DNA of 64,000 nucleotides from the NCBI RefSeq assembly GCF_900128985.1, contig NZ_FQUC01000001.1, positions 558,001 to 622,000 of the forward strand. The letters are read 5' to 3'. Positions 1-64,000 of the stretch are shown here, piece after piece (the stretch's first letter is position 1; each line of letters opens with the position of its first letter). Below the pieces are notes generated by a model, which was not told the origin of the DNA, made no database searches, and worked only from the letters and a program-made list of their open reading frames with translations. The translations under genes were made by a program, and so were the position numbers. The DNA is from Indolivaga macrotermitis. Its GTDB lineage: Bacteria; Bacteroidota; Bacteroidia; Bacteroidales; Dysgonomonadaceae.

Positions 1-925
1 GTCGCCATTCCAAGGATGGATTGATGTATGCTTTATTTGCAGAAACTACAGGCCTGTAATTGTCAGCACGCTCGTATGCTCCGTTTAGGCGGAATGCAAC
101 TGTTCTCTTGCTGTCTAATACCGATTGTACATCGAATGTGGGGCGTACCTGCCCCCAGCTACCGACACGTAAGTCTACTTGTCCTGCATTTACGAATTTA
201 GGAGTTTTAGTCACAACATTAATTACACCGCCGGCATTTCCTAAGTCAGTGATAACCCCCTGAGTGACGGCAGCCGATCCTTTTATCATCTGGATGCTTT
301 CTACACCTTGCATATCAGCTACACCCGATGCTGTCTGGAATTGAGAGTCGATACGAACTCCGTTTTTTAATACCGGTATGCCACGGAAGCCGCGAGTCGA
401 CATACTCTCTTTAACACCACCGTATGATCCGAAAAGAGTAACACCGGGAACATTTCTAACTGCATCGGTAATCGTTAATGCACCCTGTTCGGTGATTACT
501 TTTTCTGAAATAACCGAGATTGTTTGTATCTGCTCACTTGGACGAAGAGGCATACGGGTTATAGCATCCAGTTTCTCGGGTTGCTTATATCGTTCACCAA
601 ATACTTCGACTTCGGCAAGAGCATTGCTGACTTCCATATCGAAACGCATTCTTTGCATATCAGAACGCTGTTCCAGGTTCTGTGTATTAGGTTTGTAGCC
701 AATGTAGCTTACTGTTATTTTTCTTGCTGCTCTTGGTAAGCCTTTGAATATAAAAGCTCCGTTATCATCGGTGAGGGCTGATAGATTTGATCCTTCTATC
801 ACTACTGTTGCAGAAGTTAGAGGATCGCCGTTCTCGTCATATACATATCCTTTTACTTTTTGAGCATAGCTGTATCCTATACAAATAAAGAGAAGAAATA
901 GAGAGAAAAGAATTTTTCTAGACAT
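1..925 (-). CDS. TonB-dependent siderophore-type receptor, 5' part only
   Basis: The coding strand reads from an ATG at 925 down to base 1 without a stop, giving about 308 residues; the C-terminal barrel lies outside the window. The N-terminus is a signal peptide, then a carboxypeptidase-regulatory-like domain (about residues 22-100), then a TonB plug domain with PVLKNGVRID and NVVTKTPK, wording typical of siderophore receptors. It should sit in the outer membrane and import an iron chelate or similar ligand using TonB energy. A TACCTTTG -7 box lies at 986-993. The ligand cannot be told from this part. Confidence 0.9.
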   Translation of the reverse strand, partial: MSRKILFSLFLLFICIGYSYAQKVKGYVYDENGDPLTSATVVIEGSNLSALTDDNGAFIFKGLPRAARKITVSYIGYKPNTQNLEQRSDMQRMRFDMEVSNALAEVEVFGERYKQPEKLDAITRMPLRPSEQIQTISVISEKVITEQGALTITDAVRNVPGVTLFGSYGGVKESMSTRGFRGIPVLKNGVRIDSQFQTASGVADMQGVESIQMIKGSAAVTQGVITDLGNAGGVINVVTKTPKFVNAGQVDLRVGSWGQVRPTFDVQSVLDSKRTVAFRLNGAYERADNYRPVVSANKAYINPSLEWR

Positions 926-932
926 GATTTAT

Positions 933-959
933 ATTTTAATTAATAGAAATTTTAATTAA
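933..959. repeat. 11-bp direct repeat in receptor leader
   Basis: ATTTTAATTAA occurs at 933-943 and again at 949-959, separated by TAGAA, between the -7 box and the start codon. The position suits a regulator site, but the sequence is very AT-rich and chance is possible. Confidence 0.35.
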
Positions 960-985
960 GTTTTAAAAACTTTTAGATTCGGTTG

Positions 986-993
986 CAAAGGTA
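986..993 (-). promoter_or_regulatory. -7 promoter box of the TonB receptor
   Basis: TACCTTTG on the minus strand fits the Bacteroidota -7 consensus TAnnTTTG. It lies 61 bp upstream of the receptor ATG. No clear TTTG -33 element is seen at the usual 19-21 bp distance. Confidence 0.45.
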
Positions 994-1150
994 TAGGTTA
1001 TGTCTATACGGGATAATCGCAAAAAATAGGGATATTATACATGGCTAATCACCTATATTAGGTATTTAGTACCTTAAATTCCAGCTTTTGTATACGAATC
1101 AATGTTAGTAAGTTCGGGCTGTAATGTGATATGTTTGTACTGTTTTTAGT

Positions 1151-1158
1151 TATCTTTG
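1151..1158 (+). promoter_or_regulatory. -7 promoter box of the lipoprotein-glnS unit
   Basis: TATCTTTG fits TAnnTTTG and ends 17 bp before the ATG at 1176. It lies downstream of the alternative ATG at 1131, so it argues for the later start. Confidence 0.55.
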
Positions 1159-1175
1159 CAAAAAATAAATATCTG

Positions 1176-1511
1176 ATGCGATTACTTACAATACTATTAT
1201 CAATATCATTAGCTTCGTTCCTGTATGCCTGTTCAGGTCCTTCTATTGAAGAAGATGCACGCTCAGCGGCAGACCTGTCACGCATATCCAACCAGTGTGC
1301 CATTGAGAATGATATGACGGGTGCAGGAAAAGCATATAGTGAGGCTCAGGCAATAATGGAAAAGTATAAGAATCTGGGTAAATTCGAAGAGTTTTACGAA
1401 ATATACAACTCTTACCTGCAGGAGAGCGCCCGGGTAGAAGATGCTAAGCTCGAAGAAGAAGCGGATGCTGCGTTGGCTGAACCAGCAGGAACGACAAACG
1501 AAAAAAAATAA
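1176..1511 (+). CDS. Small lipoprotein of unknown function
   Basis: Encodes 111 residues starting MRLLTIL, with a hydrophobic signal and the lipobox LYAC, so it should be a lipid-anchored envelope protein. The mature part is a mostly helical, acidic, Ala/Glu-rich stretch (AAADLSR-like, then EEADAALAEPA) without a domain I recognise. An ATG at 1131 in the same frame would add 15 residues but lies upstream of the -7 box at 1151, so 1176 is preferred. The gene ends 24 bp before glnS and is probably co-transcribed with it. Confidence 0.75.
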   Translation: MRLLTILLSISLASFLYACSGPSIEEDARSAADLSRISNQCAIENDMTGAGKAYSEAQAIMEKYKNLGKFEEFYEIYNSYLQESARVEDAKLEEEADAALAEPAGTTNEKK

Positions 1512-1535
1512 GAATCCTAAATATTAAAAGAACAA

Positions 1536-3227
1536 ATGTCAGAAATTACGCCAACTGAAGAAAAGAGAAGTCTTAATTTTATCGAAGCGATAGTAGAGAA
1601 AGACTTACAAGAAGGAAAAGACGGAGGTCGTTTACAGACACGTTTTCCTCCCGAACCAAACGGATATTTACATATAGGGCATGCAAAAGCTATATGTATG
1701 AATTTTGGTTTGGCTCAGCAGTATGGCGGGGTTTGTAATTTGCGCTTTGACGATACTAATCCGGTAAAAGAGGATGTGGAGTATGTTGACGCAATACAGG
1801 AAGATATACAATGGCTTGGCTATGATTGGGCGAATGTATATTATGCTTCTGATTATTTTCAACAGCTATGGGATTTTGCTATACTTCTGATAAAAGAAGG
1901 CAAGGCCTATATTGATGAACAGTCGGCGGAAGAGATAGCTAAACAAAAAGGTACACCTACTCAGGCCGGGACCGAGAGTCCATATAGAAACAGGCCTATA
2001 GAAGAAAATCTGGATTTATTCAGAAAGATGAATGAAGGGCTTTTGGCAGAAGGAAGCATGGTGTTACGGGCCAAAATAGATATGGCGTCCCCTAACATGC
2101 ACTTTAGAGATCCTATTATATATCGTATAATCAAGCAGGCTCACCACCGTACAGGTAATCAGTGGAATGCTTACCCGATGTATGACTTCGCTCATGGTCA
2201 ATGTGATTATTTCGAGGGAGTTACGCATTCTATTTGTACACTTGAATTCGTTGTTCACCGCCCATTATATGATTGGTTTATAGACCAGTTGGCAGATGGC
2301 GATTATCGCCCTCACCAATACGAGTTCAACCGTTTGAATCTTACTTACACTATGATGAGCAAGCGCAAGTTGCTACAATTAGTTAAGGAAAATCTGGTAC
2401 AAGGTTGGGACGACCCCCGTATGCCTACTATTTGCGGATTCAGAAGGAGGGGTTATACACCGGAGTCGATCCACAATTTCATAGACCGGATAGGGTATAC
2501 CAAATATGATGGCGTGATCGATGTCGCTTTGCTCGAATATGCAGTTAGAGAAGATTTGAACAAAAGAGCTACCCGTGCATCGGTTGTATTAGATCCTGTG
2601 AAACTGATATTGACAAACTATCCTGATGGAGAAATCGAGAAGTTACGTGCACAAAATAATCCCGAAGATGAGCAGTCCGGTTCTCATGAAGTGCTGTTCT
2701 CTAAAGAACTGTTTATAGAAAGGGAGGATTTTATGGAAGATGCTCCTAAGAAATATTTTCGCTTGACACCCGGACAGGAGGTACGTTTGAAGAATGCTTA
2801 CATTGTAAAATGTACAGGATGTAAACGTGATGATGACGGAAATGTAGTGGAAGTGTATGCAGAATATGACTCCGAAACAAAGAGTGGTATGGCCGAAAGT
2901 AACCGTAAGGTCAAAGGTACTATCCATTGGGTGTCAACTCAGGACGCAATTGATGTGGATGTGCGTTTGTATGACCGGTTGTTCACTGTCGAAAACCCGG
3001 GAGACGATAAAGACCGTGACTTTCGTGAGTTTCTTAATCCGGACTCATTAATAATAAAAACAGGTTGTAAGGCCGAGTCGTTCTTGAAAGACGCGAAGCC
3101 TTTGGATAATTATCAGTTCCAACGTATCGGGTATTTCAATGTAGACCCCGATTCAACAGATAGTCATCTGATCTTTAACCGTACCGTGACATTAAAAGAT
3201 TCATGGAGTAAGATTAAAGATAAATAA
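1536..3227 (+). CDS. glnS: Glutaminyl-tRNA synthetase
   Basis: 563 residues, close to the 554 of the E. coli enzyme. It charges tRNA-Gln with glutamine using ATP in the cytoplasm. The class I signatures are present: HIGH at residues 46-49 in a GYLHIGHAKA context, and the KMSKS-type loop as MMSKRKL near residue 273. The N-terminal FPPEPNGYLHIGHAKA context and the overall length fit GlnRS rather than GluRS. It follows the small lipoprotein gene by 24 bp and precedes the TPR gene by 37 bp, with no terminator visible between them, so the three probably form one transcript. Confidence 0.97.
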   Translation: MSEITPTEEKRSLNFIEAIVEKDLQEGKDGGRLQTRFPPEPNGYLHIGHAKAICMNFGLAQQYGGVCNLRFDDTNPVKEDVEYVDAIQEDIQWLGYDWANVYYASDYFQQLWDFAILLIKEGKAYIDEQSAEEIAKQKGTPTQAGTESPYRNRPIEENLDLFRKMNEGLLAEGSMVLRAKIDMASPNMHFRDPIIYRIIKQAHHRTGNQWNAYPMYDFAHGQCDYFEGVTHSICTLEFVVHRPLYDWFIDQLADGDYRPHQYEFNRLNLTYTMMSKRKLLQLVKENLVQGWDDPRMPTICGFRRRGYTPESIHNFIDRIGYTKYDGVIDVALLEYAVREDLNKRATRASVVLDPVKLILTNYPDGEIEKLRAQNNPEDEQSGSHEVLFSKELFIEREDFMEDAPKKYFRLTPGQEVRLKNAYIVKCTGCKRDDDGNVVEVYAEYDSETKSGMAESNRKVKGTIHWVSTQDAIDVDVRLYDRLFTVENPGDDKDRDFREFLNPDSLIIKTGCKAESFLKDAKPLDNYQFQRIGYFNVDPDSTDSHLIFNRTVTLKDSWSKIKDK

Positions 3228-3264
3228 CCTGAATGGTTATCTTTTTATAAGTTATATACAGATT

Positions 3265-4692
3265 ATGGCAGAAAGAGATATTTCTGATTTGATTGCCCGG
3301 TACGAGCATATGCTCATATCGGGTAAACCCGTTTATTTTGACGCTGATGAATACGATGAATTGGCTGAATATTATGATAAACTGGACGATCTTGATTCTG
3401 CACGCGATATAGTAGCGCAAGGTTTGGCTATACATCCCGAAAACGAGCGTTTGATGCTGAAAAATGCCCGCTTCTTGATCTATGATTCAAAATATAGTGA
3501 GGCATTGACTTTTCTGAATACACACTTCGGAACATATAATTTTGATTTGTATCTGATGAAGATAGAATGCCTGTTGAATATGAGCTTATACGCAGAAGCT
3601 TATCAGCTAACAACAGAGGTATTGAACGATGAAGATACTGATTTAGGAATAATATTGTCTGAGTTAGGATTTATATACCTTGAGACAGAATATTATGACG
3701 AAGCTGTGCTGTATTTGGAGAAAAGCCTCGAATATGATTCCCAAAACCGGGAAGTGTTGGATGATTTAGCATTTGCTTATGAGTCTAAGGGCGACTTTGA
3801 GTCTGCAGTTCGTATTTGTAATAAAGTATTAGATATAGACCCCTATTCACTGGAAACATGGTTGATGTTGGGGAAACTGTACTCGTTGAATAATGACTAT
3901 GAAAATGCTATCGATGCCTTTGATTTTGCTCTTACATTGGATGAGAAAGACTTCAGTGCACTCAAACTAAAAGCGCATTGCTTGATTTTATCAGAAAGAA
4001 CAGAAGAGGCTATCGAAGTCCTGAAATTATGTCTGGCATTATATCCCGAAGATGATACTATTTACCTGACTTTAGCCGATTCGTATTTAGAATTGGAGCG
4101 CTTTGATGATATGCTGGCATATCTGGATGAATATGAGCGATGTGCAGGAGAAACGACTGAGTCCATATCGAAAAAAGCATATGCATATCTGATGAAAGGA
4201 AACTATGATAAGGCTAAATCGCTTATTGATAAAGTGCTAGAGATCGATCCTGAGTCCTTTGAGGTAAATATGATCGCAGGAGAGCTTAGTTACAAACAGG
4301 AAGATATGCTTAAGGCAGAATTTTTCTATTTGAAGGCATTAACATTACAAGAGTCAGAGTCAGACTCGGACGATGTGTTGGAAAAGCTTGTATCTGTTAG
4401 TGTGAAAGAAGGTGATTTGGATAAAGCCATAGGATGGCAAAAAAGAATTTTAGATATTAATGCTTCTGCTTCTGTTCTGAAAAAATTAGCACTACTGTAT
4501 TTAGAAAAGGGAGATAAGGAAAACTATACCTCTACATTGGATATGTTTAGTGATGATGAATTAAGGGATTTCTTTCTGTTATTTTACCAGGATGAGCATA
4601 GAGATATATCGATTTCTGATAGAGAATATTTGCTAAACAGACTTTCTGAAGCCTTTAATTGTAGGCTGTTATATAAAAATATAAAATATTAA
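3265..4692 (+). CDS. Tetratricopeptide repeat protein
   Basis: 475 residues made almost entirely of 34-residue helical repeats with the TPR pattern, for example LGKLYSLNNDYENAIDAFDFAL and LADSYLELERFDDMLAYLDEY. I estimate nine or more repeats. No signal peptide or membrane segment is seen, so a cytoplasmic scaffold role is likely; the partner is unknown. Very acidic (many Asp and Glu). A strong hairpin terminator closes the unit at 4751-4782. Confidence 0.85.
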   Translation: MAERDISDLIARYEHMLISGKPVYFDADEYDELAEYYDKLDDLDSARDIVAQGLAIHPENERLMLKNARFLIYDSKYSEALTFLNTHFGTYNFDLYLMKIECLLNMSLYAEAYQLTTEVLNDEDTDLGIILSELGFIYLETEYYDEAVLYLEKSLEYDSQNREVLDDLAFAYESKGDFESAVRICNKVLDIDPYSLETWLMLGKLYSLNNDYENAIDAFDFALTLDEKDFSALKLKAHCLILSERTEEAIEVLKLCLALYPEDDTIYLTLADSYLELERFDDMLAYLDEYERCAGETTESISKKAYAYLMKGNYDKAKSLIDKVLEIDPESFEVNMIAGELSYKQEDMLKAEFFYLKALTLQESESDSDDVLEKLVSVSVKEGDLDKAIGWQKRILDINASASVLKKLALLYLEKGDKENYTSTLDMFSDDELRDFFLLFYQDEHRDISISDREYLLNRLSEAFNCRLLYKNIKY

Positions 4693-4750
4693 TAGCTGAT
4701 ATTTATACTATTGAGTGATTAATGCCTGTTTGGCAAATAGATAATCTGAA

Positions 4751-4782
4751 GGTTGCAATTGGTGAAAATTGCAACCTTTTTT
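4751..4782 (+). terminator. Rho-independent terminator after TPR gene
   Basis: Arms GGTTGCAATT (4751-4760) and AATTGCAACC (4767-4776) pair perfectly over 10 bp around a six-base loop, followed by six T (4777-4782). Confidence 0.92.
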
Positions 4783-4885
4783 ATTCTTTAACGAAGTGAA
4801 TTCTGTGAAGTGGCTGACGAAATGATATATTTATGATGGGTATTAATGCTGTTTTTTGTCAAAAATATACACTTTTCATGTCTAA

Positions 4886-4902
4886 AATCTATTTTAAATA
4901 GA
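4886..4902. promoter_or_regulatory. Palindromic operator candidate upstream of susCD
   Basis: ATCTATTT (4886-4893), one T, AAATAGAT (4895-4902): a perfect 8-bp inverted repeat whose end is 28 bp before the -33 element of the susC promoter. An activator position is plausible. No regulator gene is adjacent. Confidence 0.45.
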
Positions 4903-4930
4903 TAAATACTAACATCTAACATTATATTTT

Positions 4931-4962
4931 TTTGTGTCTTTTGTGAAAAACTGTTATATTTG
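4931..4962 (+). promoter_or_regulatory. Promoter of susC-susD
   Basis: TTTG at 4931-4934, a 20-bp spacer, then TATATTTG at 4955-4962. This is a complete match to the Bacteroidota consensus TTTG-N19-21-TAnnTTTG and the best promoter in the window. Confidence 0.8.
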
Positions 4963-5056
4963 TCCCCTGCTTTGTGAATTTATGTGATGTATTCTCAGGT
5001 TGATTTTAAGCAAAATATTATAAATTAAGTAATTGAGTAAATTTAAAGTAGTGTTT

Positions 5057-8000
5057 ATGAAAAAATTGATAATGATTTTGACTTGCATCATTGCAAGTGT
5101 GGGGTTATCAGTGGCTCAGACAACAACAAAGGTTTCCGGTACTATCGTAGATGATACCGGCGAGACCGTAATTGGAGCCTCGGTAGTTGCAAAAGGTACC
5201 ACAGTAGGTACAGTGACTGATGTGGATGGTAATTTTTCATTTAATATTCCGTCTGATAGAAAGACTTTGGTTATTTCTCTAATTGGTATGAGAACAAAAG
5301 AGGTTGCTGCCGGTCAAAATCTTAGGGTTGTATTAGAAAATGATTCAAAATTGATGGAAGAGGTTGTCGTAACTGCGATGGGTATTTCTAGAGATAGAAA
5401 GTCATTGGGTTATGCTGCTCAAGATTTGAAATCGGATGATTTGATCAAGGCTTCCAATCCTAGTTTAGCTGGATCTTTGCAGGGTAAAGTATCCGGTGTG
5501 CAAATCACTCCATCAAGTGGTATGCCCGGAGCTTCGTCTAAAATAACAATCCGCGGATCACGTTCATTTACAGGAGACAATACTCCTCTTTATGTAGTTG
5601 ACGGTATGCCTATTGCTTCATCTGCCGATGTTGATACAGATCAATCTGTAACAGGAACAGACTTTGCTAACCGTGCAGTCGATATTGATCCGAATGATAT
5701 TGAGTCAATTAATATATTGAAAGGACAAGCTGCTTCGGCTTTGTATGGTATCCGTGCATCAAATGGTGTGGTTATTATCACTACAAGAAGTGGTAAAGGT
5801 GCTAAAAAAGGAAAACCTCAGGTGTCTTTCTCTAGTACACTTAGTTTTGATAAGATTTCTCGTTATCCAGAACTCCAATCTACATATGCACAAGGTTCAG
5901 GAGGAAAGTATAACCCTCTAACTTCATATGCGTGGGGTCCTAAGATTTCAGAATTAGCAAATGATGCGACTTATGGTGGTAATACAGATAACGCATATAC
6001 TCAGAAATATGGTATGCAGTCTGGTAAATATTACGTGCCTCAAAGAGCTAATGCAGGATTAGATCCTTGGGCTACACCTCAATCTTATGATAATGTAAGG
6101 GACTTTTTCCAGACAGGAACAACATTCAATAATTCATTGAATATTGTACAGGCTACAGATAAGTCAAATTATTCATTCTCTCTGGGTAGTACTACACAAG
6201 ATGGTATTATTCCTACAACTGGAATGCACCGTTATACATCAAAACTTTCTGCAGAAACTAAATTGACAGATCAGTGGACAACAGGTTTTGTTGGAAATTT
6301 CGTTTATTCTTCAATATCAAAAATGCCGACAGCAAATGATGCTCTTTTGGCTACTGTATATGGGGCTCCTCCAAGTTATGATTTAAAAGGTATACCTGGA
6401 TATTACGAAAATAATCCGTATAAACAAAATAATTATAGAGGTGGATCATTTGCTCAACCATATTGGTCGGTAGATAATAATAATTTTAAAGAACGTACAA
6501 ATCGATTCTTTGGTAATGCATATGCTTCTTATGTTACAAAGATGAATACAGAGGATCAAAAATTGACTTTAAAATATCAAATAGGAACAGACTCTTATAC
6601 AACTAATTATACAGATTCGTGGGGTTATGGAAATAAAGGATCGAATAATAGTGGTCAAATAGAAGAATATTCTTGGACAAATGTTACTATAAACTCCTTG
6701 TTAACCGCTGTTTATGATTGGAATATCAATGAGGATTGGGCCCTTAATGTAATATTAGGAAATGAGTTTATACAGGATCGTAAGAAATATAACTATTCTT
6801 ATGGTGCTGATTATAACTTCGGCGGCTGGAATCATATGGAAAATGCGACAGTTACTAATAGTAAAGAAGAAACAAGAAGAAAAAGAACCGTTGGATTTTT
6901 TGGAAGTGCAAATGCATCATATAAAAACATGCTATATCTAACCGTTACCGGTAGAAATGATATTGTGTCTTATATGCCAAGGAATAACAGGTCGTTCTTC
7001 TATCCTTCAGTATCAGGAAGCTTTGTTTTGTCTGAATTAAGTGGATTTGATAAGAGTGTTGTTAATTATGCAAAAGTTAGAGCTTCGTATGCTGAAGTAG
7101 GTCAGGCTGGTGATTATTATGATAATTTCTATTATAAACCAGAGTATGGTAGTGGTTTTTATGCTCTTACTCCGATCTTATATCCAATAAATGGAGTTAG
7201 TGGATTTGTTCCATATTACAGAATATATGATCCTAACTTAAAACCTCAGAATACAAAATCGTATGAACTAGGATTTGATGTAAACTTTTTGGATAACTTA
7301 TTTGGCTTAAGCTATACTTACTCTCGTCAAAATGTAAAAGACCAGATTTTCGATGTGCCTTTGGCGGGTTCGACTGGTGCAGGTTATATGAAGATGAACG
7401 GAGGTAAGGTACACACTAATAGTCATGAGATTACCCTTAATGTAAATCCTGTAAGAACAAAATTAATCGATTGGTCTTTCGGGGTTAACTGGACAAAAAT
7501 TGATAATTATGTAGATGCATTAGCCCCAGGGGTAAATAGTATCTTCTTGGGTGGTTTTGTTACCCCTCAGGTAAGAGCTGGTATTGGAGATAAATTCCCT
7601 GTAATATATGGTAGTTCATACAAGAGAGATGATGCAGGCAATATGGTTGTAGATTCGGATGGTTTACCTATGGTTGGTGATACTAAGGTTATTGGAAATG
7701 TTTCTCCAGACTTCACCCTAGGGTTTAATACAAGCATTCGTATCGAAAAGCTGAATATTAGTGCTGTTTTCGATTGGAAAAGCGGAGGCCAAATGTATAG
7801 TGGAACAAACGGCTTGTTAAACCTTTATGGCGTAAGTAAAGCAACTGACAACAGAGATCAAATGATTGTAGTTGACGGCGTTAAGGAAGATGGTTCTAAA
7901 AATGATATAGAAGTAGACAAACAAACATATTATGTTAATGTAAATAATATTGACGAATCATCTATCTATGATGCCTCATTTATAAAATTGAGAGAATTAG

Positions 8001-8200
8001 CTGTAAGTTATCCGGTATTTAAAAGATCTTGGTTAGAGGTTACTGTAAATGCTTTTGCTCGTAATATCATTGTTTGGTCAGAATTGCCAAACTTAGATCC
8101 TGAAAGTTCACAGGGAAATAACAATATGGGTGGTGCATTCGAAAGATTCTCTTTACCTCAGACATCGAGCTATGGTTTTGGTGTTAATGTCAAATTTTAA
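5057..8200 (+). CDS. SusC/RagA-family TonB-linked outer membrane protein
   Basis: 1047 residues from the ATG at 5057; the frame opens earlier at a TTG (5033), but MKKLIMIL begins a normal signal peptide ending at VAQ. The mature N-terminus is a CarboxypepD_reg-like domain (KVSGTIVDDTGETVIGASV), followed by EEVVVTAMG and a plug domain with the SusC signature NGVVIITT, then a long barrel ending in an aromatic residue. It should form the TonB-driven pore of a nutrient uptake complex with the SusD-like lipoprotein encoded 15 bp downstream. No glycoside hydrolase or peptidase lies nearby, so the substrate is unknown. Confidence 0.95.
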   Translation: MKKLIMILTCIIASVGLSVAQTTTKVSGTIVDDTGETVIGASVVAKGTTVGTVTDVDGNFSFNIPSDRKTLVISLIGMRTKEVAAGQNLRVVLENDSKLMEEVVVTAMGISRDRKSLGYAAQDLKSDDLIKASNPSLAGSLQGKVSGVQITPSSGMPGASSKITIRGSRSFTGDNTPLYVVDGMPIASSADVDTDQSVTGTDFANRAVDIDPNDIESINILKGQAASALYGIRASNGVVIITTRSGKGAKKGKPQVSFSSTLSFDKISRYPELQSTYAQGSGGKYNPLTSYAWGPKISELANDATYGGNTDNAYTQKYGMQSGKYYVPQRANAGLDPWATPQSYDNVRDFFQTGTTFNNSLNIVQATDKSNYSFSLGSTTQDGIIPTTGMHRYTSKLSAETKLTDQWTTGFVGNFVYSSISKMPTANDALLATVYGAPPSYDLKGIPGYYENNPYKQNNYRGGSFAQPYWSVDNNNFKERTNRFFGNAYASYVTKMNTEDQKLTLKYQIGTDSYTTNYTDSWGYGNKGSNNSGQIEEYSWTNVTINSLLTAVYDWNINEDWALNVILGNEFIQDRKKYNYSYGADYNFGGWNHMENATVTNSKEETRRKRTVGFFGSANASYKNMLYLTVTGRNDIVSYMPRNNRSFFYPSVSGSFVLSELSGFDKSVVNYAKVRASYAEVGQAGDYYDNFYYKPEYGSGFYALTPILYPINGVSGFVPYYRIYDPNLKPQNTKSYELGFDVNFLDNLFGLSYTYSRQNVKDQIFDVPLAGSTGAGYMKMNGGKVHTNSHEITLNVNPVRTKLIDWSFGVNWTKIDNYVDALAPGVNSIFLGGFVTPQVRAGIGDKFPVIYGSSYKRDDAGNMVVDSDGLPMVGDTKVIGNVSPDFTLGFNTSIRIEKLNISAVFDWKSGGQMYSGTNGLLNLYGVSKATDNRDQMIVVDGVKEDGSKNDIEVDKQTYYVNVNNIDESSIYDASFIKLRELAVSYPVFKRSWLEVTVNAFARNIIVWSELPNLDPESSQGNNNMGGAFERFSLPQTSSYGFGVNVKF

Positions 8201-8215
8201 AACAGAAATTTTGAA

Positions 8216-9793
8216 ATGAAAAAGATAAAACTATTTATATATCTTTTAGCTTTAGGGTTGTCTGGTTCTTTTTTAACCAGTTGCTCTGAAGATACAATGG
8301 ATGGTATCAATAAAAACCCGAATAATCCATCTAATACAGACGCCAAGTTTATGATGGCTGAGCTAGGTACGAGTACAGCTTTTAATGTTGTAGGAGGAGA
8401 CTTCTCGTTCTATCTGGCATCTTATATAGAGCATGAGACAGGTATTTATAATCAATTGTATAATGCTGAAATAAGATCAGGAGAACCAACTTTAGGAAGT
8501 ACATTTAATAACGTATGGCAAAACAGTGTCTATTCTAATATTAAAACAGCAAAGATTATCATAGCGAAATGTTCTGAAGGTGGTGCTGAAGAAGGTAACG
8601 ATATCACTTTAGGCGCAGCAAAAGTTATGCTAGCTTATAATGCAGCTATCATAACAGATCTTTTTGGGGATGCTCCATACACAGAAGCAGGTGAAATAAA
8701 TGCTGATGGAACACCTAAATACATGCAACCTAAAGTTGATAAGCAAGAAGATATCTATAAAAGTATCTTTACTCATTTGAATGAGGCAATTGTATTATTT
8801 GATGGATCAGATTCTGGTGTTACAGGGAGTATGGGAGGAAAAGATTTTCTATATAGTGGCAATTCTGCTAAATGGAAAAAAGCTGCTTATGCTTTAAAGG
8901 CTCGTTACACAATGAGATTGCTGAATAGAAGTACTGATAAGACTACAGACTTAAATAATATTCTGGACTATATAAATAAATCTTTTGCTAGTACAGCAGA
9001 TGAATTTAAATTTGCTCAGTACGATGGAGGTTCTCAACTAAACCCTTTGTTCTCATTTACGTATAGTAGAGACTATATGGCTGCTAGCCAAAGCCTTGTT
9101 GATAAGTTATTGGAAAGAAACGATCCTCGTTATAATAATACTTTTTATAACTTTAATGCTAGTATTAACTCATATGAGCAGGTTACAGATGCAACGAAAT
9201 TGAAGATTGCGCCCAATGGAACACCTGAGCAACTTCAGTATTATTATTCTACTTCACTAGCTGATTTAGCTATTACTGCACCAACAATGCTGTTGAGCTA
9301 TCATGAGTTATTATTTTTAAAAGCAGAAGCCCTTGCTCGTTTGGGTAGAAATACGGAAGCTGAATCTGCTTTGAAGGAAGCTATTACTGTAGCTTTTGCT
9401 AATTTTGAAAATTCAGTAAATTCGGCTGTAAATGAGTTTGTTGGAGGAGATCCTGTTACTTTTGATGCAGATATTAGTACTAAATATTATACCGAATCAG
9501 TAAAGCCTCTTTTCGATGTAAATCCTCTTAAAGAAGTAATGATTCAGAAATATTTAGCTTTTTATGGAGCTTCGGGTGAATCTGTAGAAGCCTATAATGA
9601 CTACCGTAGGTTAAAAGCCACAGGGGAGAATTTCATAACATTAAATAATCCTAAGAATACAACACAATTCCCATTACGTTTACCATATGGTTCAGACGAA
9701 ATGACGGCTAATGAGAATGTAAAGGTTCTATACACCGATCAGGGTAATTATGTTTATACTGAGCCTGTGTGGTGGGCTGGTGGTACTCGCTAA
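8216..9793 (+). CDS. SusD/RagB-like nutrient-binding lipoprotein
   Basis: 525 residues with signal peptide and lipobox LTSC, so it is a surface or outer-membrane lipoprotein. The start of the mature part (INKNPNNPSNTDA), the DLFGDAPYTEA segment and the C-terminal layout fit the SusD-like_2 subgroup (PF12771) better than classical starch-type SusD. It should cap the SusC-like channel and bind its ligand. The gene is co-transcribed with the preceding susC homologue, and a strong terminator follows at 9822-9855. Confidence 0.93.
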   Translation: MKKIKLFIYLLALGLSGSFLTSCSEDTMDGINKNPNNPSNTDAKFMMAELGTSTAFNVVGGDFSFYLASYIEHETGIYNQLYNAEIRSGEPTLGSTFNNVWQNSVYSNIKTAKIIIAKCSEGGAEEGNDITLGAAKVMLAYNAAIITDLFGDAPYTEAGEINADGTPKYMQPKVDKQEDIYKSIFTHLNEAIVLFDGSDSGVTGSMGGKDFLYSGNSAKWKKAAYALKARYTMRLLNRSTDKTTDLNNILDYINKSFASTADEFKFAQYDGGSQLNPLFSFTYSRDYMAASQSLVDKLLERNDPRYNNTFYNFNASINSYEQVTDATKLKIAPNGTPEQLQYYYSTSLADLAITAPTMLLSYHELLFLKAEALARLGRNTEAESALKEAITVAFANFENSVNSAVNEFVGGDPVTFDADISTKYYTESVKPLFDVNPLKEVMIQKYLAFYGASGESVEAYNDYRRLKATGENFITLNNPKNTTQFPLRLPYGSDEMTANENVKVLYTDQGNYVYTEPVWWAGGTR

Positions 9794-9821
9794 TTTTTAA
9801 TTTGCAATTATATTATATAAG

Positions 9822-9855
9822 GAAAGACATCTGATTATTCGGATGTCTTTCTTTT
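9822..9855 (+). terminator. Terminator of susCD
   Basis: GAAAGACATCTGA (9822-9834) pairs with TCGGATGTCTTTC (9839-9851), 13 bp including one wobble pair, with loop TTAT, followed by four T. The 3' end runs directly into the fur promoter region. Confidence 0.9.
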
Positions 9856-9888
9856 GCTTTATTCAATTGTTCATTGCCTAAAAAAGTG

Positions 9889-9896
9889 TATATTTG
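9889..9896 (+). promoter_or_regulatory. -7 box of fur-purA
   Basis: TATATTTG fits TAnnTTTG and lies 20 bp before the ATG at 9917. It is downstream of the alternative ATG at 9854, which supports the shorter Fur protein. A weak -33 (ATTG, 9866-9869) is 19 bp upstream. Confidence 0.55.
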
Positions 9897-9916
9897 TTGA
9901 TATTGACTTTGGTAAG

Positions 9917-10405
9917 ATGGATGCTAATAAAATAAAAGAGCAGGTAAAGATACGGTTCACCGAATACTTAAATGAAAACAGGCATCGTAAGACGCCCGAA
10001 CGTTTTGCCATACTCGATCATATCTATTCTACAAAAGGGCATTTCAATGTCGAATCTCTATTTCAATCCATGAACTCCTGCAACTTCAGGGTAAGTAGGG
10101 CAACTCTTTATAATACAATAGAGTTGTTGCTTGATTGCGGATTGCTGATAAAACACCAGTTTGGAGAGAATATATCTCAGTATGAAAGGGCAATAGGCAA
10201 CGAAAACCACGACCATCTGATCTGTACCTCCTGTGGAAAAGTAAAGGAGTATAAAAATGGAAATCTGTTTACTCCGGCACAGCAAAAAAAGGTCCAAAAA
10301 TTTAAGGTCAGTTATTATAGTATGTACATATATGGTATATGTGCTAAGTGTCTGAAAGAAAAGCAGCAAGCTGAGAAGAAGAATAAATCAAGTAAAAATA
10401 CATAA
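9917..10405 (+). CDS. Fur-family metal-responsive transcriptional regulator
   Basis: 162 residues from ATG 9917 (MDANKIKEQ). The N-terminal winged helix holds TPERFAILDHIYSTKGHFNVESLF and RATLYNTIELL, as in Fur. The dimerisation half carries the HDHLIC motif, the zinc pair CTSC and a second pair CAKC near the C-terminus, so the structural Cys4 zinc site is complete. It should repress genes according to iron, zinc or peroxide; which of Fur, Zur or PerR cannot be fixed from sequence alone. It is 17 bp from purA and shares its promoter. Confidence 0.9.
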   Translation: MDANKIKEQVKIRFTEYLNENRHRKTPERFAILDHIYSTKGHFNVESLFQSMNSCNFRVSRATLYNTIELLLDCGLLIKHQFGENISQYERAIGNENHDHLICTSCGKVKEYKNGNLFTPAQQKKVQKFKVSYYSMYIYGICAKCLKEKQQAEKKNKSSKNT

Positions 10406-10422
10406 ATACCAATAAAGAAACG

Positions 10423-11700
10423 ATGAAAGCAGATGTATTGCTAGGATTGCAATGGGGCGATGAAGGTAAAGGCAAAATAGTAGACGTTCTTACACCTAGA
10501 TACGAAGTTATTGCACGATTTCAGGGAGGACCCAATGCCGGACATACCCTCGAATTTGAAGGTGAAAAGTTTGTTCTCAGGTCTATCCCTTCCGGAATAT
10601 TTCAAGGCGATAAAGTAAATATAATCGGAAACGGAGTTGTACTTGATCCGGCCTTGTTTAAAGCAGAAGTGGATTCCCTGGAAAAAACAGGACATGACCT
10701 TACACAACGTCTGCTGATCTCTAAAAAAGCACATCTGATTCTCCCGACGCACCGTTTGCTGGATGCTTGTTATGAAGCGGCTAAAGGCGAGTCTAAGATA
10801 GGCACTACCGGAAAAGGTATCGGTCCTACATACACCGAGAAGGTGGGTCGTGGAGGACTTCGTGTCGGAGATCTTTTACATAATTTTGATGCAAAATATC
10901 AGGATGTGAAAGCCCGCCATCTGGAGATACTCAAGCAATATAAATTCAATTGCAGTTCGTTGTTCCAAATAGAAAAAGAATGGTTCGAAGGAGTCGAAAA
11001 ACTCAAAGAGTTTGCATTTATCGATAGCGAATATTTTCTGAATGAAGCATTATCCAAGCAAAAAAGTATATTAGCCGAAGGTGCCCAAGGCACAATGTTG
11101 GATATCGATTTTGGTTCATACCCATTTGTAACGTCATCCAATACGGTATCATCAGGAGCATGTATCGGTTTGGGTATTCCTCCGAGAAAAATTGGTGAAG
11201 TATTCGGTATTTTCAAAGCATATTGTACCCGTGTTGGTAGTGGACCTTTCCCTACAGAACTATTTGATTCGACCGGAGATAAGCTTCGGGAACTAGGGTT
11301 CGAATTTGGCTCTGTTACAGGACGTCCTCGCCGTTGTGGGTGGATCGACCTGGTAGCTCTACGTTATGCGATTATGATAAATGGGGTTACTCAGCTAATT
11401 ATGATGAAAAGCGATGTTCTTGATTCATTTGATACTATCAAGGCATGTGTTGCATATAACATCAACGGAAAAGAAACAAAAGAGTTCCCATTTGAAGTGC
11501 CGGAAGACCTGACTCCCGTTTACAAAGAATTTTCGGGATGGAGACTAGATATGTCCAAAATGCAAAGCGAAGAAGAGTTTCCGAATGAATTCAATGAGTA
11601 TGTTGCATTTTTAGAAAAAGAACTGGGCGTAAGTATCAGTATAATATCTTTAGGGCCCGATCGTGAGCAAACTGTCATACGAAATGAGATGTTTTCATAA
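10423..11700 (+). CDS. purA: Adenylosuccinate synthetase
   Basis: 425 residues, normal length. It joins aspartate to IMP with GTP, the first committed step from IMP to AMP. The P-loop-like GDEGKGK near the N-terminus, the GGPNAGHT motif and the SVTGRPRRCGWIDL segment are all present and diagnostic. It follows the Fur gene by 17 bp, so purine synthesis may be co-transcribed with metal regulation. No terminator is obvious after it. Confidence 0.97.
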   Translation: MKADVLLGLQWGDEGKGKIVDVLTPRYEVIARFQGGPNAGHTLEFEGEKFVLRSIPSGIFQGDKVNIIGNGVVLDPALFKAEVDSLEKTGHDLTQRLLISKKAHLILPTHRLLDACYEAAKGESKIGTTGKGIGPTYTEKVGRGGLRVGDLLHNFDAKYQDVKARHLEILKQYKFNCSSLFQIEKEWFEGVEKLKEFAFIDSEYFLNEALSKQKSILAEGAQGTMLDIDFGSYPFVTSSNTVSSGACIGLGIPPRKIGEVFGIFKAYCTRVGSGPFPTELFDSTGDKLRELGFEFGSVTGRPRRCGWIDLVALRYAIMINGVTQLIMMKSDVLDSFDTIKACVAYNINGKETKEFPFEVPEDLTPVYKEFSGWRLDMSKMQSEEEFPNEFNEYVAFLEKELGVSISIISLGPDREQTVIRNEMFS

Positions 11701-11753
11701 TCCGTCTTAGACTTTTTTAAGTAATTATCAAATTTTCAAACAATTAATATCTC

Positions 11754-11761
11754 TATCTTTG
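11754..11761 (+). promoter_or_regulatory. -7 box of membrane zinc protease gene
   Basis: TATCTTTG fits TAnnTTTG and lies 61 bp before the ATG at 11823; only a loose T-rich -33 region is seen. Confidence 0.5.
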
Positions 11762-11822
11762 GCATACCTTTTGAATAGGTATTTATAAGATTAAGAAGAT
11801 TATTAATTAAAATGATAAGTTT

Positions 11823-12500
11823 ATGTATATAGGATGGATTTTATTTGGATTAATAGCTTTGTTGAGTTGGGGGATCTCCGCAATGTTGCAAAGTAAATTC
11901 AAAAAATATTCAAAAGTACCATTAGATAGCGGATTGACAGGACGGGATGTTGCTTTGAAAATGTTGCATGATAATGGCATTTTTGATGTACAGGTGATTT
12001 CTACTGCCGGAATGTTGACAGACCATTATAATCCGGCAAATAAAACTGTAAACCTTAGTGAAGGCGTTTATCATAGTAATAGTGTAGCTGCAGCTGCTGT
12101 TGCTGCTCACGAGTGTGGACATGCTGTACAGCACGCAAAAGCGTATGGCCCTTTGACAATGCGTTCGGCTTTGGTTCCGGCTGTAAGTTTCGCTTCAAAA
12201 TGGGTGATGTGGGTTTTATTGGCAGGTATCTTTATGATAAATATATTTCCTGCCTTGATCTGGATTGGTATAGGGCTTTTTGCTTTGACTACCATATTCA
12301 GCTTTGTAACTCTTCCGGTGGAAGTTGACGCAAGTAGCAGGGCACTGGCCTGGTTGGATAATGCAGGGATTGTAAGAGACTCAAACAAGGCTAAGGCTAA
12401 AGATGCGTTGAAGTGGGCTGCTTATACTTACGTTGTGGCTGCACTCGGGTCATTGGCAACATTGATATATTACATTTTCATCGCTTTGAACAGACGATAA
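11823..12500 (+). CDS. Membrane zinc metallopeptidase, YugP type
   Basis: 225 residues with a membrane segment at the N-terminus, the zinc protease motif HECGH (in AAHECGHAVQHA, near residue 97) and two or three further membrane helices (WVMWVLLAGIFMINIF, LIWIGIGLFALTTIF, and one at the C-terminus). This layout is that of the PF04298 neutral zinc metallopeptidase family. The active site would sit at the inner membrane; no substrate is known to me. It has its own promoter box and terminator, so it is probably a single-gene unit. Confidence 0.88.
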   Translation: MYIGWILFGLIALLSWGISAMLQSKFKKYSKVPLDSGLTGRDVALKMLHDNGIFDVQVISTAGMLTDHYNPANKTVNLSEGVYHSNSVAAAAVAAHECGHAVQHAKAYGPLTMRSALVPAVSFASKWVMWVLLAGIFMINIFPALIWIGIGLFALTTIFSFVTLPVEVDASSRALAWLDNAGIVRDSNKAKAKDALKWAAYTYVVAALGSLATLIYYIFIALNRR

Positions 12501-12520
12501 TTAATAACTCAGATAGAAAA

Positions 12521-12553
12521 AGAGAGTAACATTTTCAGGTTACTCTTTTTTTT
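12521..12553 (+). terminator. Terminator after zinc protease gene
   Basis: GAGTAAC (12524-12530) pairs with GTTACTC (12539-12545) around an eight-base loop, followed by eight T; upstream A residues can extend the stem. Confidence 0.88.
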
Positions 12554-12585
12554 ACTTCTATAGGAAACAACTCTTTACACACGTT

Positions 12586-13704
12586 ATGAAAATACTCTTC
12601 TTCGTTACTTTTTTATTACTCTTTCTGGGAGGAAACTATTATGTCTTTTATCGTACATGGACGGTGATACCGACGAGTAATATTGTCCGCATATGTTTAA
12701 TAATTCTGGCAGTAATACTCATAGGATCATTATTCCTCACATTTCTGGCAGGAGAGCATTTCCCGATATGTGTCACTTCCGTCTTGTATACGATCGGAAC
12801 ATCATGGATATTTATATTTCTTTATTTTCTGATTTATAATCTGGTTGTCGATTTGGTCCGGGCAACAAGGCTAATACCCCGGAATACATTGAGCCACTAC
12901 ACTCAGGATAATTGGCTAAGCTTCGCCCTGATGGTTGGTTTTATAGGTTTGCTGATGTTGTGTGGCTATCTTAAGTACAGAATAAAAGAGAGGGTAGAGC
13001 TTCCGATAACCGTTAATAAAACATTGTATCAGAAGGATTCTTTAAAGATAGTTGCCTTGAGTGATTTGCACTTGGGTTATAATATTGGAAAGAAAGAATT
13101 GCAAAGCTGGGTAAAGTTGATAAACAGGGAGGAGCCGGATATTGTCCTGATAGCCGGAGATATAGTGGATAACAGCATACGCCCCCTTCTAGATGCTGAT
13201 CTGGCAGCCGATTTCCGGGAAATAAAAGCCCGATATGGAGTTTATGCAGTGATGGGTAACCATGACTATATGGCAGGTGTTGCCAATTCTGCCAAATTTA
13301 TGGCAGATGCTAACATTAAATTGCTGCGGGATGAAACAGTACTTATTGACAGTACATTTTATATCGTAGGGCGTGATGATAAAACAAATCCTGCACGTAA
13401 ACCGTTAAATCAATTAATGACAGCGGTTGATAAAACTAAGCCGGTAATTCTTCTTGATCATCAGCCTTACAATCTGGAAGAAGCAGAACAAAATGGTGTT
13501 GATTTCCAGTTTTCAGGGCATACCCATAGAGGGCAGGTCTGGCCTATTTCATTAATAACCGATGCTATCTATGAAGACTCTTACGGATCGCTTCAAAAAG
13601 GAGATACATACGTTTATGTTAGCTCGGGTATCGGTATTTGGGGAGGAAAATTCAGGATAGGGACGCAATCCGAATATACAGTTGTAAATTTGAAAGGCCG
13701 ATGA
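12586..13704 (+). CDS. Membrane metallophosphoesterase, first of a tandem pair
   Basis: 372 residues. The first 130 or so contain about four membrane helices; the C-terminal part is a calcineurin-like phosphoesterase with ordered metal-binding motifs DLHLG, GDIVDN, GNHDY, DHQP and GHTHRGQ. This is the architecture of YkuE/YaeI-type enzymes, some of which act on lipid-linked phosphates; the substrate here is unknown. The stop codon overlaps the next gene's start by four bases (ATGA), and the downstream protein is a paralogue, which points to a tandem duplication. Confidence 0.88.
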   Translation: MKILFFVTFLLLFLGGNYYVFYRTWTVIPTSNIVRICLIILAVILIGSLFLTFLAGEHFPICVTSVLYTIGTSWIFIFLYFLIYNLVVDLVRATRLIPRNTLSHYTQDNWLSFALMVGFIGLLMLCGYLKYRIKERVELPITVNKTLYQKDSLKIVALSDLHLGYNIGKKELQSWVKLINREEPDIVLIAGDIVDNSIRPLLDADLAADFREIKARYGVYAVMGNHDYMAGVANSAKFMADANIKLLRDETVLIDSTFYIVGRDDKTNPARKPLNQLMTAVDKTKPVILLDHQPYNLEEAEQNGVDFQFSGHTHRGQVWPISLITDAIYEDSYGSLQKGDTYVYVSSGIGIWGGKFRIGTQSEYTVVNLKGR

Positions 13705-14828
13705 AAGTATTTTTTAATGCACTGATTGTGCATCTTGTTTTCAATATTTATGTATTTATTCGCGGAAGGCAAATTCTACCGGAGAAGAAAGTATACAGGA
13801 TTCCTTATGCAGCCTTATTTGTACTGGAACTGATTGTATACTTGATAGGTTATTTTTTGAATGTCAAATTGCCGGTAGAAATACTCAAACCGATACTTTT
13901 GATCGGTACATCGTGGATGGTACTTATCGGCTATCTTGCTGCTTTATTGCTACTATATGATGGTGTGAGGTTGCTGGGACGATGGATAAAACGTATAAAA
14001 GCATGGCAGATGGGGCGTGTTGCTAAGCGCCGTCCATACTTCATTATATCACTGTTGATTGTAATCTCGGCTATGTGTTATGGTAATTATCGCTTTTTTC
14101 ATCCCATAGTAAATGAATACTCTCTGGAAGTTGATAAAAAAGTCGAAGGATTAGATAGCCTCCGTGTTGTCATGGTTGCCGATATGCATCTGGGATACCT
14201 TATTGATAAAGATATATTGAATATGTATGTCGACCGGATAATGGAACAAAAGCCGGATGTTATTATGTTGGTGGGCGATATTATAGATTATGATCTACCT
14301 CCATTGATTGATCAAAAAATGGATCAGGAGTTGCAGCGGTTAAAAGCTCCTTATGGTGTATTCCTCTCAACCGGTAATCACGAATATCGGCTGAATAGTG
14401 AAGAAAAGATTACTTGGCTGAGAGAAAAAGCCGGAATGACCGTACTACGGGATGCAGCAGTAAAAGTTGCTGATAAATTCTATGTCGTAGGGCGCGAAGA
14501 CGATCATGCACCGAAACGTAAATCTTTGTCAAAAGTAATGCAAGATGTCGATAAAGCTTATCCTGTAATTGTGATGAATCACGAACCTAAAAATCTGTCT
14601 GAAGAATCAAATGAGAAAGTAGATGTTGCTTTATATGGCCATACCCATAACGGACAGTTATTTCCATATAATATCTTTATCAATTGGTTTTATGAAGTAG
14701 GGCATGGTTATAAGAAGAAAGATAATACCCATGTATACGTAACTTCGGGAATAGGATTGGCCGGACCTCAATACCGGATCGGTACTATATCGGAGATAGT
14801 GGTATTGAATCTGAAATTCAAAAAATAA
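13701..14828 (+). CDS. Membrane metallophosphoesterase, second of a tandem pair
   Basis: 375 residues from the ATG at 13701, which overlaps the previous stop (ATGA). The reading frame is open further upstream, but only inside the preceding gene. It has several N-terminal membrane helices and the same motifs in the same order: DMHLG, GDIIDY, GNHEY, NHEP, GHTHNGQ. The Asp of the usual GNHD motif is Glu here, while the first copy keeps Asp, which may mean diverged metal use or substrate. It is translationally coupled to the first copy. Confidence 0.88.
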   Translation: MKVFFNALIVHLVFNIYVFIRGRQILPEKKVYRIPYAALFVLELIVYLIGYFLNVKLPVEILKPILLIGTSWMVLIGYLAALLLLYDGVRLLGRWIKRIKAWQMGRVAKRRPYFIISLLIVISAMCYGNYRFFHPIVNEYSLEVDKKVEGLDSLRVVMVADMHLGYLIDKDILNMYVDRIMEQKPDVIMLVGDIIDYDLPPLIDQKMDQELQRLKAPYGVFLSTGNHEYRLNSEEKITWLREKAGMTVLRDAAVKVADKFYVVGREDDHAPKRKSLSKVMQDVDKAYPVIVMNHEPKNLSEESNEKVDVALYGHTHNGQLFPYNIFINWFYEVGHGYKKKDNTHVYVTSGIGLAGPQYRIGTISEIVVLNLKFKK

Positions 14829-14839
14829 CTACTTACTTC

Positions 14840-15292
14840 TTATTTCTTCAATGCCGGATACTCCGGAATATCCGGAAGGTACTCATAGCTCAGAGAATCA
14901 TAGTCGATGCGGCAGCAGTAATGCTCAAGACCATTTGATACTATCAGATAGCGTACTTTTAAAACAATATTATATCGGGCTATCTGGTCAAAGACCTGTT
15001 GTGTAATAGGTATATCAGGAGCTTTGTATTCTACTATAACCAAAGGCGAGGGTGTATTGTCATATATTACCGAATCACATCTTTTAATACGGTTATTCAG
15101 ACTGATTTGTATTTCATTTGATATTAACGATGCCGGATAACCTTTTTCGGTAATCAGGTAATTCACAAAATGCTGCCTGACCCATTCTTCGGGGGTCAAA
15201 GCTACATACTTCTTCCTGATCGGGTCCCAAATACATATTTTATCTGTTTTTTTTATTTTTGGATTGTATTCAGGGAGATTAAGTGCTAACAT
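14840..15292 (-). CDS. Stand-alone HsdR N-terminal-like (nuclease-fold) protein
   Basis: 150 residues from MLALNLPEY; the frame also allows an ATG at 15358, but MLALNLP is where homologues I know in Bacteroidales begin. It contains LTPEEWVRQHFVNYL and a PD-(D/E)xK-like core (CDSVIYDNTPSPLVIVEYKAP), matching the type I restriction R-subunit N-terminal family PF13588. There is no helicase, methylase or specificity gene nearby, so this is not a restriction system. The family is a conserved orphan beside DNA-metabolism genes such as holA; its role is unknown. Confidence 0.8.
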   Translation of the reverse strand: MLALNLPEYNPKIKKTDKICIWDPIRKKYVALTPEEWVRQHFVNYLITEKGYPASLISNEIQISLNNRIKRCDSVIYDNTPSPLVIVEYKAPDIPITQQVFDQIARYNIVLKVRYLIVSNGLEHYCCRIDYDSLSYEYLPDIPEYPALKK

Positions 15293-15297
15293 TTTGC

Positions 15298-15305
15298 TAT
15301 CTTTG
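15298..15305 (+). promoter_or_regulatory. Possible -7 box of amn-holA
   Basis: TATCTTTG, 82 bp before the amn ATG and only five bases beyond the start of the divergent HsdR_N-like gene. No clear -33 element, so this is tentative. Confidence 0.35.
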
Positions 15306-15387
15306 TCGATTAATTTTTTATATGCTACAACGCAACTTCTCTGTAATGGCGTATACATATTTTGTGTAAAACAAAAATAGATTTATT

Positions 15388-16167
15388 ATGAAGACAAAAC
15401 AAGAAATTGTAGACAATTGGTTACCCAGGTATACCAAACGTCCGTTGGAACAGTTTACGAAACACATTTTATTGACCAACTTTTCGAAATACGTAGAAAT
15501 TTTTGCTGAACACTTCAAAGTTCCTATTCTTGGTTTGGATGGTAATATGCCTAATGCTTCGGCAAACGGTATTACAATTATCAACTTCGGGATGGGAAGT
15601 GCAAATGCTGCTACAATAATGGATTTACTTAGTGCAATAGAACCCAAAGCGGTGTTGTTCTTAGGTAAATGTGGCGGTATTAAAAAGCATAATCAGTTAG
15701 GTGACTATATTCTGCCGATTGCAGCTATCAGAGGAGAGGGAACGTCTAATGACTATTTCCCGCCTGAAGTGCCATCATTGCCTGCATTTAACCTTCTTCG
15801 TTCTCTGTCATCCAATATCCGTGACTTTAATAAGGATTATTGGACAGGTACGGTATATACTACTAACCGCCGTGTATGGGAACATGATGAAGAGTTTAAA
15901 GAATATCTTCGTTCGATCAGAGCGATGGCTGTAGATATGGAGACTGCGACCTTGTTTACTTGCGGATTTGCCAATCAGATACCTACAGGGGCTTTGTTGT
16001 TAGTGTCCGATCAACCGATGATTTCTGACGGAGTGAAAACCGAAAAAAGTGATAATGTTGTTACTCAAAACTTTGTAACCGAACATGTGATGATCGGTAT
16101 CAAGGCGTTGACAACATTGATTAATAATGGCTCGACAGTAAAACACCTTCGTTTCGAGGATTTCTGA
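15388..16167 (+). CDS. amn: AMP nucleosidase
   Basis: 259 residues of the purine nucleoside phosphorylase fold. It would cleave AMP to adenine and ribose 5-phosphate. Visible features are the GMGSANAATIMDLL and LGKCGGIKKHNQLGDY segments and the AVDMETATLF motif, which is the substrate-contacting ME signature of this superfamily, and then LLVSDQPM. It is about the size of the short Bacteroidota form, lacking the long N-terminal domain of the E. coli enzyme. It is 21 bp upstream of holA and likely in one operon with it. Confidence 0.9.
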   Translation: MKTKQEIVDNWLPRYTKRPLEQFTKHILLTNFSKYVEIFAEHFKVPILGLDGNMPNASANGITIINFGMGSANAATIMDLLSAIEPKAVLFLGKCGGIKKHNQLGDYILPIAAIRGEGTSNDYFPPEVPSLPAFNLLRSLSSNIRDFNKDYWTGTVYTTNRRVWEHDEEFKEYLRSIRAMAVDMETATLFTCGFANQIPTGALLLVSDQPMISDGVKTEKSDNVVTQNFVTEHVMIGIKALTTLINNGSTVKHLRFEDF

Positions 16168-16188
16168 TTCTGAGATCAATTATAACTG

Positions 16189-17190
16189 ATGTCGTTCGAG
16201 CAAATAAAGAAAGATATATCTTCCGGTAAGTTTCATCCTGTCTATCTATTGATGGGGGATGAGCCTTATTATATAGATGACATAACCAATCATTTGTTGG
16301 CTACGGTTATTCCTGAAGAAGAAAAGGATTTTAACCAGACCATTCTTTATGGTGCCGAGACAGATGTAGCTTCGGTTGTAACATTATCCCGTAGTTTTCC
16401 GATGATGTCCGACCGCCAATTGGTCGTAGTTAAGGAGGCGCAGGGTATGAAAAAAATAGAAGACCTGGAAGTGTACATCAAGAATCCGTTGGCGAGTACC
16501 ATACTTGTCCTTAATTACAAGAACGGAACACTCGATAAACGGAAAAAACTGTATGCCGAGATCGAAAAGCGGGGAGTTATCTTCGATTCGAAGAAAATTC
16601 CCGATTATAAGATGTCCGGATTCATCACTTCGTTCGTATCATCCAAAGGGCTTGGTATTGATGCCAAGTCGGCGCAAATGCTTGCCGATTATTTAGGTAA
16701 CGACCTGAGTAAGGTAGTCAATGAAGTGGATAAGCTAATCTTGTCTATGGGACAGGATAAGAGGGTTACTGCTGAACTGATCGAACGGAATATAGGTATC
16801 AGTAAAGATTTCAATAATTACGAACTGCTCAAAGCTATTGTCGAGAAAGATATTCTGAAAGCGAACCGCATTGCTGATTATTTTGAAAAGAATCCTAAGA
16901 ATAATCCTCTGATTGTGACTTTGGTTGTACTCTTTAATTTCTTTAGTAACCTTATGGTTTGTTACTGGGCAAAGGATAAGTCCGAAAATGGAATAGCTTC
17001 CGAACTAGGTTTCCGAAATTCGTATCAGGCAAAAGATTATGTCTTGGCTTTGAAGCATTACAATGCCTTCAAATCTATGGAGATAATGTCATTATTGCGT
17101 ACATATGATGCAAAGTGTAAAGGGGTGGGTAATCCTTCAACTCCTGATGGGGAGCTTTTGAGAGAATTGTTATTCAAGATGATGCACTAA
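16189..17190 (+). CDS. holA: DNA polymerase III subunit delta
   Basis: 333 residues, normal for the delta subunit of the clamp loader, which opens the beta sliding clamp. The N-terminus LLMGDEPYYIDDITNHLL is the typical HolA opening, followed by the delta central region with LADYLGNDLSKVVNEVDKL and a C-terminal collar domain. The gene follows amn by 21 bp and ends with a terminator at 17223-17261. Confidence 0.93.
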   Translation: MSFEQIKKDISSGKFHPVYLLMGDEPYYIDDITNHLLATVIPEEEKDFNQTILYGAETDVASVVTLSRSFPMMSDRQLVVVKEAQGMKKIEDLEVYIKNPLASTILVLNYKNGTLDKRKKLYAEIEKRGVIFDSKKIPDYKMSGFITSFVSSKGLGIDAKSAQMLADYLGNDLSKVVNEVDKLILSMGQDKRVTAELIERNIGISKDFNNYELLKAIVEKDILKANRIADYFEKNPKNNPLIVTLVVLFNFFSNLMVCYWAKDKSENGIASELGFRNSYQAKDYVLALKHYNAFKSMEIMSLLRTYDAKCKGVGNPSTPDGELLRELLFKMMH

Positions 17191-17222
17191 TCAGTTTTAC
17201 CTAAGAAAACAAATAATATAAT

Positions 17223-17261
17223 AAAGCAAGATCTATCTTAGTCATAGGTCTTGCTTTTTTT
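17223..17261 (+). terminator. Terminator after holA
   Basis: AAAGCAAGATCTAT (17223-17236) pairs with the arm at 17244-17257 (ending TCTTGCTTT) with one wobble, seven-base loop, and a run of seven T to 17261. Confidence 0.85.
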
Positions 17262-17316
17262 ATTTGTGCTTTGTGAAATCAGCAAGATCGGAAAAGATAC
17301 ATAGATATATTGATCT

Positions 17317-17324
17317 TACTTTTG
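17317..17324 (+). promoter_or_regulatory. -7 box of AraC/GyrI regulator
   Basis: TACTTTTG fits TAnnTTTG and lies 22 bp before the ATG at 17347. Confidence 0.45.
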
Positions 17325-17346
17325 TTACAGATAAAAACAATCAGCT

Positions 17347-18231
17347 ATGAATTCAGAAGATAAATACAACCCAAGTCAACGAACTTCTACGACGGAAGAG
17401 TACTGTAGGCAGATTAATATAATCACGGAATATATTAATAACCATCTGGATGAGAATATAGATTTATCACGATTAGCCGAAATAAGTAATTTCTCCCCAT
17501 TTCATTTTCATCGTATAACACGGGCTTTTCTGGGTGAACCTATCGGGGCTTATATCATACGGATGAAGATAGAGACTGCCGCCCGTTTATTAAGGTATAC
17601 CGATCTGTCCGTTGCAGATATCGCATATAAGGTCGGGTATGATGTTCCGTCTTCGCTATCGAAAGTCTTTAAACAGCACTATGAAATCTCTCCGATAGAT
17701 TACCGTAACAATAAAAATTATATGATTATGCAGACCATTAAAAAAGAACTCGACCTTAATATTAAAAAGGTCAAAATTGTAAATATCCCCCTCCGTAAGA
17801 TGATCTATATAAAATTATTCGGAAAGTATGGAAATCTGGATTCTGGAGGTACTTGGGGACGCCTTTGGCAATTTGTGAAAGAGAATAAATTGTACTCGGC
17901 AGGGATAGAGCATATTGCAATCTATTATGATGACCCGAAAGTGACCGAACCCCAAAAATTAAGAACTGATCTTTGTCTTGTTATACAGAAAGATGCTAAA
18001 CCTCACGGAGAAGTAGGTGTTCGCGAAATGGAAGGTGGTAAGTATGCAATGTTTCTGTATCACGGAGCATATGCTAATTTGGATGCGGTATATGATATAA
18101 TCTATTCGGAGTTGCTGCCCCAGAATAGGCTGAAACTACGAAATGAACATTGCTTTGAAAAATATCTGAATCATCCGGACAGAACAGAACCCGATAAATT
18201 GAAAACAGAGATTTATGTTCCGGTAGAGTAG
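17347..18231 (+). CDS. AraC-family regulator with GyrI-like effector domain
   Basis: 294 residues. Residues about 20-120 carry two AraC helix-turn-helix units (DLSRLAEISNFSPFHFHRITRAFLGEPIGAYI and SVADIAYKVGYDVPSSLSKVFKQHYEISPIDYR). Residues about 140-294 form a GyrI-like/SOUL-type small-molecule binding domain ending LKTEIYVPVE. This is the Rob/SoxS-like order, with DNA binding first and ligand sensing second, seen in multidrug and stress regulators. No target is obvious next to it. Confidence 0.9.
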   Translation: MNSEDKYNPSQRTSTTEEYCRQINIITEYINNHLDENIDLSRLAEISNFSPFHFHRITRAFLGEPIGAYIIRMKIETAARLLRYTDLSVADIAYKVGYDVPSSLSKVFKQHYEISPIDYRNNKNYMIMQTIKKELDLNIKKVKIVNIPLRKMIYIKLFGKYGNLDSGGTWGRLWQFVKENKLYSAGIEHIAIYYDDPKVTEPQKLRTDLCLVIQKDAKPHGEVGVREMEGGKYAMFLYHGAYANLDAVYDIIYSELLPQNRLKLRNEHCFEKYLNHPDRTEPDKLKTEIYVPVE

Positions 18232-18253
18232 AGATGAAGTCTATATAAATAGA

Positions 18254-18279
18254 AAGGAGGTCGTTTGGGCAACCTCCTT
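18254..18279. terminator. Hairpin between convergent genes, weak terminator
   Basis: AAGGAGGT (18254-18261) pairs with ACCTCCTT (18272-18279). No T run follows on the plus strand, so it is either a weak terminator or simply a stable hairpin separating convergent transcripts. Confidence 0.4.
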
Positions 18280-18321
18280 CTCATTTATGTTAAGTCAACT
18301 ATTGACTATAAGTTGAAAATG

Positions 18322-19254
18322 TTAAAAGTCAACAGTATAAGTAATTGAAACATCATCAATATTTACAGGGCAATAATCATTATGAAGCTTTCCGTCATAC
18401 GATCTTATAAAGTAAACATAGGTGGTATATATGTATTGGTACATCTGTCCACTCCGTGATGTTATTACTGAAACATTTTGTCTTACTCCTCTTTTCTGAT
18501 TGTTCGGATTACCCAACTTAACCCAACCAGCACCACTCTGTTCTAGGTCGATTGTTAACTTTGGTTGCTTTTCGCTCACAGGAACAGATTGAGTATAGCT
18601 GAATTCATAGATATCAGAATAGGTTCTTATATTATGACCTAGGAAAGACTTTTCCCAATCTGCAACATTCGGATCGTATATTAAATAAACAACCTCATTT
18701 TCTTTTACTTTAGTTTTGGTCTCAGAAGATGTTCCTTTAACTGTATAATATCTTTTACCAAGAGTTTTGTCTACATGAACTTTTACTAAATATGTTTTAT
18801 TTCCAACTCTATGAGTGTAGGTATAATCAGAAGGTTCAGAAGTACTTCCGTTGGAATTACCTCTGTCGGAAGATGTACTTTCTCCTCTGGATGTATTTCT
18901 TGAACTGGTCGCAGATGTACTTCGTAATAAAGTTTGGTCAAAATGATCATTAAAATTTAGCTGATTCTCGAAAAAAATATATTCTCCTTCTATACTTTTA
19001 TAAGTAATTAATTCAGGTAGATTTATAATTTTTTGGTATAAAAAGTTTATCTCTTTATCATCTAAGATAATGTTGCCTTTTTGATCGAAAGTAGAAGCGG
19101 AAGAATAGTTTTCACCATTATAAGTAAATCGAAGAATATTAGTTGATCGATCTTCTCTTTTGTTATTAATCCCATCATCAAAATCATTATTACTGCAAGA
19201 TATAATAAAGAAAATACTAAGTGTGAAAAGAGCAACGAAAATTAAATTTTTCAT
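18322..19254 (-). CDS. Lipoprotein of unknown function with Ser/Thr-rich linker
   Basis: 310 residues with a signal peptide and lipobox (IISC followed by SNND). The mature protein has an N-terminal part of about 90 residues, a low-complexity Ser/Thr/Arg/Gly/Asn linker (about residues 111-142) and a C-terminal beta-rich part with many Tyr. I recognise no domain. It is more AT-rich than the housekeeping neighbours. It is transcribed in the same direction as another unknown lipoprotein 258 bp upstream; the pair may be accessory envelope genes. Confidence 0.75.
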   Translation of the reverse strand: MKNLIFVALFTLSIFFIISCSNNDFDDGINNKREDRSTNILRFTYNGENYSSASTFDQKGNIILDDKEINFLYQKIINLPELITYKSIEGEYIFFENQLNFNDHFDQTLLRSTSATSSRNTSRGESTSSDRGNSNGSTSEPSDYTYTHRVGNKTYLVKVHVDKTLGKRYYTVKGTSSETKTKVKENEVVYLIYDPNVADWEKSFLGHNIRTYSDIYEFSYTQSVPVSEKQPKLTIDLEQSGAGWVKLGNPNNQKRGVRQNVSVITSRSGQMYQYIYTTYVYFIRSYDGKLHNDYCPVNIDDVSITYTVDF

Positions 19255-19512
19255 AAATGTTAGTTTTGTTTGGATTAGTGTATAATATGTAATTGTAAAT
19301 ACAGTTTTGTATCAAGTATATGTGTCTAATTCTAAAAATATTTAGAATTATTTAATCTCATAAAAAGTATTAAATAATTCATTGCTTTCTCATGTTCAAG
19401 ATGTCATGGATTTATGCTCGCGACAATCAGAGTATTGTTTTTATTAGAAGGAGAAAGCAGCCTTTTCGAGACTTTATTTCTATTTGTTTGCTTATACTAC
19501 TAGCTTTTCAGA

Positions 19513-19974
19513 TTAGAAATATTTTATCGCAGTAAATTTGAATTCATAATCAATCTTCGAAGATGGTCTTTCCAGCATATCAGAATTTTGAATGTAGAAA
19601 GTTATAGTGCGCGAACCGGTTATTAATTCATAACCAATAGTCTCATTATATTTGATGTTGTTGTTATCAACCCATGTTCTGACATAAGGTAAAGATGTTT
19701 GTATTTCGGTATTTCCCTCTGTCCAGAAAGTAGAAACTACAATTGCAGCATCGTCATATTGTGTTTGACTGAATCCATCTAGATTGCCGGTAGCTTCATA
19801 TCTGCTATATTCGGAATTCCATTTCCATTGATTTGCTTGTATGACAATATATCTTTGATATATATCTGTACTATCATAATAGTATTCTTTATCTTCCCCA
19901 CATGCGCTAAATAGTGTAGTTACTGAGAGTAGCAGAATTGCAATTTTGGCTATTGATAATAATCTCTTGTTCAT
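19513..19974 (-). CDS. Small lipoprotein of unknown function
   Basis: 153 residues with signal peptide and lipobox FSAC, followed by GEDKEYYYDS. The mature part is Tyr- and Trp-rich and likely all-beta (WKWNSEYSRYEATGNL, RTITFYIQNSD). Proteins of this look are common orphan lipoproteins in Bacteroidales; I cannot assign a function. It lies between the unknown lipoprotein at 18322 and tRNA-His, whose terminator is at 20024-20059. Confidence 0.75.
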   Translation of the reverse strand: MNKRLLSIAKIAILLLSVTTLFSACGEDKEYYYDSTDIYQRYIVIQANQWKWNSEYSRYEATGNLDGFSQTQYDDAAIVVSTFWTEGNTEIQTSLPYVRTWVDNNNIKYNETIGYELITGSRTITFYIQNSDMLERPSSKIDYEFKFTAIKYF

Positions 19975-20023
19975 CTTTGTCCCGGTTAGAGTGTTTTACA
20001 AACGTAAATAAAAAATATGAAAT

Positions 20024-20059
20024 AAAAAAAGCATCCCGATAGTAAATCAAAGATGCTTT
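20024..20059 (-). terminator. Terminator after tRNA-His
   Basis: On the minus strand AAAGCATC (20059-20052) pairs with GATGCTTT (20035-20028), followed by a T run (20030-20024). It starts eight bases after the tRNA 3' end. Confidence 0.8.
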
Positions 20060-20066
20060 AGCAAAG

Positions 20067-20141
<75 letters not shown>

Positions 20142-20158
20142 ATGTTTGGTTTGCGGTG

Positions 20159-20166
20159 CAAAGATA
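20159..20166 (-). promoter_or_regulatory. -7 box of tRNA-His
   Basis: TATCTTTG on the minus strand, 17 bp upstream of the tRNA 5' end. Confidence 0.55.
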
Positions 20167-20251
20167 GTTATTTTATAATTCGAAGCAAGCCGTTCGAGCG
20201 GAATTTTTCCGATATGCAGGAAAAATCTTTTCAGCAGAAGGTTAATCCTCT

Positions 20252-22696
20252 TTATATAAATAAATTCGCATTAGCACTGTCTGTACGGTCGAGGTAGGCA
20301 GCAACACCTCCCACAACTACATTATCCATTAGTTCTTCCTTCTTGATGCCCATAACATCCATCGACATCGAGCAGGCTATAATTTCGACGCCATTGTCTA
20401 TAGCCTGTTTCATCAGTACTTCGAGGCTGTCTATATTCTTATTTTTCATTATAGAGCGCATCATCATTCCACCCATTCCGCCCATATTCATTTTCGACAA
20501 TCCGAGTTTTTTACTATTGGATGGAAGCATAAATCCGAACATTTTACTCATAAAGTCTTTTTTCACAGACGGTTTTTGAGGTTTCTTTATAATACTCAAT
20601 CCCCAGAATGTGAAGAACATACTGACTTTCTTACCAGCAGCTAATGCTCCGTTTGCTATAACGAAGGAAGCCAATGCTTTATCCAGATCATCGCTGAAAA
20701 CGACCAGAGTTTTATTGTCCTTCCTCTCTTCGGACTGTAAACTAGCCTTTTTATCAGACGGTTGTTTCTCGATCACAGCGGTGATAACCCCCCTCGAACT
20801 ATCCATGTTAAGCAGTTTAGCGCCGACCATACGTGTCCATCCATTGAGATCTTCACCAAATGCCTGATCTGTAACTTTTATTTCGAGACGATCTCCTTCA
20901 GCTATTGTATCGTAATTCTTTTTCAATTGCATTATCGGGCCGGGGCATTGCAATCCACAGGCATCTATTTTTATTGTTTTCATATTCTTGGTGGCTTTTG
21001 TTTCTTTGTCGTCTTTTTCTTGGTTGGCATTTGCTGCTCCTGAATAATCTTCAGTTGATGTAGAATAGGTTTTATATCCTCCGGAAAGATTAAATACGTC
21101 TTTACATCCGTTTTGCATTAGTATCCGGCTGGCAATATATCCTCTGAGTCCGACAGCGCAGTAAAGAATAATTTTTTTATTGTTCGGGATTTCAGAGAAC
21201 CTGTTTCTTATTTCATCAAGTGGGATATTTATTGAGCCTTGTATGTTTCCGAGCTCATGCTCTTCTTTTGTCCGTACGTCTATAATCATCAGTCCTGATC
21301 TGTCGGATTTTCCTAATTCGTCCCAATGGATAATATTTACTTTGTTGCTGAGTATATTGTCAGCAACAAATCCGGCCATGTTTACAGGGTCTTTTGCCGA
21401 AGAATAGGGTGGGGCATAAGCATGCTCTATCTCTTCCAGATCGTATATATTTCCTCCTTTTTTGATGATTTGAGCAAATAAATCTATACGCTTATCTACT
21501 CCGTCGAAGCCTACAACTTGTGCACCTAGTAATTTTCCGTCTTCAGGTGAAAAATTTATTTTTATTGATAATGGTAAAGCTCCCGGATAATAATTGGCAT
21601 GGCTACTTCCGTGCGTATATGAGGTTGTATGCGTAATATTTAATCTGTCCAGCAGTTTGGAGGATGCACCTGTGGCAGCCACAGTCAGATCAAATACTTT
21701 GGCGATAGAGGTGCCTATAGTGCCTGCATACTTATGCTTATTGTCTGTTAGTATATTATCCGCTACAATTCTGGCTTGTTTGTTGGCCGGACCTGCTAAA
21801 GGAATCAGTGAATATGAGTTGATTACAGGATTGAAAACTTCAATAGCATCACCTAATGCGTAAATACTTTCATCGGAAGTCTGCATATAGTCGTTCACCC
21901 TGATACCGCCCAACGAGCCTAATGTTAATCCTGCTTCCTTGGCTAATTTTACTTCGGGTCGTACTCCGATACTGAGTATAACAAGATCTGCTGAAATGTT
22001 ATTCCGGTTTTTCAGTAAGACTTCAGTCCGGCTATTCTGCGTGCTGAATCCTTCGACCTCTTCACCTAAGTATAAAGAAACTCCCTTTTGTTTCAGATGC
22101 TGGTGTATAATAGCGGCCATCGGGAAATCAATAGGAGCCATTACTTGATTGCTTCTTTCTATAACCGAAACATTCAGTCCCGCATCCTTTAAATTCTCCA
22201 CCATTTCGAGCCCGATGAATCCTCCGCCGATTACAATTGCTGTTTTAGGATTATTAAGTTCTATATACCTTTTAATCCTGTCCATATCAGGTACGTTTCT
22301 TAGCGAAAATATATTTGAGCTATCGATACCGGGTAAAGGCGGTCTTATAGGCTCGGCTCCGGTGGATACAATAAGTTTATCGTACTTTTCGACATATTTT
22401 TCTGATGTATTGAGGTTGTGTACCTCTATATATTTCTCTTCCGGATTGATGCGTGTTACATCCGATTTTATCCGTATATCTATATTGAAACGGTTTGTAA
22501 AGCTATCGACCGTTTGTACAAAAAGCCTGTCGCGTTCGCTGATGGCTCCTCCTATGTGATAGGGTAATCCACAATTGGCATACGAAACATATTCGCCTCT
22601 TTCGAATAATATTATTTCTGCTGTTTCGTCCATTCTTCTGAGTCTGGCTGCAGCGGTTGCTCCTCCGGCGACACCTCCTATTATAAGTATTTTCAT
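20252..22696 (-). CDS. CoA-disulfide reductase-like flavoprotein fused to rhodanese, TusA and DsrE-like domains
   Basis: 814 residues in four parts. Residues 1-450 are an FAD/NAD(P)H disulfide oxidoreductase with one active Cys (C42 in NCGLPYHIGG), as in CoA-disulfide or persulfide reductases. Residues about 455-545 are a rhodanese with Cys513 (CAVGLRG). Residues about 575-645 are TusA with C580 and the CPGP Cys584. Residues about 665-814 are a DsrE-like domain with Cys775. The order suggests that a persulfide sulfur is passed between domains in one cytoplasmic protein. Such fusions are known in anaerobes; the exact reaction is not settled. It lies 52 bp downstream of a MarR gene and is probably controlled by it. 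Confidence 0.9.
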   Translation of the reverse strand: MKILIIGGVAGGATAAARLRRMDETAEIILFERGEYVSYANCGLPYHIGGAISERDRLFVQTVDSFTNRFNIDIRIKSDVTRINPEEKYIEVHNLNTSEKYVEKYDKLIVSTGAEPIRPPLPGIDSSNIFSLRNVPDMDRIKRYIELNNPKTAIVIGGGFIGLEMVENLKDAGLNVSVIERSNQVMAPIDFPMAAIIHQHLKQKGVSLYLGEEVEGFSTQNSRTEVLLKNRNNISADLVILSIGVRPEVKLAKEAGLTLGSLGGIRVNDYMQTSDESIYALGDAIEVFNPVINSYSLIPLAGPANKQARIVADNILTDNKHKYAGTIGTSIAKVFDLTVAATGASSKLLDRLNITHTTSYTHGSSHANYYPGALPLSIKINFSPEDGKLLGAQVVGFDGVDKRIDLFAQIIKKGGNIYDLEEIEHAYAPPYSSAKDPVNMAGFVADNILSNKVNIIHWDELGKSDRSGLMIIDVRTKEEHELGNIQGSINIPLDEIRNRFSEIPNNKKIILYCAVGLRGYIASRILMQNGCKDVFNLSGGYKTYSTSTEDYSGAANANQEKDDKETKATKNMKTIKIDACGLQCPGPIMQLKKNYDTIAEGDRLEIKVTDQAFGEDLNGWTRMVGAKLLNMDSSRGVITAVIEKQPSDKKASLQSEERKDNKTLVVFSDDLDKALASFVIANGALAAGKKVSMFFTFWGLSIIKKPQKPSVKKDFMSKMFGFMLPSNSKKLGLSKMNMGGMGGMMMRSIMKNKNIDSLEVLMKQAIDNGVEIIACSMSMDVMGIKKEELMDNVVVGGVAAYLDRTDSANANLFI

Positions 22697-22711
22697 ATTT
22701 GTTATTAATTA

Positions 22712-22730
22712 TATTTGCTATTGGCAAATA
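22712..22730. promoter_or_regulatory. MarR operator candidate between marR and the flavoprotein gene
   Basis: TATTTGC (22712-22718), TATTG, GCAAATA (22724-22730): a perfect 7-bp inverted repeat 16 bp upstream of the flavoprotein ATG. The same TATTTGCTA core recurs upstream of the MarR gene. Confidence 0.55.
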
Positions 22731-22748
22731 AATGAATAAATTTTTTAT

Positions 22749-23105
22749 TTATAGTAAACTCTTTATTTGATTTGTAAGTTTCGAAAAATCAATGTTTTGT
22801 TCTTGCATCTCTTTTACTTTTTGTACACCTGTATCGGTCAATGAGAATATCATTTGGCGTTTATCGGTAGTCCCCATTTCCCTTGCGATATAGCCTTTAT
22901 CTTCAACAGTTGTAATTATTCGCGAGACTCTTGAATTAGATAGTCCGACAAATTCGCATAACTGATTTGCAGCTTTGGGCTTACCATCCTTAAGACAACA
23001 TAGTAACATCGCTTCATTGATTGTGATGCTATTCTTCTCGGCAAACTCTTTTTCGAAAATATAGAGAGCCTTATATATGTCCTTTAGCTTGCATATTGCT
23101 TCCAT
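22749..23105 (-). CDS. MarR-family transcriptional regulator
   Basis: 118 residues, a little short for the family (about 140). The winged helix is clear: INEAMLLCCLKDGKPKAANQLCEFVGLSNSRVSRIITTVEDKGYI followed by the wing TTDKRQMIFSLTDTG. Four Cys (C5, C36, C37, C50) lie in the first 50 residues, which would suit a thiol- or persulfide-responsive switch, but that is inference from composition and from the downstream sulfur-transfer flavoprotein. TATTTG[C/T]TA-type sites flank the gene on both sides, suggesting autoregulation. Confidence 0.85.
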   Translation of the reverse strand: MEAICKLKDIYKALYIFEKEFAEKNSITINEAMLLCCLKDGKPKAANQLCEFVGLSNSRVSRIITTVEDKGYIAREMGTTDKRQMIFSLTDTGVQKVKEMQEQNIDFSKLTNQIKSLL

Positions 23106-23113
23106 ATAAAATA

Positions 23114-23181
23114 TATTTGTTAGTAGAAACTATTTGCAAAGTAAATGATTTATTTTTGTTGCTAAAAATATTTGCTACTAA
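23114..23181. promoter_or_regulatory. Cluster of TATTTGC-type sites upstream of marR
   Basis: TATTTGTTAGTAG (23114-23126), TATTTGC (23131-23137) and TATTTGCTACTAA (23169-23181). The first and third match at 10 of 13 positions; within them TTAGTAG and CTACTAA are inverted. They share the TATTTGCTA core with the palindrome at 22712. Confidence 0.5.
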
Positions 23182-23260
23182 AAAATATATTTTAACTATG
23201 AAAATATTCAAGCAGGTATACGAAAGGAATGTAAGGTATAGGTTGGGAATGCAAAAATAT

Positions 23261-23268
23261 TATCTTTG
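23261..23268 (+). promoter_or_regulatory. -7 box of YcxB-like gene
   Basis: TATCTTTG, 22 bp before the ATG at 23291. Confidence 0.5.
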
Positions 23269-23290
23269 CTTCTAAATAAGAGCACTTAAA

Positions 23291-23797
23291 ATGGAAAACC
23301 CCGAAGAAATTAAAATCAGCGTAAAACTGGATGAAAAAGATGTGATTAACTTTGTTTATTATGGGACTAGGAGACGAAAATCATTAATATTACTGCTAGT
23401 GGTGTGGATTATAGTATTTATAGCCAATCTATATATAGCGGTGGTCTCTTCTTACCCATTTAAATTAGAAGATAACATCATCTTGATAATATTGCCTGCG
23501 ATTATGTTTGCCTATTGGGGATTATTAATTTATTCAGGTAAGTCGGTGTTCAAAAATAATCCGAGATTAAAGGAGCAACTGGAATATAGAATAAATGCGG
23601 AGACTATAAATGTCAAAGGAGAGTCTTTTGAATCAACTCTGACTTGGGATAAGACCTTCGGAGTCACCGAAAATAAAGCGAGTATATTTATCTGGCAGAC
23701 CAAGCTTACAGCTAATATCATCCCTAAGAGATGCATAACTCCCGAAGATAAAGATTTTATCCTCAAGATAGGAAAACCTTATTCTAAGAAAAAATAG
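23291..23797 (+). CDS. YcxB-like membrane protein
   Basis: 168 residues. Two membrane helices (LILLLVVWIIVFIANLYIAVV and IILIILPAIMFAYWGLLIY) are followed by a soluble C-terminal part with the family pattern ESTLTWDKTFGVTENKASIFIW and IIPKRC, matching the YcxB-like C-terminal domain (PF14317). Function is not known for the family. It has its own -7 box and is followed 74 bp later by the helicase gene. Confidence 0.75.
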   Translation: MENPEEIKISVKLDEKDVINFVYYGTRRRKSLILLLVVWIIVFIANLYIAVVSSYPFKLEDNIILIILPAIMFAYWGLLIYSGKSVFKNNPRLKEQLEYRINAETINVKGESFESTLTWDKTFGVTENKASIFIWQTKLTANIIPKRCITPEDKDFILKIGKPYSKKK

Positions 23798-23846
23798 TAA
23801 GGTAATTTATCTGTACATTCTTTCGGTTACTATCTTTATCATTATG

Positions 23847-23854
23847 TATCTTTG
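23847..23854 (+). promoter_or_regulatory. -7 box of uvrD/pcrA
   Basis: TATCTTTG, 17 bp before the ATG at 23872. Confidence 0.5.
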
Positions 23855-23871
23855 TTCTTCGATTTGCAATC

Positions 23872-26232
23872 ATGGAACAATTATTACAACAATTAAATAA
23901 ATCGCAAGGAGAGGCTGTTCAGTTTATTGACGGGCCCTCTTTGGTGATAGCCGGAGCCGGCTCCGGAAAAACACGTGTACTTACATACAAAATAGCTTAT
24001 CTCTTAAAGCAAGACTTGCCTGCACAACATATATTGGCGCTGACTTTTACAAATAAGGCTGCCCGCGAAATGAGATCCCGTGTGTCTGAATTGGTGGGAG
24101 AAAATATTGCCCGCAGGCTTTGGATGGGTACATTCCACTCGGTATTTTCTCGGATTTTGAGAACCGAAGCCGAGAGGATCGGATTTACTTCTAATTTCAC
24201 TATTTTTGATTCGGCCGATTCACGTAATCTTATCAAAACCATCATTAAGGAATTGCAGCTGGATGACAAGGTATATAAACCTGCCCGTATCCAGTCAATG
24301 ATATCGAATGCGAAAAATGCTTTAGTGTCTCCGACCGCTTATGCCCAAAGTAAAGAAATGCTAGAGTACGATATGAAAGCTAAAGTGCCTCAGGTGAAGG
24401 ATATATATAAGATATATTGCAATCGCCTGCATGCGGCAAATACTATGGACTTTGACGATTTATTGTATTATACCAACCGCTTATTCAGAGATCATCCCGA
24501 TGTATTGGCAGGATATCAGAACCGGTTTCAATATATTCTTGTAGATGAGTATCAGGATACAAACTTTGCACAATATCTGGTCGTTAAGCAATTGGCTGAT
24601 ATCCACCATAGAGTGTGTGTAGTAGGGGATGATGCCCAAAGTATTTATTCTTTCCGGGGGGCGAATATCGATAATATACTCAACTTCAAGAGTAATTACC
24701 CCGAAGCCCGTATTTTCAAACTGGAGCAGAATTACCGTTCGACTCAAAATATTGTAAATGCAGCAAACAGCCTGATAAAGCAGAATAAAGGGCAGATACA
24801 AAAGAATGTATTCTCCGAAAATGCAGTCGGTGAAAAGATAGAGGTGGCAAGCGCTTTCTCCGATTTTGAAGAAGGTGTAATTGTCGCTAATAAGATTCAG
24901 GATCTCCGTCGCAGTGAAGATGCTTCGTACAGTGATTTTGTTATTCTTTACAGAACCAATGCACAGTCTCGTGTATTTGAAGAATCACTGAGAAAGAAGA
25001 ATATTCCATACCGTATTTATGGCGGTTTGTCATTTTATCAGCGCAAAGAAATCAAGGATGTTATAGCCTATTTCCGTATGGTTGTGAATCCGAAGGACGA
25101 AGAAGCTTTTAAGCGTATAATCAACTATCCTACACGCGGTATCGGTGCAACTACAGTCGGTAAAGTTACGGATACTGCACAGCTTCATAATATAAGCCTT
25201 TGGGAAGTAATAAACGACCCTTTGAAATATAACCTGAATGTAAATGCCGGAACTGCTAAAAAACTGAAAGACTTTCATCTATTAATAGATAGTTTTGCTC
25301 AAGAATTACCTGTTGCAACCGCTTACGAAATAGCGACCAAAATAGTAAAAGAAAGTGGTATTGCCCGTGAAGCATATCAGGATCAGACACCTGAAGGAAT
25401 GAGCCGGCAGGAAAACTTACAAGAGCTGCTTGGAGGAATTCACGAGTTTTGCGAGAGCCGTATCGAGGAAGGAGAGAGCCGTGTTGGTTTGATAGACTTC
25501 CTGTCGGAAGTATCCTTACTGAGTGATCAGGATACGGATAAGGAGGAAGAAAAAGAGAAAGTAACCATGATGACTATTCATGCCTCTAAAGGTTTGGAGT
25601 TTAAGAATGTCTTTATTGTAGGGCTCGAAGAAGATCTTTTCCCATCTTCGATGGCAAAGTCAGAGCCCAGAGGACTCGAAGAAGAGCGCCGCTTATTCTA
25701 TGTAGCCATTACCCGTGCCGAGAACTTCTGTATGTTGACTTATGCTAAGAGCAGGTTTCGTAACGGACAAACTAACTCTTGCCATCCGAGCCGTTTTCTG
25801 AGAGATATAGATAAGGAATATCTGAAAGCTAATACCGGAGTAATTGAAGGTGGGCAAGGTGGTGAATATTCTCAGTATTCGCAAGGAGGGTTCTGGGATA
25901 CAGTACGAAGAAACAGAGAAGAAAGGGAGGAGCTTAAAGAGACTGTCAGAAAAGAGACTTCAATTTTTGAAAAGCCCGAATTTCCGCAGGAAACAGCATT
26001 TCCTAGCCGGACAAACTTTGTCAATGTAAAGAATGCCCAGCCTAAAAATCCGGTGAATAATAATATCGGGGATATTCAGGTGGGAGCAACAATTAAGCAT
26101 GAGCGGTTTGGTATAGGTAAAATAGTATCCTTAGACGGGGATGCCGCCAGTCGAAAAGCAACAGTAGAATTTGAAAATGCAGGAACCAAACAACTATTGT
26201 TGAAATTTGCACGCTTCGAAATTATAGGGTAA
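23872..26232 (+). CDS. UvrD/PcrA-type ATP-dependent DNA helicase
   Basis: 786 residues of superfamily 1A. Motif I is GAGSGKT (residues 28-34), motif Ia follows in LTFTNKAAREM, motif II is DEYQDTN, motif III GDDAQSIYSFRGA, motif IV QNYRST, and the VTMMTIHASKGLEF and YVAITRA segments complete the set. The C-terminus carries a Tudor-like domain (GATIKHERFGIGKIVSLDGD), which in PcrA binds RNA polymerase. It unwinds DNA in repair and rescues stalled replication or transcription. A perfect terminator follows. Confidence 0.95.
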   Translation: MEQLLQQLNKSQGEAVQFIDGPSLVIAGAGSGKTRVLTYKIAYLLKQDLPAQHILALTFTNKAAREMRSRVSELVGENIARRLWMGTFHSVFSRILRTEAERIGFTSNFTIFDSADSRNLIKTIIKELQLDDKVYKPARIQSMISNAKNALVSPTAYAQSKEMLEYDMKAKVPQVKDIYKIYCNRLHAANTMDFDDLLYYTNRLFRDHPDVLAGYQNRFQYILVDEYQDTNFAQYLVVKQLADIHHRVCVVGDDAQSIYSFRGANIDNILNFKSNYPEARIFKLEQNYRSTQNIVNAANSLIKQNKGQIQKNVFSENAVGEKIEVASAFSDFEEGVIVANKIQDLRRSEDASYSDFVILYRTNAQSRVFEESLRKKNIPYRIYGGLSFYQRKEIKDVIAYFRMVVNPKDEEAFKRIINYPTRGIGATTVGKVTDTAQLHNISLWEVINDPLKYNLNVNAGTAKKLKDFHLLIDSFAQELPVATAYEIATKIVKESGIAREAYQDQTPEGMSRQENLQELLGGIHEFCESRIEEGESRVGLIDFLSEVSLLSDQDTDKEEEKEKVTMMTIHASKGLEFKNVFIVGLEEDLFPSSMAKSEPRGLEEERRLFYVAITRAENFCMLTYAKSRFRNGQTNSCHPSRFLRDIDKEYLKANTGVIEGGQGGEYSQYSQGGFWDTVRRNREEREELKETVRKETSIFEKPEFPQETAFPSRTNFVNVKNAQPKNPVNNNIGDIQVGATIKHERFGIGKIVSLDGDAASRKATVEFENAGTKQLLLKFARFEIIG

Positions 26233-26248
26233 TGTTTTCTTTAAATAT

Positions 26249-26280
26249 AAAAGAGACAAACCATTTGGTTTGTCTCTTTT
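26249..26280. terminator. Bidirectional terminator between uvrD and prfB
   Basis: AAAAGAGACAAACC (26249-26262) and its exact reverse complement (26267-26280) around loop ATTT. A and T tails on both sides serve both convergent genes. Confidence 0.92.
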
Positions 26281-26310
26281 CATTTATCTAAGATTAAGTT
26301 CCGCTATAGG

Positions 26311-27424
26311 TTAGGCTTCTCCTCCGAATTCCATTAGATAGGCTTTAATAAAATCATCAATATCTCCATCCATCACAGCATTAACGTTCGATGTTTGGTA
26401 GTTGGTACGATGATCTTTTACGCGGCGGTCGTCGAAGACATAACTGCGGATTTGTGATCCCCATTCTATCTTTTTCTTTCCGGCTTCAACATCCGATTGC
26501 ATGCGGTTACGTTTCTCAAGCTCTATTTCGTATAATTGAGATTTAAGCAAACGAATCGCATTATCTTTGTTTCCGAATTGAGAACGGCTTTCGGTATTTT
26601 CGATTACAATTTCTTTCTCCTCTCCGGTTTCATCATCTTTGTATTTGTAGTGAAGACGAACTCCGGTTTCAACCTTGTTGACATTCTGTCCACCGGCTCC
26701 ACTTGAACGGAAAGTATCCCATGTGATATCTCCCATTTTTACATCTATTTCGATACTGTCGTCAACGAGAGGCACAACAAATACCGAAGCAAATGATGTC
26801 ATGCGCTTACCTTGCGCATTGTAAGGCGATACCCTGACCAAGCGGTGTACACCGTTTTCAGACTTTAGATATCCGTAGGCTAAGTCTCCTTCAACTTGCA
26901 TAGTGGCAGTTTTAATTCCGGCTTCATCACCATCCTGCCAGTTGGTTATTGTTACTTTATAACCTTTGGATTCACACCATCTTTGATACATACGAAAAAG
27001 CATCGAAGCCCAGTCCTGACCTTCTGTGCCTCCTGCACCACTATTGATTTTGAGAACAGCTCCGAGTTGATCTTCTTCACGGCGAAGCATATTCTTCAGC
27101 TCCAGATTCTCTAACAATGCAATGGCATTTGTATAAGCCTGATCTACTTCTTCTTCGGAAGTAATCCCTTCTTTTTGAAAATCGAAAGCCAGTTGAAGTT
27201 CTTCGACTCCGGCTTTTACTTCATTATATCCGTTGACCCACCCTTTCAGTTCTCTGATAATTTTCATTTGAGCTTCAGCAGCTTTATTATCAGTCCAAAA
27301 ATCAGGATCTTGTGTTCTTATTTCTTCTTCTTCGAGCTGGATTATCTTTGCATCGATGTCAAAGGTACCCCCTCAGCGCTAACTCGCGCTCCAACACTTC
27401 TTTGAGTTGGTCTGCTGTAATCAT
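26311..27424 (-). CDS. prfB: Peptide chain release factor 2, programmed +1 frameshift
   Basis: Translation starts at the ATG at 27424 (MITADQLKEV), reads 21 codons to an in-frame TGA at 27361-27359, and must slip +1 at CTT-TGA-C to enter the main frame, which runs to 26311. The joined protein is 370 residues. The slippery site is preceded by the Shine-Dalgarno-like AGGGGG, as in the classical RF2 autoregulatory site: low RF2 slows UGA reading and raises slippage. The catalytic GGQ is in SGAGGQNVNKVE; the codon-recognition tripeptide is SPY instead of the common SPF. It terminates at UGA and UAA codons. Confidence 0.96.
27358..27376 (-). promoter_or_regulatory. RF2 recoding site
   Basis: AGG-GGG-TAC-CTT-TGA-C on the minus strand: an SD-like element three bases before the CTT shift codon, in-frame UGA stop and following C, matching the known RF2 frameshift cassette. 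Confidence 0.95.
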
Positions 27425-27453
27425 ATCCGATTCAGTTTAAGTTTATAAATAAA

Positions 27454-27492
27454 AAATAGTGTGCAAAGGTAGTTATTTTTTGCACACTATTT
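27454..27492 (-). terminator. Terminator of the beta-barrel gene overlapping the prfB promoter
   Basis: On the minus strand AAATAGTGTGCAAA (27492-27479) pairs perfectly with TTTGCACACTATTT (27467-27454) around an 11-base loop, followed by more T. The prfB -7 box TACCTTTG (27471-27464) lies partly in the second arm. Confidence 0.85.
27464..27471 (-). promoter_or_regulatory. -7 box of prfB
   Basis: TACCTTTG on the minus strand, 39 bp upstream of the true prfB ATG at 27424 and inside the preceding terminator hairpin. Confidence 0.55.
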
Positions 27493-27519
27493 ATATTGTT
27501 TAGCTTGTAGAAGTATATT

Positions 27520-28218
27520 TCAGAACTTATATCCGAAGGAGAAAGCCCAACTCCGGTTTTTCCACGAAGGGTTGCTGCCATCAAGTTCTTTCATTGTATT
27601 AAGAATACCTCCTTCGTAATTAATTGATAGTGAATAGCGGCTGAATTCGACCCCTAATCCACCCGTAAAACCACAATCGAATCGGCGCATGCCAATTTCG
27701 TCGAATCCCTCATATACTATAGGGTAGTCAATCAATATAGTGCATTCGTCAATATAGGTATAATATCCAGATGCATATGTTTCATCATATTTTTCTCTGG
27801 CGTAGACTCCATATGCAAAGTACATACCGGCACTGGCAACCAAATTGAGCTTGTTGTTAAATACAGGGAGTCTAAATCCTAATTGTAATGGTAGTTGCAG
27901 GTAATTTAGTGTATACCTGTCAGTGCTCCAGCCCGCACTGCCATCGATGTATGAATAGTCCCAGCTATTATCGATCTCCGCACCTTTGGAGGTGAAATCC
28001 AGCCCGGATCGTAGAAAGAATCCTTTGGATAAGTCATAATCCATAGTAACTCCAAAATGGTAGCCTGACCTTAAAGAGGAATCAGAAAAGTCTCCTCCGG
28101 CAGAGGACAAGTTAAATCCGGCTTTGATTCCATAGCTGAACTTGGATTCGGTTTGTGCTTGTAACGAAATTACTGATACTATGAAACAGATAGAAAGAAG
28201 GTGTCTGATATTTTTCAT
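27520..28218 (-). CDS. Outer membrane beta-barrel protein (PorT/OmpA-barrel type)
   Basis: 232 residues with a cleavable signal peptide ending at LQAQTES. The mature protein shows alternating strands typical of an eight-stranded barrel: YGIKAGFNLSSAG near the start, FLRSGLDFTSKGAEI, LQLPLQLGFRLP and the terminal WAFSFGYKF with a closing Phe. This fits the OMP_b-brl_2 (PorT-like) family found in Bacteroidota. Its role is unknown. A terminator follows at 27454-27492. Confidence 0.82.
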   Translation of the reverse strand: MKNIRHLLSICFIVSVISLQAQTESKFSYGIKAGFNLSSAGGDFSDSSLRSGYHFGVTMDYDLSKGFFLRSGLDFTSKGAEIDNSWDYSYIDGSAGWSTDRYTLNYLQLPLQLGFRLPVFNNKLNLVASAGMYFAYGVYAREKYDETYASGYYTYIDECTILIDYPIVYEGFDEIGMRRFDCGFTGGLGVEFSRYSLSINYEGGILNTMKELDGSNPSWKNRSWAFSFGYKF

Positions 28219-28302
28219 GATAGAAAGGTGTTATATAAAAAAATAGTGAGTATATACTGAAGATGCTTATACTCGCTGATTCGTTGCTTTTGTATACTCT
28301 GA

Positions 28303-29958
28303 TTATTCAGATATCTTATCTTTTAGACTTTCAGGTAGATAGAAGGTTTCGTTTACATCAATATATGTTGTTACCGAGCCAAGCTCTATTTCTTGACCAT
28401 TCAGGTAAGCTATTGACTTGAAAGCAGGGACTACTAAAGTATTATTTCCTTTCTTTACAGTTAATTCGGGGAAGTCTTTTGAAGTATCGATGGTATAACT
28501 TCCGGGCTCGAAGATATCAGTATGTTTTGCGAATATTTGTCTGGTCATCTCTTTCAATGGAGTTTTCAACCCGACAACATCAAACAGGTAATTGTTGATC
28601 TGGATATTGGTGTTCATGCCCAGAGGCATGTCTCCCTGAGGATGGTAAGCTGCAAGGAACACTTCTTCGCCGGTATGTCCTCCGGTTGTGAATCCGAAAT
28701 AGGTACGGCTGTTCATTATATCAACAATCGCATGTCCCATATTCTGGCTTTCGGACTTTTTCATATAATCGGTTTCCTTATAATTCTTAGAACTTAGGAG
28801 TGATTCGACTTCGTCTTCCGTTAGGTCGATATCAGTATATTTTTTGAACGTAGCCTTTATGTTTTCCGGTTTTTCATTAATCAGAATTTTCTCTAGTCCT
28901 TCTCCGGTTCGTTTATATTTAGATACATTCGCAAAGAGATCGTCTTTTGTTGCTTTGTCATACCTTTTCAGGTCGCGGCGCCCGATAGTAAAACCACTGT
29001 TACCGTGATCGGGTAGAATAATAACGGCGGTTTCCCCATCTTTTCTGGCAAAATCAATAGCAGCTCCTACAGCCCGGTCGAATGCAAGATATTCGGTAAT
29101 ACAGCCGACAGCATCGTTGCCGTGCGCAACCCAATCGACTTTACTGCCTTCGACCATAAGGAAAAAGCCATTCTCATTTTGCGAAAGATGTGCAATAGCC
29201 CTTTCTGTCATTTCTTTGAGTGATGGTATCAGGGTGCTGTCCCGGTCTATGTCGTATGGATGTTCTTTATCTCCAAATAATGCCCATATCTTGTCTCTCC
29301 CTTGAAAGTTACGGAATGCGTTCAGGTCATTTTCAATCAGGGTTGTATTTGTCTTTGTAAAACGGTCTCTCATGTCATCCGTAAGAATAGAAGTTCCGCC
29401 ACCGAACACTACATCCAGATTATTGTATGCCATCTGCGAAGCTATATATTTGTATTCGCCCCTTTTATGGTAGTGGGACGAACAGTCGGCAGGCGTTGCA
29501 TGAGGAAATTCAACGGTAACAACCAGCCCTGTAGCCTTGTTTTTCTCGATACGCGCGGCTTCGAGGATAGTTGTCAGTGGCTGATATGCCATTGCCGGAT
29601 CTACATAGATAAGGTCGTTTTCCGGATCGGCAGGCGGATATATTGCTACATTGCCTGTCTGTTGAGGCATACCTGTCATGTAAGCCGAAGTTGTAGGAGC
29701 CGAGTCTCCGATAGGAGCATTGGATGAGAATGTCTTTACAGTACCACAAATGTAAGGATCAATATTGAGATTGTCTCCGCCCAAACGGTTGTAGATCTGA
29801 TACCATCGTGCAGCCGAAACAACTCCGATAGAGGTCCCGTCAGGAATCATCAGAATAACATTCTTTACCGCTTTAACCGGTCTATGATACTGCTGTGCCC
29901 ATACGATATTACAAAGTAAAACTAAACCTAAGATTAAAAGAGTCTTTCTCATAGTCAT
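28303..29958 (-). CDS. Alkaline phosphatase
   Basis: 551 residues with signal peptide ending at VWAQQ, so it is exported. Family motifs include VILMIPDGTSIG near the N-terminus, the nucleophile region GDSAPTTSAYMTG, HATPADCSSHYHKRG, VEGSKVDWVAHGND and PDHGNSGF, all positioned as in the PhoA superfamily (PF00245). It would release phosphate from monoesters in the periplasm. Its ATG overlaps the lpxB stop by four bases (ATGA); a second Met two codons later is an alternative. No Pho-like repeats were seen ahead of this operon. Confidence 0.93.
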   Translation of the reverse strand: MTMRKTLLILGLVLLCNIVWAQQYHRPVKAVKNVILMIPDGTSIGVVSAARWYQIYNRLGGDNLNIDPYICGTVKTFSSNAPIGDSAPTTSAYMTGMPQQTGNVAIYPPADPENDLIYVDPAMAYQPLTTILEAARIEKNKATGLVVTVEFPHATPADCSSHYHKRGEYKYIASQMAYNNLDVVFGGGTSILTDDMRDRFTKTNTTLIENDLNAFRNFQGRDKIWALFGDKEHPYDIDRDSTLIPSLKEMTERAIAHLSQNENGFFLMVEGSKVDWVAHGNDAVGCITEYLAFDRAVGAAIDFARKDGETAVIILPDHGNSGFTIGRRDLKRYDKATKDDLFANVSKYKRTGEGLEKILINEKPENIKATFKKYTDIDLTEDEVESLLSSKNYKETDYMKKSESQNMGHAIVDIMNSRTYFGFTTGGHTGEEVFLAAYHPQGDMPLGMNTNIQINNYLFDVVGLKTPLKEMTRQIFAKHTDIFEPGSYTIDTSKDFPELTVKKGNNTLVVPAFKSIAYLNGQEIELGSVTTYIDVNETFYLPESLKDKISE

Positions 29959-31088
29959 CTAATTTTTTGTATAATGATTTCTGCGGCTTTATCTGATGCT
30001 CCCGGCTTGCCGAGTATCCCGATAATCCGGTCATATTCTTTCAGCATTTTCTCCCTGTACTCGGTATTGTTCAGTAGCATGTCTGTTTCGTGCCGGATAT
30101 TCTTTATAGTAAAGAATCTGGCAAAAAGCTCTTTTACGACCTCTTTTCCTGCAATCAGGTTCACTAAAGATATATAGGGGGTATGCAGAATATTCTTAAA
30201 TGCCCAGTAAGTAAGTTTAGGTACCGGAGTACGATAGCAGACCACCTGTGGTGTGCGGAATAAAGCGGTCTCTAATGTTGCTGTTCCTGATGTAACAAGG
30301 GCTGCTTCGGCATAGGTGAGCAGCCGGTATGTCTGGTCAAAAATTATCTTGCACGAATACTTTCCTACATATGCCTTGTAATATTCAGGATCAATACCCG
30401 GTGCTCCGGCAATAACAGCCTGATAGTTGCCGAATGTAGCTGTAACTTCTAGCATAGCCGGCAGGTTGTCCTTGATTTCCTGCTTGCGGCTTCCTGCCAA
30501 TAAGGCAATAACCGGTTTCTGTTCCAGATTATTATCAGTAAGAAATGTGTTAAAAGTATCAGCTTTAGCGGCTTCTTTATAATTGGCAATAGCGTCAACC
30601 GTAGGATTCCCTACATAATCGACTTTATAGTTATGCTTTTGAAAGAACTCCACTTCGAATGGAAGGATACAAAGCATCTCATCCACATACTTTTTAAATG
30701 ATTTTACCCTGTATTCTTTCCATGCCCATACTTTAGGCGATATGTAGTAATGAACAGGAATAGCGGTCCTAGTCTTTATATATTTGGCTATTTTCAGATT
30801 AAATCCTGGATAGTCGATCAGTATTACCACATCGGGCTCATATTCGACAATTGCTTCCCGGCACTTTTTCATGTTGCGGAGAATGATGCGAAGATTGAGC
30901 AATACAGGTATAAATCCCATAAATGCCAACTCGCGGTAATGCTTCAAAAGGGTACCTCCCTGTGCCTGCATCAGATCGCCGCCGAAATAACGAAAATCAG
31001 CGTCAGTATCTTTAGCTTTCAGTGAAGCCATCAGGTTCGAAGCATGTAAATCGCCGGAGGCCTCTCCTGCAACCAGAAAGTATTTCAT
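29955..31088 (-). CDS. lpxB: Lipid-A-disaccharide synthase
   Basis: 377 residues, normal length. It joins UDP-2,3-diacylglucosamine and lipid X to make the lipid A disaccharide at the inner membrane. Diagnostic features are the start KYFLVAGEASGDLHASNLM, then FMGF, the segment PVHYYISPKVWAWKEYR and LLAGSRKQEI. It lies 15 bp downstream of surE and overlaps the phosphatase gene, so surE-lpxB-phosphatase is one operon. Confidence 0.96.
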   Translation of the reverse strand: MKYFLVAGEASGDLHASNLMASLKAKDTDADFRYFGGDLMQAQGGTLLKHYRELAFMGFIPVLLNLRIILRNMKKCREAIVEYEPDVVILIDYPGFNLKIAKYIKTRTAIPVHYYISPKVWAWKEYRVKSFKKYVDEMLCILPFEVEFFQKHNYKVDYVGNPTVDAIANYKEAAKADTFNTFLTDNNLEQKPVIALLAGSRKQEIKDNLPAMLEVTATFGNYQAVIAGAPGIDPEYYKAYVGKYSCKIIFDQTYRLLTYAEAALVTSGTATLETALFRTPQVVCYRTPVPKLTYWAFKNILHTPYISLVNLIAGKEVVKELFARFFTIKNIRHETDMLLNNTEYREKMLKEYDRIIGILGKPGASDKAAEIIIQKIR

Positions 31089-31103
31089 ATCATGCCGGAA
31101 TTG

Positions 31104-31904
31104 TTATGATTCTGAACTTACATAAATGAGTTTTTCCCACGATTTCATCTTTTCGACAAACATATGGGCAGTCATATCTACTGTGATAGGGACAATAGAA
31201 GCGTAACCATTAGCCAGAGCCCATTCATCGGTAGTTTCGTCATTAGGCTCGTCATTGTCGAAACGTCCTGTTAACCAGAAAATAGGCTTGTTGGCTCCAT
31301 CTTCCGATCTCTTGAACTCTTCTATCCATTGACCGGATGCCTGACGACAAACCTTTAAACCCTTCAGTTCGTCATCCGAATGAGGAATGTTAACATTCAA
31401 GCAGACGCCGGCAGGTAAGCCTGTTCTCAGCACATCTTCGCTCAAAGCCCGTGTTATCGGGTAGGTATGAGCAAAATCGGCATCGAGAGCATGATCCAGT
31501 AAAGAGAACCCGATAGAAGGAACTTTGAACAATGCACCTTCCATAGCAGCTCCCATCGTGCCGGAGTATAATACGCATACCGATGCGTTAGAGCCGTGAT
31601 TGATACCGGAAACTAAAAGATCGGGCTTACGGCCGACTATTTCACTGATTCCCAGTTTTACACAATCGACAGGGGTACCTGTACAGGCATATACGGTTAT
31701 ATCGTTTTTTTCGTCTTTTTTCACTAAATGATATCTGATCGGCTGGATAGATGTTATGGCACTGGACATACCCGAACGGGGCCCATCGGGTGCTACTACA
31801 ACTATTTCGCCTAAGCCTATTAAAGATTCAACGAGAGACCTGATTCCCTTAGCGGAATAGCCATCGTCGTTAGTTACAAATATTAATGGTTTATTTACTG
31901 ACAT
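31104..31904 (-). CDS. surE: 5'/3'-nucleotidase SurE
   Basis: 266 residues. It dephosphorylates nucleoside monophosphates with a metal ion. The start FVTNDDGYSAKGI carries the metal-binding DD pair, and SGINHGSNAS and YSGTMGAAMEG follow as in the family. It is first in the unit surE-lpxB-phosphatase, with a TATCTTTG box at 31941-31948. The surE-lpxB pairing is common in Bacteroidales. Confidence 0.95.
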   Translation of the reverse strand: MSVNKPLIFVTNDDGYSAKGIRSLVESLIGLGEIVVVAPDGPRSGMSSAITSIQPIRYHLVKKDEKNDITVYACTGTPVDCVKLGISEIVGRKPDLLVSGINHGSNASVCVLYSGTMGAAMEGALFKVPSIGFSLLDHALDADFAHTYPITRALSEDVLRTGLPAGVCLNVNIPHSDDELKGLKVCRQASGQWIEEFKRSEDGANKPIFWLTGRFDNDEPNDETTDEWALANGYASIVPITVDMTAHMFVEKMKSWEKLIYVSSES

Positions 31905-31940
31905 ATTGTATTTTATAAATTTGCTTTTTTATGAGAATAA

Positions 31941-31948
31941 CAAAGATA
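31941..31948 (-). promoter_or_regulatory. -7 box of surE operon
   Basis: TATCTTTG on the minus strand, 36 bp upstream of the surE ATG. Confidence 0.5.
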
Positions 31949-31980
31949 CGCAAAATATCTCCTTGCTGAAAATGAGAATA

Positions 31981-32979
31981 TTATTTTTCAAAAGGTGACT
32001 TTTGCGGCAATAACTTCTCAAATGATTCTTGTATAGAGTTCTGTATTGCATTGAAATCTGATATATCGGAACTGTCATTCAAACAGATCATATCGAGTTG
32101 TCTGCTACCGATCAATTGCTTTATTTCCGTAATATTCGTATTGTTAATATCCATACAGATGGTATTGCGGCGTGTATTGGAGGGGCAAAAATTGCCTTGT
32201 GCCAGTTGCCAGTATCTGAATAGCCATTGGTTTACATCGGCATCGGTTCTGAAACGTGAACGGCAGGTCTTATCCATGATTTCGGGTTCAGATTTCCATA
32301 CTTCATCAAGTGTAGGCTTTAGAAAGGCATTTGGCAGATGAGGATCGATAAATCCCGAAAAATCCCTCCAGGGAGATAGCAACAGGTTATTTATTACCCC
32401 AACTCCATAATGGGGCGAAAACCACTTTGTGAAGAATTTCCGCATTTGTTTGCGTTTATTAAAATGCCTGTCGATAACATCCAGATCGTTAATCGCCATA
32501 TGGATAATACCTCCGTTGGAAGGCTTGGCGGTCATTACTCCAAAATCGCAAGGAAGCCCCTTCCTGAAAAAACGTTTTTCGGATAAAGGACGGAGTACAA
32601 ATATATCGTCATTGAAATAGATAAACCGGTCGGATAATCCTTTTATTCTGTGTAGATTCAATTCGATTGTATTGGCACTGAATGTAGGGAGGTACTCGAT
32701 TGGAATAAAATCCTCGTGCTTTACCCAGTTCAAACGTGTATCTTCCAGATCGAGCCATTCGGGTATATGTCCCGATGTGACAAAATGTATCCTGTCTACC
32801 CATGGCATGAATTGATCTATCGCCCTGAACCAGTAGCGGAGTAATCCCCAATCGCGATACCGTATTTCACGGGAGTCGCCCTGTACCCCTTCTTTGGCAA
32901 ACCTATCGAATTCGGCTTGCCACGAAGGGTCGGTGTTATCGACCCATGGGATTACTATATCTACTTTGTCTGTATTCAT
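31981..32979 (-). CDS. Stealth-family sugar-phosphate transferase
   Basis: 332 residues. The conserved Stealth regions are clear: CR1 as DIVIPWVDNTDPSWQ at residue 7, CR2 as RYRDWGLLRYWFRAIDQFMPWVDRI and the metal-binding IYFNDDIF. Proteins of this family transfer hexose-1-phosphate groups to capsule or exopolysaccharide and resemble GlcNAc-1-phosphotransferase of animals. No polysaccharide cluster surrounds it; it sits 16 bp after mutS2. Acceptor and donor are unknown. Confidence 0.88.
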   Translation of the reverse strand: MNTDKVDIVIPWVDNTDPSWQAEFDRFAKEGVQGDSREIRYRDWGLLRYWFRAIDQFMPWVDRIHFVTSGHIPEWLDLEDTRLNWVKHEDFIPIEYLPTFSANTIELNLHRIKGLSDRFIYFNDDIFVLRPLSEKRFFRKGLPCDFGVMTAKPSNGGIIHMAINDLDVIDRHFNKRKQMRKFFTKWFSPHYGVGVINNLLLSPWRDFSGFIDPHLPNAFLKPTLDEVWKSEPEIMDKTCRSRFRTDADVNQWLFRYWQLAQGNFCPSNTRRNTICMDINNTNITEIKQLIGSRQLDMICLNDSSDISDFNAIQNSIQESFEKLLPQKSPFEK

Positions 32980-32995
32980 AGGCTTTCCTCAAACT

Positions 32996-35461
32996 TTATT
33001 CTAAGTCTATAACAGTGATACCTGCTCCTCCGAACTGTACATGCTCGTCCTGATAGTGAGCCACTCCGTGTACAGTGCGCAGATAGTCACGGATAATCTG
33101 GCGCAAAGCTCCTGTACCTGTACCATGAAGAATGCGTACCCGTCCGGCATTAACCTGAATAGCATCGTCTACAAAATACATAACGGCCTGTAACGCTTCG
33201 TCTCCCCGCATACCTCTAACGTCTATATCTTGTTTGAAGTTCAGTTTCTTTTCATAAACCATATCTCCGGTTTGTGAGCTGACAAAGGTGCTTTTCTGAT
33301 TTTCGCGTTTCAGTTGATTCTTGCTGACACGTTCCAGGCTATCGAGCTTTACCGTCGATTTTATCATGCCGAATGCTACTACTGCATTTTTGCCCTGTAT
33401 CTCCATCACCTCTCCGGCTGACGATTGCCCTTTCATCCGTACATTATCTCCTACCGAGATAGATTCGGCTTTTTGTTCTTTAACTGCCTTTACTTTGTTC
33501 TTCTTATTCTTCTCTCTATCCTGTAGTTTCTGTATCTTACGCGCTATTTTATCATCGGTAACAAGTTCTTCCGATTCTATTTTGGCCTTGAATTCAGCCA
33601 GTCCTTTCCGTACAACTTTAGTCTTTTCTTTTTCGGCCTGAGCCTCTTTTATCTCACGGATAGTATTTTCAATCTTGGCGTTGGCATCCGATAACAGGCG
33701 TTGAGCCTCTTCTTTGGCCTGCTTGATAATATCCTTGCGTTGCTTTTCTATATCGGTCAGGTTGTTCTCGTAACGGGAAGTTATATCTTCCAGCTTTTTC
33801 TCCTGTATGCGGACGTTGTTCCGCTTCGATTCCCAATAGCGTTTGTCACGCACTATATCTTGAAGGTACTTATCCATATTGATATAGTCGCTGCCCACTA
33901 TTTCCGAAGCATCTGCGATTACATCTTCCGGTAACCCTATCTTCCGGGCGATTTCAATAGCAAAAGAACTTCCCGGGTTGCCTATCGACAAAGTAAACAA
34001 AGGTTGCATAATATGCCGGTCGTAAAGCATAGCGCCGTTCACTACCCCTTGATTTTCGTTTGCGAAATGTTTCAGGTTCTGATAATGGGTTGTTATTACC
34101 CCGAATGCTTTTCGTTCGTTGAAGCGTTTCAACAGCGATTCGGCAATTGCACCTCCGATCTGAGGTTCGGTTCCTCCTCCGAACTCATCTATCAACAGGA
34201 TTGTTTTCTCATCACAATTCCTGACAAAGAATTTCATATTGGTCAGGTGCGAACTGTAAGTACTCAGATCATTTTCGATAGATTGTTCGTCGCCTATATC
34301 TATAAATATATTACCGAAAATACCCACTTTCGAACTTTCGGCTAAAGGAATAGGCAATCCGCACTGAACCATGTATTGAAGCAATCCCACGGTTTTCAGG
34401 CAAACTGACTTTCCTCCGGCATTAGGCCCTGAAATAATAAGCAGTCGGTTTTCGTTATTTAGCCAGATGTCAAGCGGTATAATCTCCTTGCACTGTTTCT
34501 TGTGAGAAAGATAGAGTAGGGGATGTTTGGCTCTGTCCCATCCGATAAGCTGCTTGTCTTCGACAGTAGGATGTATCGCTCCAATCTCGATAGAAAGTCT
34601 GGCTTTAGCGCGAATAAAGTCTATCCATGCCAGAAATTCGTACGATTGAAGTATATCGGGTGTAAGAGGTCTTACCTCATTGGTGAATGCAATGAGTATC
34701 TTCACAATCTCCCGGCGCTCTTCGCTTTCCAGTTCCCTGATGCGGTTATTGGCTTCTACTACTTCGGCAGGTTCAATAAATACAGTCTTTCCGGTTGCCG
34801 ATTCGTCATGGACAATACCTTTCAACTTGCGCTTGAAAGCGGGGGCAACGGGTATCACCAGCCGTCCGTCGCGCATGGTGGGCGATACATCCTTTTCGAC
34901 TAACCCTTCCGATTGGGCGGCTCTCAATATACTGTTCAGTGTGCGGGATATGCTCCCTGATACCTGCGATATTTCTTTGCGGAGTTTGCTCAGTTCGGCA
35001 GATGCATTGTCTTTTATCCTTCCGTACTTGTCGAGTATCGAATCTATCCTGTTCAGAAGCTGGGGAAAGATCAATACATCGCCTGCCAGTTGTTGCAGGT
35101 GCGGATATGGCGTATTTTCTTCGTCTTCTTTGCGAAGAAAACTTACTATGTCTTTGATCGTTTGCAGAGACCTTCTGAGGTCAAATACGGCACTTTCGTC
35201 TAACCATGTACCTTCGACCCGGATATTCTTTAACGCAGGACGCACATCAAAGAAGTGGTTGACCGGAAAGTCATCCTCTTCCTGAATGATACGCATAAAT
35301 TCGTCGGTTTGCGACAACAGGCTCTGAACCGTATTGTAATCGGACGAAAAGCCCATTTCTTCGGTTTTCTCTATTCCCAAAGGGCTGAGGCATTTTTCGA
35401 TAATCAGATTGCGTATCTTGTCGAAACCTATTTTTTGTTCAAAATTATTTGGATATATCAC
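32996..35461 (-). CDS. mutS2: Endonuclease MutS2
   Basis: 821 residues. The ATPase core has the Walker A SGPNAGGKSV (near residue 345) and the downstream LLIDEFGGGTEP; a long coiled coil (about 510-640) and a C-terminal Smr nuclease domain (DVRGMRGDEALQ, LHGTGTGALRQIIRDYL) follow, and there is no mismatch-recognition domain. MutS2 acts on branched DNA or, in other bacteria, on collided ribosomes. It has its own -7 box at 35488-35495 and is followed by the Stealth gene. Confidence 0.95.
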   Translation of the reverse strand: MIYPNNFEQKIGFDKIRNLIIEKCLSPLGIEKTEEMGFSSDYNTVQSLLSQTDEFMRIIQEEDDFPVNHFFDVRPALKNIRVEGTWLDESAVFDLRRSLQTIKDIVSFLRKEDEENTPYPHLQQLAGDVLIFPQLLNRIDSILDKYGRIKDNASAELSKLRKEISQVSGSISRTLNSILRAAQSEGLVEKDVSPTMRDGRLVIPVAPAFKRKLKGIVHDESATGKTVFIEPAEVVEANNRIRELESEERREIVKILIAFTNEVRPLTPDILQSYEFLAWIDFIRAKARLSIEIGAIHPTVEDKQLIGWDRAKHPLLYLSHKKQCKEIIPLDIWLNNENRLLIISGPNAGGKSVCLKTVGLLQYMVQCGLPIPLAESSKVGIFGNIFIDIGDEQSIENDLSTYSSHLTNMKFFVRNCDEKTILLIDEFGGGTEPQIGGAIAESLLKRFNERKAFGVITTHYQNLKHFANENQGVVNGAMLYDRHIMQPLFTLSIGNPGSSFAIEIARKIGLPEDVIADASEIVGSDYINMDKYLQDIVRDKRYWESKRNNVRIQEKKLEDITSRYENNLTDIEKQRKDIIKQAKEEAQRLLSDANAKIENTIREIKEAQAEKEKTKVVRKGLAEFKAKIESEELVTDDKIARKIQKLQDREKNKKNKVKAVKEQKAESISVGDNVRMKGQSSAGEVMEIQGKNAVVAFGMIKSTVKLDSLERVSKNQLKRENQKSTFVSSQTGDMVYEKKLNFKQDIDVRGMRGDEALQAVMYFVDDAIQVNAGRVRILHGTGTGALRQIIRDYLRTVHGVAHYQDEHVQFGGAGITVIDLE

Positions 35462-35487
35462 GTTCTATTCTTCTTGTTTTCAGCTAG

Positions 35488-35495
35488 CAAAGATA
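35488..35495 (-). promoter_or_regulatory. -7 box of mutS2
   Basis: TATCTTTG on the minus strand, 26 bp upstream of the mutS2 ATG. The GTGACA array begins 67 bp further upstream. Confidence 0.5.
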
Positions 35496-35562
35496 GTAAA
35501 CTACCAGCAAATATTAAAGTAAACATAAACTACACACAAAACTCACAAAGTATACATAAAAG

Positions 35563-35650
35563 GTGACAAAAAGGTGACACGTGTCACCTTGGTATAATGC
35601 TTATCCATAGTTTTTTAACTCTCATAAAGTGACAAATTATACAAGTGACA
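35563..35650. repeat. GTGACA/TGTCAC array, copy A
   Basis: Five copies of one hexamer: GTGACA at 35563, 35574, 35629 and 35645, and inverted TGTCAC at 35582. The second and third sit in a perfect 20-bp palindrome (35571-35590) centred on ACACGTGT. The first two are exactly 11 bp apart. A similar array is at 63611-63693. Confidence 0.7.
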
Positions 35651-35723
35651 GATATTTTTTTTATTTTTCATAATAGTAATATCATTTTGTTTTCTTTATA
35701 GATAAAACTAAGGATGTTAATAT

Positions 35724-35767
35724 TTACATACGTCCGATTACCCGTTTTTCGTTTTTGGCGTATGTAA
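35724..35767. repeat. 9-bp inverted repeat with 26-base spacer
   Basis: TTACATACG (35724-35732) and CGTATGTAA (35759-35767). No T run follows either arm closely, so it is not a typical terminator; it could be an operator pair or an RNA leader structure. Confidence 0.45.
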
Positions 35768-35860
35768 TACACCCCTACAAGCATCCGAATACTCTACTTG
35801 GTTTTCATGCGCTTGCTTTGGAATTTTATATCTGTACATTTTATTTCACACAAATTTTAT

Positions 35861-35868
35861 TAGTTTTG
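35861..35868 (+). promoter_or_regulatory. Probable -7 box of pyrH-frr
   Basis: TAGTTTTG fits TAnnTTTG, 73 bp before the pyrH ATG. Confidence 0.4.
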
Positions 35869-35941
35869 TACTTGCATTTTTATGTCAAGAAAAAAAGACA
35901 ATAGAAATTAAACAAGGTCTGCGACCTGAATAATCAGATTA

Positions 35942-36652
35942 ATGGCAAAATATAAACGGGTTTTACTAAAGCTTAGCGGAGAATCTTTGATGGGAGAACA
36001 GCAGCACGGAATAGACGAAAAACGTCTTTCGGAATATGCTACCCAGATAAAAGAGGTTGTTGAAATGGGAGTACAGGTAGGTATCGTCATCGGCGGCGGA
36101 AATATTTTCCGTGGATTGAGCGGTGCATCGAAAGGGTATGACAGGGTGAAAGGCGACCAAATGGGAATGCTCGCAACCGTGATCAACAGCCTTGGACTGA
36201 GTTCTGCCCTTGTTGCCATTGGACAAAAAGCCCGTGTGCTGACTGCTATCCGTATGGAGCCGATCGGCGAATTCTATTCAAAGTGGAAAGCAATAGAAGC
36301 TATGGAAAATGGCGAAGTGGCCATCATCTCTTGCGGAACAGGTAATCCGTTCTTCACTACCGATACGGGTTCGGCTTTGAGAGGAATCGAGATCGAAGCA
36401 GATGTAATGCTTAAAGGAACACGTGTGGATGGTGTATATACTGCCGATCCCGAAAAAGACCCTACTGCAACAAAGTATGAAAAGATCTCATATGACGAGG
36501 TATACAATAAAGGGCTTAAAGTGATGGACCTGACAGCCACCACTATGTGTAAGGAAAACGATTTTCCTATTGTCGTTTTCGATATGGACACAGTCGGTAA
36601 TCTTGCTAAAGTGATAAAAGGCGAGAATATAGGGACTTACGTTCATGCTTGA
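35942..36652 (+). CDS. pyrH: UMP kinase
   Basis: 236 residues, the normal length. It phosphorylates UMP to UDP in pyrimidine synthesis. Amino-acid-kinase features are clear: KRVLLKLSGESLMG at the start, GIVIGGGNIFRG, DRVKGDQMGMLATVINSL and CGTGNPFFTTDTG, then DGVYTADP. It is followed 62 bp later by frr, the usual pairing in bacteria. Confidence 0.97.
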   Translation: MAKYKRVLLKLSGESLMGEQQHGIDEKRLSEYATQIKEVVEMGVQVGIVIGGGNIFRGLSGASKGYDRVKGDQMGMLATVINSLGLSSALVAIGQKARVLTAIRMEPIGEFYSKWKAIEAMENGEVAIISCGTGNPFFTTDTGSALRGIEIEADVMLKGTRVDGVYTADPEKDPTATKYEKISYDEVYNKGLKVMDLTATTMCKENDFPIVVFDMDTVGNLAKVIKGENIGTYVHA

Positions 36653-36714
36653 CAGAGTGCAAGGGATTATTTATAATTTGAATTAAATAATATAATACAT
36701 ATCATATAAAGACA

Positions 36715-37275
36715 ATGGCAGATATAAAAGAGCTAGAGAAAAAAGCGGAATCGAAGATGCTGAGTTCAGTTGAATTCTTAGAAGAATCGCTGGCTCATAT
36801 CCGTGCGGGAAAAGCAAATCCCCGTATCTTAGACGGTATAAAAGTAGACTATTACGGAAGCCTGACTCCTCTGAGTAGTGTTGCTTCTATTAATACACCC
36901 GATGCGCGTACCATTATTATCCAACCTTGGGAAAAGGCGATGCTGAGGGAAATAGAAACAGCGATAATCAATTCTGATCTTGGATTAAATCCTGATAACA
37001 ATGGTGAAATGATCCGTTTGGGTATTCCTCCGTTGACCGAAGAGCGCCGTAAAGCACTCGTAAAACAATCGAAACAAGAGTCGGAAGATGCGAAAATCAG
37101 TGTTCGTAACGCCCGCCGCGATGTAATCGATGCTGTGAAAAAGTCGGTAAAAGAAGGTACTCCTGAGGATGTAGCGAAAGATGCTGAGGCATCTATCCAG
37201 AAGATACATGATAAGTATATTAAGATGATAGACGAATTATTTGCTGCAAAAGAGAAAGAAATACTTACAGTATAA
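36715..37275 (+). CDS. frr: Ribosome recycling factor
   Basis: 186 residues, normal. With EF-G it splits the post-termination ribosome. Typical sequence is seen in [40 protein letters not shown] and [12 protein letters not shown]. It lies between pyrH and rsgA; a possible weak terminator follows at 37311-37352. Confidence 0.97.
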
Positions 37276-37310
37276 GCTCTATTGCAAACTTATAAATAGT
37301 ATACAGAGTG

Positions 37311-37352
37311 AAGAGCTTAGGAGAATAAGTCCTTGGTTCTTTGCTCTTTTTT
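37311..37352 (+). terminator. Possible terminator after frr
   Basis: AAGAGC (37311-37316) and GCTCTT (37343-37348) bracket an inner AGGA/TCCT pair, followed by a T run to 37352. The long imperfect loop makes this uncertain. Confidence 0.35.
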
Positions 37353-37373
37353 ACAATAATACAAAAGCCGTGA

Positions 37374-38300
37374 ATGGAAGGTCTGGTTATTAAAAATACA
37401 GGAAGTTGGTATCAGGTTAGGACTGATGAAGGTTCGGATGTGGAATGTAAGCTGAAAGGCAATTTCCGTCTGAAAGAAATCAAAAGTACCAATCCTATTG
37501 CAGTTGGCGACAGGGTCTCTATTATCCTGAATGAAGACGGCACAGGGGTTATCACCGAGATTCTCGACCGGAAGAATTACATCATCCGCAAATCGTCTAA
37601 CCTGTCAAAGCATTCGCATATCATTGCAGCCAATCTCGATCTGTGCTTCCTTATCGTGACCGTAACCAAACCCATAACTACAACTGTATTTATAGACCGT
37701 TTTCTGGCATCGGCCGAGGCTTACCGTATACCGGTTAACTTGTTGTTTAATAAAGTAGACCTGTATGACGAGGACGAAATGGAATATATGGATGCCCTTA
37801 TCGATCTGTACGAATATATCGGCTATCCGTGTCACAAGATTTCGGCACTAAATCAGACAGGCCTGGATGAATTGAAAGATAAGCTGAAGGGCAAAATAAC
37901 CCTTTTCTCGGGGCATTCCGGCGTCGGAAAGTCTACATTGATCAATGCCCTTGTTCCGGACTCCCGGCTTAAGACCGGAGCTATTTCCGATTTTCATGGA
38001 AAAGGAATGCATACGACTACTTTTTCCGAAATGATGGAGTTGCCTCAGGGCGGATTCATTATCGACACTCCCGGAATAAAAGGTTTCGGTACGGTAGATA
38101 TGGAGACTGAAGAGATAGGGCACTATTTCCCCGAAATATTCAAATTTTCGCACAACTGCCGTTTTAACAACTGTATCCATATAAACGAACCCGGCTGTGC
38201 TGTCCGCGAAGCGGTCGAAAATCACTATATCAGCGAAAGCCGTTACAAATCGTACTTAAATATATTGGAAGACGAAACCGATGATAAATATAGAAAATAA
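37374..38300 (+). CDS. rsgA: Ribosome small-subunit-dependent GTPase A
   Basis: 308 residues. It checks late 30S maturation. It has an N-terminal OB fold, then a circularly permuted GTPase with the G4 motif (NKVD) before the P-loop GHSGVGKS, and DTPGIKGFG. The C-terminal zinc domain keeps [16 protein letters not shown]. Its last 20 bases overlap the start of the DUF2809 gene. Confidence 0.96.
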
Positions 38301-38682
38301 CACACTTTTTAAATTGAGATTCGACTATATATCATTCTTGGTATTTTTACTTATATTTGCTATAGAAGTGCTAATTGCACTCTTTGTCAATGATCGTATT
38401 ATACGTCCGTATGGCGGCGATGTTTTAGTGGTAATGTTAATGTACTATTTCTTTAAATCATTTATATCAGCTAAGCCGTTATATATAGCAATAGGTGTAT
38501 TGCTGTTTGCTTATGCAGTAGAGATCGGGCAATATTTCAATTTGGTCGAGATACTGAATTTGCAAGACAACAAAGTAATGCGTATAATTATAGGATCATC
38601 ATTCAGTTGGGGCGATATAGTTTGTTATACAATCGGAGCCCTTATCTGTATGTTTATAGATAGTAAGGAGATAAAGGGATAA
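38281..38682 (+). CDS. DUF2809 small membrane protein
   Basis: 133 residues with four predicted membrane helices ([65 protein letters not shown]). The [11 protein letters not shown] and VEIGQYF segments are typical of the DUF2809 family. Function unknown. Its start codon lies inside the end of rsgA, so it is probably translationally coupled. Confidence 0.82.
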
Positions 38683-38694
38683 TTGTAAGAAGAA

Positions 38695-39093
38695 ATGTTG
38701 CAACAGCGAAAAAAAGATTATCTACAACGCCTGATTGAAGAGTTCTTTGCAAAACTTCAACAGTTACGGCAATCGCAGGAAAGCGCCGATAAAGAGGAGC
38801 AAAAAGAAATAATCGGCGATTGCTTGTCTTTTTTTCAGTCTCACTTTGGAACAAAGCAATCCGATACGGCAGCTATGATTATCGAGAAAATAGCAGATGC
38901 CGAATTATTGGAACAATACGCCAAAATATTACTCACCAAGTACGAAATAGTCGATCTGAAGGAAATAGATCAATTATATATAGCCCTTGATCTGGTCAGG
39001 TATCTCGAAGTATATGACAAAACGTACTCGTGGGACAGGACAATACTTAAAGAAGATTTACTCCGGATACTGGATACTCCGGACGAGAATTGA
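38695..39093 (+). CDS. Hypothetical helical protein
   Basis: 132 residues, no signal peptide or membrane segment, mostly helical and charged (QRKKDYLQRLIEEFFAKLQQLRQ, EKIADAELLEQYAKILL). It starts 12 bp after the DUF2809 gene and is co-directional. I recognise no domain; it looks like a small soluble Bacteroidales protein. Confidence 0.75.
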   Translation: MLQQRKKDYLQRLIEEFFAKLQQLRQSQESADKEEQKEIIGDCLSFFQSHFGTKQSDTAAMIIEKIADAELLEQYAKILLTKYEIVDLKEIDQLYIALDLVRYLEVYDKTYSWDRTILKEDLLRILDTPDEN

Positions 39094-39168
39094 GTACCGG
39101 TAAGTATTTAATAATATATTGTAACCAATGTAATAAATAGGTTCGGAACCTTAAAAATAAACTAACTG

Positions 39169-40638
39169 TTGACTGATCTGCTTTTAAATATTAATATCAA
39201 ATCGGTGCTGGAAGTATTTTCGGCAAACAACTTTATACTCGTATTTCAGCTTCTGTATATTCTTACGGCATTGGGTGTTGTGATCGTTGTGATTTCCGAA
39301 AACCGGAATCCGTTGAAAACAATAGCATGGGTACTGGTACTTTTACTTCTTCCTTTGGTAGGGCTCATATTCTATTACTTTTTCGGAGAAGACCACCGCA
39401 AGCAAAGGCTTATCTCGCGCAAAATGCACAAGAGACTGAACCGGAAAACACTGGAACGTACCGAACTAAAAGAATCACTAAATCCTCCTGTCGAATACAA
39501 GGGGCTGATCAACTTGCTGAACAAGGTAAATAATTGCCCTTTATATGGAGGTAATAAAATAACCTTTTACAGTGATGGCGAAAGCAAATTCGAAGCCCTG
39601 TTTGAAGAAATAAAGAAAGCAACCAAACACATTCATCTACAGTACTACATCTTTATGGACGACAAGATCGGTCATAAGGTAAAAGACCTGTTGATAGAAA
39701 AGGCACGCGAAGGTGTCGAAGTTCGTGTATTGTACGATGCTATGGGTGCATGGAAATCCAAAAAGAAATTTTATAAGGAGATGGAAGCCGGAGGAGTGCA
39801 AGTGACTCCATTCCTGAAAGTTGCATTTCCGATACTGACTAGTCGGGTTAATTACCGTAATCACCGAAAAGTAGTTGTAATAGACGGTGAAGTAGGCTTT
39901 ATGGGAGGGATGAACATAGCTGACCGTTATATTGAAGGTAACGGTTCGGGAATTTGGCGCGATAGCCATTTCAAACTCGAAGGAAGAGCTGTTCATGGGC
40001 TGCAGACTTCATTCGTTATCGACTGGTATGCGTCACGTAATGAGTTTCTTACATCAAATAAATATTATCCGCAGTTAGAATCCAAAGGCAATAACCTGAT
40101 GCAGATTGCAACCAGTGGGCCGACAGGCGAGTTTAAGGAAATCCATCAGGGAATATTTCAGGCAATAACCAATGCAAAAGAATACATCTATATACAAACA
40201 CCTTACCTTATCCCGACGGATGCTCTGATGCTGGCTTTACAAACGGCAGCTTTGTCGGGGGTAGATGTGCGTATAATGATTCCCCAGAATTCGGATACGA
40301 CATTTGTACAGATTGCATCCATGTCTTTTATCAAAGATTTTCTGGAATCGAAGGTTAAGATACATCTTTTCACAGCAGGATTCCTGCATTCCAAACTCAT
40401 GGTTATCGATGATAATCTTACTATTACGGGCTCTGCAAACATGGATGTACGAAGTTTCGAGCATAACTTCGAGATAGATGCATTTATTTATAACAGGGAA
40501 ACAGCTTTGGCTGCCAAAAATATATTTCTCGACGATATGCAGTGTTCAGACCTGATTGCTCTGGAAACATGGAATAAGCGTCCCCGGCACAAGCGTTTTG
40601 CCGAATCGTTTTTACGGTTATTTACTCCGTTGCTTTAA
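39169..40638 (+). CDS. cls: Cardiolipin synthase
   Basis: 489 residues. It condenses two phosphatidylglycerols in the inner membrane. Two N-terminal membrane helices precede two phospholipase D motifs: HRKVVVID and HSKLMVID, the second continuing into TGSANMD. The start is a TTG at 39169: a stop lies two codons upstream and no in-frame ATG occurs before the first helix. The gene ends two bases before folC. Confidence 0.93.
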   Translation: MTDLLLNINIKSVLEVFSANNFILVFQLLYILTALGVVIVVISENRNPLKTIAWVLVLLLLPLVGLIFYYFFGEDHRKQRLISRKMHKRLNRKTLERTELKESLNPPVEYKGLINLLNKVNNCPLYGGNKITFYSDGESKFEALFEEIKKATKHIHLQYYIFMDDKIGHKVKDLLIEKAREGVEVRVLYDAMGAWKSKKKFYKEMEAGGVQVTPFLKVAFPILTSRVNYRNHRKVVVIDGEVGFMGGMNIADRYIEGNGSGIWRDSHFKLEGRAVHGLQTSFVIDWYASRNEFLTSNKYYPQLESKGNNLMQIATSGPTGEFKEIHQGIFQAITNAKEYIYIQTPYLIPTDALMLALQTAALSGVDVRIMIPQNSDTTFVQIASMSFIKDFLESKVKIHLFTAGFLHSKLMVIDDNLTITGSANMDVRSFEHNFEIDAFIYNRETALAAKNIFLDDMQCSDLIALETWNKRPRHKRFAESFLRLFTPLL

Positions 40639-40640
40639 TT

Positions 40641-41930
40641 ATGAATTATCAAGAAACAGTACAATATTTGTACAATCAGCTTCCTGTATATCAACATGTG
40701 GGAGGCAGTGCCTATAAAGAAGGGCTGGATAACAGTCTTGCCCTCGATAAGTATTTCGGGCATCCCCATCGCAAGTATAAGACAGTACATATTGCAGGTA
40801 CTAACGGAAAAGGTTCCACATCTCACCTTCTGGCGGCAATACTGCAACAGTCGGGCTATAAAGTCGGACTATATACGTCGCCCCACCTGGTCGATTTCAG
40901 GGAACGCATCCGGGTGAATGGCGAGAAGATATCAGAGCAGTATGTTATAGATTTCGTAGCCCGTCATAAGGATCATTATGAAAGTATCCATCCTTCATTT
41001 TTTGAGTTGACAATGATGATGGCATTCTGTTATTTTGCTGATGAAGAAGTTGATATAGCTATGATAGAAGTAGGCTTGGGAGGACGTCTCGACAGTACGA
41101 ATATCATAACACCCATTGTTTCGGTTATTACAAATATCAGTTTAGATCACACTCAGTTTCTCGGAGATACATTGCCTAAGATAGCTGCAGAAAAAGCAGG
41201 CATAATCAAACCGTATATTCCTGTAATTATAGGTGAAGCAGAAGGTGAGGTACGCAGGGTGTTCGAAGAAAAGGCAGCTTCGGTAGATGCACCTATCATT
41301 TTTGCAGAAGACCAAAATCGTATTCTGGCAGCCGATAAACTGGATAGCGGAGCGTGGTTATTCCAGACAGATACATTCCCTAACCTGAAAGGGGAACTGG
41401 GTGGTTTACCACAAATCAAAAATGCAGCAACAGTCTTATGTGCTATCGATGTACTACGAAAACAAGGCATACATACAACAATCCAGTCCGTTTATTCGGG
41501 ATTCGGACTAGTTACCGAAATAACCGGATTAATGGGACGTTGGCAGATAATTAAACAATTTGACCCGAAGATTATTTGTGATACAGGACACAATGTAGGG
41601 GGCATAAAATATGTGGCCGAACAGCTTCAGTCCGAACCATGCGATAATCTCAGGATTGTTATCGGTATGGTAAATGATAAAGATATTAACCATGTGCTTG
41701 AATTGTTGCCTAAGTCAGCTGTGTATTACTTTACCAAAGCCAATATTGCTAGAGCTTTGGATGAAGAGGAATTAGCTAAGCTGGGCGAAAACCATGGATT
41801 GAGCGGATCGAGACATCATACCGTACAGGATGCAGTGAATACAGCGATAGCCGATTCGGATAAGCAGGATGTTGTATTTATAGGAGGCAGTAACTTTGTT
41901 GTAGCCGAGGCTTTGGAGTTGTTACTATAA
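40641..41930 (+). CDS. folC: Folylpolyglutamate synthase / dihydrofolate synthase
   Basis: 429 residues. It adds glutamate to dihydropteroate and tetrahydrofolate. The Mur-ligase-type P-loop GTNGKGSTSHL (near residue 52), the YTSPHLVDFRERI segment and EVGLGGRLDSTN are diagnostic. It follows cls by two bases and ends its unit; the next gene, the porin, has its own regulatory region 14 bp downstream. Confidence 0.95.
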   Translation: MNYQETVQYLYNQLPVYQHVGGSAYKEGLDNSLALDKYFGHPHRKYKTVHIAGTNGKGSTSHLLAAILQQSGYKVGLYTSPHLVDFRERIRVNGEKISEQYVIDFVARHKDHYESIHPSFFELTMMMAFCYFADEEVDIAMIEVGLGGRLDSTNIITPIVSVITNISLDHTQFLGDTLPKIAAEKAGIIKPYIPVIIGEAEGEVRRVFEEKAASVDAPIIFAEDQNRILAADKLDSGAWLFQTDTFPNLKGELGGLPQIKNAATVLCAIDVLRKQGIHTTIQSVYSGFGLVTEITGLMGRWQIIKQFDPKIICDTGHNVGGIKYVAEQLQSEPCDNLRIVIGMVNDKDINHVLELLPKSAVYYFTKANIARALDEEELAKLGENHGLSGSRHHTVQDAVNTAIADSDKQDVVFIGGSNFVVAEALELLL

Positions 41931-41943
41931 TGCACAAAAACAA

Positions 41944-41972
41944 CTTAACTAATTTGTAACAGATTGGTAATA
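41944..41972 (+). promoter_or_regulatory. Candidate Pho box upstream of the porin gene
   Basis: Three 7-mers at an 11-bp period: CTTAACT (41944), TGTAACA (41955), GGTAATA (41966), each separated by four bases. The layout matches known PhoB/PhoP boxes (7-bp direct repeats, 4-bp spacer), and the first two match those upstream of pstS. Confidence 0.6.
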
Positions 41973-42028
41973 AAAACGAAATGATATTACATGTTCTTTG
42001 CAAGAAATACATAATTATTCTTGAAAAA

Positions 42029-43057
42029 ATGCGACTACCTTATTTCTTTTTTGTTACTGTAGCATTTCTTTTTACGGCAAAGAGAGCCTTAGCGCAGGAT
42101 ACTACAGAATTCAAGCCATCAGGGCGGATTATAGCCCGTAGCTTTTTCGATTATAGCCAGGGTTTCGGATCGGTTAATAACGAATCGGGTTTTGATCTTA
42201 CCCGCGCTTTTTTAGGCTACAGTTACCAGATATCACGTACATTGCAGGCACAGGTTATAATAGATGGAGCTTCCGGAAAAAACGCGGATGGAAAGCTCGA
42301 AGTATATGTACGTAATGCATTTATCCGCTGGCAGGACAAGGGGTTCGATATCAGTGTCGGTGAGATAGGGCTATTGCAGTTCAGCCTTCAGGAAAATTAC
42401 TGGAAGCACCGCTATGTAGAGAAATCTTTTCAGGACAGGAATAAAATGGCTCCGAGTGTAGATCTGGGAGTAACAGCTCAATATAAGATTAACGATTATC
42501 TTTCGGCAGACCTTAGCCTTACCAACGGGGAGGGATATAAACAAGTAGAGAAGAACAACAGTACCCGCTATGCTGCCGGACTAACAGTCTCGCCTTTGAA
42601 AAATATGGTATTCCGTGTATACGGAGATATATATAACGATGGCGAAGATTTGCGGGATGCCTTACCGGAAGGCGTAACAGACGGAAAATATTCCGATCAG
42701 AAGTCTCTTGCTCTTTTTGCCGGTTATCAGAATTCCATTATTTCGGGAGGAGCCGAATTTAATAAGGTTTTCAACAAGGGATTCATTCAGGGTAAAGATT
42801 ATTATGGTTATTCGTTCTATGCTTCAGGTAAAATTGCCGATAAATGGAGGGTATACGGACGTTATGACCTGATGGACTCCGATAAACCGGAAAGTTTCGG
42901 CAGTGAATGGAATAGCCTCGATGGGCAGTTTATCATAATGGGTATAGAATACCAGCCTTTGAAGCAATTGAAAATATCTCCTAACTTCCGAAATATCAAT
43001 CCCGACAGAAGTAAATCGGAACAATATATTTTTGTGAATTTCGAGATTAATCTCTGA
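42029..43057 (+). CDS. Phosphate-selective porin (OprO/OprP type)
   Basis: 342 residues from MRLPYFFF, which begins a clean signal peptide ending at ALAQ. The frame is open from an ATG at 41981, but that would add an unusual 16-residue tail close to the Pho-like repeats. The mature part is a barrel of alternating strands (RIIARSFFDYSQGF, LQAQVIIDGASG, ending YIFVNFEINL) of the OprO_P family. Position next to pst-pho supports phosphate uptake through the outer membrane. It is followed by its own terminator. Confidence 0.85.
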   Translation: MRLPYFFFVTVAFLFTAKRALAQDTTEFKPSGRIIARSFFDYSQGFGSVNNESGFDLTRAFLGYSYQISRTLQAQVIIDGASGKNADGKLEVYVRNAFIRWQDKGFDISVGEIGLLQFSLQENYWKHRYVEKSFQDRNKMAPSVDLGVTAQYKINDYLSADLSLTNGEGYKQVEKNNSTRYAAGLTVSPLKNMVFRVYGDIYNDGEDLRDALPEGVTDGKYSDQKSLALFAGYQNSIISGGAEFNKVFNKGFIQGKDYYGYSFYASGKIADKWRVYGRYDLMDSDKPESFGSEWNSLDGQFIIMGIEYQPLKQLKISPNFRNINPDRSKSEQYIFVNFEINL

Positions 43058-43084
43058 TGTTTTAATTCTTGGAATTCCTTATAG

Positions 43085-43113
43085 AAACGTACATCCCAAA
43101 TGTGCGTTTTTTT
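43085..43113 (+). terminator. Terminator after the porin gene
   Basis: AAACGTACAT (43085-43094) pairs with ATGTGCGTTT (43100-43109), one wobble, loop CCCAA, T run to 43113. Confidence 0.85.
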
Positions 43114-43257
43114 GTTCATAATATTACCTCTTTTGGGGATTAAGGCTGAGAGAAAAACTGACAAGCTATAATTGTAATAGTTTAGAGGAAAAGATTCTTA
43201 TCTAAATAGCCATTGGTATACAGATAGTTACTTTCCTGATTGTTTAACGAATATCTT

Positions 43258-43297
43258 CTTAACAATAACGTAACAAAAGTGTTATAATTCTGTTACA
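43258..43297 (+). promoter_or_regulatory. Candidate Pho box upstream of pstS
   Basis: Four 7-mers with exact 11-bp period: CTTAACA (43258), CGTAACA (43269), TGTTATA (43280), TGTTACA (43291). A near -7 box TAATATTG follows at 43307-43314, 23 bp before the ATG. Two consecutive units match those before the porin. Confidence 0.65.
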
Positions 43298-43337
43298 TTT
43301 TCACAATAATATTGTATCAGAAAATAAAAGACAATTT

Positions 43338-44402
43338 ATGAAACATTACGTTATAACAAAGAATATGAAAAACCTATTATTTATCGCCATTGCAGCAGTA
43401 GTGGCTTTGACCAGTTGTAATTCGTCTCCTAAACTCTCAGGAGCAGGCGCAACATTTCCTGCACCTTATTACAACCTTGTATTCAAGAAATTTACCGAAG
43501 TGTCGGGTAATAACGTTACTTATGGCGCAGTAGGTAGTGGTGGTGGAATACGTAGTTTGAAAGATAAGACCGTAGACTTCGGGGCAACCGATGTTTTCTT
43601 ATCTGATGCCGAGCTAAAAGAAATGGGCAGTGATGTGGTGCATATCCCTACAGCGTTGGGTGCAGTGGTTGTTTCTTATAACCTGCCTGATGTAAAAGGC
43701 TTGAAACTGAATGCTTCGCTTATCTCTGATATGTACAGAGGAGTAATTACCAACTGGAACGATGAAAAGATCAAGGCATTAAATCCTGACCTGAATTTGC
43801 CCGACCAGGCAATCACTCCGGTTTACCGTTCGGATGGTAGCGGAACAACATCAGTATTTTCTGAATATATGTCGAAAGTAGATTCGGTATGGAACAAAGA
43901 ACTGGGTACTGGTAAATCGTTGAAATTCCCAAAAGGAGTTGCCGCCAAAGGTAATCCCGGTGTAGCAGGTGTTGTAAAAGAAACAGTCGGATCGATCGGT
44001 TATATCGGATCAGAATATGCTCTGGCACTGAGTATTCCTACAGCGCTCCTACAAAATAGCTCGGGTAACTTTGTCGAAGCTAATGATAAAAGTATATCGG
44101 CATCGGCTGAAACTGATATTCCGGACGATACACGCTTGATTATCACAAATTCAAATAATCCTCAGGCTTATCCGATAAGCACATTTACATGGATTATCGT
44201 TTACAAAGAGCAGGATTACAATAAACGTACCGAAGAGCAGGCAAAAAGCTTGGTGTCATTGCTGAAATTCATTATCAGCAAAGATGGTCAGGATCTGGCA
44301 GTGAAGACCCATTATGCTCCTTTGTCCGCTAAAGCTGTGGAGAAAACACAAGCTATAATCAACTCGATTACATTCAACGGACAAGCTCTGGCTAATAATT
44401 AA
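43338..44402 (+). CDS. pstS: Phosphate ABC transporter substrate-binding lipoprotein
   Basis: 354 residues; an in-frame ATG nine codons later (43365) would leave a tidier signal peptide and is an alternative. Lipobox is LTSC. The phosphate-binding motifs SGAGATFPAPYY, GSGGGIRSL, DFGATDV and RSDGSGTT are present. It captures phosphate in the periplasm for PstCAB. First gene of a seven-gene unit that ends with phoR, preceded by Pho-like repeats. Confidence 0.96.
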   Translation: MKHYVITKNMKNLLFIAIAAVVALTSCNSSPKLSGAGATFPAPYYNLVFKKFTEVSGNNVTYGAVGSGGGIRSLKDKTVDFGATDVFLSDAELKEMGSDVVHIPTALGAVVVSYNLPDVKGLKLNASLISDMYRGVITNWNDEKIKALNPDLNLPDQAITPVYRSDGSGTTSVFSEYMSKVDSVWNKELGTGKSLKFPKGVAAKGNPGVAGVVKETVGSIGYIGSEYALALSIPTALLQNSSGNFVEANDKSISASAETDIPDDTRLIITNSNNPQAYPISTFTWIIVYKEQDYNKRTEEQAKSLVSLLKFIISKDGQDLAVKTHYAPLSAKAVEKTQAIINSITFNGQALANN

Positions 44403-44425
44403 AATTGCTCACCTTATCAATCGAA

Positions 44426-45274
44426 ATGAAAGATAAAATATTTAAAGCCATACTATTTGCAGCATCTGCCCTGATACTTTTGTTGACGGCAGGTGTTGTT
44501 TATGCTTTGGTATCACAAAGTATCAGTGCATTTTCTGCGTTTGGCTTCTTCAACTTCATATCATCCACAGAATGGGATTCGGTCAACGACAGTTACGGTG
44601 CATTGCCATTTATAACAGGTACGCTTATCACCTCGTTATTAGCCTTGTTTTTCTGTATACCGTTTTCCCTTTCTATAGCCTTGTTCAATGGCGAATATTT
44701 CAGGGGCACGCGTATGTCATCTATTGTTAGTGCCGTTGTCGACTTGCTGGCAGGTATCCCTTCCATCGTTTATGGATTATGGGGCTTCTATGTACTTCGT
44801 CCGATCCTTATCGATATGGGATTCAGTGCACAAGGATTCGGAGTCCTGTTAGCAGCTATCATATTGGCTATAATGATTATACCCTATGCATCGTCACTCA
44901 GTACGGAATTTATCTCAATGGTTCCGAATGAACTTAAAGAGGGCGCCTATAGTTTGGGCGCTACAAAACTGGAAGTAATTCGTACAGTGAGTCTACCGGT
45001 CTCCATATCCGGAATTACGGCTGCATATGTACTGGCATTAGGCCGGGCTCTGGGCGAAACTATGGCCGTGACCATGCTTATCGGTAATACCAATAATATA
45101 CCGATGGCAATAAGCGATACCGGAAATACCATGGCGAGTATCATTGCCAACCAGTTTGGCGAAGCCGATGGGTTAAAGTTGAGTTCATTAATGGCTATCG
45201 GGTTGCTGCTGTTCCTTATTACAGCTACTATCAACTTTGTAGCTAAGTATATAATGAAAATTGTGAATAAATGA
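44426..45274 (+). CDS. pstC: Phosphate ABC transporter permease PstC
   Basis: 282 residues from the ATG at 44426; the frame also opens at a TTG at 44405, three bases after the pstS stop. Six membrane helices and the permease loop EGAYSLGATKLEVI with GRALGETMAV are typical. It forms the inner-membrane channel with PstA, whose start overlaps its stop by four bases. Confidence 0.95.
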   Translation: MKDKIFKAILFAASALILLLTAGVVYALVSQSISAFSAFGFFNFISSTEWDSVNDSYGALPFITGTLITSLLALFFCIPFSLSIALFNGEYFRGTRMSSIVSAVVDLLAGIPSIVYGLWGFYVLRPILIDMGFSAQGFGVLLAAIILAIMIIPYASSLSTEFISMVPNELKEGAYSLGATKLEVIRTVSLPVSISGITAAYVLALGRALGETMAVTMLIGNTNNIPMAISDTGNTMASIIANQFGEADGLKLSSLMAIGLLLFLITATINFVAKYIMKIVNK

Positions 45275-46149
45275 AAAAGACGATTTTCTCATCATCCAAA
45301 TACAGGCAGTACAAGAGTAAATTGTTCTTCTATGCAGTTTGTGCTTTCAGTGGTATAACTATGATTCCGCTTTTCCTGATTATCTGGGAACTGCTGAAAA
45401 AAGGATATAAACAATTAAATTTGAGCCTGTTTACAGAAGTATCACCCACATCTATGGATGCTATGCTTGCCAAGATAAGCAACGAGCCCATCCCCGGTGG
45501 TATACTCAATGGTATAACAGGCACATTACTGATACTTGCTATCTCTATAATATTAGCTATTCCGGTAGGTATTTGTACCGGGATATATCTGGCGGAAAAT
45601 CCTAAAGGGGCATTTAGCAAACTGATACGTAGTCTGTCGGATCTTCTGCAAGGTATTCCTTCAATTGTAGTAGGTATAATAGTATACGCATGGGTTGTAA
45701 AACCTATGTACAGTTATTCGGCTCTGGCAGGGGGTATATCACTTGCTATAATGATGTTGCCAATGATAATCCGTTCGACGGAAGAGAGCTTGAAGATGCT
45801 GCCGGCTTCACTGAAAGAGGCGGGATTGGCATTAGGGGGTTCATATTCTTCCGTAGTTCTCAGAATATTATTACCTTCGGCATTCAGCGGTCTGTTTACC
45901 GGATCGTTACTAGCTATATCGAGAGTGATGGGCGAAACAGCACCTTTGCTGGTAACTGTTCTTGGTGCATCGGTTGTCAATTGGGACATAACACATCCTA
46001 CCAGTGCGATCTCGTTACTTATCTGGGAATTCTACAACGATCCCAATCTGGCTCCATTGGTATGGACATCATCTTTGCTACTACTCTTCCTTGTATTGGG
46101 TATCAATATATTCGCTAAACGAATTTCAAAAAAATGGAAAATACAATAA
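45271..46149 (+). CDS. pstA: Phosphate ABC transporter permease PstA
   Basis: 292 residues, six membrane helices, with the PstA-type segments GGILNGITGTLLIL, LSDLLQGIPSIVVGII, LKEAGLALGGS and SRVMGETAPLL. It pairs with PstC. Its start overlaps pstC by four bases and its end overlaps pstB by 16, so the genes are tightly coupled. Confidence 0.95.
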   Translation: MKKTIFSSSKYRQYKSKLFFYAVCAFSGITMIPLFLIIWELLKKGYKQLNLSLFTEVSPTSMDAMLAKISNEPIPGGILNGITGTLLILAISIILAIPVGICTGIYLAENPKGAFSKLIRSLSDLLQGIPSIVVGIIVYAWVVKPMYSYSALAGGISLAIMMLPMIIRSTEESLKMLPASLKEAGLALGGSYSSVVLRILLPSAFSGLFTGSLLAISRVMGETAPLLVTVLGASVVNWDITHPTSAISLLIWEFYNDPNLAPLVWTSSLLLLFLVLGINIFAKRISKKWKIQ

Positions 46150-46919
46150 ATACAAATAACGATAAATATATTCTCGAACTAAAAAACGTGTCGGTAGCTT
46201 ACACCCCCGAAAAAAAAGCGGTGGAAGATGTATGTGCCAACATTCGCGAAAATACGGTTACGGCTATAATGGGACCCTCAGGTTGCGGTAAGAGTACTTT
46301 ACTCAGGGCGATTAACCGGCTGCACGACCTGTATCCCGAAATACAGACAACAGGTGAAATATTATTGAAAGGCGAAGATATTTTCAAAATGAATCCGATG
46401 AAGGTACGCCGGCTCGCAGGAATGGTTTTTCAGCGTCCGAATCCGTTCCCTACAATGAGTATTTATGACAATGTTCTGGCCGGATACAAGTTGAATAATA
46501 TCAAACTCAGTAAATCCGATAGGGACGAAGTTGTCGAAAACAGCCTTCGGAGCGTAGCTCTTTGGGATGAGGTGAAAGACTCTATATCGAAAAAAGGTAC
46601 ATTCCTATCGGGAGGGCAACAGCAACGTCTTTGTATTGCCCGTGCAATAGCACTCAAACCCGAAGTATTACTTATGGATGAACCTACCTCTGCTCTGGAT
46701 CCTATCTCTACTAACCGTATCGAAGACCTGATTCTGGAATTGAAAGAACACTATACAATTGTGATCGTTACACATAATATGTCTCAGGCAGCACGTATCT
46801 CTGATAATTCGATGTTTATGTATCTGGGGCATCTTGTTGAATATGATACAACTAAGCAGATGTTTACCAAACCAAAAGATAAACGAACCGAAGATTATCT
46901 GACCGGTGTATTCGGTTAA
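46134..46919 (+). CDS. pstB: Phosphate ABC transporter ATPase PstB
   Basis: 261 residues. Walker A GPSGCGKST, signature LSGGQQQRLCIARAIA, Walker B LLMDEPTSALD and the H-loop VTHNM are all intact. PstB-specific wording includes FQRPNPFPTMSIYDNV. It powers phosphate import, and in many bacteria it also takes part in Pho signalling with PhoU and PhoR. Confidence 0.97.
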   Translation: MENTINTNNDKYILELKNVSVAYTPEKKAVEDVCANIRENTVTAIMGPSGCGKSTLLRAINRLHDLYPEIQTTGEILLKGEDIFKMNPMKVRRLAGMVFQRPNPFPTMSIYDNVLAGYKLNNIKLSKSDRDEVVENSLRSVALWDEVKDSISKKGTFLSGGQQQRLCIARAIALKPEVLLMDEPTSALDPISTNRIEDLILELKEHYTIVIVTHNMSQAARISDNSMFMYLGHLVEYDTTKQMFTKPKDKRTEDYLTGVFG

Positions 46920-46978
46920 TAGGTGCAAAGCCATTTATACTTAAGAAAGTATTTCTAACGAATAACAGGAGAAAAGTT

Positions 46979-47659
46979 ATGACAACAAATATGAAATCGA
47001 AACAGCTCAAGGTTTTATTGAATGACTTTGAATTGTTATCACAAACCGTATTACTTCAATTACAACTATCTGCCAAGCTTTTGCAGGATAGTACGATAGA
47101 ATCGTTACAGGAAGAAGCCGAATCAAACGAATTGATTATAGACCGCCTTGAAATAAAGATACGCGAAGAAGTAGTATATTCGATATTCCAATTTACACCG
47201 AAAGCTGCCGATCTGCGACGGATTATCACTTATCAGGATACAACTACCAATCTCGAGCGGATAGGAGATATGCTACTCAATATTATACATTATTCGAAAG
47301 AGACTAACCTGCATCTGTCCGAGTTTGCCGAAGAGCGGAAACAAATAAGTAAAATGTTCCAATATGTAGATGAAATGCTACGGAATGCTATTATTTCATT
47401 TACAAACGAAGACAGTTCTTTGGCGTACGGTGTTATAGAAGAAGATGACAAGGTTGATAAACTTTTTCATGATGTCAGCCGTTTTACTCAAACATCATTT
47501 TCGGGTAAAGCATTGACCGAAGACGAAGTCAGAAATATTATCAATATAAATGCTATTGCCCACAATTTGGAGCGGATTGGCGACAGTGCGACAAATATCA
47601 GTGAGGCTACAATTTACCTGACAGAAGGAAGGGATATCAGACATGGAAACAAAAAATAA
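46979..47659 (+). CDS. phoU: Phosphate signalling regulator PhoU
   Basis: 226 residues made of the duplicated three-helix PhoU domain. The metal-binding ERIGD motif appears twice, as NLERIGDMLLNI and NLERIGDSATNI. PhoU connects the state of the Pst transporter to the sensor kinase and represses the Pho response when phosphate is ample. It overlaps the response regulator start by 17 bases. Confidence 0.93.
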   Translation: MTTNMKSKQLKVLLNDFELLSQTVLLQLQLSAKLLQDSTIESLQEEAESNELIIDRLEIKIREEVVYSIFQFTPKAADLRRIITYQDTTTNLERIGDMLLNIIHYSKETNLHLSEFAEERKQISKMFQYVDEMLRNAIISFTNEDSSLAYGVIEEDDKVDKLFHDVSRFTQTSFSGKALTEDEVRNIININAIAHNLERIGDSATNISEATIYLTEGRDIRHGNKK

Positions 47660-48344
47660 AAGCACTTCGATACTCATCGTTGACGACGAGATCGATATCC
47701 GTGAAATATTACAGTTTAACCTCGAAAACGAAGGTTACCAGATCGATTTGGCAGATTCGGCTGAAGATGCTTTGAGAAAACTTCGCCCCGATCATCAGCT
47801 GATACTTTTGGATGTAATGATGGGAGGTATATCCGGTTTTAAATTTGCTGACCAGTTGCGAAAGTCGGGAAACGATACTCCCATAATATTCCTTACAGCC
47901 CGCGATACTGAAAATGATATGCTGACCGGATTCTCAATCGGAGGAGACGATTATGTATCAAAGCCTTTTTCTATCAAGGAAGTAATAGCACGTGTGAAAT
48001 CTGTGTTGAAACGTAGCGAACAGAAGCAGTTATCTACCCCGGAAGAGACCTTTACTTTTGGAAGCCTTAGAATAGACCTGAAACTGAAAACCGTAAATAT
48101 CGACGGTCACTTGGTCGATTTAACAAAGACCGAATTCAATATACTCGTATTACTGGCGAAAAATACGGAGAAAACATTTACACGTTCCGAAATATTGTCC
48201 CGGGCATGGGATGGCGATGGAGTTGTTCTTGACCGTACAGTGGATGTCCATATTGCCCGGCTCAGAAAGAAGATAGGACGTTACGGTGAAAATATAGTCA
48301 ACCGTACAGGCTACGGTTATAATTTTAATGTCAATATTCAATGA
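47643..48344 (+). CDS. phoB: PhoB-like OmpR-family response regulator
   Basis: 233 residues. Receiver domain with the acidic pair DD near 14-15, phosphorylated Asp57 (LLDVMMG) and the Lys of VSKPF; C-terminal OmpR/PhoB winged helix (LTKTEFNILVLLAKN ... VDVHIARLRKKIG, TGYGYNF). Symbol is by context with pst/phoU. It is likely to bind the 11-bp period repeats before pstS and the porin, since PhoB-type proteins bind tandem direct repeats of this length. Confidence 0.9.
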   Translation: METKNKSTSILIVDDEIDIREILQFNLENEGYQIDLADSAEDALRKLRPDHQLILLDVMMGGISGFKFADQLRKSGNDTPIIFLTARDTENDMLTGFSIGGDDYVSKPFSIKEVIARVKSVLKRSEQKQLSTPEETFTFGSLRIDLKLKTVNIDGHLVDLTKTEFNILVLLAKNTEKTFTRSEILSRAWDGDGVVLDRTVDVHIARLRKKIGRYGENIVNRTGYGYNFNVNIQ

Positions 48345-50068
48345 AGTTAACTTACAAGCAGCGTCTTTTCGGTATTATATTTGTGATATTCGCAGTGTTC
48401 TCGCTGTGTATAATTATATCGGAGCAACGGGAGGAAAGGAAATTCCGTACCGAAGCTCTCGAGTCGAAACTCGACGGATATGTGGAAGTTATCCACAGAT
48501 ATATCGAACAGAAGCAGTTGCCGATATCAGATTCTATAGCTGTTCCTACAGTCGTAAATATACTTCCGGAGGAATTGCGTGTTACTTTGATCGATGCCGA
48601 AGGAAATGTTTTCTATGAAAATGATACTCAGAACATCAAGCAGCTGGGCAACCATCTTGACAGGCCTGAAATAATGAAAGCATTGTATCAGGATTACGGA
48701 TCGAATATCCGTATGTCGGCTTCCATGAATCACGAATATCTCTACTATGCCAAGTTCTTCGGCAAATATTTTGTCCGCGTTGCCCTGCCTTATAATATAC
48801 AGGTGAAGAATGTATTGCAGCCCGATAACTTCTTTATATATATCGTTTTGGTGATGTTTGTCATTGTGTTCATTCTACTGAATCTGGTAGCAGGGCGCTT
48901 TGAAAAATCAATAACAAAACTCAGGGATATAACTTCCCGGCTGAAAAACGATCAGCCTTTACCTACCGATATCACATTTCCCGACGATGAACTGGGCGAT
49001 ATGGGAAAAGAACTAGTTGATATATTCAACTTCAGGGAAGAAAGTAAGCTGGCAGTCGAATTGGAAAGGGAAAAACTAATCCAACATTTCCAATTTTCGG
49101 AAACCGGTCTTTGCATCTTTTCTCCTAAGAGAAAAAAGATTTATGCCAATTCTCACTTCCTGCAGAATATCAACCAGATAGTGGATAAGCCGATATTCGA
49201 TGCCGACAATATATTCGGAGATAAGGTTTTACAGCCTATCGATGATTTTTTTGAGACAAAACGCCTTGGAGATAACCATCTTGCGTTTCAGGTGGCAAAG
49301 AATGCAAAGACATTCAATATTCAGGTTATTGTATTCGATGACCAGAGTTTCGAAATCACGATCCGGGATGTTACTCAGGTAGAAAGAAACCGTCAATTGA
49401 AGCAGGAAATGACTAATAATATAGCTCATGAGTTGCGTACACCTGTAACCAGCCTGAGAGGGTTTCTGGAAACGTTACATGATCAGGATTTGCCGGCCGA
49501 ACGCCAATCGCAGTTTATCGAAAGAGCTTACTTACAATCTATCCGGTTATCGAATTTGATAGAGGACATAAGTCTGTTAAGTAAAATAGACGAAGCTTCT
49601 AATAAGTTTACCATGGATAAGGTCAATCTGGTACAGGTAATCAATGAAGTACGCATCGATCTCACCGACAGACTGAAAGCTAATAATATCGATCTGTTTA
49701 TAAAAGTGAATCCTGAATTGACAGTGCACGGAAACGAAACACTTCTGTACTCTATTTTTCGTAATCTGATGGACAATACTATAAACTATGCCGGAAAAGA
49801 TATTGAGATACATATCAAAGATTATATGGAAGACAATAAGTTTGTGTACATTTCATATTACGATACAGGAATAGGTGTAGACGAACAGCACATGGTTCGC
49901 TTATTTGAGCGCTTCTATCGTGTAAACGAAGGTCGTACCCGCGAAACAGGAGGTTCGGGTCTGGGATTATCTATTGTGAAAAATGCAGTGAAGTTACATA
50001 AAGGAGAAATACATGCCCGTAAATTTTCGAAAGGAGGTTTGGAGTTCCTTTTCACTTTGGCGAAATAA
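48341..50068 (+). CDS. phoR: PhoR-like sensor histidine kinase
   Basis: 575 residues. Two membrane helices (about 9-27 and 164-186) enclose a periplasmic region of about 135 residues. A HAMP-like linker and a PAS-like region follow, then HisKA with the phosphorylated His363 (NIAHELRTPV), and the ATPase with NLMDNTINYAG, DTGIGV and GGSGLGLSIVKNAV. It starts four bases inside the response regulator gene. The symbol is inferred from the pst-phoU context. It would read Pst/PhoU status rather than phosphate directly. Confidence 0.9.
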   Translation: MKLTYKQRLFGIIFVIFAVFSLCIIISEQREERKFRTEALESKLDGYVEVIHRYIEQKQLPISDSIAVPTVVNILPEELRVTLIDAEGNVFYENDTQNIKQLGNHLDRPEIMKALYQDYGSNIRMSASMNHEYLYYAKFFGKYFVRVALPYNIQVKNVLQPDNFFIYIVLVMFVIVFILLNLVAGRFEKSITKLRDITSRLKNDQPLPTDITFPDDELGDMGKELVDIFNFREESKLAVELEREKLIQHFQFSETGLCIFSPKRKKIYANSHFLQNINQIVDKPIFDADNIFGDKVLQPIDDFFETKRLGDNHLAFQVAKNAKTFNIQVIVFDDQSFEITIRDVTQVERNRQLKQEMTNNIAHELRTPVTSLRGFLETLHDQDLPAERQSQFIERAYLQSIRLSNLIEDISLLSKIDEASNKFTMDKVNLVQVINEVRIDLTDRLKANNIDLFIKVNPELTVHGNETLLYSIFRNLMDNTINYAGKDIEIHIKDYMEDNKFVYISYYDTGIGVDEQHMVRLFERFYRVNEGRTRETGGSGLGLSIVKNAVKLHKGEIHARKFSKGGLEFLFTLAK

Positions 50069-50094
50069 TCCGGAATAATAATTCAAGAGGAAAC

Positions 50095-50126
50095 AAACAG
50101 GGCAAATGACAACATTTGCTCTGTTT
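50095..50126 (+). terminator. Candidate terminator after phoR
   Basis: A 13-bp stem: AAACAGGGCAAAT (50095-50107) with ATTTGCTCTGTTT (50114-50126), one wobble, loop GACAAC. The T-rich tail is broken (GCTTTATTT), so efficiency is uncertain. Confidence 0.65.
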
Positions 50127-50147
50127 GCTTTATTTGCCATATCTTTG
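50115..50147 (+). promoter_or_regulatory. Promoter of yaaA
   Basis: TTTG (50115-50118), a 21-bp spacer, TATCTTTG (50140-50147): full consensus. The -33 element lies inside the second arm of the phoR terminator hairpin. Confidence 0.7.
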
Positions 50148-50170
50148 CCGGTAAATAATATATTATATAG

Positions 50171-50932
50171 ATGATACTAACGCTTTCGCCTGCGAAGATG
50201 CTGGATTTTACGTCTGATGTTTCTACAAAGAAAACATCGCAACTTTTATTTGAGGAAAATTCGGTTGAAATAAATGATATACTAAGAGATCTGGATGTAA
50301 ACGAAATAAGTAGCTTGATGAAGGTAAATCCCAAACAAGCCTTAGAAGTATATCAATACATTCAGGCTTTTGATATGAGGCGTACTTCACGAAAACAAGC
50401 TGCTGCAGCTTATAATGGTATGGCTTATCTGGGCTTGGATGCTGCAACCTTTACCTCTAAAGACTGGGATTTTGCGCAAGATCATTTAGTTATTCTTTCG
50501 GCATTATACGGGGCACTTCGCCCTTTGGATATGATAAAACCTTACCGGCTGGAAATGCAGGCTAAATTAGCTAATAGCAAGGGAAAAGACCTTTACGAAT
50601 ATTGGGGACGTGATCTGACCGAGTACCTCAATGATCGCCTAAGTACGGATGATAATGTCTGGCTTAACCTCTCGTCCAATGAATACAGTAAAGTCATTAA
50701 TAAAAATCATCTGTGTAAAGGAGTAAAGATAATCACCCCGGTATTTAAAGAACAAAGTTTGCAAGGCTATAAACAAGTAACGGTTTATGCCAAGAAAGCG
50801 AGAGGGATGATGGCTCGCTTCGTTATTCAGAAACGGATAAAGAATATAGAGGGTATTAAGTTGTTTGATAGTGAAGGATATTCTTTCTCGCCAAACTTGT
50901 CTGACGAAAAGGAATGGGTATTTGTGCGTTAG
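50171..50932 (+). CDS. yaaA: Peroxide stress protein YaaA
   Basis: 253 residues of the DUF328/YaaA family. The opening MILTLSPAKMLDF and the segment LSALYGALRPLDMIKPYRLEMQ are diagnostic, as are WLNLSSNEYSKV and KKARGMMARF. In E. coli it limits free iron and DNA damage during peroxide stress and binds DNA. It has its own promoter and converges with tadA, whose stop is three bases away. Confidence 0.94.
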   Translation: MILTLSPAKMLDFTSDVSTKKTSQLLFEENSVEINDILRDLDVNEISSLMKVNPKQALEVYQYIQAFDMRRTSRKQAAAAYNGMAYLGLDAATFTSKDWDFAQDHLVILSALYGALRPLDMIKPYRLEMQAKLANSKGKDLYEYWGRDLTEYLNDRLSTDDNVWLNLSSNEYSKVINKNHLCKGVKIITPVFKEQSLQGYKQVTVYAKKARGMMARFVIQKRIKNIEGIKLFDSEGYSFSPNLSDEKEWVFVR

Positions 50933-50935
50933 ACC

Positions 50936-51382
50936 TTACCGTTTATTTTTAAAAAAATCCTGCATCAACTGAGCACATTCCTGTTCTAAGACTCCACCGA
51001 TGATCTGGGTTTTAGGGTGCAATGCCTTTGGTGCAATATCCCTGTATCCACGTTTGATATCCGGCGCACCGTATACGATTTTGGGTATTTGTGACCATCC
51101 TAAAGCTCCGGCACACATAGGGCAGGGTTCTACAGTTACATATAGGGTGCAATCTGTCAGGTATTTTCCGCCCAAAACATTTGCTGCGGCAGTGATAGCC
51201 TGCATTTCGGCATGAGCCGTTACGTCTGTTAAAGTTTCGGTGAGGTTGTGGGCGCGGGCAATAATACGATTCTGGCAAACCACTACAGCACCTATAGGAA
51301 CTTCGTCCTTCTCGAAAGCATAACGGGCTTCGTTCAGAGCCTGTCGCATAAAATATTCATCACCAAGAATCTGAGTATTCAT
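50936..51382 (-). CDS. tadA: tRNA-specific adenosine deaminase
   Basis: 148 residues. Zinc cytidine-deaminase fold with the catalytic HAEMQ and the zinc ligands PCPMC. It converts A34 to inosine in tRNA-Arg(ACG). Size and sequence fit TadA rather than guanine deaminase. Its start overlaps the preceding small gene by four bases. Confidence 0.93.
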   Translation of the reverse strand: MNTQILGDEYFMRQALNEARYAFEKDEVPIGAVVVCQNRIIARAHNLTETLTDVTAHAEMQAITAAANVLGGKYLTDCTLYVTVEPCPMCAGALGWSQIPKIVYGAPDIKRGYRDIAPKALHPKTQIIGGVLEQECAQLMQDFFKNKR

Positions 51383-51594
51383 CGGCGCATTTCGTTTTCA
51401 CCGAAAAGGGTAGGGTAGTCCATCTCCAGGTTTTTCAGTATATGGGCAATAACTGTCTCTCTCAGCCAGCGCGATTTATTCGAAATCTTGTATTTCTTTA
51501 TATATAGCAACATGAGGTTGTATTCTTCGTCACTCAACGAAAAATTGACCTGTTTGGAACGGACAACCGTAGATGTTTTCTGTTTCGGTTTCAT
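51379..51594 (-). CDS. Small RHH-like protein coupled to tadA
   Basis: 71 residues, basic N-terminus (MKPKQKTSTVVRSKQVNFSL), then FSLSDEEYNLMLLYIKKYKISNKSRWLRETVIAHIL, a strand followed by two helices that resembles a ribbon-helix-helix DNA-binding fold like MobC-type accessory proteins. There is no mobilisation gene nearby. I recall similar orphan proteins upstream of tadA in Bacteroidales. Function unknown; an autoregulator is possible. Confidence 0.75.
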   Translation of the reverse strand: MKPKQKTSTVVRSKQVNFSLSDEEYNLMLLYIKKYKISNKSRWLRETVIAHILKNLEMDYPTLFGENEMRR

Positions 51595-51703
51595 TTGGTT
51601 ACAAAATTAAGCTGCTTTAGGTGAAAAGCAAAAGATTTTGTGTGTAAAATATATCCGGAGCTTATGATATTGTGTCAATATTGATAGACTTAATATCAAA
51701 AAG

Positions 51704-51733
51704 AGAAGCAGCTTTAGTTCTAAAGCTGCTTCT
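51704..51733 (-). terminator. Terminator after pirin gene
   Basis: Perfect 14-bp inverted repeat (51704-51717 and 51720-51733) with a two-base centre; on the minus strand it is followed by CTCTTTTTG. Confidence 0.85.
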
Positions 51734-51813
51734 TCGTCAAAAACAAAAATACTATTGATACAAGAAAAAAGCAAGGGAGCATAACTGAAGAATGCCAGCT
51801 CCCTTTTCAGAAT

Positions 51814-52530
51814 TTATATTTGCATCGGAACTTCCATTAATAGTATGCGTGCATTGTCAGACAAGGCTTTGATTTCTATCTCATCGACTTCTGATATTCC
51901 AAGCCCGTCCCTTCGGTTAAGTACGACCCCTCCGACATTGAATGAGCCTTCGATAACCATTGCGAAAATACCGTTCGCAGCAGATTTTAATTTGTATGCT
52001 GCACTCTTGCCGTTATCGAATGTTCCCAACGAGAACCATGCATCCTGATGTATCCAAAGAGCATTGTCATCTTGGACAGGAGAAACGACTTCGTGCAAAA
52101 CATTCTTATTATTAGCAAAATCGAATGTCTTTTGCTGATATCGCGGAGTTACGTTCTTCTTATTCGGAAATATCCATATCTGAAAGATATTCACAGGTAT
52201 ATCCTGTTCACCGTTGTATTCGCTGTGCCTGATACCCGATCCGGCGCTCATCACTTGTATATCTCCCGATTTGATAACGCTTCCGTGTCCGAGGCTATCC
52301 TGATGGCTCAAGTTTCCTTCGAGAGGTATAGTGACAATTTCCATATTATCATGCCCGTGTGTCCCGAATCCTTTACCTCCTTCTATAATATCGTCGTTCA
52401 GTACACGTAGTGCACCGAAATGTATCCGGTTGGGATCATAATAATTTGCAAAACTAAATGTGTGGCGTGCATCTAACCAGCCATGTTGTTCGTGTCCTCT
52501 GGTTTCGGACCTGTATAATATTGTTTTCAT
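51814..52530 (-). CDS. Pirin-family bicupin protein
   Basis: 238 residues. The N-terminal cupin keeps the metal ligands in GTHGHDNME and SGIRHSEYN, the segment ARHTFSFANYYDPNRIHFGALRVLNDD is the pirin signature, and the C-terminal half is a second, degenerate cupin. Bacterial homologues such as YhhW have quercetinase activity in vitro; the physiological role is not certain. It is last in the unit yceI-dioxygenase-pirin. Confidence 0.93.
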   Translation of the reverse strand: MKTILYRSETRGHEQHGWLDARHTFSFANYYDPNRIHFGALRVLNDDIIEGGKGFGTHGHDNMEIVTIPLEGNLSHQDSLGHGSVIKSGDIQVMSAGSGIRHSEYNGEQDIPVNIFQIWIFPNKKNVTPRYQQKTFDFANNKNVLHEVVSPVQDDNALWIHQDAWFSLGTFDNGKSAAYKLKSAANGIFAMVIEGSFNVGGVVLNRRDGLGISEVDEIEIKALSDNARILLMEVPMQI

Positions 52531-52558
52531 AAAAAATCTATTTATTTTTATTAATAAA

Positions 52559-52573
52559 AAGGTCTGAGACCTT
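52559..52573 (-). terminator. Short hairpin between dioxygenase and pirin genes
   Basis: AAGGTCT/AGACCTT around one base, followed on the minus strand by TTTTTATT. The stem is short, so it may only lower read-through into the pirin gene. Confidence 0.4.
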
Positions 52574-52588
52574 AAGAGACTTGACGCC

Positions 52589-53419
52589 TCAGTTGATAAT
52601 GACTGATGTCATAGACAAAGATCCTGCAATTACTCTATCGTTGAATATAATAACATTCTCATCCTTCTCTTTTAGGGCAAGCGTATACAACAAAGGTATA
52701 TAGTGCTCGGCCGATGGGATTGCCAGATTAATGGAACTGTCTAAAGTTCTGTATTCGGTAAGCGAACGGATATCGTTATCCAATATTTTTGCCTTAAACT
52801 TTTCATTTATCTCCATAGCCCAGTCATATGCATAGGGTGTATTGAAATCATCGTCTTTCAAACGTACCATGCGGAGATTATGTATCATATTTCCACTGCC
52901 GATAATCAAGACACCTTTCCTTCGCAAATAATTAAATTCGCGGGCTAGCTCTACATGATAATTCATGTCCTTTGTATAGTCAATACTCAGTTGAATAACA
53001 GGTATATCGGCTTTTGGATACAAGTGTTTCAATATACTCCAGCTACCGTGATCTAATCCCCATTCATATTCAGGTTCAATACCGAAATTTTTTGAATTGT
53101 CAGCAATATCCACTGCCAGTTCAGGAAAACCCTTTACCGGATATTGTTGGGCAAATAATTCCTTGGGAAAACCATAAAAATCATGAATGGTTTTGGGCTG
53201 TTCTACAGCTGTGACGAATGTCCCACGGGTCTCCCAGTGAGCCGAGATACATAATATAGCCTTTGGATAGGGAAGTGTATTTCCCAACTCGTTCCATCTT
53301 TGAGAGAACTCATTATCTTCGATCGCATTCATTGGCGAACCGTGTCCTACAAATAGGGCAGGCATAACCGGTGTATCCGGAAGATAAGACAATTGTTTGT
53401 GCAGGCTATGCAGGTTCAT
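52589..53419 (-). CDS. Extradiol dioxygenase, 4,5-DOPA dioxygenase (YgiD) type
   Basis: 276 residues of the class III LigB family. Metal-binding His occur in LFVGHGSPMNA, SAHWETRG and LDHGSWSIL, the same pattern as YgiD/DODA. It would open catechol rings; the natural substrate in this organism is unknown. It lies between yceI (82 bp upstream) and the pirin gene, with a hairpin terminator in the upstream gap. Confidence 0.9.
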   Translation of the reverse strand: MNLHSLHKQLSYLPDTPVMPALFVGHGSPMNAIEDNEFSQRWNELGNTLPYPKAILCISAHWETRGTFVTAVEQPKTIHDFYGFPKELFAQQYPVKGFPELAVDIADNSKNFGIEPEYEWGLDHGSWSILKHLYPKADIPVIQLSIDYTKDMNYHVELAREFNYLRRKGVLIIGSGNMIHNLRMVRLKDDDFNTPYAYDWAMEINEKFKAKILDNDIRSLTEYRTLDSSINLAIPSAEHYIPLLYTLALKEKDENVIIFNDRVIAGSLSMTSVIIN

Positions 53420-53438
53420 ATAAACTCCTTTCTTTAAA

Positions 53439-53480
53439 CAAAAAACGGCTTTGACTATTCTGTTTTGCCAAAACCGTTTT
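53439..53480 (-). terminator. Terminator after yceI
   Basis: On the minus strand AAAACGGTTTTGGC (53480-53467) pairs with GTCAAAGCCGTTTT (53455-53442), two wobbles, followed by T to 53439. Confidence 0.75.
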
Positions 53481-53501
53481 ATATATAATCCTTAGTCCGG
53501 C

Positions 53502-54155
53502 TTATTGAGCGGCTTTGGCAACGATGGTTATCTGTAATTCGATATTATCGTTTACGATGTTATCCTTAAGTTCGGCAAACAGGCTTTTCGATCCGAATTT
53601 TACATTCCACTGTGTACGGTCTATTGTAAATGGTACAGTAACAGCTTTGTATACATCTCCTTCTTTCGTGATTTTAGCACCGAATGTGATATTCTTATCT
53701 ACATCTTTCAGTTTCAGGTTACCACTAACGTTATGAGTAATAGAATCATTTCCTGTAACTGCTTCTACTTTAGTGATTGCGAAACTGCTTTCGGGGTAAG
53801 TTGCTACATCAAAAAAGTCGGCGCTTTTCAGGTGGTTTACCAACATTTCGTTCATTTTAGCATCGGTCAGATCTTTGTCTGCAATAGCGTTCATGTCGAT
53901 AATAAATGAACCGGATGCTACGCTTTCACCGTTAATAGCTAATGCTCCTTCTTTAATGGCGATGGTTCCGTGGTGGTCACCTCCCGGTTTAGAACCTACC
54001 CAGTTTATGGATGATGCCTGAGTATCTACTACCAGATTAACTCCTTCGCCCGATGCTACTGATTGAGCATCCGAACCTTCTACTTTATTTTTAGGATTGT
54101 TTCCGCAAGAAGCTGCGAATACTAGAACTGTCAATGCAAATAAATAAGTTTTCAT
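53502..54155 (-). CDS. YceI-family lipoprotein
   Basis: 217 residues with signal peptide and lipobox AASC. The mature part is a lipocalin-like YceI barrel: SSINWVGSKPGG near the start, MNEMLVNHLKSADFFDVATYPESSF and NITFGAKI, and a C-terminal region FTIDRTQWNVKFGS. YceI proteins bind isoprenoid or other lipids in the periplasm; the ligand is unknown. Transcribed away from the LysR gene, from a promoter overlapped by inverted repeats. Confidence 0.93.
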   Translation of the reverse strand: MKTYLFALTVLVFAASCGNNPKNKVEGSDAQSVASGEGVNLVVDTQASSINWVGSKPGGDHHGTIAIKEGALAINGESVASGSFIIDMNAIADKDLTDAKMNEMLVNHLKSADFFDVATYPESSFAITKVEAVTGNDSITHNVSGNLKLKDVDKNITFGAKITKEGDVYKAVTVPFTIDRTQWNVKFGSKSLFAELKDNIVNDNIELQITIVAKAAQ

Positions 54156-54159
54156 ACAA

Positions 54160-54200
54160 GTTTACGTTTTTTTGTTTTTGTTTTTGTTTACGTTTTTTTG
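54160..54200. repeat. 26-bp spaced direct repeat in yceI leader
   Basis: GTTTACGTTTTTTTG at 54160-54174 and again at 54186-54200, separated by a T-rich stretch. Probably a small tandem duplication in the untranslated leader. Confidence 0.6.
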
Positions 54201-54212
54201 ATTTTCTTGATA

Positions 54213-54243
54213 CAAAGGTATGATGCTATTATCTATAATCAAA
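54213..54243 (-). promoter_or_regulatory. Promoter of yceI
   Basis: On the minus strand TTTG (54243-54240), a 19-bp spacer and TACCTTTG (54220-54213): full consensus. The -33 element lies inside the first LysR-type inverted repeat. Confidence 0.7.
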
Positions 54244-54283
54244 ATAGATGTTTTAATACTAATCTATTAAAATTTTTATAGAT
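54231..54283. promoter_or_regulatory. Two LysR-type operator candidates
   Basis: ATCTAT-N7-ATAGAT at 54231-54249 (a T-N11-A LysR box) and ATCTAT-N10-ATAGAT at 54262-54283. The first covers the yceI -33, the second covers the start of the LysR -7 box. Confidence 0.6.
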
Positions 54284-54286
54284 TTG
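54279..54286 (+). promoter_or_regulatory. -7 box of lysR gene
   Basis: TAGATTTG fits TAnnTTTG, 22 bp before the ATG at 54309, overlapping the second inverted repeat. Confidence 0.5.
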
Positions 54287-54308
54287 TGCTTAATATAAGT
54301 ATTGATGT

Positions 54309-55226
54309 ATGGTAAACTTAGAATGGTACAGAACGTTTAAAGCAATATATCAGCAGGGGACATTAACAAAAGCTGCTACAGAACTGATGGTTTCGCAGCC
54401 AAATGTGAGTGTACAGTTGTCTTCTTTAGAGAGCTATATAGGTCATGCCCTATTTATACGGTTACCCCGAAAAATGGTTCCGACCGAATATGGGAAACTA
54501 CTTTATACGCAGATTGTAGAGTCGATAGATAATCTGGAAAGGGTAGAAATCGAATTTAAGAAGTCGAGTATCCGTAAAGAGCCGACTATCCGGCTGGGAG
54601 TTCCTTCCGAGGTATTTTACACCTATTTATCCCAGAATATGAATCTCGTTAAATCACATCTCGTTGTCGAATATGGCCTTGCTATGGATCTTATCAATAA
54701 GCTAAGGAATGATGAGCTGGATATTGCATTTATAACTAAGCAGGACAAAAATCCGGACAGCCTGACATATGAATACTTGTATTCAGAATCATTTATGATA
54801 GTATGTAATGTGGATCACGATACAACCGAATTTGACCGATACATAGCGGATAATGATCTGGTGAAGGCCGAAAAATGGTTGAAGGCCCAAAGTTGGTATG
54901 CCTATGATACGAACCTGCCTCTGATTCGGCGGTTTTGGCGAAGTAATTTTCTGAAACGCCCTATTGTCAAGCTCAAAGCTGCTATTCCCGATAATATGGC
55001 GATACTAAAGGCTATCACTATGAGTGGTGGATTCGCCGTATCGTCGGATCTGATAGGAGGAGATACTTTAAAGAACGGACAGGTAAAGGTCGTTTGGAGA
55101 GGTATTATACCTGCAACGAACAGTTTACATCTGGCTTACGATAAAAACAAAATAGATCCTCGCCTTGTGGACGAAATGCGAGACTATATCACGCAAAGTA
55201 TGGATGGATATATAGATACCAAATAA
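54309..55226 (+). CDS. LysR-family transcriptional regulator
   Basis: 305 residues. The N-terminal winged helix is typical (WYRTFKAIYQQGTLTKAATELMVSQPNVSVQLSSLESYIGHALFIRLPRKMVPTEYG), followed by a periplasmic-binding-protein-like effector domain (about 90-300). It is divergent from yceI-dioxygenase-pirin and probably controls that unit and itself through the two inverted repeats between them. The inducer is unknown. Confidence 0.92.
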   Translation: MVNLEWYRTFKAIYQQGTLTKAATELMVSQPNVSVQLSSLESYIGHALFIRLPRKMVPTEYGKLLYTQIVESIDNLERVEIEFKKSSIRKEPTIRLGVPSEVFYTYLSQNMNLVKSHLVVEYGLAMDLINKLRNDELDIAFITKQDKNPDSLTYEYLYSESFMIVCNVDHDTTEFDRYIADNDLVKAEKWLKAQSWYAYDTNLPLIRRFWRSNFLKRPIVKLKAAIPDNMAILKAITMSGGFAVSSDLIGGDTLKNGQVKVVWRGIIPATNSLHLAYDKNKIDPRLVDEMRDYITQSMDGYIDTK

Positions 55227-55237
55227 GTGCTACATAG

Positions 55238-56941
55238 TTAGTACGTAAATTCGGTACTGTATTCGGTACTGTTTCCACAAGCATCGGTGGCAACCACTAT
55301 CAGGTTATGTGTGCCTTTAGACAGACGGTCGGGGTCGAATTTGTATGTATATACAGGTGATTTTATATCATTCTCGAATAAAGCGAATTTTCCGTCTATA
55401 GTACCCCTTACAGATGCGACACCGCTCAGGTTATCGGTTATACGTAAACGGATGGAGTCGGTTGATTTAGGTAGTGCAGCTTTTTTCTTTTTGGATGCTG
55501 CTGTAGTAACAGGGGAAATAGTAGGAGCCTGTGTGTCGGATGCAACGGCTAAACGTACCCCAAGTTCACGGATGTTTCCTGAGATTGTCCCGTTATTATA
55601 TGTTCCTCCTATCCATGACTTACGATTGCCTGTAAGTTGTACTATTCCATATTGTTTCTTGTTACTCAAAGGATCGAAGTTTAATTTGATCCTTACTTCG
55701 CCCGACTTATCAAGGGCTACAGGTGCCTGATTAACTGTGAAGACATCGGAAAAATAATCGGACGAAGCACTTTGAGATAAAGTAAAACATACATCGTTAT
55801 ACAGGTTTCCTTTGTTGATGATGAGCGAAAAGCGTTCGCTGATATATTTATTATCCTGATCCCAGATCATAACAAGAGAACAACCCGACGGACGGGGAAT
55901 ATCCTGCTGTTTACCGTTTACTGTAAACTTATAAATGGTAGAATTGCCGTACACATCCTGTAACGTATATTCTATATTATATGTGCGCTCTTCGTTGATA
56001 TTGATATAACCGCTGTTCTGAGTTTGGTAAAAGGGGAGTGTATTACCCGGCTCGACGAATGAATACATATAGAAAGATTTATTCAACCGCCAGTCAACAA
56101 AGTCGGTAAAGGTATTGATCATACGGCTTTGGTCGAAAGCAAACCGCGAGATATCATACGAAAATACCTGTTTGTCATCCACTTTCATACTTATCGTCCT
56201 CACTCCATAAATATTAGTTGTACCCGACATCCGGTCATATGCTTTAATTCCTAAACCTATCAGTCCCCATGCTTCTATGTTCTCTTGAGGAGAAGAATAA
56301 CTTCCGTCTTTAAGCTTAGTGATTGTTTGGCGTAAAGGTAGAAAAGTGCTATTGACAGCACCTCTTCCGGGTACAGGATAAGCTGCTATACCCCTGATTT
56401 CGGGAGCAACTTCGTCACGAATCATGCTTTTAAGAAAGGGCAAAGGGTCAAGAACATGCTCCGATTTGGTATCCCGTATTTCGAAATGCAGGTGGGGACC
56501 ACCGGAGCCTCCGGTATTTCCCGAATAAGCTACCACATCGCCTTTCTTTACCTTTATCTGATTAGCTTTTAAGGAGAGGTTTACTCTGTAACTTTCCTGT
56601 GCATATTGTTGCGACTTCACATAATCACTTATCTCCTTATTGAACCGGCTAAGATGCCCATATACAGTGGTCTGTCCGTTCGGGTGGTCTATATATAGTG
56701 CCAAACCGTATCCCGAAGGTGAAACTGATATTCTCGAAACAAACCCATCGGCAACACTATATACCGATTTGCCTTCTACGCCTTGTGTCTTGATATCCAG
56801 TCCGGCGTGGAAGTGGTTATTCCGTAATTCTCCGCAATTACCACTCAATAGAAGCGGAATATCCAATGGGCTACGGTAGTCCTGAGAAAAAGAGTTGATA
56901 CTGAAAAGAGATAAAATAAGTATGTAAGTTAATCTGTTCAT
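55238..56941 (-). CDS. M23-family peptidase (LytM-like)
   Basis: 567 residues with signal peptide. An M23 zinc peptidase domain lies near the N-terminus (LRNNHFHAGLDI with the first His and Asp, GGPHLHFEIRD with the HxH pair), followed by a long beta-rich region of Ig-like modules (LRITDNLSGVASVRGTIDGK). The order, catalytic domain first, is typical of Bacteroidota envelope peptidases. All four metal and catalytic positions seem present. It should cut peptidoglycan or a related envelope protein. It is 26 bp downstream of coaBC. Confidence 0.92.
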   Translation of the reverse strand: MNRLTYILILSLFSINSFSQDYRSPLDIPLLLSGNCGELRNNHFHAGLDIKTQGVEGKSVYSVADGFVSRISVSPSGYGLALYIDHPNGQTTVYGHLSRFNKEISDYVKSQQYAQESYRVNLSLKANQIKVKKGDVVAYSGNTGGSGGPHLHFEIRDTKSEHVLDPLPFLKSMIRDEVAPEIRGIAAYPVPGRGAVNSTFLPLRQTITKLKDGSYSSPQENIEAWGLIGLGIKAYDRMSGTTNIYGVRTISMKVDDKQVFSYDISRFAFDQSRMINTFTDFVDWRLNKSFYMYSFVEPGNTLPFYQTQNSGYININEERTYNIEYTLQDVYGNSTIYKFTVNGKQQDIPRPSGCSLVMIWDQDNKYISERFSLIINKGNLYNDVCFTLSQSASSDYFSDVFTVNQAPVALDKSGEVRIKLNFDPLSNKKQYGIVQLTGNRKSWIGGTYNNGTISGNIRELGVRLAVASDTQAPTISPVTTAASKKKKAALPKSTDSIRLRITDNLSGVASVRGTIDGKFALFENDIKSPVYTYKFDPDRLSKGTHNLIVVATDACGNSTEYSTEFTY

Positions 56942-56967
56942 CTTTTATTAATAGGTTTTATAATCTG

Positions 56968-58164
56968 TTAGCCTAAGGTTTGGTCTATAATGTCCTTTGC
57001 TACAGCTTTTTTGTCCTTCAACGGAAAATTCCGGCGGTTACCTTGCTTGTCAATTACGGCAATTTTATTGGTGTCGTGCTGGAATCCTGCACCTTTATCC
57101 TGCAATGAGTTGAGAACAATATAATCGAGGTTCTTTTTTTCTATCTTTTTTAACGCGTTTTGCTCTTCATTGTTCGTCTCCAAAGCAAAACCGATAAGTA
57201 GTTGTTCCGGCTGTTTTACTTTTCCGAGTGCTGCGGCAATATCCTTATTCGGAACCAGTTCGAGGGTAAGACCTGTATCATCCGTACGTTTGAGCTTGGT
57301 ATCGGCTTGTTCTTTAGGACGATAATCAGCAACGGCCGCACAAAGAATAGCTACATCCGATTGAGGGAATTCGGTAATAGCGGCCTGATACATTTCTTCG
57401 GCCGATTCTACATCGATACGCCTGATGTTCGGATGAGATACTTTCAGGGAGACAGGACCTGATATTAGAATCACTTCCGCACCCCGTTGGGCACACTCTT
57501 CAGCAAGGGCAAAACCCATTTTTCCTGAAGAATAATTACCTATAAAACGGACAGGATCGAGTTTTTCATAAGTTGGCCCGGCTGTTATCAGTATTTTTTT
57601 TTTTGACAGGCTTTCCTGCTTTTCAAAGTAAGAACGAATAAACCCGACTATGTTTTCGGGTTCTTCCATGCGTCCTTTTCCTATAAGGTGACTGGCCAAT
57701 TCTCCCGAAGCCGGTTCTATTATATGGTTGCCATACGACTGAAGCTGAGATATATTGCGACTGGTCGACGGGTGTGCAAACATATCCAGATCCATAGCCG
57801 GAGCTATGAATACAGGTGCTTTCATCGACATATAAGTGGTGATAAGCATATTATCTGCAATGCCGTTAGCCATTTTTCCTAAGGTCGACGCAGTGGCAGG
57901 CGCGATCAACATAAAATCAGCCCAAAGCCCGAGATCGACGTGGCTGTGCCAGGTTCCATCATTCGCACCGAAGAATTCACTGATCACAGGTTTACCTGTA
58001 AGAGCAGAGAGTGTGACAGGTGTTATAAATTCTTTTCCGGCAGGTGTTATTATAATTTGCACCTCGGCACCTTCTTTTACAAAAAGGCGGGCAAGCGATG
58101 CTGCCTTATAAGCTGCAATACTACCTGTTATTCCTAAAACGATATGTTTACCATTAAATGTCAT
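56968..58164 (-). CDS. coaBC: Phosphopantothenoylcysteine decarboxylase / phosphopantothenate-cysteine ligase
   Basis: 398 residues, both halves present. The N-terminal flavodoxin-like CoaC has GITGSIAAYKA and the catalytic His75 (WHSHVDLG), but the usual PAMN is PAMD (Asp125) and the usual catalytic Cys is Ser158 (GELASHLIGKGRM). The C-terminal CoaB half starts at ILITAGPTYEKLDPVRFIGNYSSGKMG and includes LCAAVADYRP. It performs two steps of coenzyme A synthesis. The substitutions are, from memory, shared by Bacteroidales relatives. Confidence 0.95.
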   Translation of the reverse strand: MTFNGKHIVLGITGSIAAYKAASLARLFVKEGAEVQIIITPAGKEFITPVTLSALTGKPVISEFFGANDGTWHSHVDLGLWADFMLIAPATASTLGKMANGIADNMLITTYMSMKAPVFIAPAMDLDMFAHPSTSRNISQLQSYGNHIIEPASGELASHLIGKGRMEEPENIVGFIRSYFEKQESLSKKKILITAGPTYEKLDPVRFIGNYSSGKMGFALAEECAQRGAEVILISGPVSLKVSHPNIRRIDVESAEEMYQAAITEFPQSDVAILCAAVADYRPKEQADTKLKRTDDTGLTLELVPNKDIAAALGKVKQPEQLLIGFALETNNEEQNALKKIEKKNLDYIVLNSLQDKGAGFQHDTNKIAVIDKQGNRRNFPLKDKKAVAKDIIDQTLG

Positions 58165-58284
58165 TGCTGGTGAAGATTTTATAGATACAGAAACACATTT
58201 GTATGTATATATGATACGAGACCGGAATTGATAATGTCCGGTTGTACCATCTGCAAAAGTAACAAAAAGGAACGAGACCCGATA

Positions 58285-58716
58285 TTACTGGCTTTTCTTT
58301 TTGAAAGTGAAATATTTATTGAAAAAGAATTGCAGGAATGCAATAATGCCGGTTGTAGTCAATTTGGCGATGTTTTGTATTATCTTCTGACTGAAAAATT
58401 CGAGATCAAATTGTCCTACAATAAAACCGTAAAGCTGTACCAGCAGCGGTAGTAAGATGGTGCTGATAACAATACCAATCCCGGCTATTCCGAAAAAAGA
58501 CAATGCCCTTTGTACGATTTTGTCTGTAGCTTTAAATGTGAAAAAGCTGTTTAGCAGGAAGTTGTTAATTATAGCAAGAACACAGCTGAGCACATGTGAT
58601 ACAATATAATTAATTCCTAAATAATCGCGAAACAGAAAAAAGGCAAGCCATTCTACTCCAAGACCTATAACGCCAACTAATCCGTATTTAATAAATTCCT
58701 TGTACGATTGTTTCAT
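58285..58716 (-). CDS. GtrA-family membrane protein
   Basis: 143 residues from the ATG at 58716; the frame is open for 53 codons upstream but those precede the -7 box (58735-58742). Four membrane helices (YGLVGVIGLGVEWLAFFLF, YIVSHVLSCVLAIINNFLL, FFGIAGIGIVISTILLPLLV, and a C-terminal one) and the motif NFLLNSFFTFK are typical of GtrA, a family of polyprenyl-linked sugar flippase-like proteins. No glycosyltransferase is adjacent. Confidence 0.88.
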   Translation of the reverse strand: MKQSYKEFIKYGLVGVIGLGVEWLAFFLFRDYLGINYIVSHVLSCVLAIINNFLLNSFFTFKATDKIVQRALSFFGIAGIGIVISTILLPLLVQLYGFIVGQFDLEFFSQKIIQNIAKLTTTGIIAFLQFFFNKYFTFKKKSQ

Positions 58717-58734
58717 TATATCTGTTTGAAAGGG

Positions 58735-58742
58735 CAAAGATA
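58735..58742 (-). promoter_or_regulatory. -7 box of gtrA-like gene
   Basis: TATCTTTG on the minus strand, 18 bp upstream of the ATG at 58716; it rules out the longer reading frame. Confidence 0.55.
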
Positions 58743-58830
58743 ATTGTTTATTTTTTCTGAGATTTCTCTTTTTCGACGAAAAGTTGACTAAAAAAACAGA
58801 TATATGGTTTATGGATACACCGAAAATGGT

Positions 58831-58838
58831 TACTTTTG
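58831..58838 (+). promoter_or_regulatory. -7 box of bifunctional nuclease-rsmE unit
   Basis: TACTTTTG fits TAnnTTTG, 60 bp before the GTG start at 58899. Confidence 0.45.
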
Positions 58839-58898
58839 ATATAGAAATCGATTGTATTGTGTAATTGTATAACAATTTCAGTCAAATTATAAAAGAGA

Positions 58899-59501
58899 GT
58901 GGCAGCAAATAAGATTAAATTATCAGTTCTAGGCTTTTCGTTTAACCAGACACAATCAGGGACATATGGATTGGTGCTGGCTGAAGATGGAGGTGTGCGC
59001 CGCCTGATGATTGTTGTGGGAACGCCCGAAGCCCAATCGATTGCCTTTAAGTTGCAGAACACCGAACCTCCGCGTCCGTTAACCCACGACCTGTTTTACT
59101 CGTTTATGGAAAGTTTCGGTATCGAGTTGGACGAGGTATTTATTTATAAATATGAAAACGGAGTGTTTTATTCAAAACTTTATTTTCGTCAGGAAGGTCG
59201 CGAAGTCGCTGTAGAGTCACGTACATCGGATGCAATAGGCATTGCTTTGCGTAGCAAGTCTAAGATATATACAACCGAAGAAATAATGCAGGATCTGGCT
59301 GTAGTATTTACAGAAGGAGATGAGGAAACAGCCTCTAAAGATATGTTTGCCGGTAATGACAGTACCAGTTATACCGATACATATGCATTGCTTAATCAGG
59401 AAGAACTGCAATCGATGCTTGACGATGCGATTGAACACGAAGATTATGAACTAGCATCTTTGCTGAGGGATGAGATGGAAAAGCGGGCTAAGAAACATTA
59501 A
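58899..59501 (+). CDS. Bifunctional nuclease (BFN) domain protein with UVR motif
   Basis: 200 residues, GTG start. The first 130 residues are the DUF151/BFN domain (GLVLAEDGGVRRLMIVVGTPEAQSIAFKL, VESRTSDAIGIALRSKSKIYTTEEIM). The C-terminus is a UvrB/UvrC-like UVR motif (LQSMLDDAIEHEDYELASLLRDEME), which in UvrB and UvrC mediates protein contacts. BFN domains have RNase/DNase activity in plants. Domain combination is common in Bacteroidota. rsmE follows 15 bp later. Confidence 0.88.
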   Translation: MAANKIKLSVLGFSFNQTQSGTYGLVLAEDGGVRRLMIVVGTPEAQSIAFKLQNTEPPRPLTHDLFYSFMESFGIELDEVFIYKYENGVFYSKLYFRQEGREVAVESRTSDAIGIALRSKSKIYTTEEIMQDLAVVFTEGDEETASKDMFAGNDSTSYTDTYALLNQEELQSMLDDAIEHEDYELASLLRDEMEKRAKKH

Positions 59502-59516
59502 GGAGAAATCTGAACA

Positions 59517-60221
59517 ATGGATAAGACTATATTTTTTGCTCCTGATATCCTTAAAGACCTGACCTTGCCGCAAGATGAGTCGGCTCATTGTGTACGTGTC
59601 TTACGGAAAAAAGAAGGAGACTATATATATATTACAGACGGAAAAGGTTGTTTCTTCGATGCCGAAATCGTAGAGGCTCATCAAAAGCATTGTATTGTAA
59701 ATATAGTACGTACTATCGAAGAACCGAAGCCTTGGACTAATAATCTGCATATAGCTTTTGCTCCTACTAAAAATCTGGATAGGGTAGAGTGGTTTACCGA
59801 AAAAGCAACCGAAATAGGAGTCGACCGTTTTACTCCTTTATTGTGCCGGTATTCCGAACGGAAAGAAATAAAGTTGTCCCGTATCGAGAAGATTCTGGTT
59901 TCGGCAATGAAACAGTCTCAAAAAGCATTTTTACCCCAATTAGACGAAATGATCCCGTTTTCTCAATTTGTAAAACAACCTTTCGACGGACAAAAATTTA
60001 TAGCACATTGTTATCCTCAGGAGAAAAAACTATTGAAAGATATTTATAAGCCCGGCGGAAATGTTTTGATACTGATTGGGCCGGAAGGAGATTTTAGTGA
60101 ACAGGAAGTCGGGTTGGCATTAGATAACGGGTTTGAAGCTATCAGTTTGGGAAATAGCCGCCTGAGAACAGAGACCGCAGCTTTGGTGGCATGTAATACT
60201 ATTCAGATAATAAACGGATAA
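59517..60221 (+). CDS. rsmE: 16S rRNA (uracil-1498-N3)-methyltransferase
   Basis: 234 residues of the SPOUT class. Features are the HCVRVLRKKEGD opening, AFAPTKNLDRVEWFTEKATEIGVDRFTPLL, IGPEGDFSEQEV and LGNSRLRTETAA, the knotted SAM-binding end. It methylates U1498 of 16S rRNA. Co-transcribed with the BFN gene. Confidence 0.95.
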   Translation: MDKTIFFAPDILKDLTLPQDESAHCVRVLRKKEGDYIYITDGKGCFFDAEIVEAHQKHCIVNIVRTIEEPKPWTNNLHIAFAPTKNLDRVEWFTEKATEIGVDRFTPLLCRYSERKEIKLSRIEKILVSAMKQSQKAFLPQLDEMIPFSQFVKQPFDGQKFIAHCYPQEKKLLKDIYKPGGNVLILIGPEGDFSEQEVGLALDNGFEAISLGNSRLRTETAALVACNTIQIING

Positions 60222-60231
60222 AGAAAAGATA

Positions 60232-60465
60232 TTAGCTGTTCTGTTTATTAAATTCTCTTAATTCGACTATCGCTTTATACAGTTTTTTACGGTAATACGA
60301 TTTTATACAGAATAACGATTCGTGACGTTTGATAGAATATTTTGTCACATTGTATTCGAGAGTGTGGCGTGCACTGGCAACAAAGGCATCTATCATCGGT
60401 TGAAGTAATGCTCTGTCTTTTTCTGCTTTCGATGGGTCTGTATTATTTTGAGAAACTTCAGGCAT
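60232..60465 (-). CDS. Small hypothetical protein
   Basis: 77 residues, basic at the C-terminus (YYRKKLYKAIVELREFNKQ), no signal or membrane segment. It stops ten bases from the rsmE stop on the other strand and starts 62 bp from the hemW stop. I recognise no family. The start is preceded by TATCTTTA, close to a -7 box. Could be a genuine small helical protein; confidence is moderate. Confidence 0.55.
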   Translation of the reverse strand: MPEVSQNNTDPSKAEKDRALLQPMIDAFVASARHTLEYNVTKYSIKRHESLFCIKSYYRKKLYKAIVELREFNKQNS

Positions 60466-60527
60466 AGAGAATAATTATCAGAATTGAGAAATAAAGATAG
60501 TGCATATTCAGGATATATGCGAACATT

Positions 60528-61658
60528 TTATTCGATATACATCAAATCACTCATAATAGAATCTGAGATAAATATTCCCTGACGGCTTATCTTATAGCGG
60601 TCACCTTCAGTAATAACATCTCCCGATTGAAGGTGCTTTCTTATATTTTTGTTGCAATAATCGAGAAACTCTTCACCGAATTGGTTCTTCAGGTCTGTAG
60701 TACTGATCCCCCACATTGTACGCATGCCCGTAAGGATAAAATCGTTATAACGGGTTGGTGGGTCTAGGTCTTCTTCTTCAATAAAAGGCTTTCGGTTCTC
60801 TATCCCTTGTATGTATTTTGCGATAGACGAAATATTCCAGCAACGGTTTTCTCGATTATAAGAGTGGGCAGACGGGCCTAGCCCCAAATATTTGGCTCCC
60901 AGCCAGTACGAACTATTATGACGGGAAAAATAACCTTCTTTCCCAAAGTTCGAGATTTCGTAATGAATAAATCCGGCTTGCTGTAACCTTTCTATCAGAA
61001 TGGAAAACATTTCGACACTGGTTTCCTCTTCAGCCGACTTTACTTCTCCTTTTTGAAGGAGGCGATATAGCTTTGTACCTTGTTCGTAAATCAGGTGGTA
61101 TGATGATATATGTTGAATGTTGAGACTGATAGCCTGATCAAGCGTTTTGTTCCACATCTCGATAGACAAGTCGGGCAGTCCGTACATAAGATCGATACTT
61201 ATATTCGAAAATCCGGCTTGCTGGCTAGCCTTTACAGTATTAATTGCTTTCTGTGCTGAATGCCGTCTGTTTAGAAATTGAAGCTGTGCGTCATCGAAGC
61301 TCTGTACTCCCATGCTCAACCTGTTGAATCCCACCCGCCTGAGCATATCTATATATTTTACAGATAAATCATCGGGATTGGCTTCGAGGGTTATTTCTAC
61401 ATTATCGGTAACTTCGAAAGCAGAGAATATGGCTTCGAATATGGCTTTAAAATCTGCTTCACTAAGTTGCGAGGGTGTGCCTCCCCCGAAGTAAATAGTT
61501 TCTATAGTTTCATTACCAATGTAATTGGCACGCAAAACCATCTCTTTGCATATGGCGTCTACATAAGGAGTCTTTTGATCCATATTGGTACGGGTGTAGA
61601 AATCGCAATAGATACACCTCGTCTTACAGAAAGGAACATGTATGTATATGACTGCCAT
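60528..61658 (-). CDS. hemW: Radical SAM heme chaperone HemW
   Basis: 376 residues. The iron-sulfur motif CKTRCIYC (C11, C15, C18, spacing Cx3Cx2C) is at the N-terminus, followed by YFGGGTPSQLS, EANPDDLS and RLSMGVQSF, the HemW pattern. The fourth Cys found in HemN is replaced by Phe in CDFY, as in HemW. It delivers heme to target enzymes rather than oxidising coproporphyrinogen. It starts eight bases after the acyl-CoA ligase gene. Confidence 0.92.
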   Translation of the reverse strand: MAVIYIHVPFCKTRCIYCDFYTRTNMDQKTPYVDAICKEMVLRANYIGNETIETIYFGGGTPSQLSEADFKAIFEAIFSAFEVTDNVEITLEANPDDLSVKYIDMLRRVGFNRLSMGVQSFDDAQLQFLNRRHSAQKAINTVKASQQAGFSNISIDLMYGLPDLSIEMWNKTLDQAISLNIQHISSYHLIYEQGTKLYRLLQKGEVKSAEEETSVEMFSILIERLQQAGFIHYEISNFGKEGYFSRHNSSYWLGAKYLGLGPSAHSYNRENRCWNISSIAKYIQGIENRKPFIEEEDLDPPTRYNDFILTGMRTMWGISTTDLKNQFGEEFLDYCNKNIRKHLQSGDVITEGDRYKISRQGIFISDSIMSDLMYIE

Positions 61659-61666
61659 TTACGGAA

Positions 61667-63478
61667 TTAGTCTTCGTACATTTTATCGATAATATCTTTG
61701 TAACGCTCGGCTACAACCTTTCGTTTTATTTTTAACGTATTGGTAAGCTCCCCGTTTTCCATTGTGAATGGTTCGGGTAATAGGGTAAAACGTTTTACTT
61801 TTTCGTAGGGGGCAAGCGATGCCTGTTGCATTTCTATACGGGTAGCTATCATTGTATTTACTATCCTGTCATTCACAAGTTCTTCCCGGGTAGGATATTC
61901 AATGTCATGCTCTTTTGCCCATTTCTCTACGGCATCGTAGTCGGGTACGATCAATGCGCTGACAAACTTTACATCATCTCCTATAACAGATATCATATCG
62001 ATAAACTTGTCATTGGCTATTAATGTCTCGATAGCTTGAGGTGCGATGTATTTACCATTAGAAGTTTTAAACAGGTCTTTGATCCTTTCTTTCAGAACAA
62101 TTGTATTTCCGTTGAGAATTTCACCGGCATCACCGGTTCTGAAAAATCCATCCTCGGTAAAGGCTTTGTCCGTTTCCTGAGGCTTTTTATAATATTCTTT
62201 CATAACGGTACGTCCTTTTACAAGGATTTCGTTATTCTCGGGGTCTATCTTCACTTCCAGCCCCGGCATTACTGTTCCCACCGATGAGAGCATAAAGTTG
62301 CGATCGGGGTAACATGTTACCGTAGCGGTGGTCTCGGTCAACCCGTATCCTATGATTAACGGGATATTCACTGATTGCAGAAATATATTAATTGTATCGG
62401 ATAAAGGAGAACCGGCACAGGGGAATAGAACACCTTTTTCGATGCCGATAACCATTTTCAGTATGCGGAAAACAGTATTGTTATAGAAGAAGAATTTCAA
62501 GCGGTTTCCTAATGGCGGCCTCAATCCGTGATTCTTATAATCGAGATTATGTATTCTACCTGTTTTTATAGAGTCAGTATATAGCCAGCGCATAATACCT
62601 TTCGAACTGTCGATCTTTTCGTTTACACCCTGATATACTTTTTCCCAGAAACGTGGAACGCTACACATTACCGTCGGGCGTATTTGCTTGATCGATTTCT
62701 GTATTTCTTTCGCATCGGTATTTATGGCGATGGTCATACCTTTATGTAAGGTATAATAAGTCCATGCTTTTTCGAATATATGTGCGAGAGGAAGGAAATT
62801 CATCGACAGGTCTTTACTCGAAAGCTTTGGAAGGCGCTCGTCATGTATCCTGAATACTTCCATAAAAGAAGAGTGTAACAATACTACACCTTTAGGTTCG
62901 CCGGTAGTACCCGATGTGTAAATAATGCAGGCAATATCGGTTTCGCGGATCGACTTTAGCCTGACAGATACTTTTACCATCGAGTCGGAATTCTCACCCG
63001 AAGCAATAAAATCATCAAAATAGATAGAGGTTGTATCTTCGGGGTGTTTTTTTACTTTCGGATCAAATATAATCAGCCTTTTGAGTACATCACTCTGCAT
63101 CTGTACCTTGTGCGCATTATTATATTGGAACTGCTCTCCTACAAATAATGTATGTATCTGGGCATCATTCACAATATATTCGACTTGCTGTGGTGAAGCG
63201 GTTGCATAGATAGGAACTGATACTGCCCTGTTTGCATATGCCCCGAATTCGGACAATAAATACTGATACATGTTTTGCGAATATATACCTATGTTTTCCT
63301 GGGTTTCAACGCCGGCCTCAGCCATAGCCCAAGCTGTCTTCATGATATATTCCGAAAAACGGTTCCATGAAATTGATAACCATTTATTCTGTACATTGTC
63401 TCTGTATTTCAATACAGTTCGCGATTTGTATTTGGTTGCACGCTTGTGTACCAGTTCTGCAAGGTGATAGTAACTCAT
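61667..63478 (-). CDS. Long-chain fatty acid-CoA ligase
   Basis: 603 residues of the ANL superfamily. The ATP-binding loop is IIYTSGTTGEPKGVVLL, with YGLTETTATVTC and the hinge motif GFFRTGDAGEI, then a C-terminal GKYIAPQAIETLI. It activates long-chain fatty acids as acyl-AMP and then acyl-CoA at the membrane. The gene precedes hemW by eight bases. Promoter: TAACTTTA (minus strand, about 63515-63508) is a one-mismatch -7 box. Confidence 0.93.
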   Translation of the reverse strand: MSYYHLAELVHKRATKYKSRTVLKYRDNVQNKWLSISWNRFSEYIMKTAWAMAEAGVETQENIGIYSQNMYQYLLSEFGAYANRAVSVPIYATASPQQVEYIVNDAQIHTLFVGEQFQYNNAHKVQMQSDVLKRLIIFDPKVKKHPEDTTSIYFDDFIASGENSDSMVKVSVRLKSIRETDIACIIYTSGTTGEPKGVVLLHSSFMEVFRIHDERLPKLSSKDLSMNFLPLAHIFEKAWTYYTLHKGMTIAINTDAKEIQKSIKQIRPTVMCSVPRFWEKVYQGVNEKIDSSKGIMRWLYTDSIKTGRIHNLDYKNHGLRPPLGNRLKFFFYNNTVFRILKMVIGIEKGVLFPCAGSPLSDTINIFLQSVNIPLIIGYGLTETTATVTCYPDRNFMLSSVGTVMPGLEVKIDPENNEILVKGRTVMKEYYKKPQETDKAFTEDGFFRTGDAGEILNGNTIVLKERIKDLFKTSNGKYIAPQAIETLIANDKFIDMISVIGDDVKFVSALIVPDYDAVEKWAKEHDIEYPTREELVNDRIVNTMIATRIEMQQASLAPYEKVKRFTLLPEPFTMENGELTNTLKIKRKVVAERYKDIIDKMYED

Positions 63479-64000
63479 TTCTATTTTAACTTATGGTATC
63501 AGACAGTAAAGTTAGGTTAATTAATCGTTAATTGGTGCTAAATGCTTGATTTTTATTATTGTCTACGCATTAATTGTTGTAGCAATATATATTGCTTATA
63601 CACTGATAACGTGACAAAAACGTGACACTTGTGTCACCCATGTCACCTATTTATATGCTTTGTTATAAATGTTTTGTTTCTTGAAAAGTGACATTCGTTA
63701 TACATATAGTAATATATTATATATATATGAGTAGTTGTTTTCATTCTTCCTTTTATTGTATAGATAAAGTAAAAACAAATAGTTTACCTGAAGAAGTTTT
63801 GTTTTAAGGTTCGAGAGCAGTTTGTTGTTCTTTAAGGAGTGATTGTTTTTCAACACAGGATATCGTGAAGTTTATTTCACAGAGTTGAAAAAGATATATT
63901 CCGCTATTGTAGGGGCAGGGCTCTGCTCTGGCCGATAATAAGGGCTTTAACACAAAGCAGACGAAGAAGGCACTAAGTGCACTATCTTGTTTTTCAAGAC
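63479..64000. other. 522-bp gene-free region at the right end
   Basis: No gene of credible length is seen. It holds the possible ligase promoter, the GTGACA array copy B (63611-63693), TAGTAATAT (63707-63715), TATAGATAAA (63759-63768) and a leader-like stretch with small hairpins (GTGAA/TTCAC at 63865-63880, GCAG/CTGC near 63920, GCACT/AGTGC near 63971). The last part resembles an untranslated leader for a gene beyond the window. Confidence 0.5.
63611..63693. repeat. GTGACA/TGTCAC array, copy B
   Basis: Five copies: GTGACA at 63611, 63622 and 63688, TGTCAC at 63632 and 63641. The first two are 11 bp apart, as in copy A, and the second and third form an inverted repeat (GTGACAC-TT-GTGTCAC). 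A region of similar motifs follows, as at 35674-35706. Confidence 0.7.

Follow-up and report, generated by a model that had tools for sequence, protein, structure and literature searches.

In the passages of the literature that concern the closest described systems, the BIME-1 element of enterobacteria is presented as two inverted REPs around an IHF-interacting sequence (PMC2817692), and the Correia or NEMIS elements of Neisseria as carrying terminal inverted repeats and putative promoters, to which the longer form adds an IHF site (PMC2229807). The passages on the TAACTGA direct repeats of marine Beggiatoaceae report approximately 170 sets that precede unrelated genes, some of which are essential; five Bacteroidetes also have such repeats (PMC4679880). 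The arrays described here are located in a 64-kb window (the whole stretch of DNA that was analyzed) and throughout the genome that contains it, referred to below as the own genome. They may be filed as a variant of dispersed regulatory repeats, and the passages on BIME-1, Correia and TAACTGA repeats describe no two-sided phased array. Searches of openly licensed PubMed Central papers also returned no description of such an array. The element is probably a dispersed cis-regulatory module in which an array of half-sites for a putative protein X, bent by IHF or HU, would regulate the gene downstream.

The resemblance to BIME-1 extends to oppositely oriented repeats, an IHF-type middle, an intergenic location, many copies and a species-specific spelling (PMC2817692). 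REPs, however, are described as single imperfect palindromes moved by RAYT transposases (PMC2817692), whereas the present arrays are rows of half-sites at steps of 9–11 bp that flank a fixed 41-bp spacer and point at the downstream gene. Membership in the BIME/REP class was rejected because the conserved unit in the sequence logo is a 6-bp half-site and the GT(A/G)G head is absent. With the Correia/NEMIS elements, the arrays share a small dispersed form, an internal IHF-type site, putative promoters and, in some copies, end-like terminal repeats (PMC2229807). In contrast to those elements, the terminal repeats accompany a minority of own copies (20 of 78, one of them probably by chance) and the conserved part is an internal array with no known counterpart. 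The TAACTGA repeats are contiguous direct heptamers that lie right before the start codon and are thought to act in translation (PMC4679880), whereas the arrays are built of repeats in inverted orientation on either side of a spacer and precede likely promoters.

Two Array Copies in the Window

Copy A occupies positions 35563-35706; in its proper orientation it runs along the minus strand in the direction of mutS2. At its far end lies a TTTATCTATA box (35697..35706; TATAGATAAA on the plus strand), followed by an A-rich tract (35653..35669; T-rich on the plus strand) that is also present in a logo of 45 elements. The left block has an outer half-site (35645..35650) placed 16 bp from the next, where a step of 9 is usual, and closes with a TGTCAC (35629..35634) that both the sequence and the logo identify as the last half-site of the block, at model position 0. 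A 41-bp spacer (35588..35628) with a weak IHF-like center separates it from the right block. The first half-site of the right block, GTGACA at position 47 (35582..35587), forms the inner half of a 20-bp palindrome (35571-35590), and two more half-sites, 11 bp apart, are found at 35574-35579 and 35563-35568. The features named in the sequence-only reading were all confirmed where it had placed them; in plus-strand terms, these are GTGACA at 35563, 35574, 35629 and 35645, TGTCAC at 35582, the palindrome, and TATAGATAAA at 35697-35706.

The same reading claimed that the motifs recur in a second copy, which is borne out at 63611-63768. In the minus-strand reading, copy B has its TTTATCTATA box at 63759..63768, TGTCAC at position 0 (63688..63693), a 41-bp spacer (63647..63687) and a right block (63611..63646) with half-sites at 63641, 63632, 63622 and 63611. 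A profile search identified exactly two full copies in the window, with scores of 54.5 and 54.2 bits; the best of the other independent matches had 11.6 bits. The bare hexamer GTGACA is present 19 times in the window against 18.8 expected; thus, it is the arrangement that is enriched and not the hexamer itself. The earlier proposal that the unit is GTGACA as opposed to a CRP site was right with respect to the hexamer but not to its exact spelling, since the half-site is GTNACA. Similarly, the stretch that had been reported is real, but the element reaches past its limits. A weak partial profile match of 10.9 bits in another intergenic gap (43260-43330) is perhaps a decayed copy or a chance occurrence.

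Geometry and Anatomy of the Element

The suggestion that the element is scattered in the genome was confirmed at no fewer than 82 distinct places in the own genome, derived from 91 matches among those listed. Arrays are also present in congeners and in a second genus, so the two copies are neither the only ones nor without counterparts in relatives. The proposed genome-wide search for paired GTGACA at 11 bp identified 22 occurrences of GTGACA-N5-GTGACA and none of the reversed pattern. When up to one mismatch was allowed, TGTCAC-N41-GTGACA was found at 65 places in the whole own genome, versus 2 in the same comparison. This geometry is not produced by the choice of loci, since the 47-bp step from TGTCAC to GTGACA recurs among 20 loci picked solely for their 11-bp direct repeat (11 pairs, with 46 or 48 bp in three more and never shorter).

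The PhoB box consists of TGTCA direct repeats at 11 bp upstream of phosphate genes, with which TGTCAC-N5-TGTCAC shares the 11-bp step and, very nearly, the repeated word. Unlike the PhoB box, the arrays have 9-bp steps, inverted blocks, a 41-bp spacer and a free N position. A PhoB box was rejected because, while 11-bp repeats are present, the blocks are inverted and the named targets are not phosphate genes.

Fifty-nine own regions were fetched, one of which (L217) had no core and was left out. In 50 of the remaining 58 cores, a ATAGATAA box is found within 130 bp of the core on exactly one side, and in none is it found on both sides. The logo and the search profile were built from the 45 cores that had both a 41-bp gap and a box giving the orientation. 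On the strand of the downstream gene, the element is composed of TTTATCTATA, the A-rich tract, TGTNAC repeats at 9 bp, an interval of exactly 41 bp, and GTNACA repeats at 9–11 bp. In the logo, AAAA spans -25 to -22, the TGTNAC repeats fall at approximately -18, -9 and 0, and GTNACA is at 47, 56 and 67; fainter copies of the word follow at around 78, 89 and 99, about 11 bp apart. The TTTATCTATA box lies farther upstream than the A-rich tract at a variable distance. The spacer itself contains another palindrome, TAA-N4-YTGAT...CAR-N4-TTA, whose A33 is the same in all 45 elements.

The consensus for IHF binding is WATCARNNNNTTR, and the inner palindrome of the spacer fits it in both directions. 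All nine letters are matched in 14 of 59 spacers (0.4 expected) and at least eight in 38 of 59 (8.7 expected), where the expected values were obtained from 50 rounds of letter shuffling of each spacer. For 34 of these 38 spacers, the match occurs at two mirror-image positions. With the consensus at a fixed place, the family as a whole is predicted to carry an IHF-binding site, and five matches to PF00216, the HU/IHF family, occur in the own genome. At the family position, copy B matches 8/9 letters and copy A 6/9, with 7/9 elsewhere in the spacer of copy A. The motif thus points to a bending of the spacer, and does so weakly for copy A itself.

Conservation is centered on the half-sites. Among 15 recent copies, which were located through their half-sites so that the figure is biased upward, the fixed half-site letters are 95.5% identical, versus 76.8% for the N positions and 70.9% for other columns (p = 1.4e-9). 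As a check on this bias, 21 own places were found by the terminal repeat alone, and 19 of them lie within 310 bp of an array. Half-sites are also kept where the terminal ends have decayed. With respect to the letters that are conserved, these data agree with the earlier proposal of a site for an undescribed DNA-binding protein; the protein bound there is putative.

Downstream Genes and Likely Promoter Boxes

The next gene is co-directional with the element in 102 of 117 cases (78 own and 39 congener elements), with gene neighbors taken from a simple ORF caller. Eight own elements have no box, and for three of these an arbitrary direction was corrected by the strand of the profile match; when all eight are dropped the count is 94 of 109, and where the profile alone gives the direction it is 49 of 59. 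In Bacteroidetes, the -7 promoter box is TAnnTTTG. Between the array and the start codon of 93 elements, this box is found 32 times on the gene strand versus 6 on the other strand, and 19 of the 32 are located no more than 51 bp from the start codon. According to the consensus, TATCTTTG (35488..35495, minus strand) is the likely -7 box of mutS2.

Downstream of copy A, mutS2 (32996..35461, minus strand, start codon mechanically listed) matches TIGR01069 with 797.7 bits against a cut-off of 400. Copy B is followed by an AMP-binding acyl-CoA ligase-like gene (61667..63478, minus strand), for which all NCBIfam matches are below cut-off. Other targets above the NCBIfam cut-off are groES, rplM, clpB, argB, acetylornithine carbamoyltransferase, guaB, pyrG, pyrC, valS, fhs, miaB, hisC, metN, dtd and porV, with argD-like and rnpA-like targets falling below. 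Gene content such as PorV is in keeping with an assignment of the own genome to the Bacteroidales. No shared pathway was found among the targets: the 64 own targets have matches to 150 Pfam families, none of which recurs in more than three targets, so the elements do not mark a regulon of a single pathway. On the other side of copy A is pyrH; no element was found upstream of this gene in the congeners, where it has a different upstream neighbor.

The genes that adjoin elements include an AraC/GyrI-type regulator (L177), with a 33% identical neighbor in the second genus, and a sigma-54-type response regulator (L171). One element of the congener G002 is upstream of a phoR-like gene, the match being below cut-off. 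Among the adjoining genes that could be named by family, no candidate for the binding protein was singled out. Two own loci (L206 and L308) are 92% alike over approximately 940 bp and represent a duplicated element-plus-gene unit: in both, an element precedes a gene, and the two encoded proteins have 91% identity.

Distribution in Congeners and Other Genomes

The whole-genome profile searches scored no more than 150 candidates for each genome, and a palindromic element may be counted once per strand. Counted in this manner, with some places matched on both strands, the own genome has at least 159 matches, G001 has 114, G002 at least 161 and G004 107. Three of the five congeners are therefore rich in arrays (107–161 matches among the candidates scored), with half-sites that drift in spelling; of the remaining two, G005 is array-poor, with 5 matches, and the incomplete G003 has one. 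The profile also matched seven genomes of a second genus in the same family, with 143–155 matches among the candidates scored in four of them and 18–65 in three; for nine genomes of other genera or families the figure is 0–5. Seven of the 16 genomes surveyed (four of the second genus and three others) had been picked for an earlier match to a strict pattern, which was present in 10 of 298 genomes. Scores in the second genus are lower, the best being 40.7 bits, but several of its matches have the same layout together with a TATAGATAAA box. The exact word GTGACA is nearly absent from the congeners, where the N of the TGTNAC half-sites is C, T or A.

A congener sample was made from the best-scoring places listed, and not at random, with 19 elements from G001, 19 from G002 and one from G004. 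In 36 of these 39 elements, TTATCTAT is found within 200 bp upstream, versus 2 of 39 at control positions. An element is present upstream of dtd in three species with the blocks retained and the spacers different, and a HAD-type gene is a target in two species. The G001 and G002 samples have 4 of 19 targets in common, and only 1 of 19 and 2 of 19 targets of the congener samples are shared with the own sample. The own genome (L209) shares a cobT-like target with the second genus (L374), and G004 shares another target gene with that genus.

As a tentative extension, a global regulatory system common to the two genera might be envisaged. Arrays of half-sites folded by IHF could provide each genome with a single module that serves scores of unrelated promoters and that transposon ends copy to new ones; its spelling would drift between species in step with an undescribed binding protein.

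Proposed Function

In the mechanism considered most probable for the element, a putative protein X would bind cooperatively to GTNACA half-sites, 9–11 bp apart, in two blocks that face one another over exactly 41 bp. A protein of the IHF/HU family would bend the middle of the spacer and so join the blocks, and the folded complex, just upstream of the promoter, would regulate the downstream gene. The complex is more likely to activate broadly needed genes from an upstream position than to act as a pathway-specific switch, and given such targets, activation appears likelier than repression. Within the own species, part of the family would have been carried to new places between transposon-type ends.

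This mechanism is consistent with the rigid geometry, the conservation of the half-sites, the IHF consensus, the five HU/IHF matches, the co-directionality with the next gene, the strand bias of TAnnTTTG, the sharing of dtd and cobT-like targets, and the presence of TTATCTAT upstream. The lack of a common pathway among the targets, the few targets shared with congeners and the weak IHF-like center of copy A stand against it. If the element is regulatory, a DNA-binding system with broad effect would govern scores of promoters per genome, in a phylum from which few global regulators are known. The element would then also be a bacterial example of transposon ends bringing a ready-made regulatory module to new promoters. 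Elements without genes are easily missed by gene annotation.

Mobility and Alternative Explanations

Recent dispersal is evident in the own genome, where some copies are 70–91% alike across 280–420 bp. End-like matches to CAACTACTGATTCGCATTA are present at 20 of 78 own loci, that of copy A being probably due to chance. Relative to the core, a right end is found at +135 to +155 in 12, an inverted left end at -217 to -245 in 7, and both in 5. A 5-bp target-site duplication can be read by eye in L336 and L320 and is not exact in L331 and others. As the recent subfamily lies between terminal repeats of the transposon type, the arrays have probably also spread by transposition. Units of approximately 515 bp that have the same ends and no array are found in G001 (L331, L336), one of which has inserted into an array element, where inspection by eye shows a duplication of 5 bp. 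Since the same ends flank array-free units, they are assigned to a separate family of transposons, which acquired an array in the own species. In G002, CAACTACTGATTCGCATTA ends are near many contig ends. At one G002 locus (L326), such an end abuts a transposase gene that is presumably IS4-like; a second (L332) also has this family of ends.

The mobility of the element raises the prospect that it is purely selfish, in the manner of a MITE or Correia-like element, with repeats and an IHF-like site that serve its own transposition and an upstream placement that reflects tolerated insertion. Such an origin would account for the near-identical subfamily with its inverted terminal repeats and for the few targets common between species. 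It is nevertheless unlikely, since the terminal repeats are those of a separate family that also exists without the array, 58 of the 78 own elements have no such end, the half-sites are conserved after the ends have decayed, and the orientation towards the next gene is strongly biased.

This bias in orientation also bears on a role in organizing the chromosome. Sites comparable to those of nucleoid occlusion or of the BIME type, bound by a structural protein and near promoters incidentally, could be expected to occur at about two copies per 64 kb, as in the window, to precede unrelated genes and to have an IHF-like center. However, the orientation of the element follows the downstream gene and orthologous positions are partly retained upstream of the same gene, which makes a structural role improbable.

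An RNA hairpin or attenuator formed from the inverted blocks, which can be fully complementary, is highly improbable. The facing N bases are unpaired in 8 of 49 own spacers and 5 of 7 congener spacers, with a further G-U pair in 2 and 1, respectively, and it is this absence of covariation between the N positions of facing half-sites that disfavors a hairpin. In many elements, likely -7 boxes are located downstream of the array, so the array would often not be transcribed. Least probable of all are sites for a CRP-family regulator (GTGA-N6-TCAC), which GTGACACGTGTCAC within the palindrome of copy A resembles, because the inner gap of the palindrome varies among copies while the steps of 9, 11 and 47 bp are kept, a fixed palindrome being rejected with TGTCAC at +19, +21 or +30 from the first GTGACA, and because the Bacteroides Crp motif predicted in the relevant passage, TATGTTnTAnAACATA, is different (PMC3878776).

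Look-alike Repeats

A named scan for the array-like pattern returned 102 stretches, mainly from other phyla. Look-alikes are present in three Prevotellaceae/Bacteroidales MAGs (L045 and L053; L083 and L121; L051), with TGTCAC or CGTCAC, a spacer center of the ATTCAA type, and rows of GTGACG or GTGACA; the gap in L045 and L053 is 36 bp. Citromicrobium, Altererythrobacter, Qipengyuania or Alteriqipengyuania contribute 28 of the 102 loci (L043, L046, L049, L055, L061, L062 and others), many of which have GGTGACA-N4-GGTGACA-N2-TGTCACC, a separate dispersed repeat. Three further loci (L048, L110 and L125), from two Planctomycetota MAGs and one Aminicenantes MAG, have a near-identical GTGACAAAATGGTGACA..TGTCAC with similar flanks and represent another dispersed or transferred repeat.
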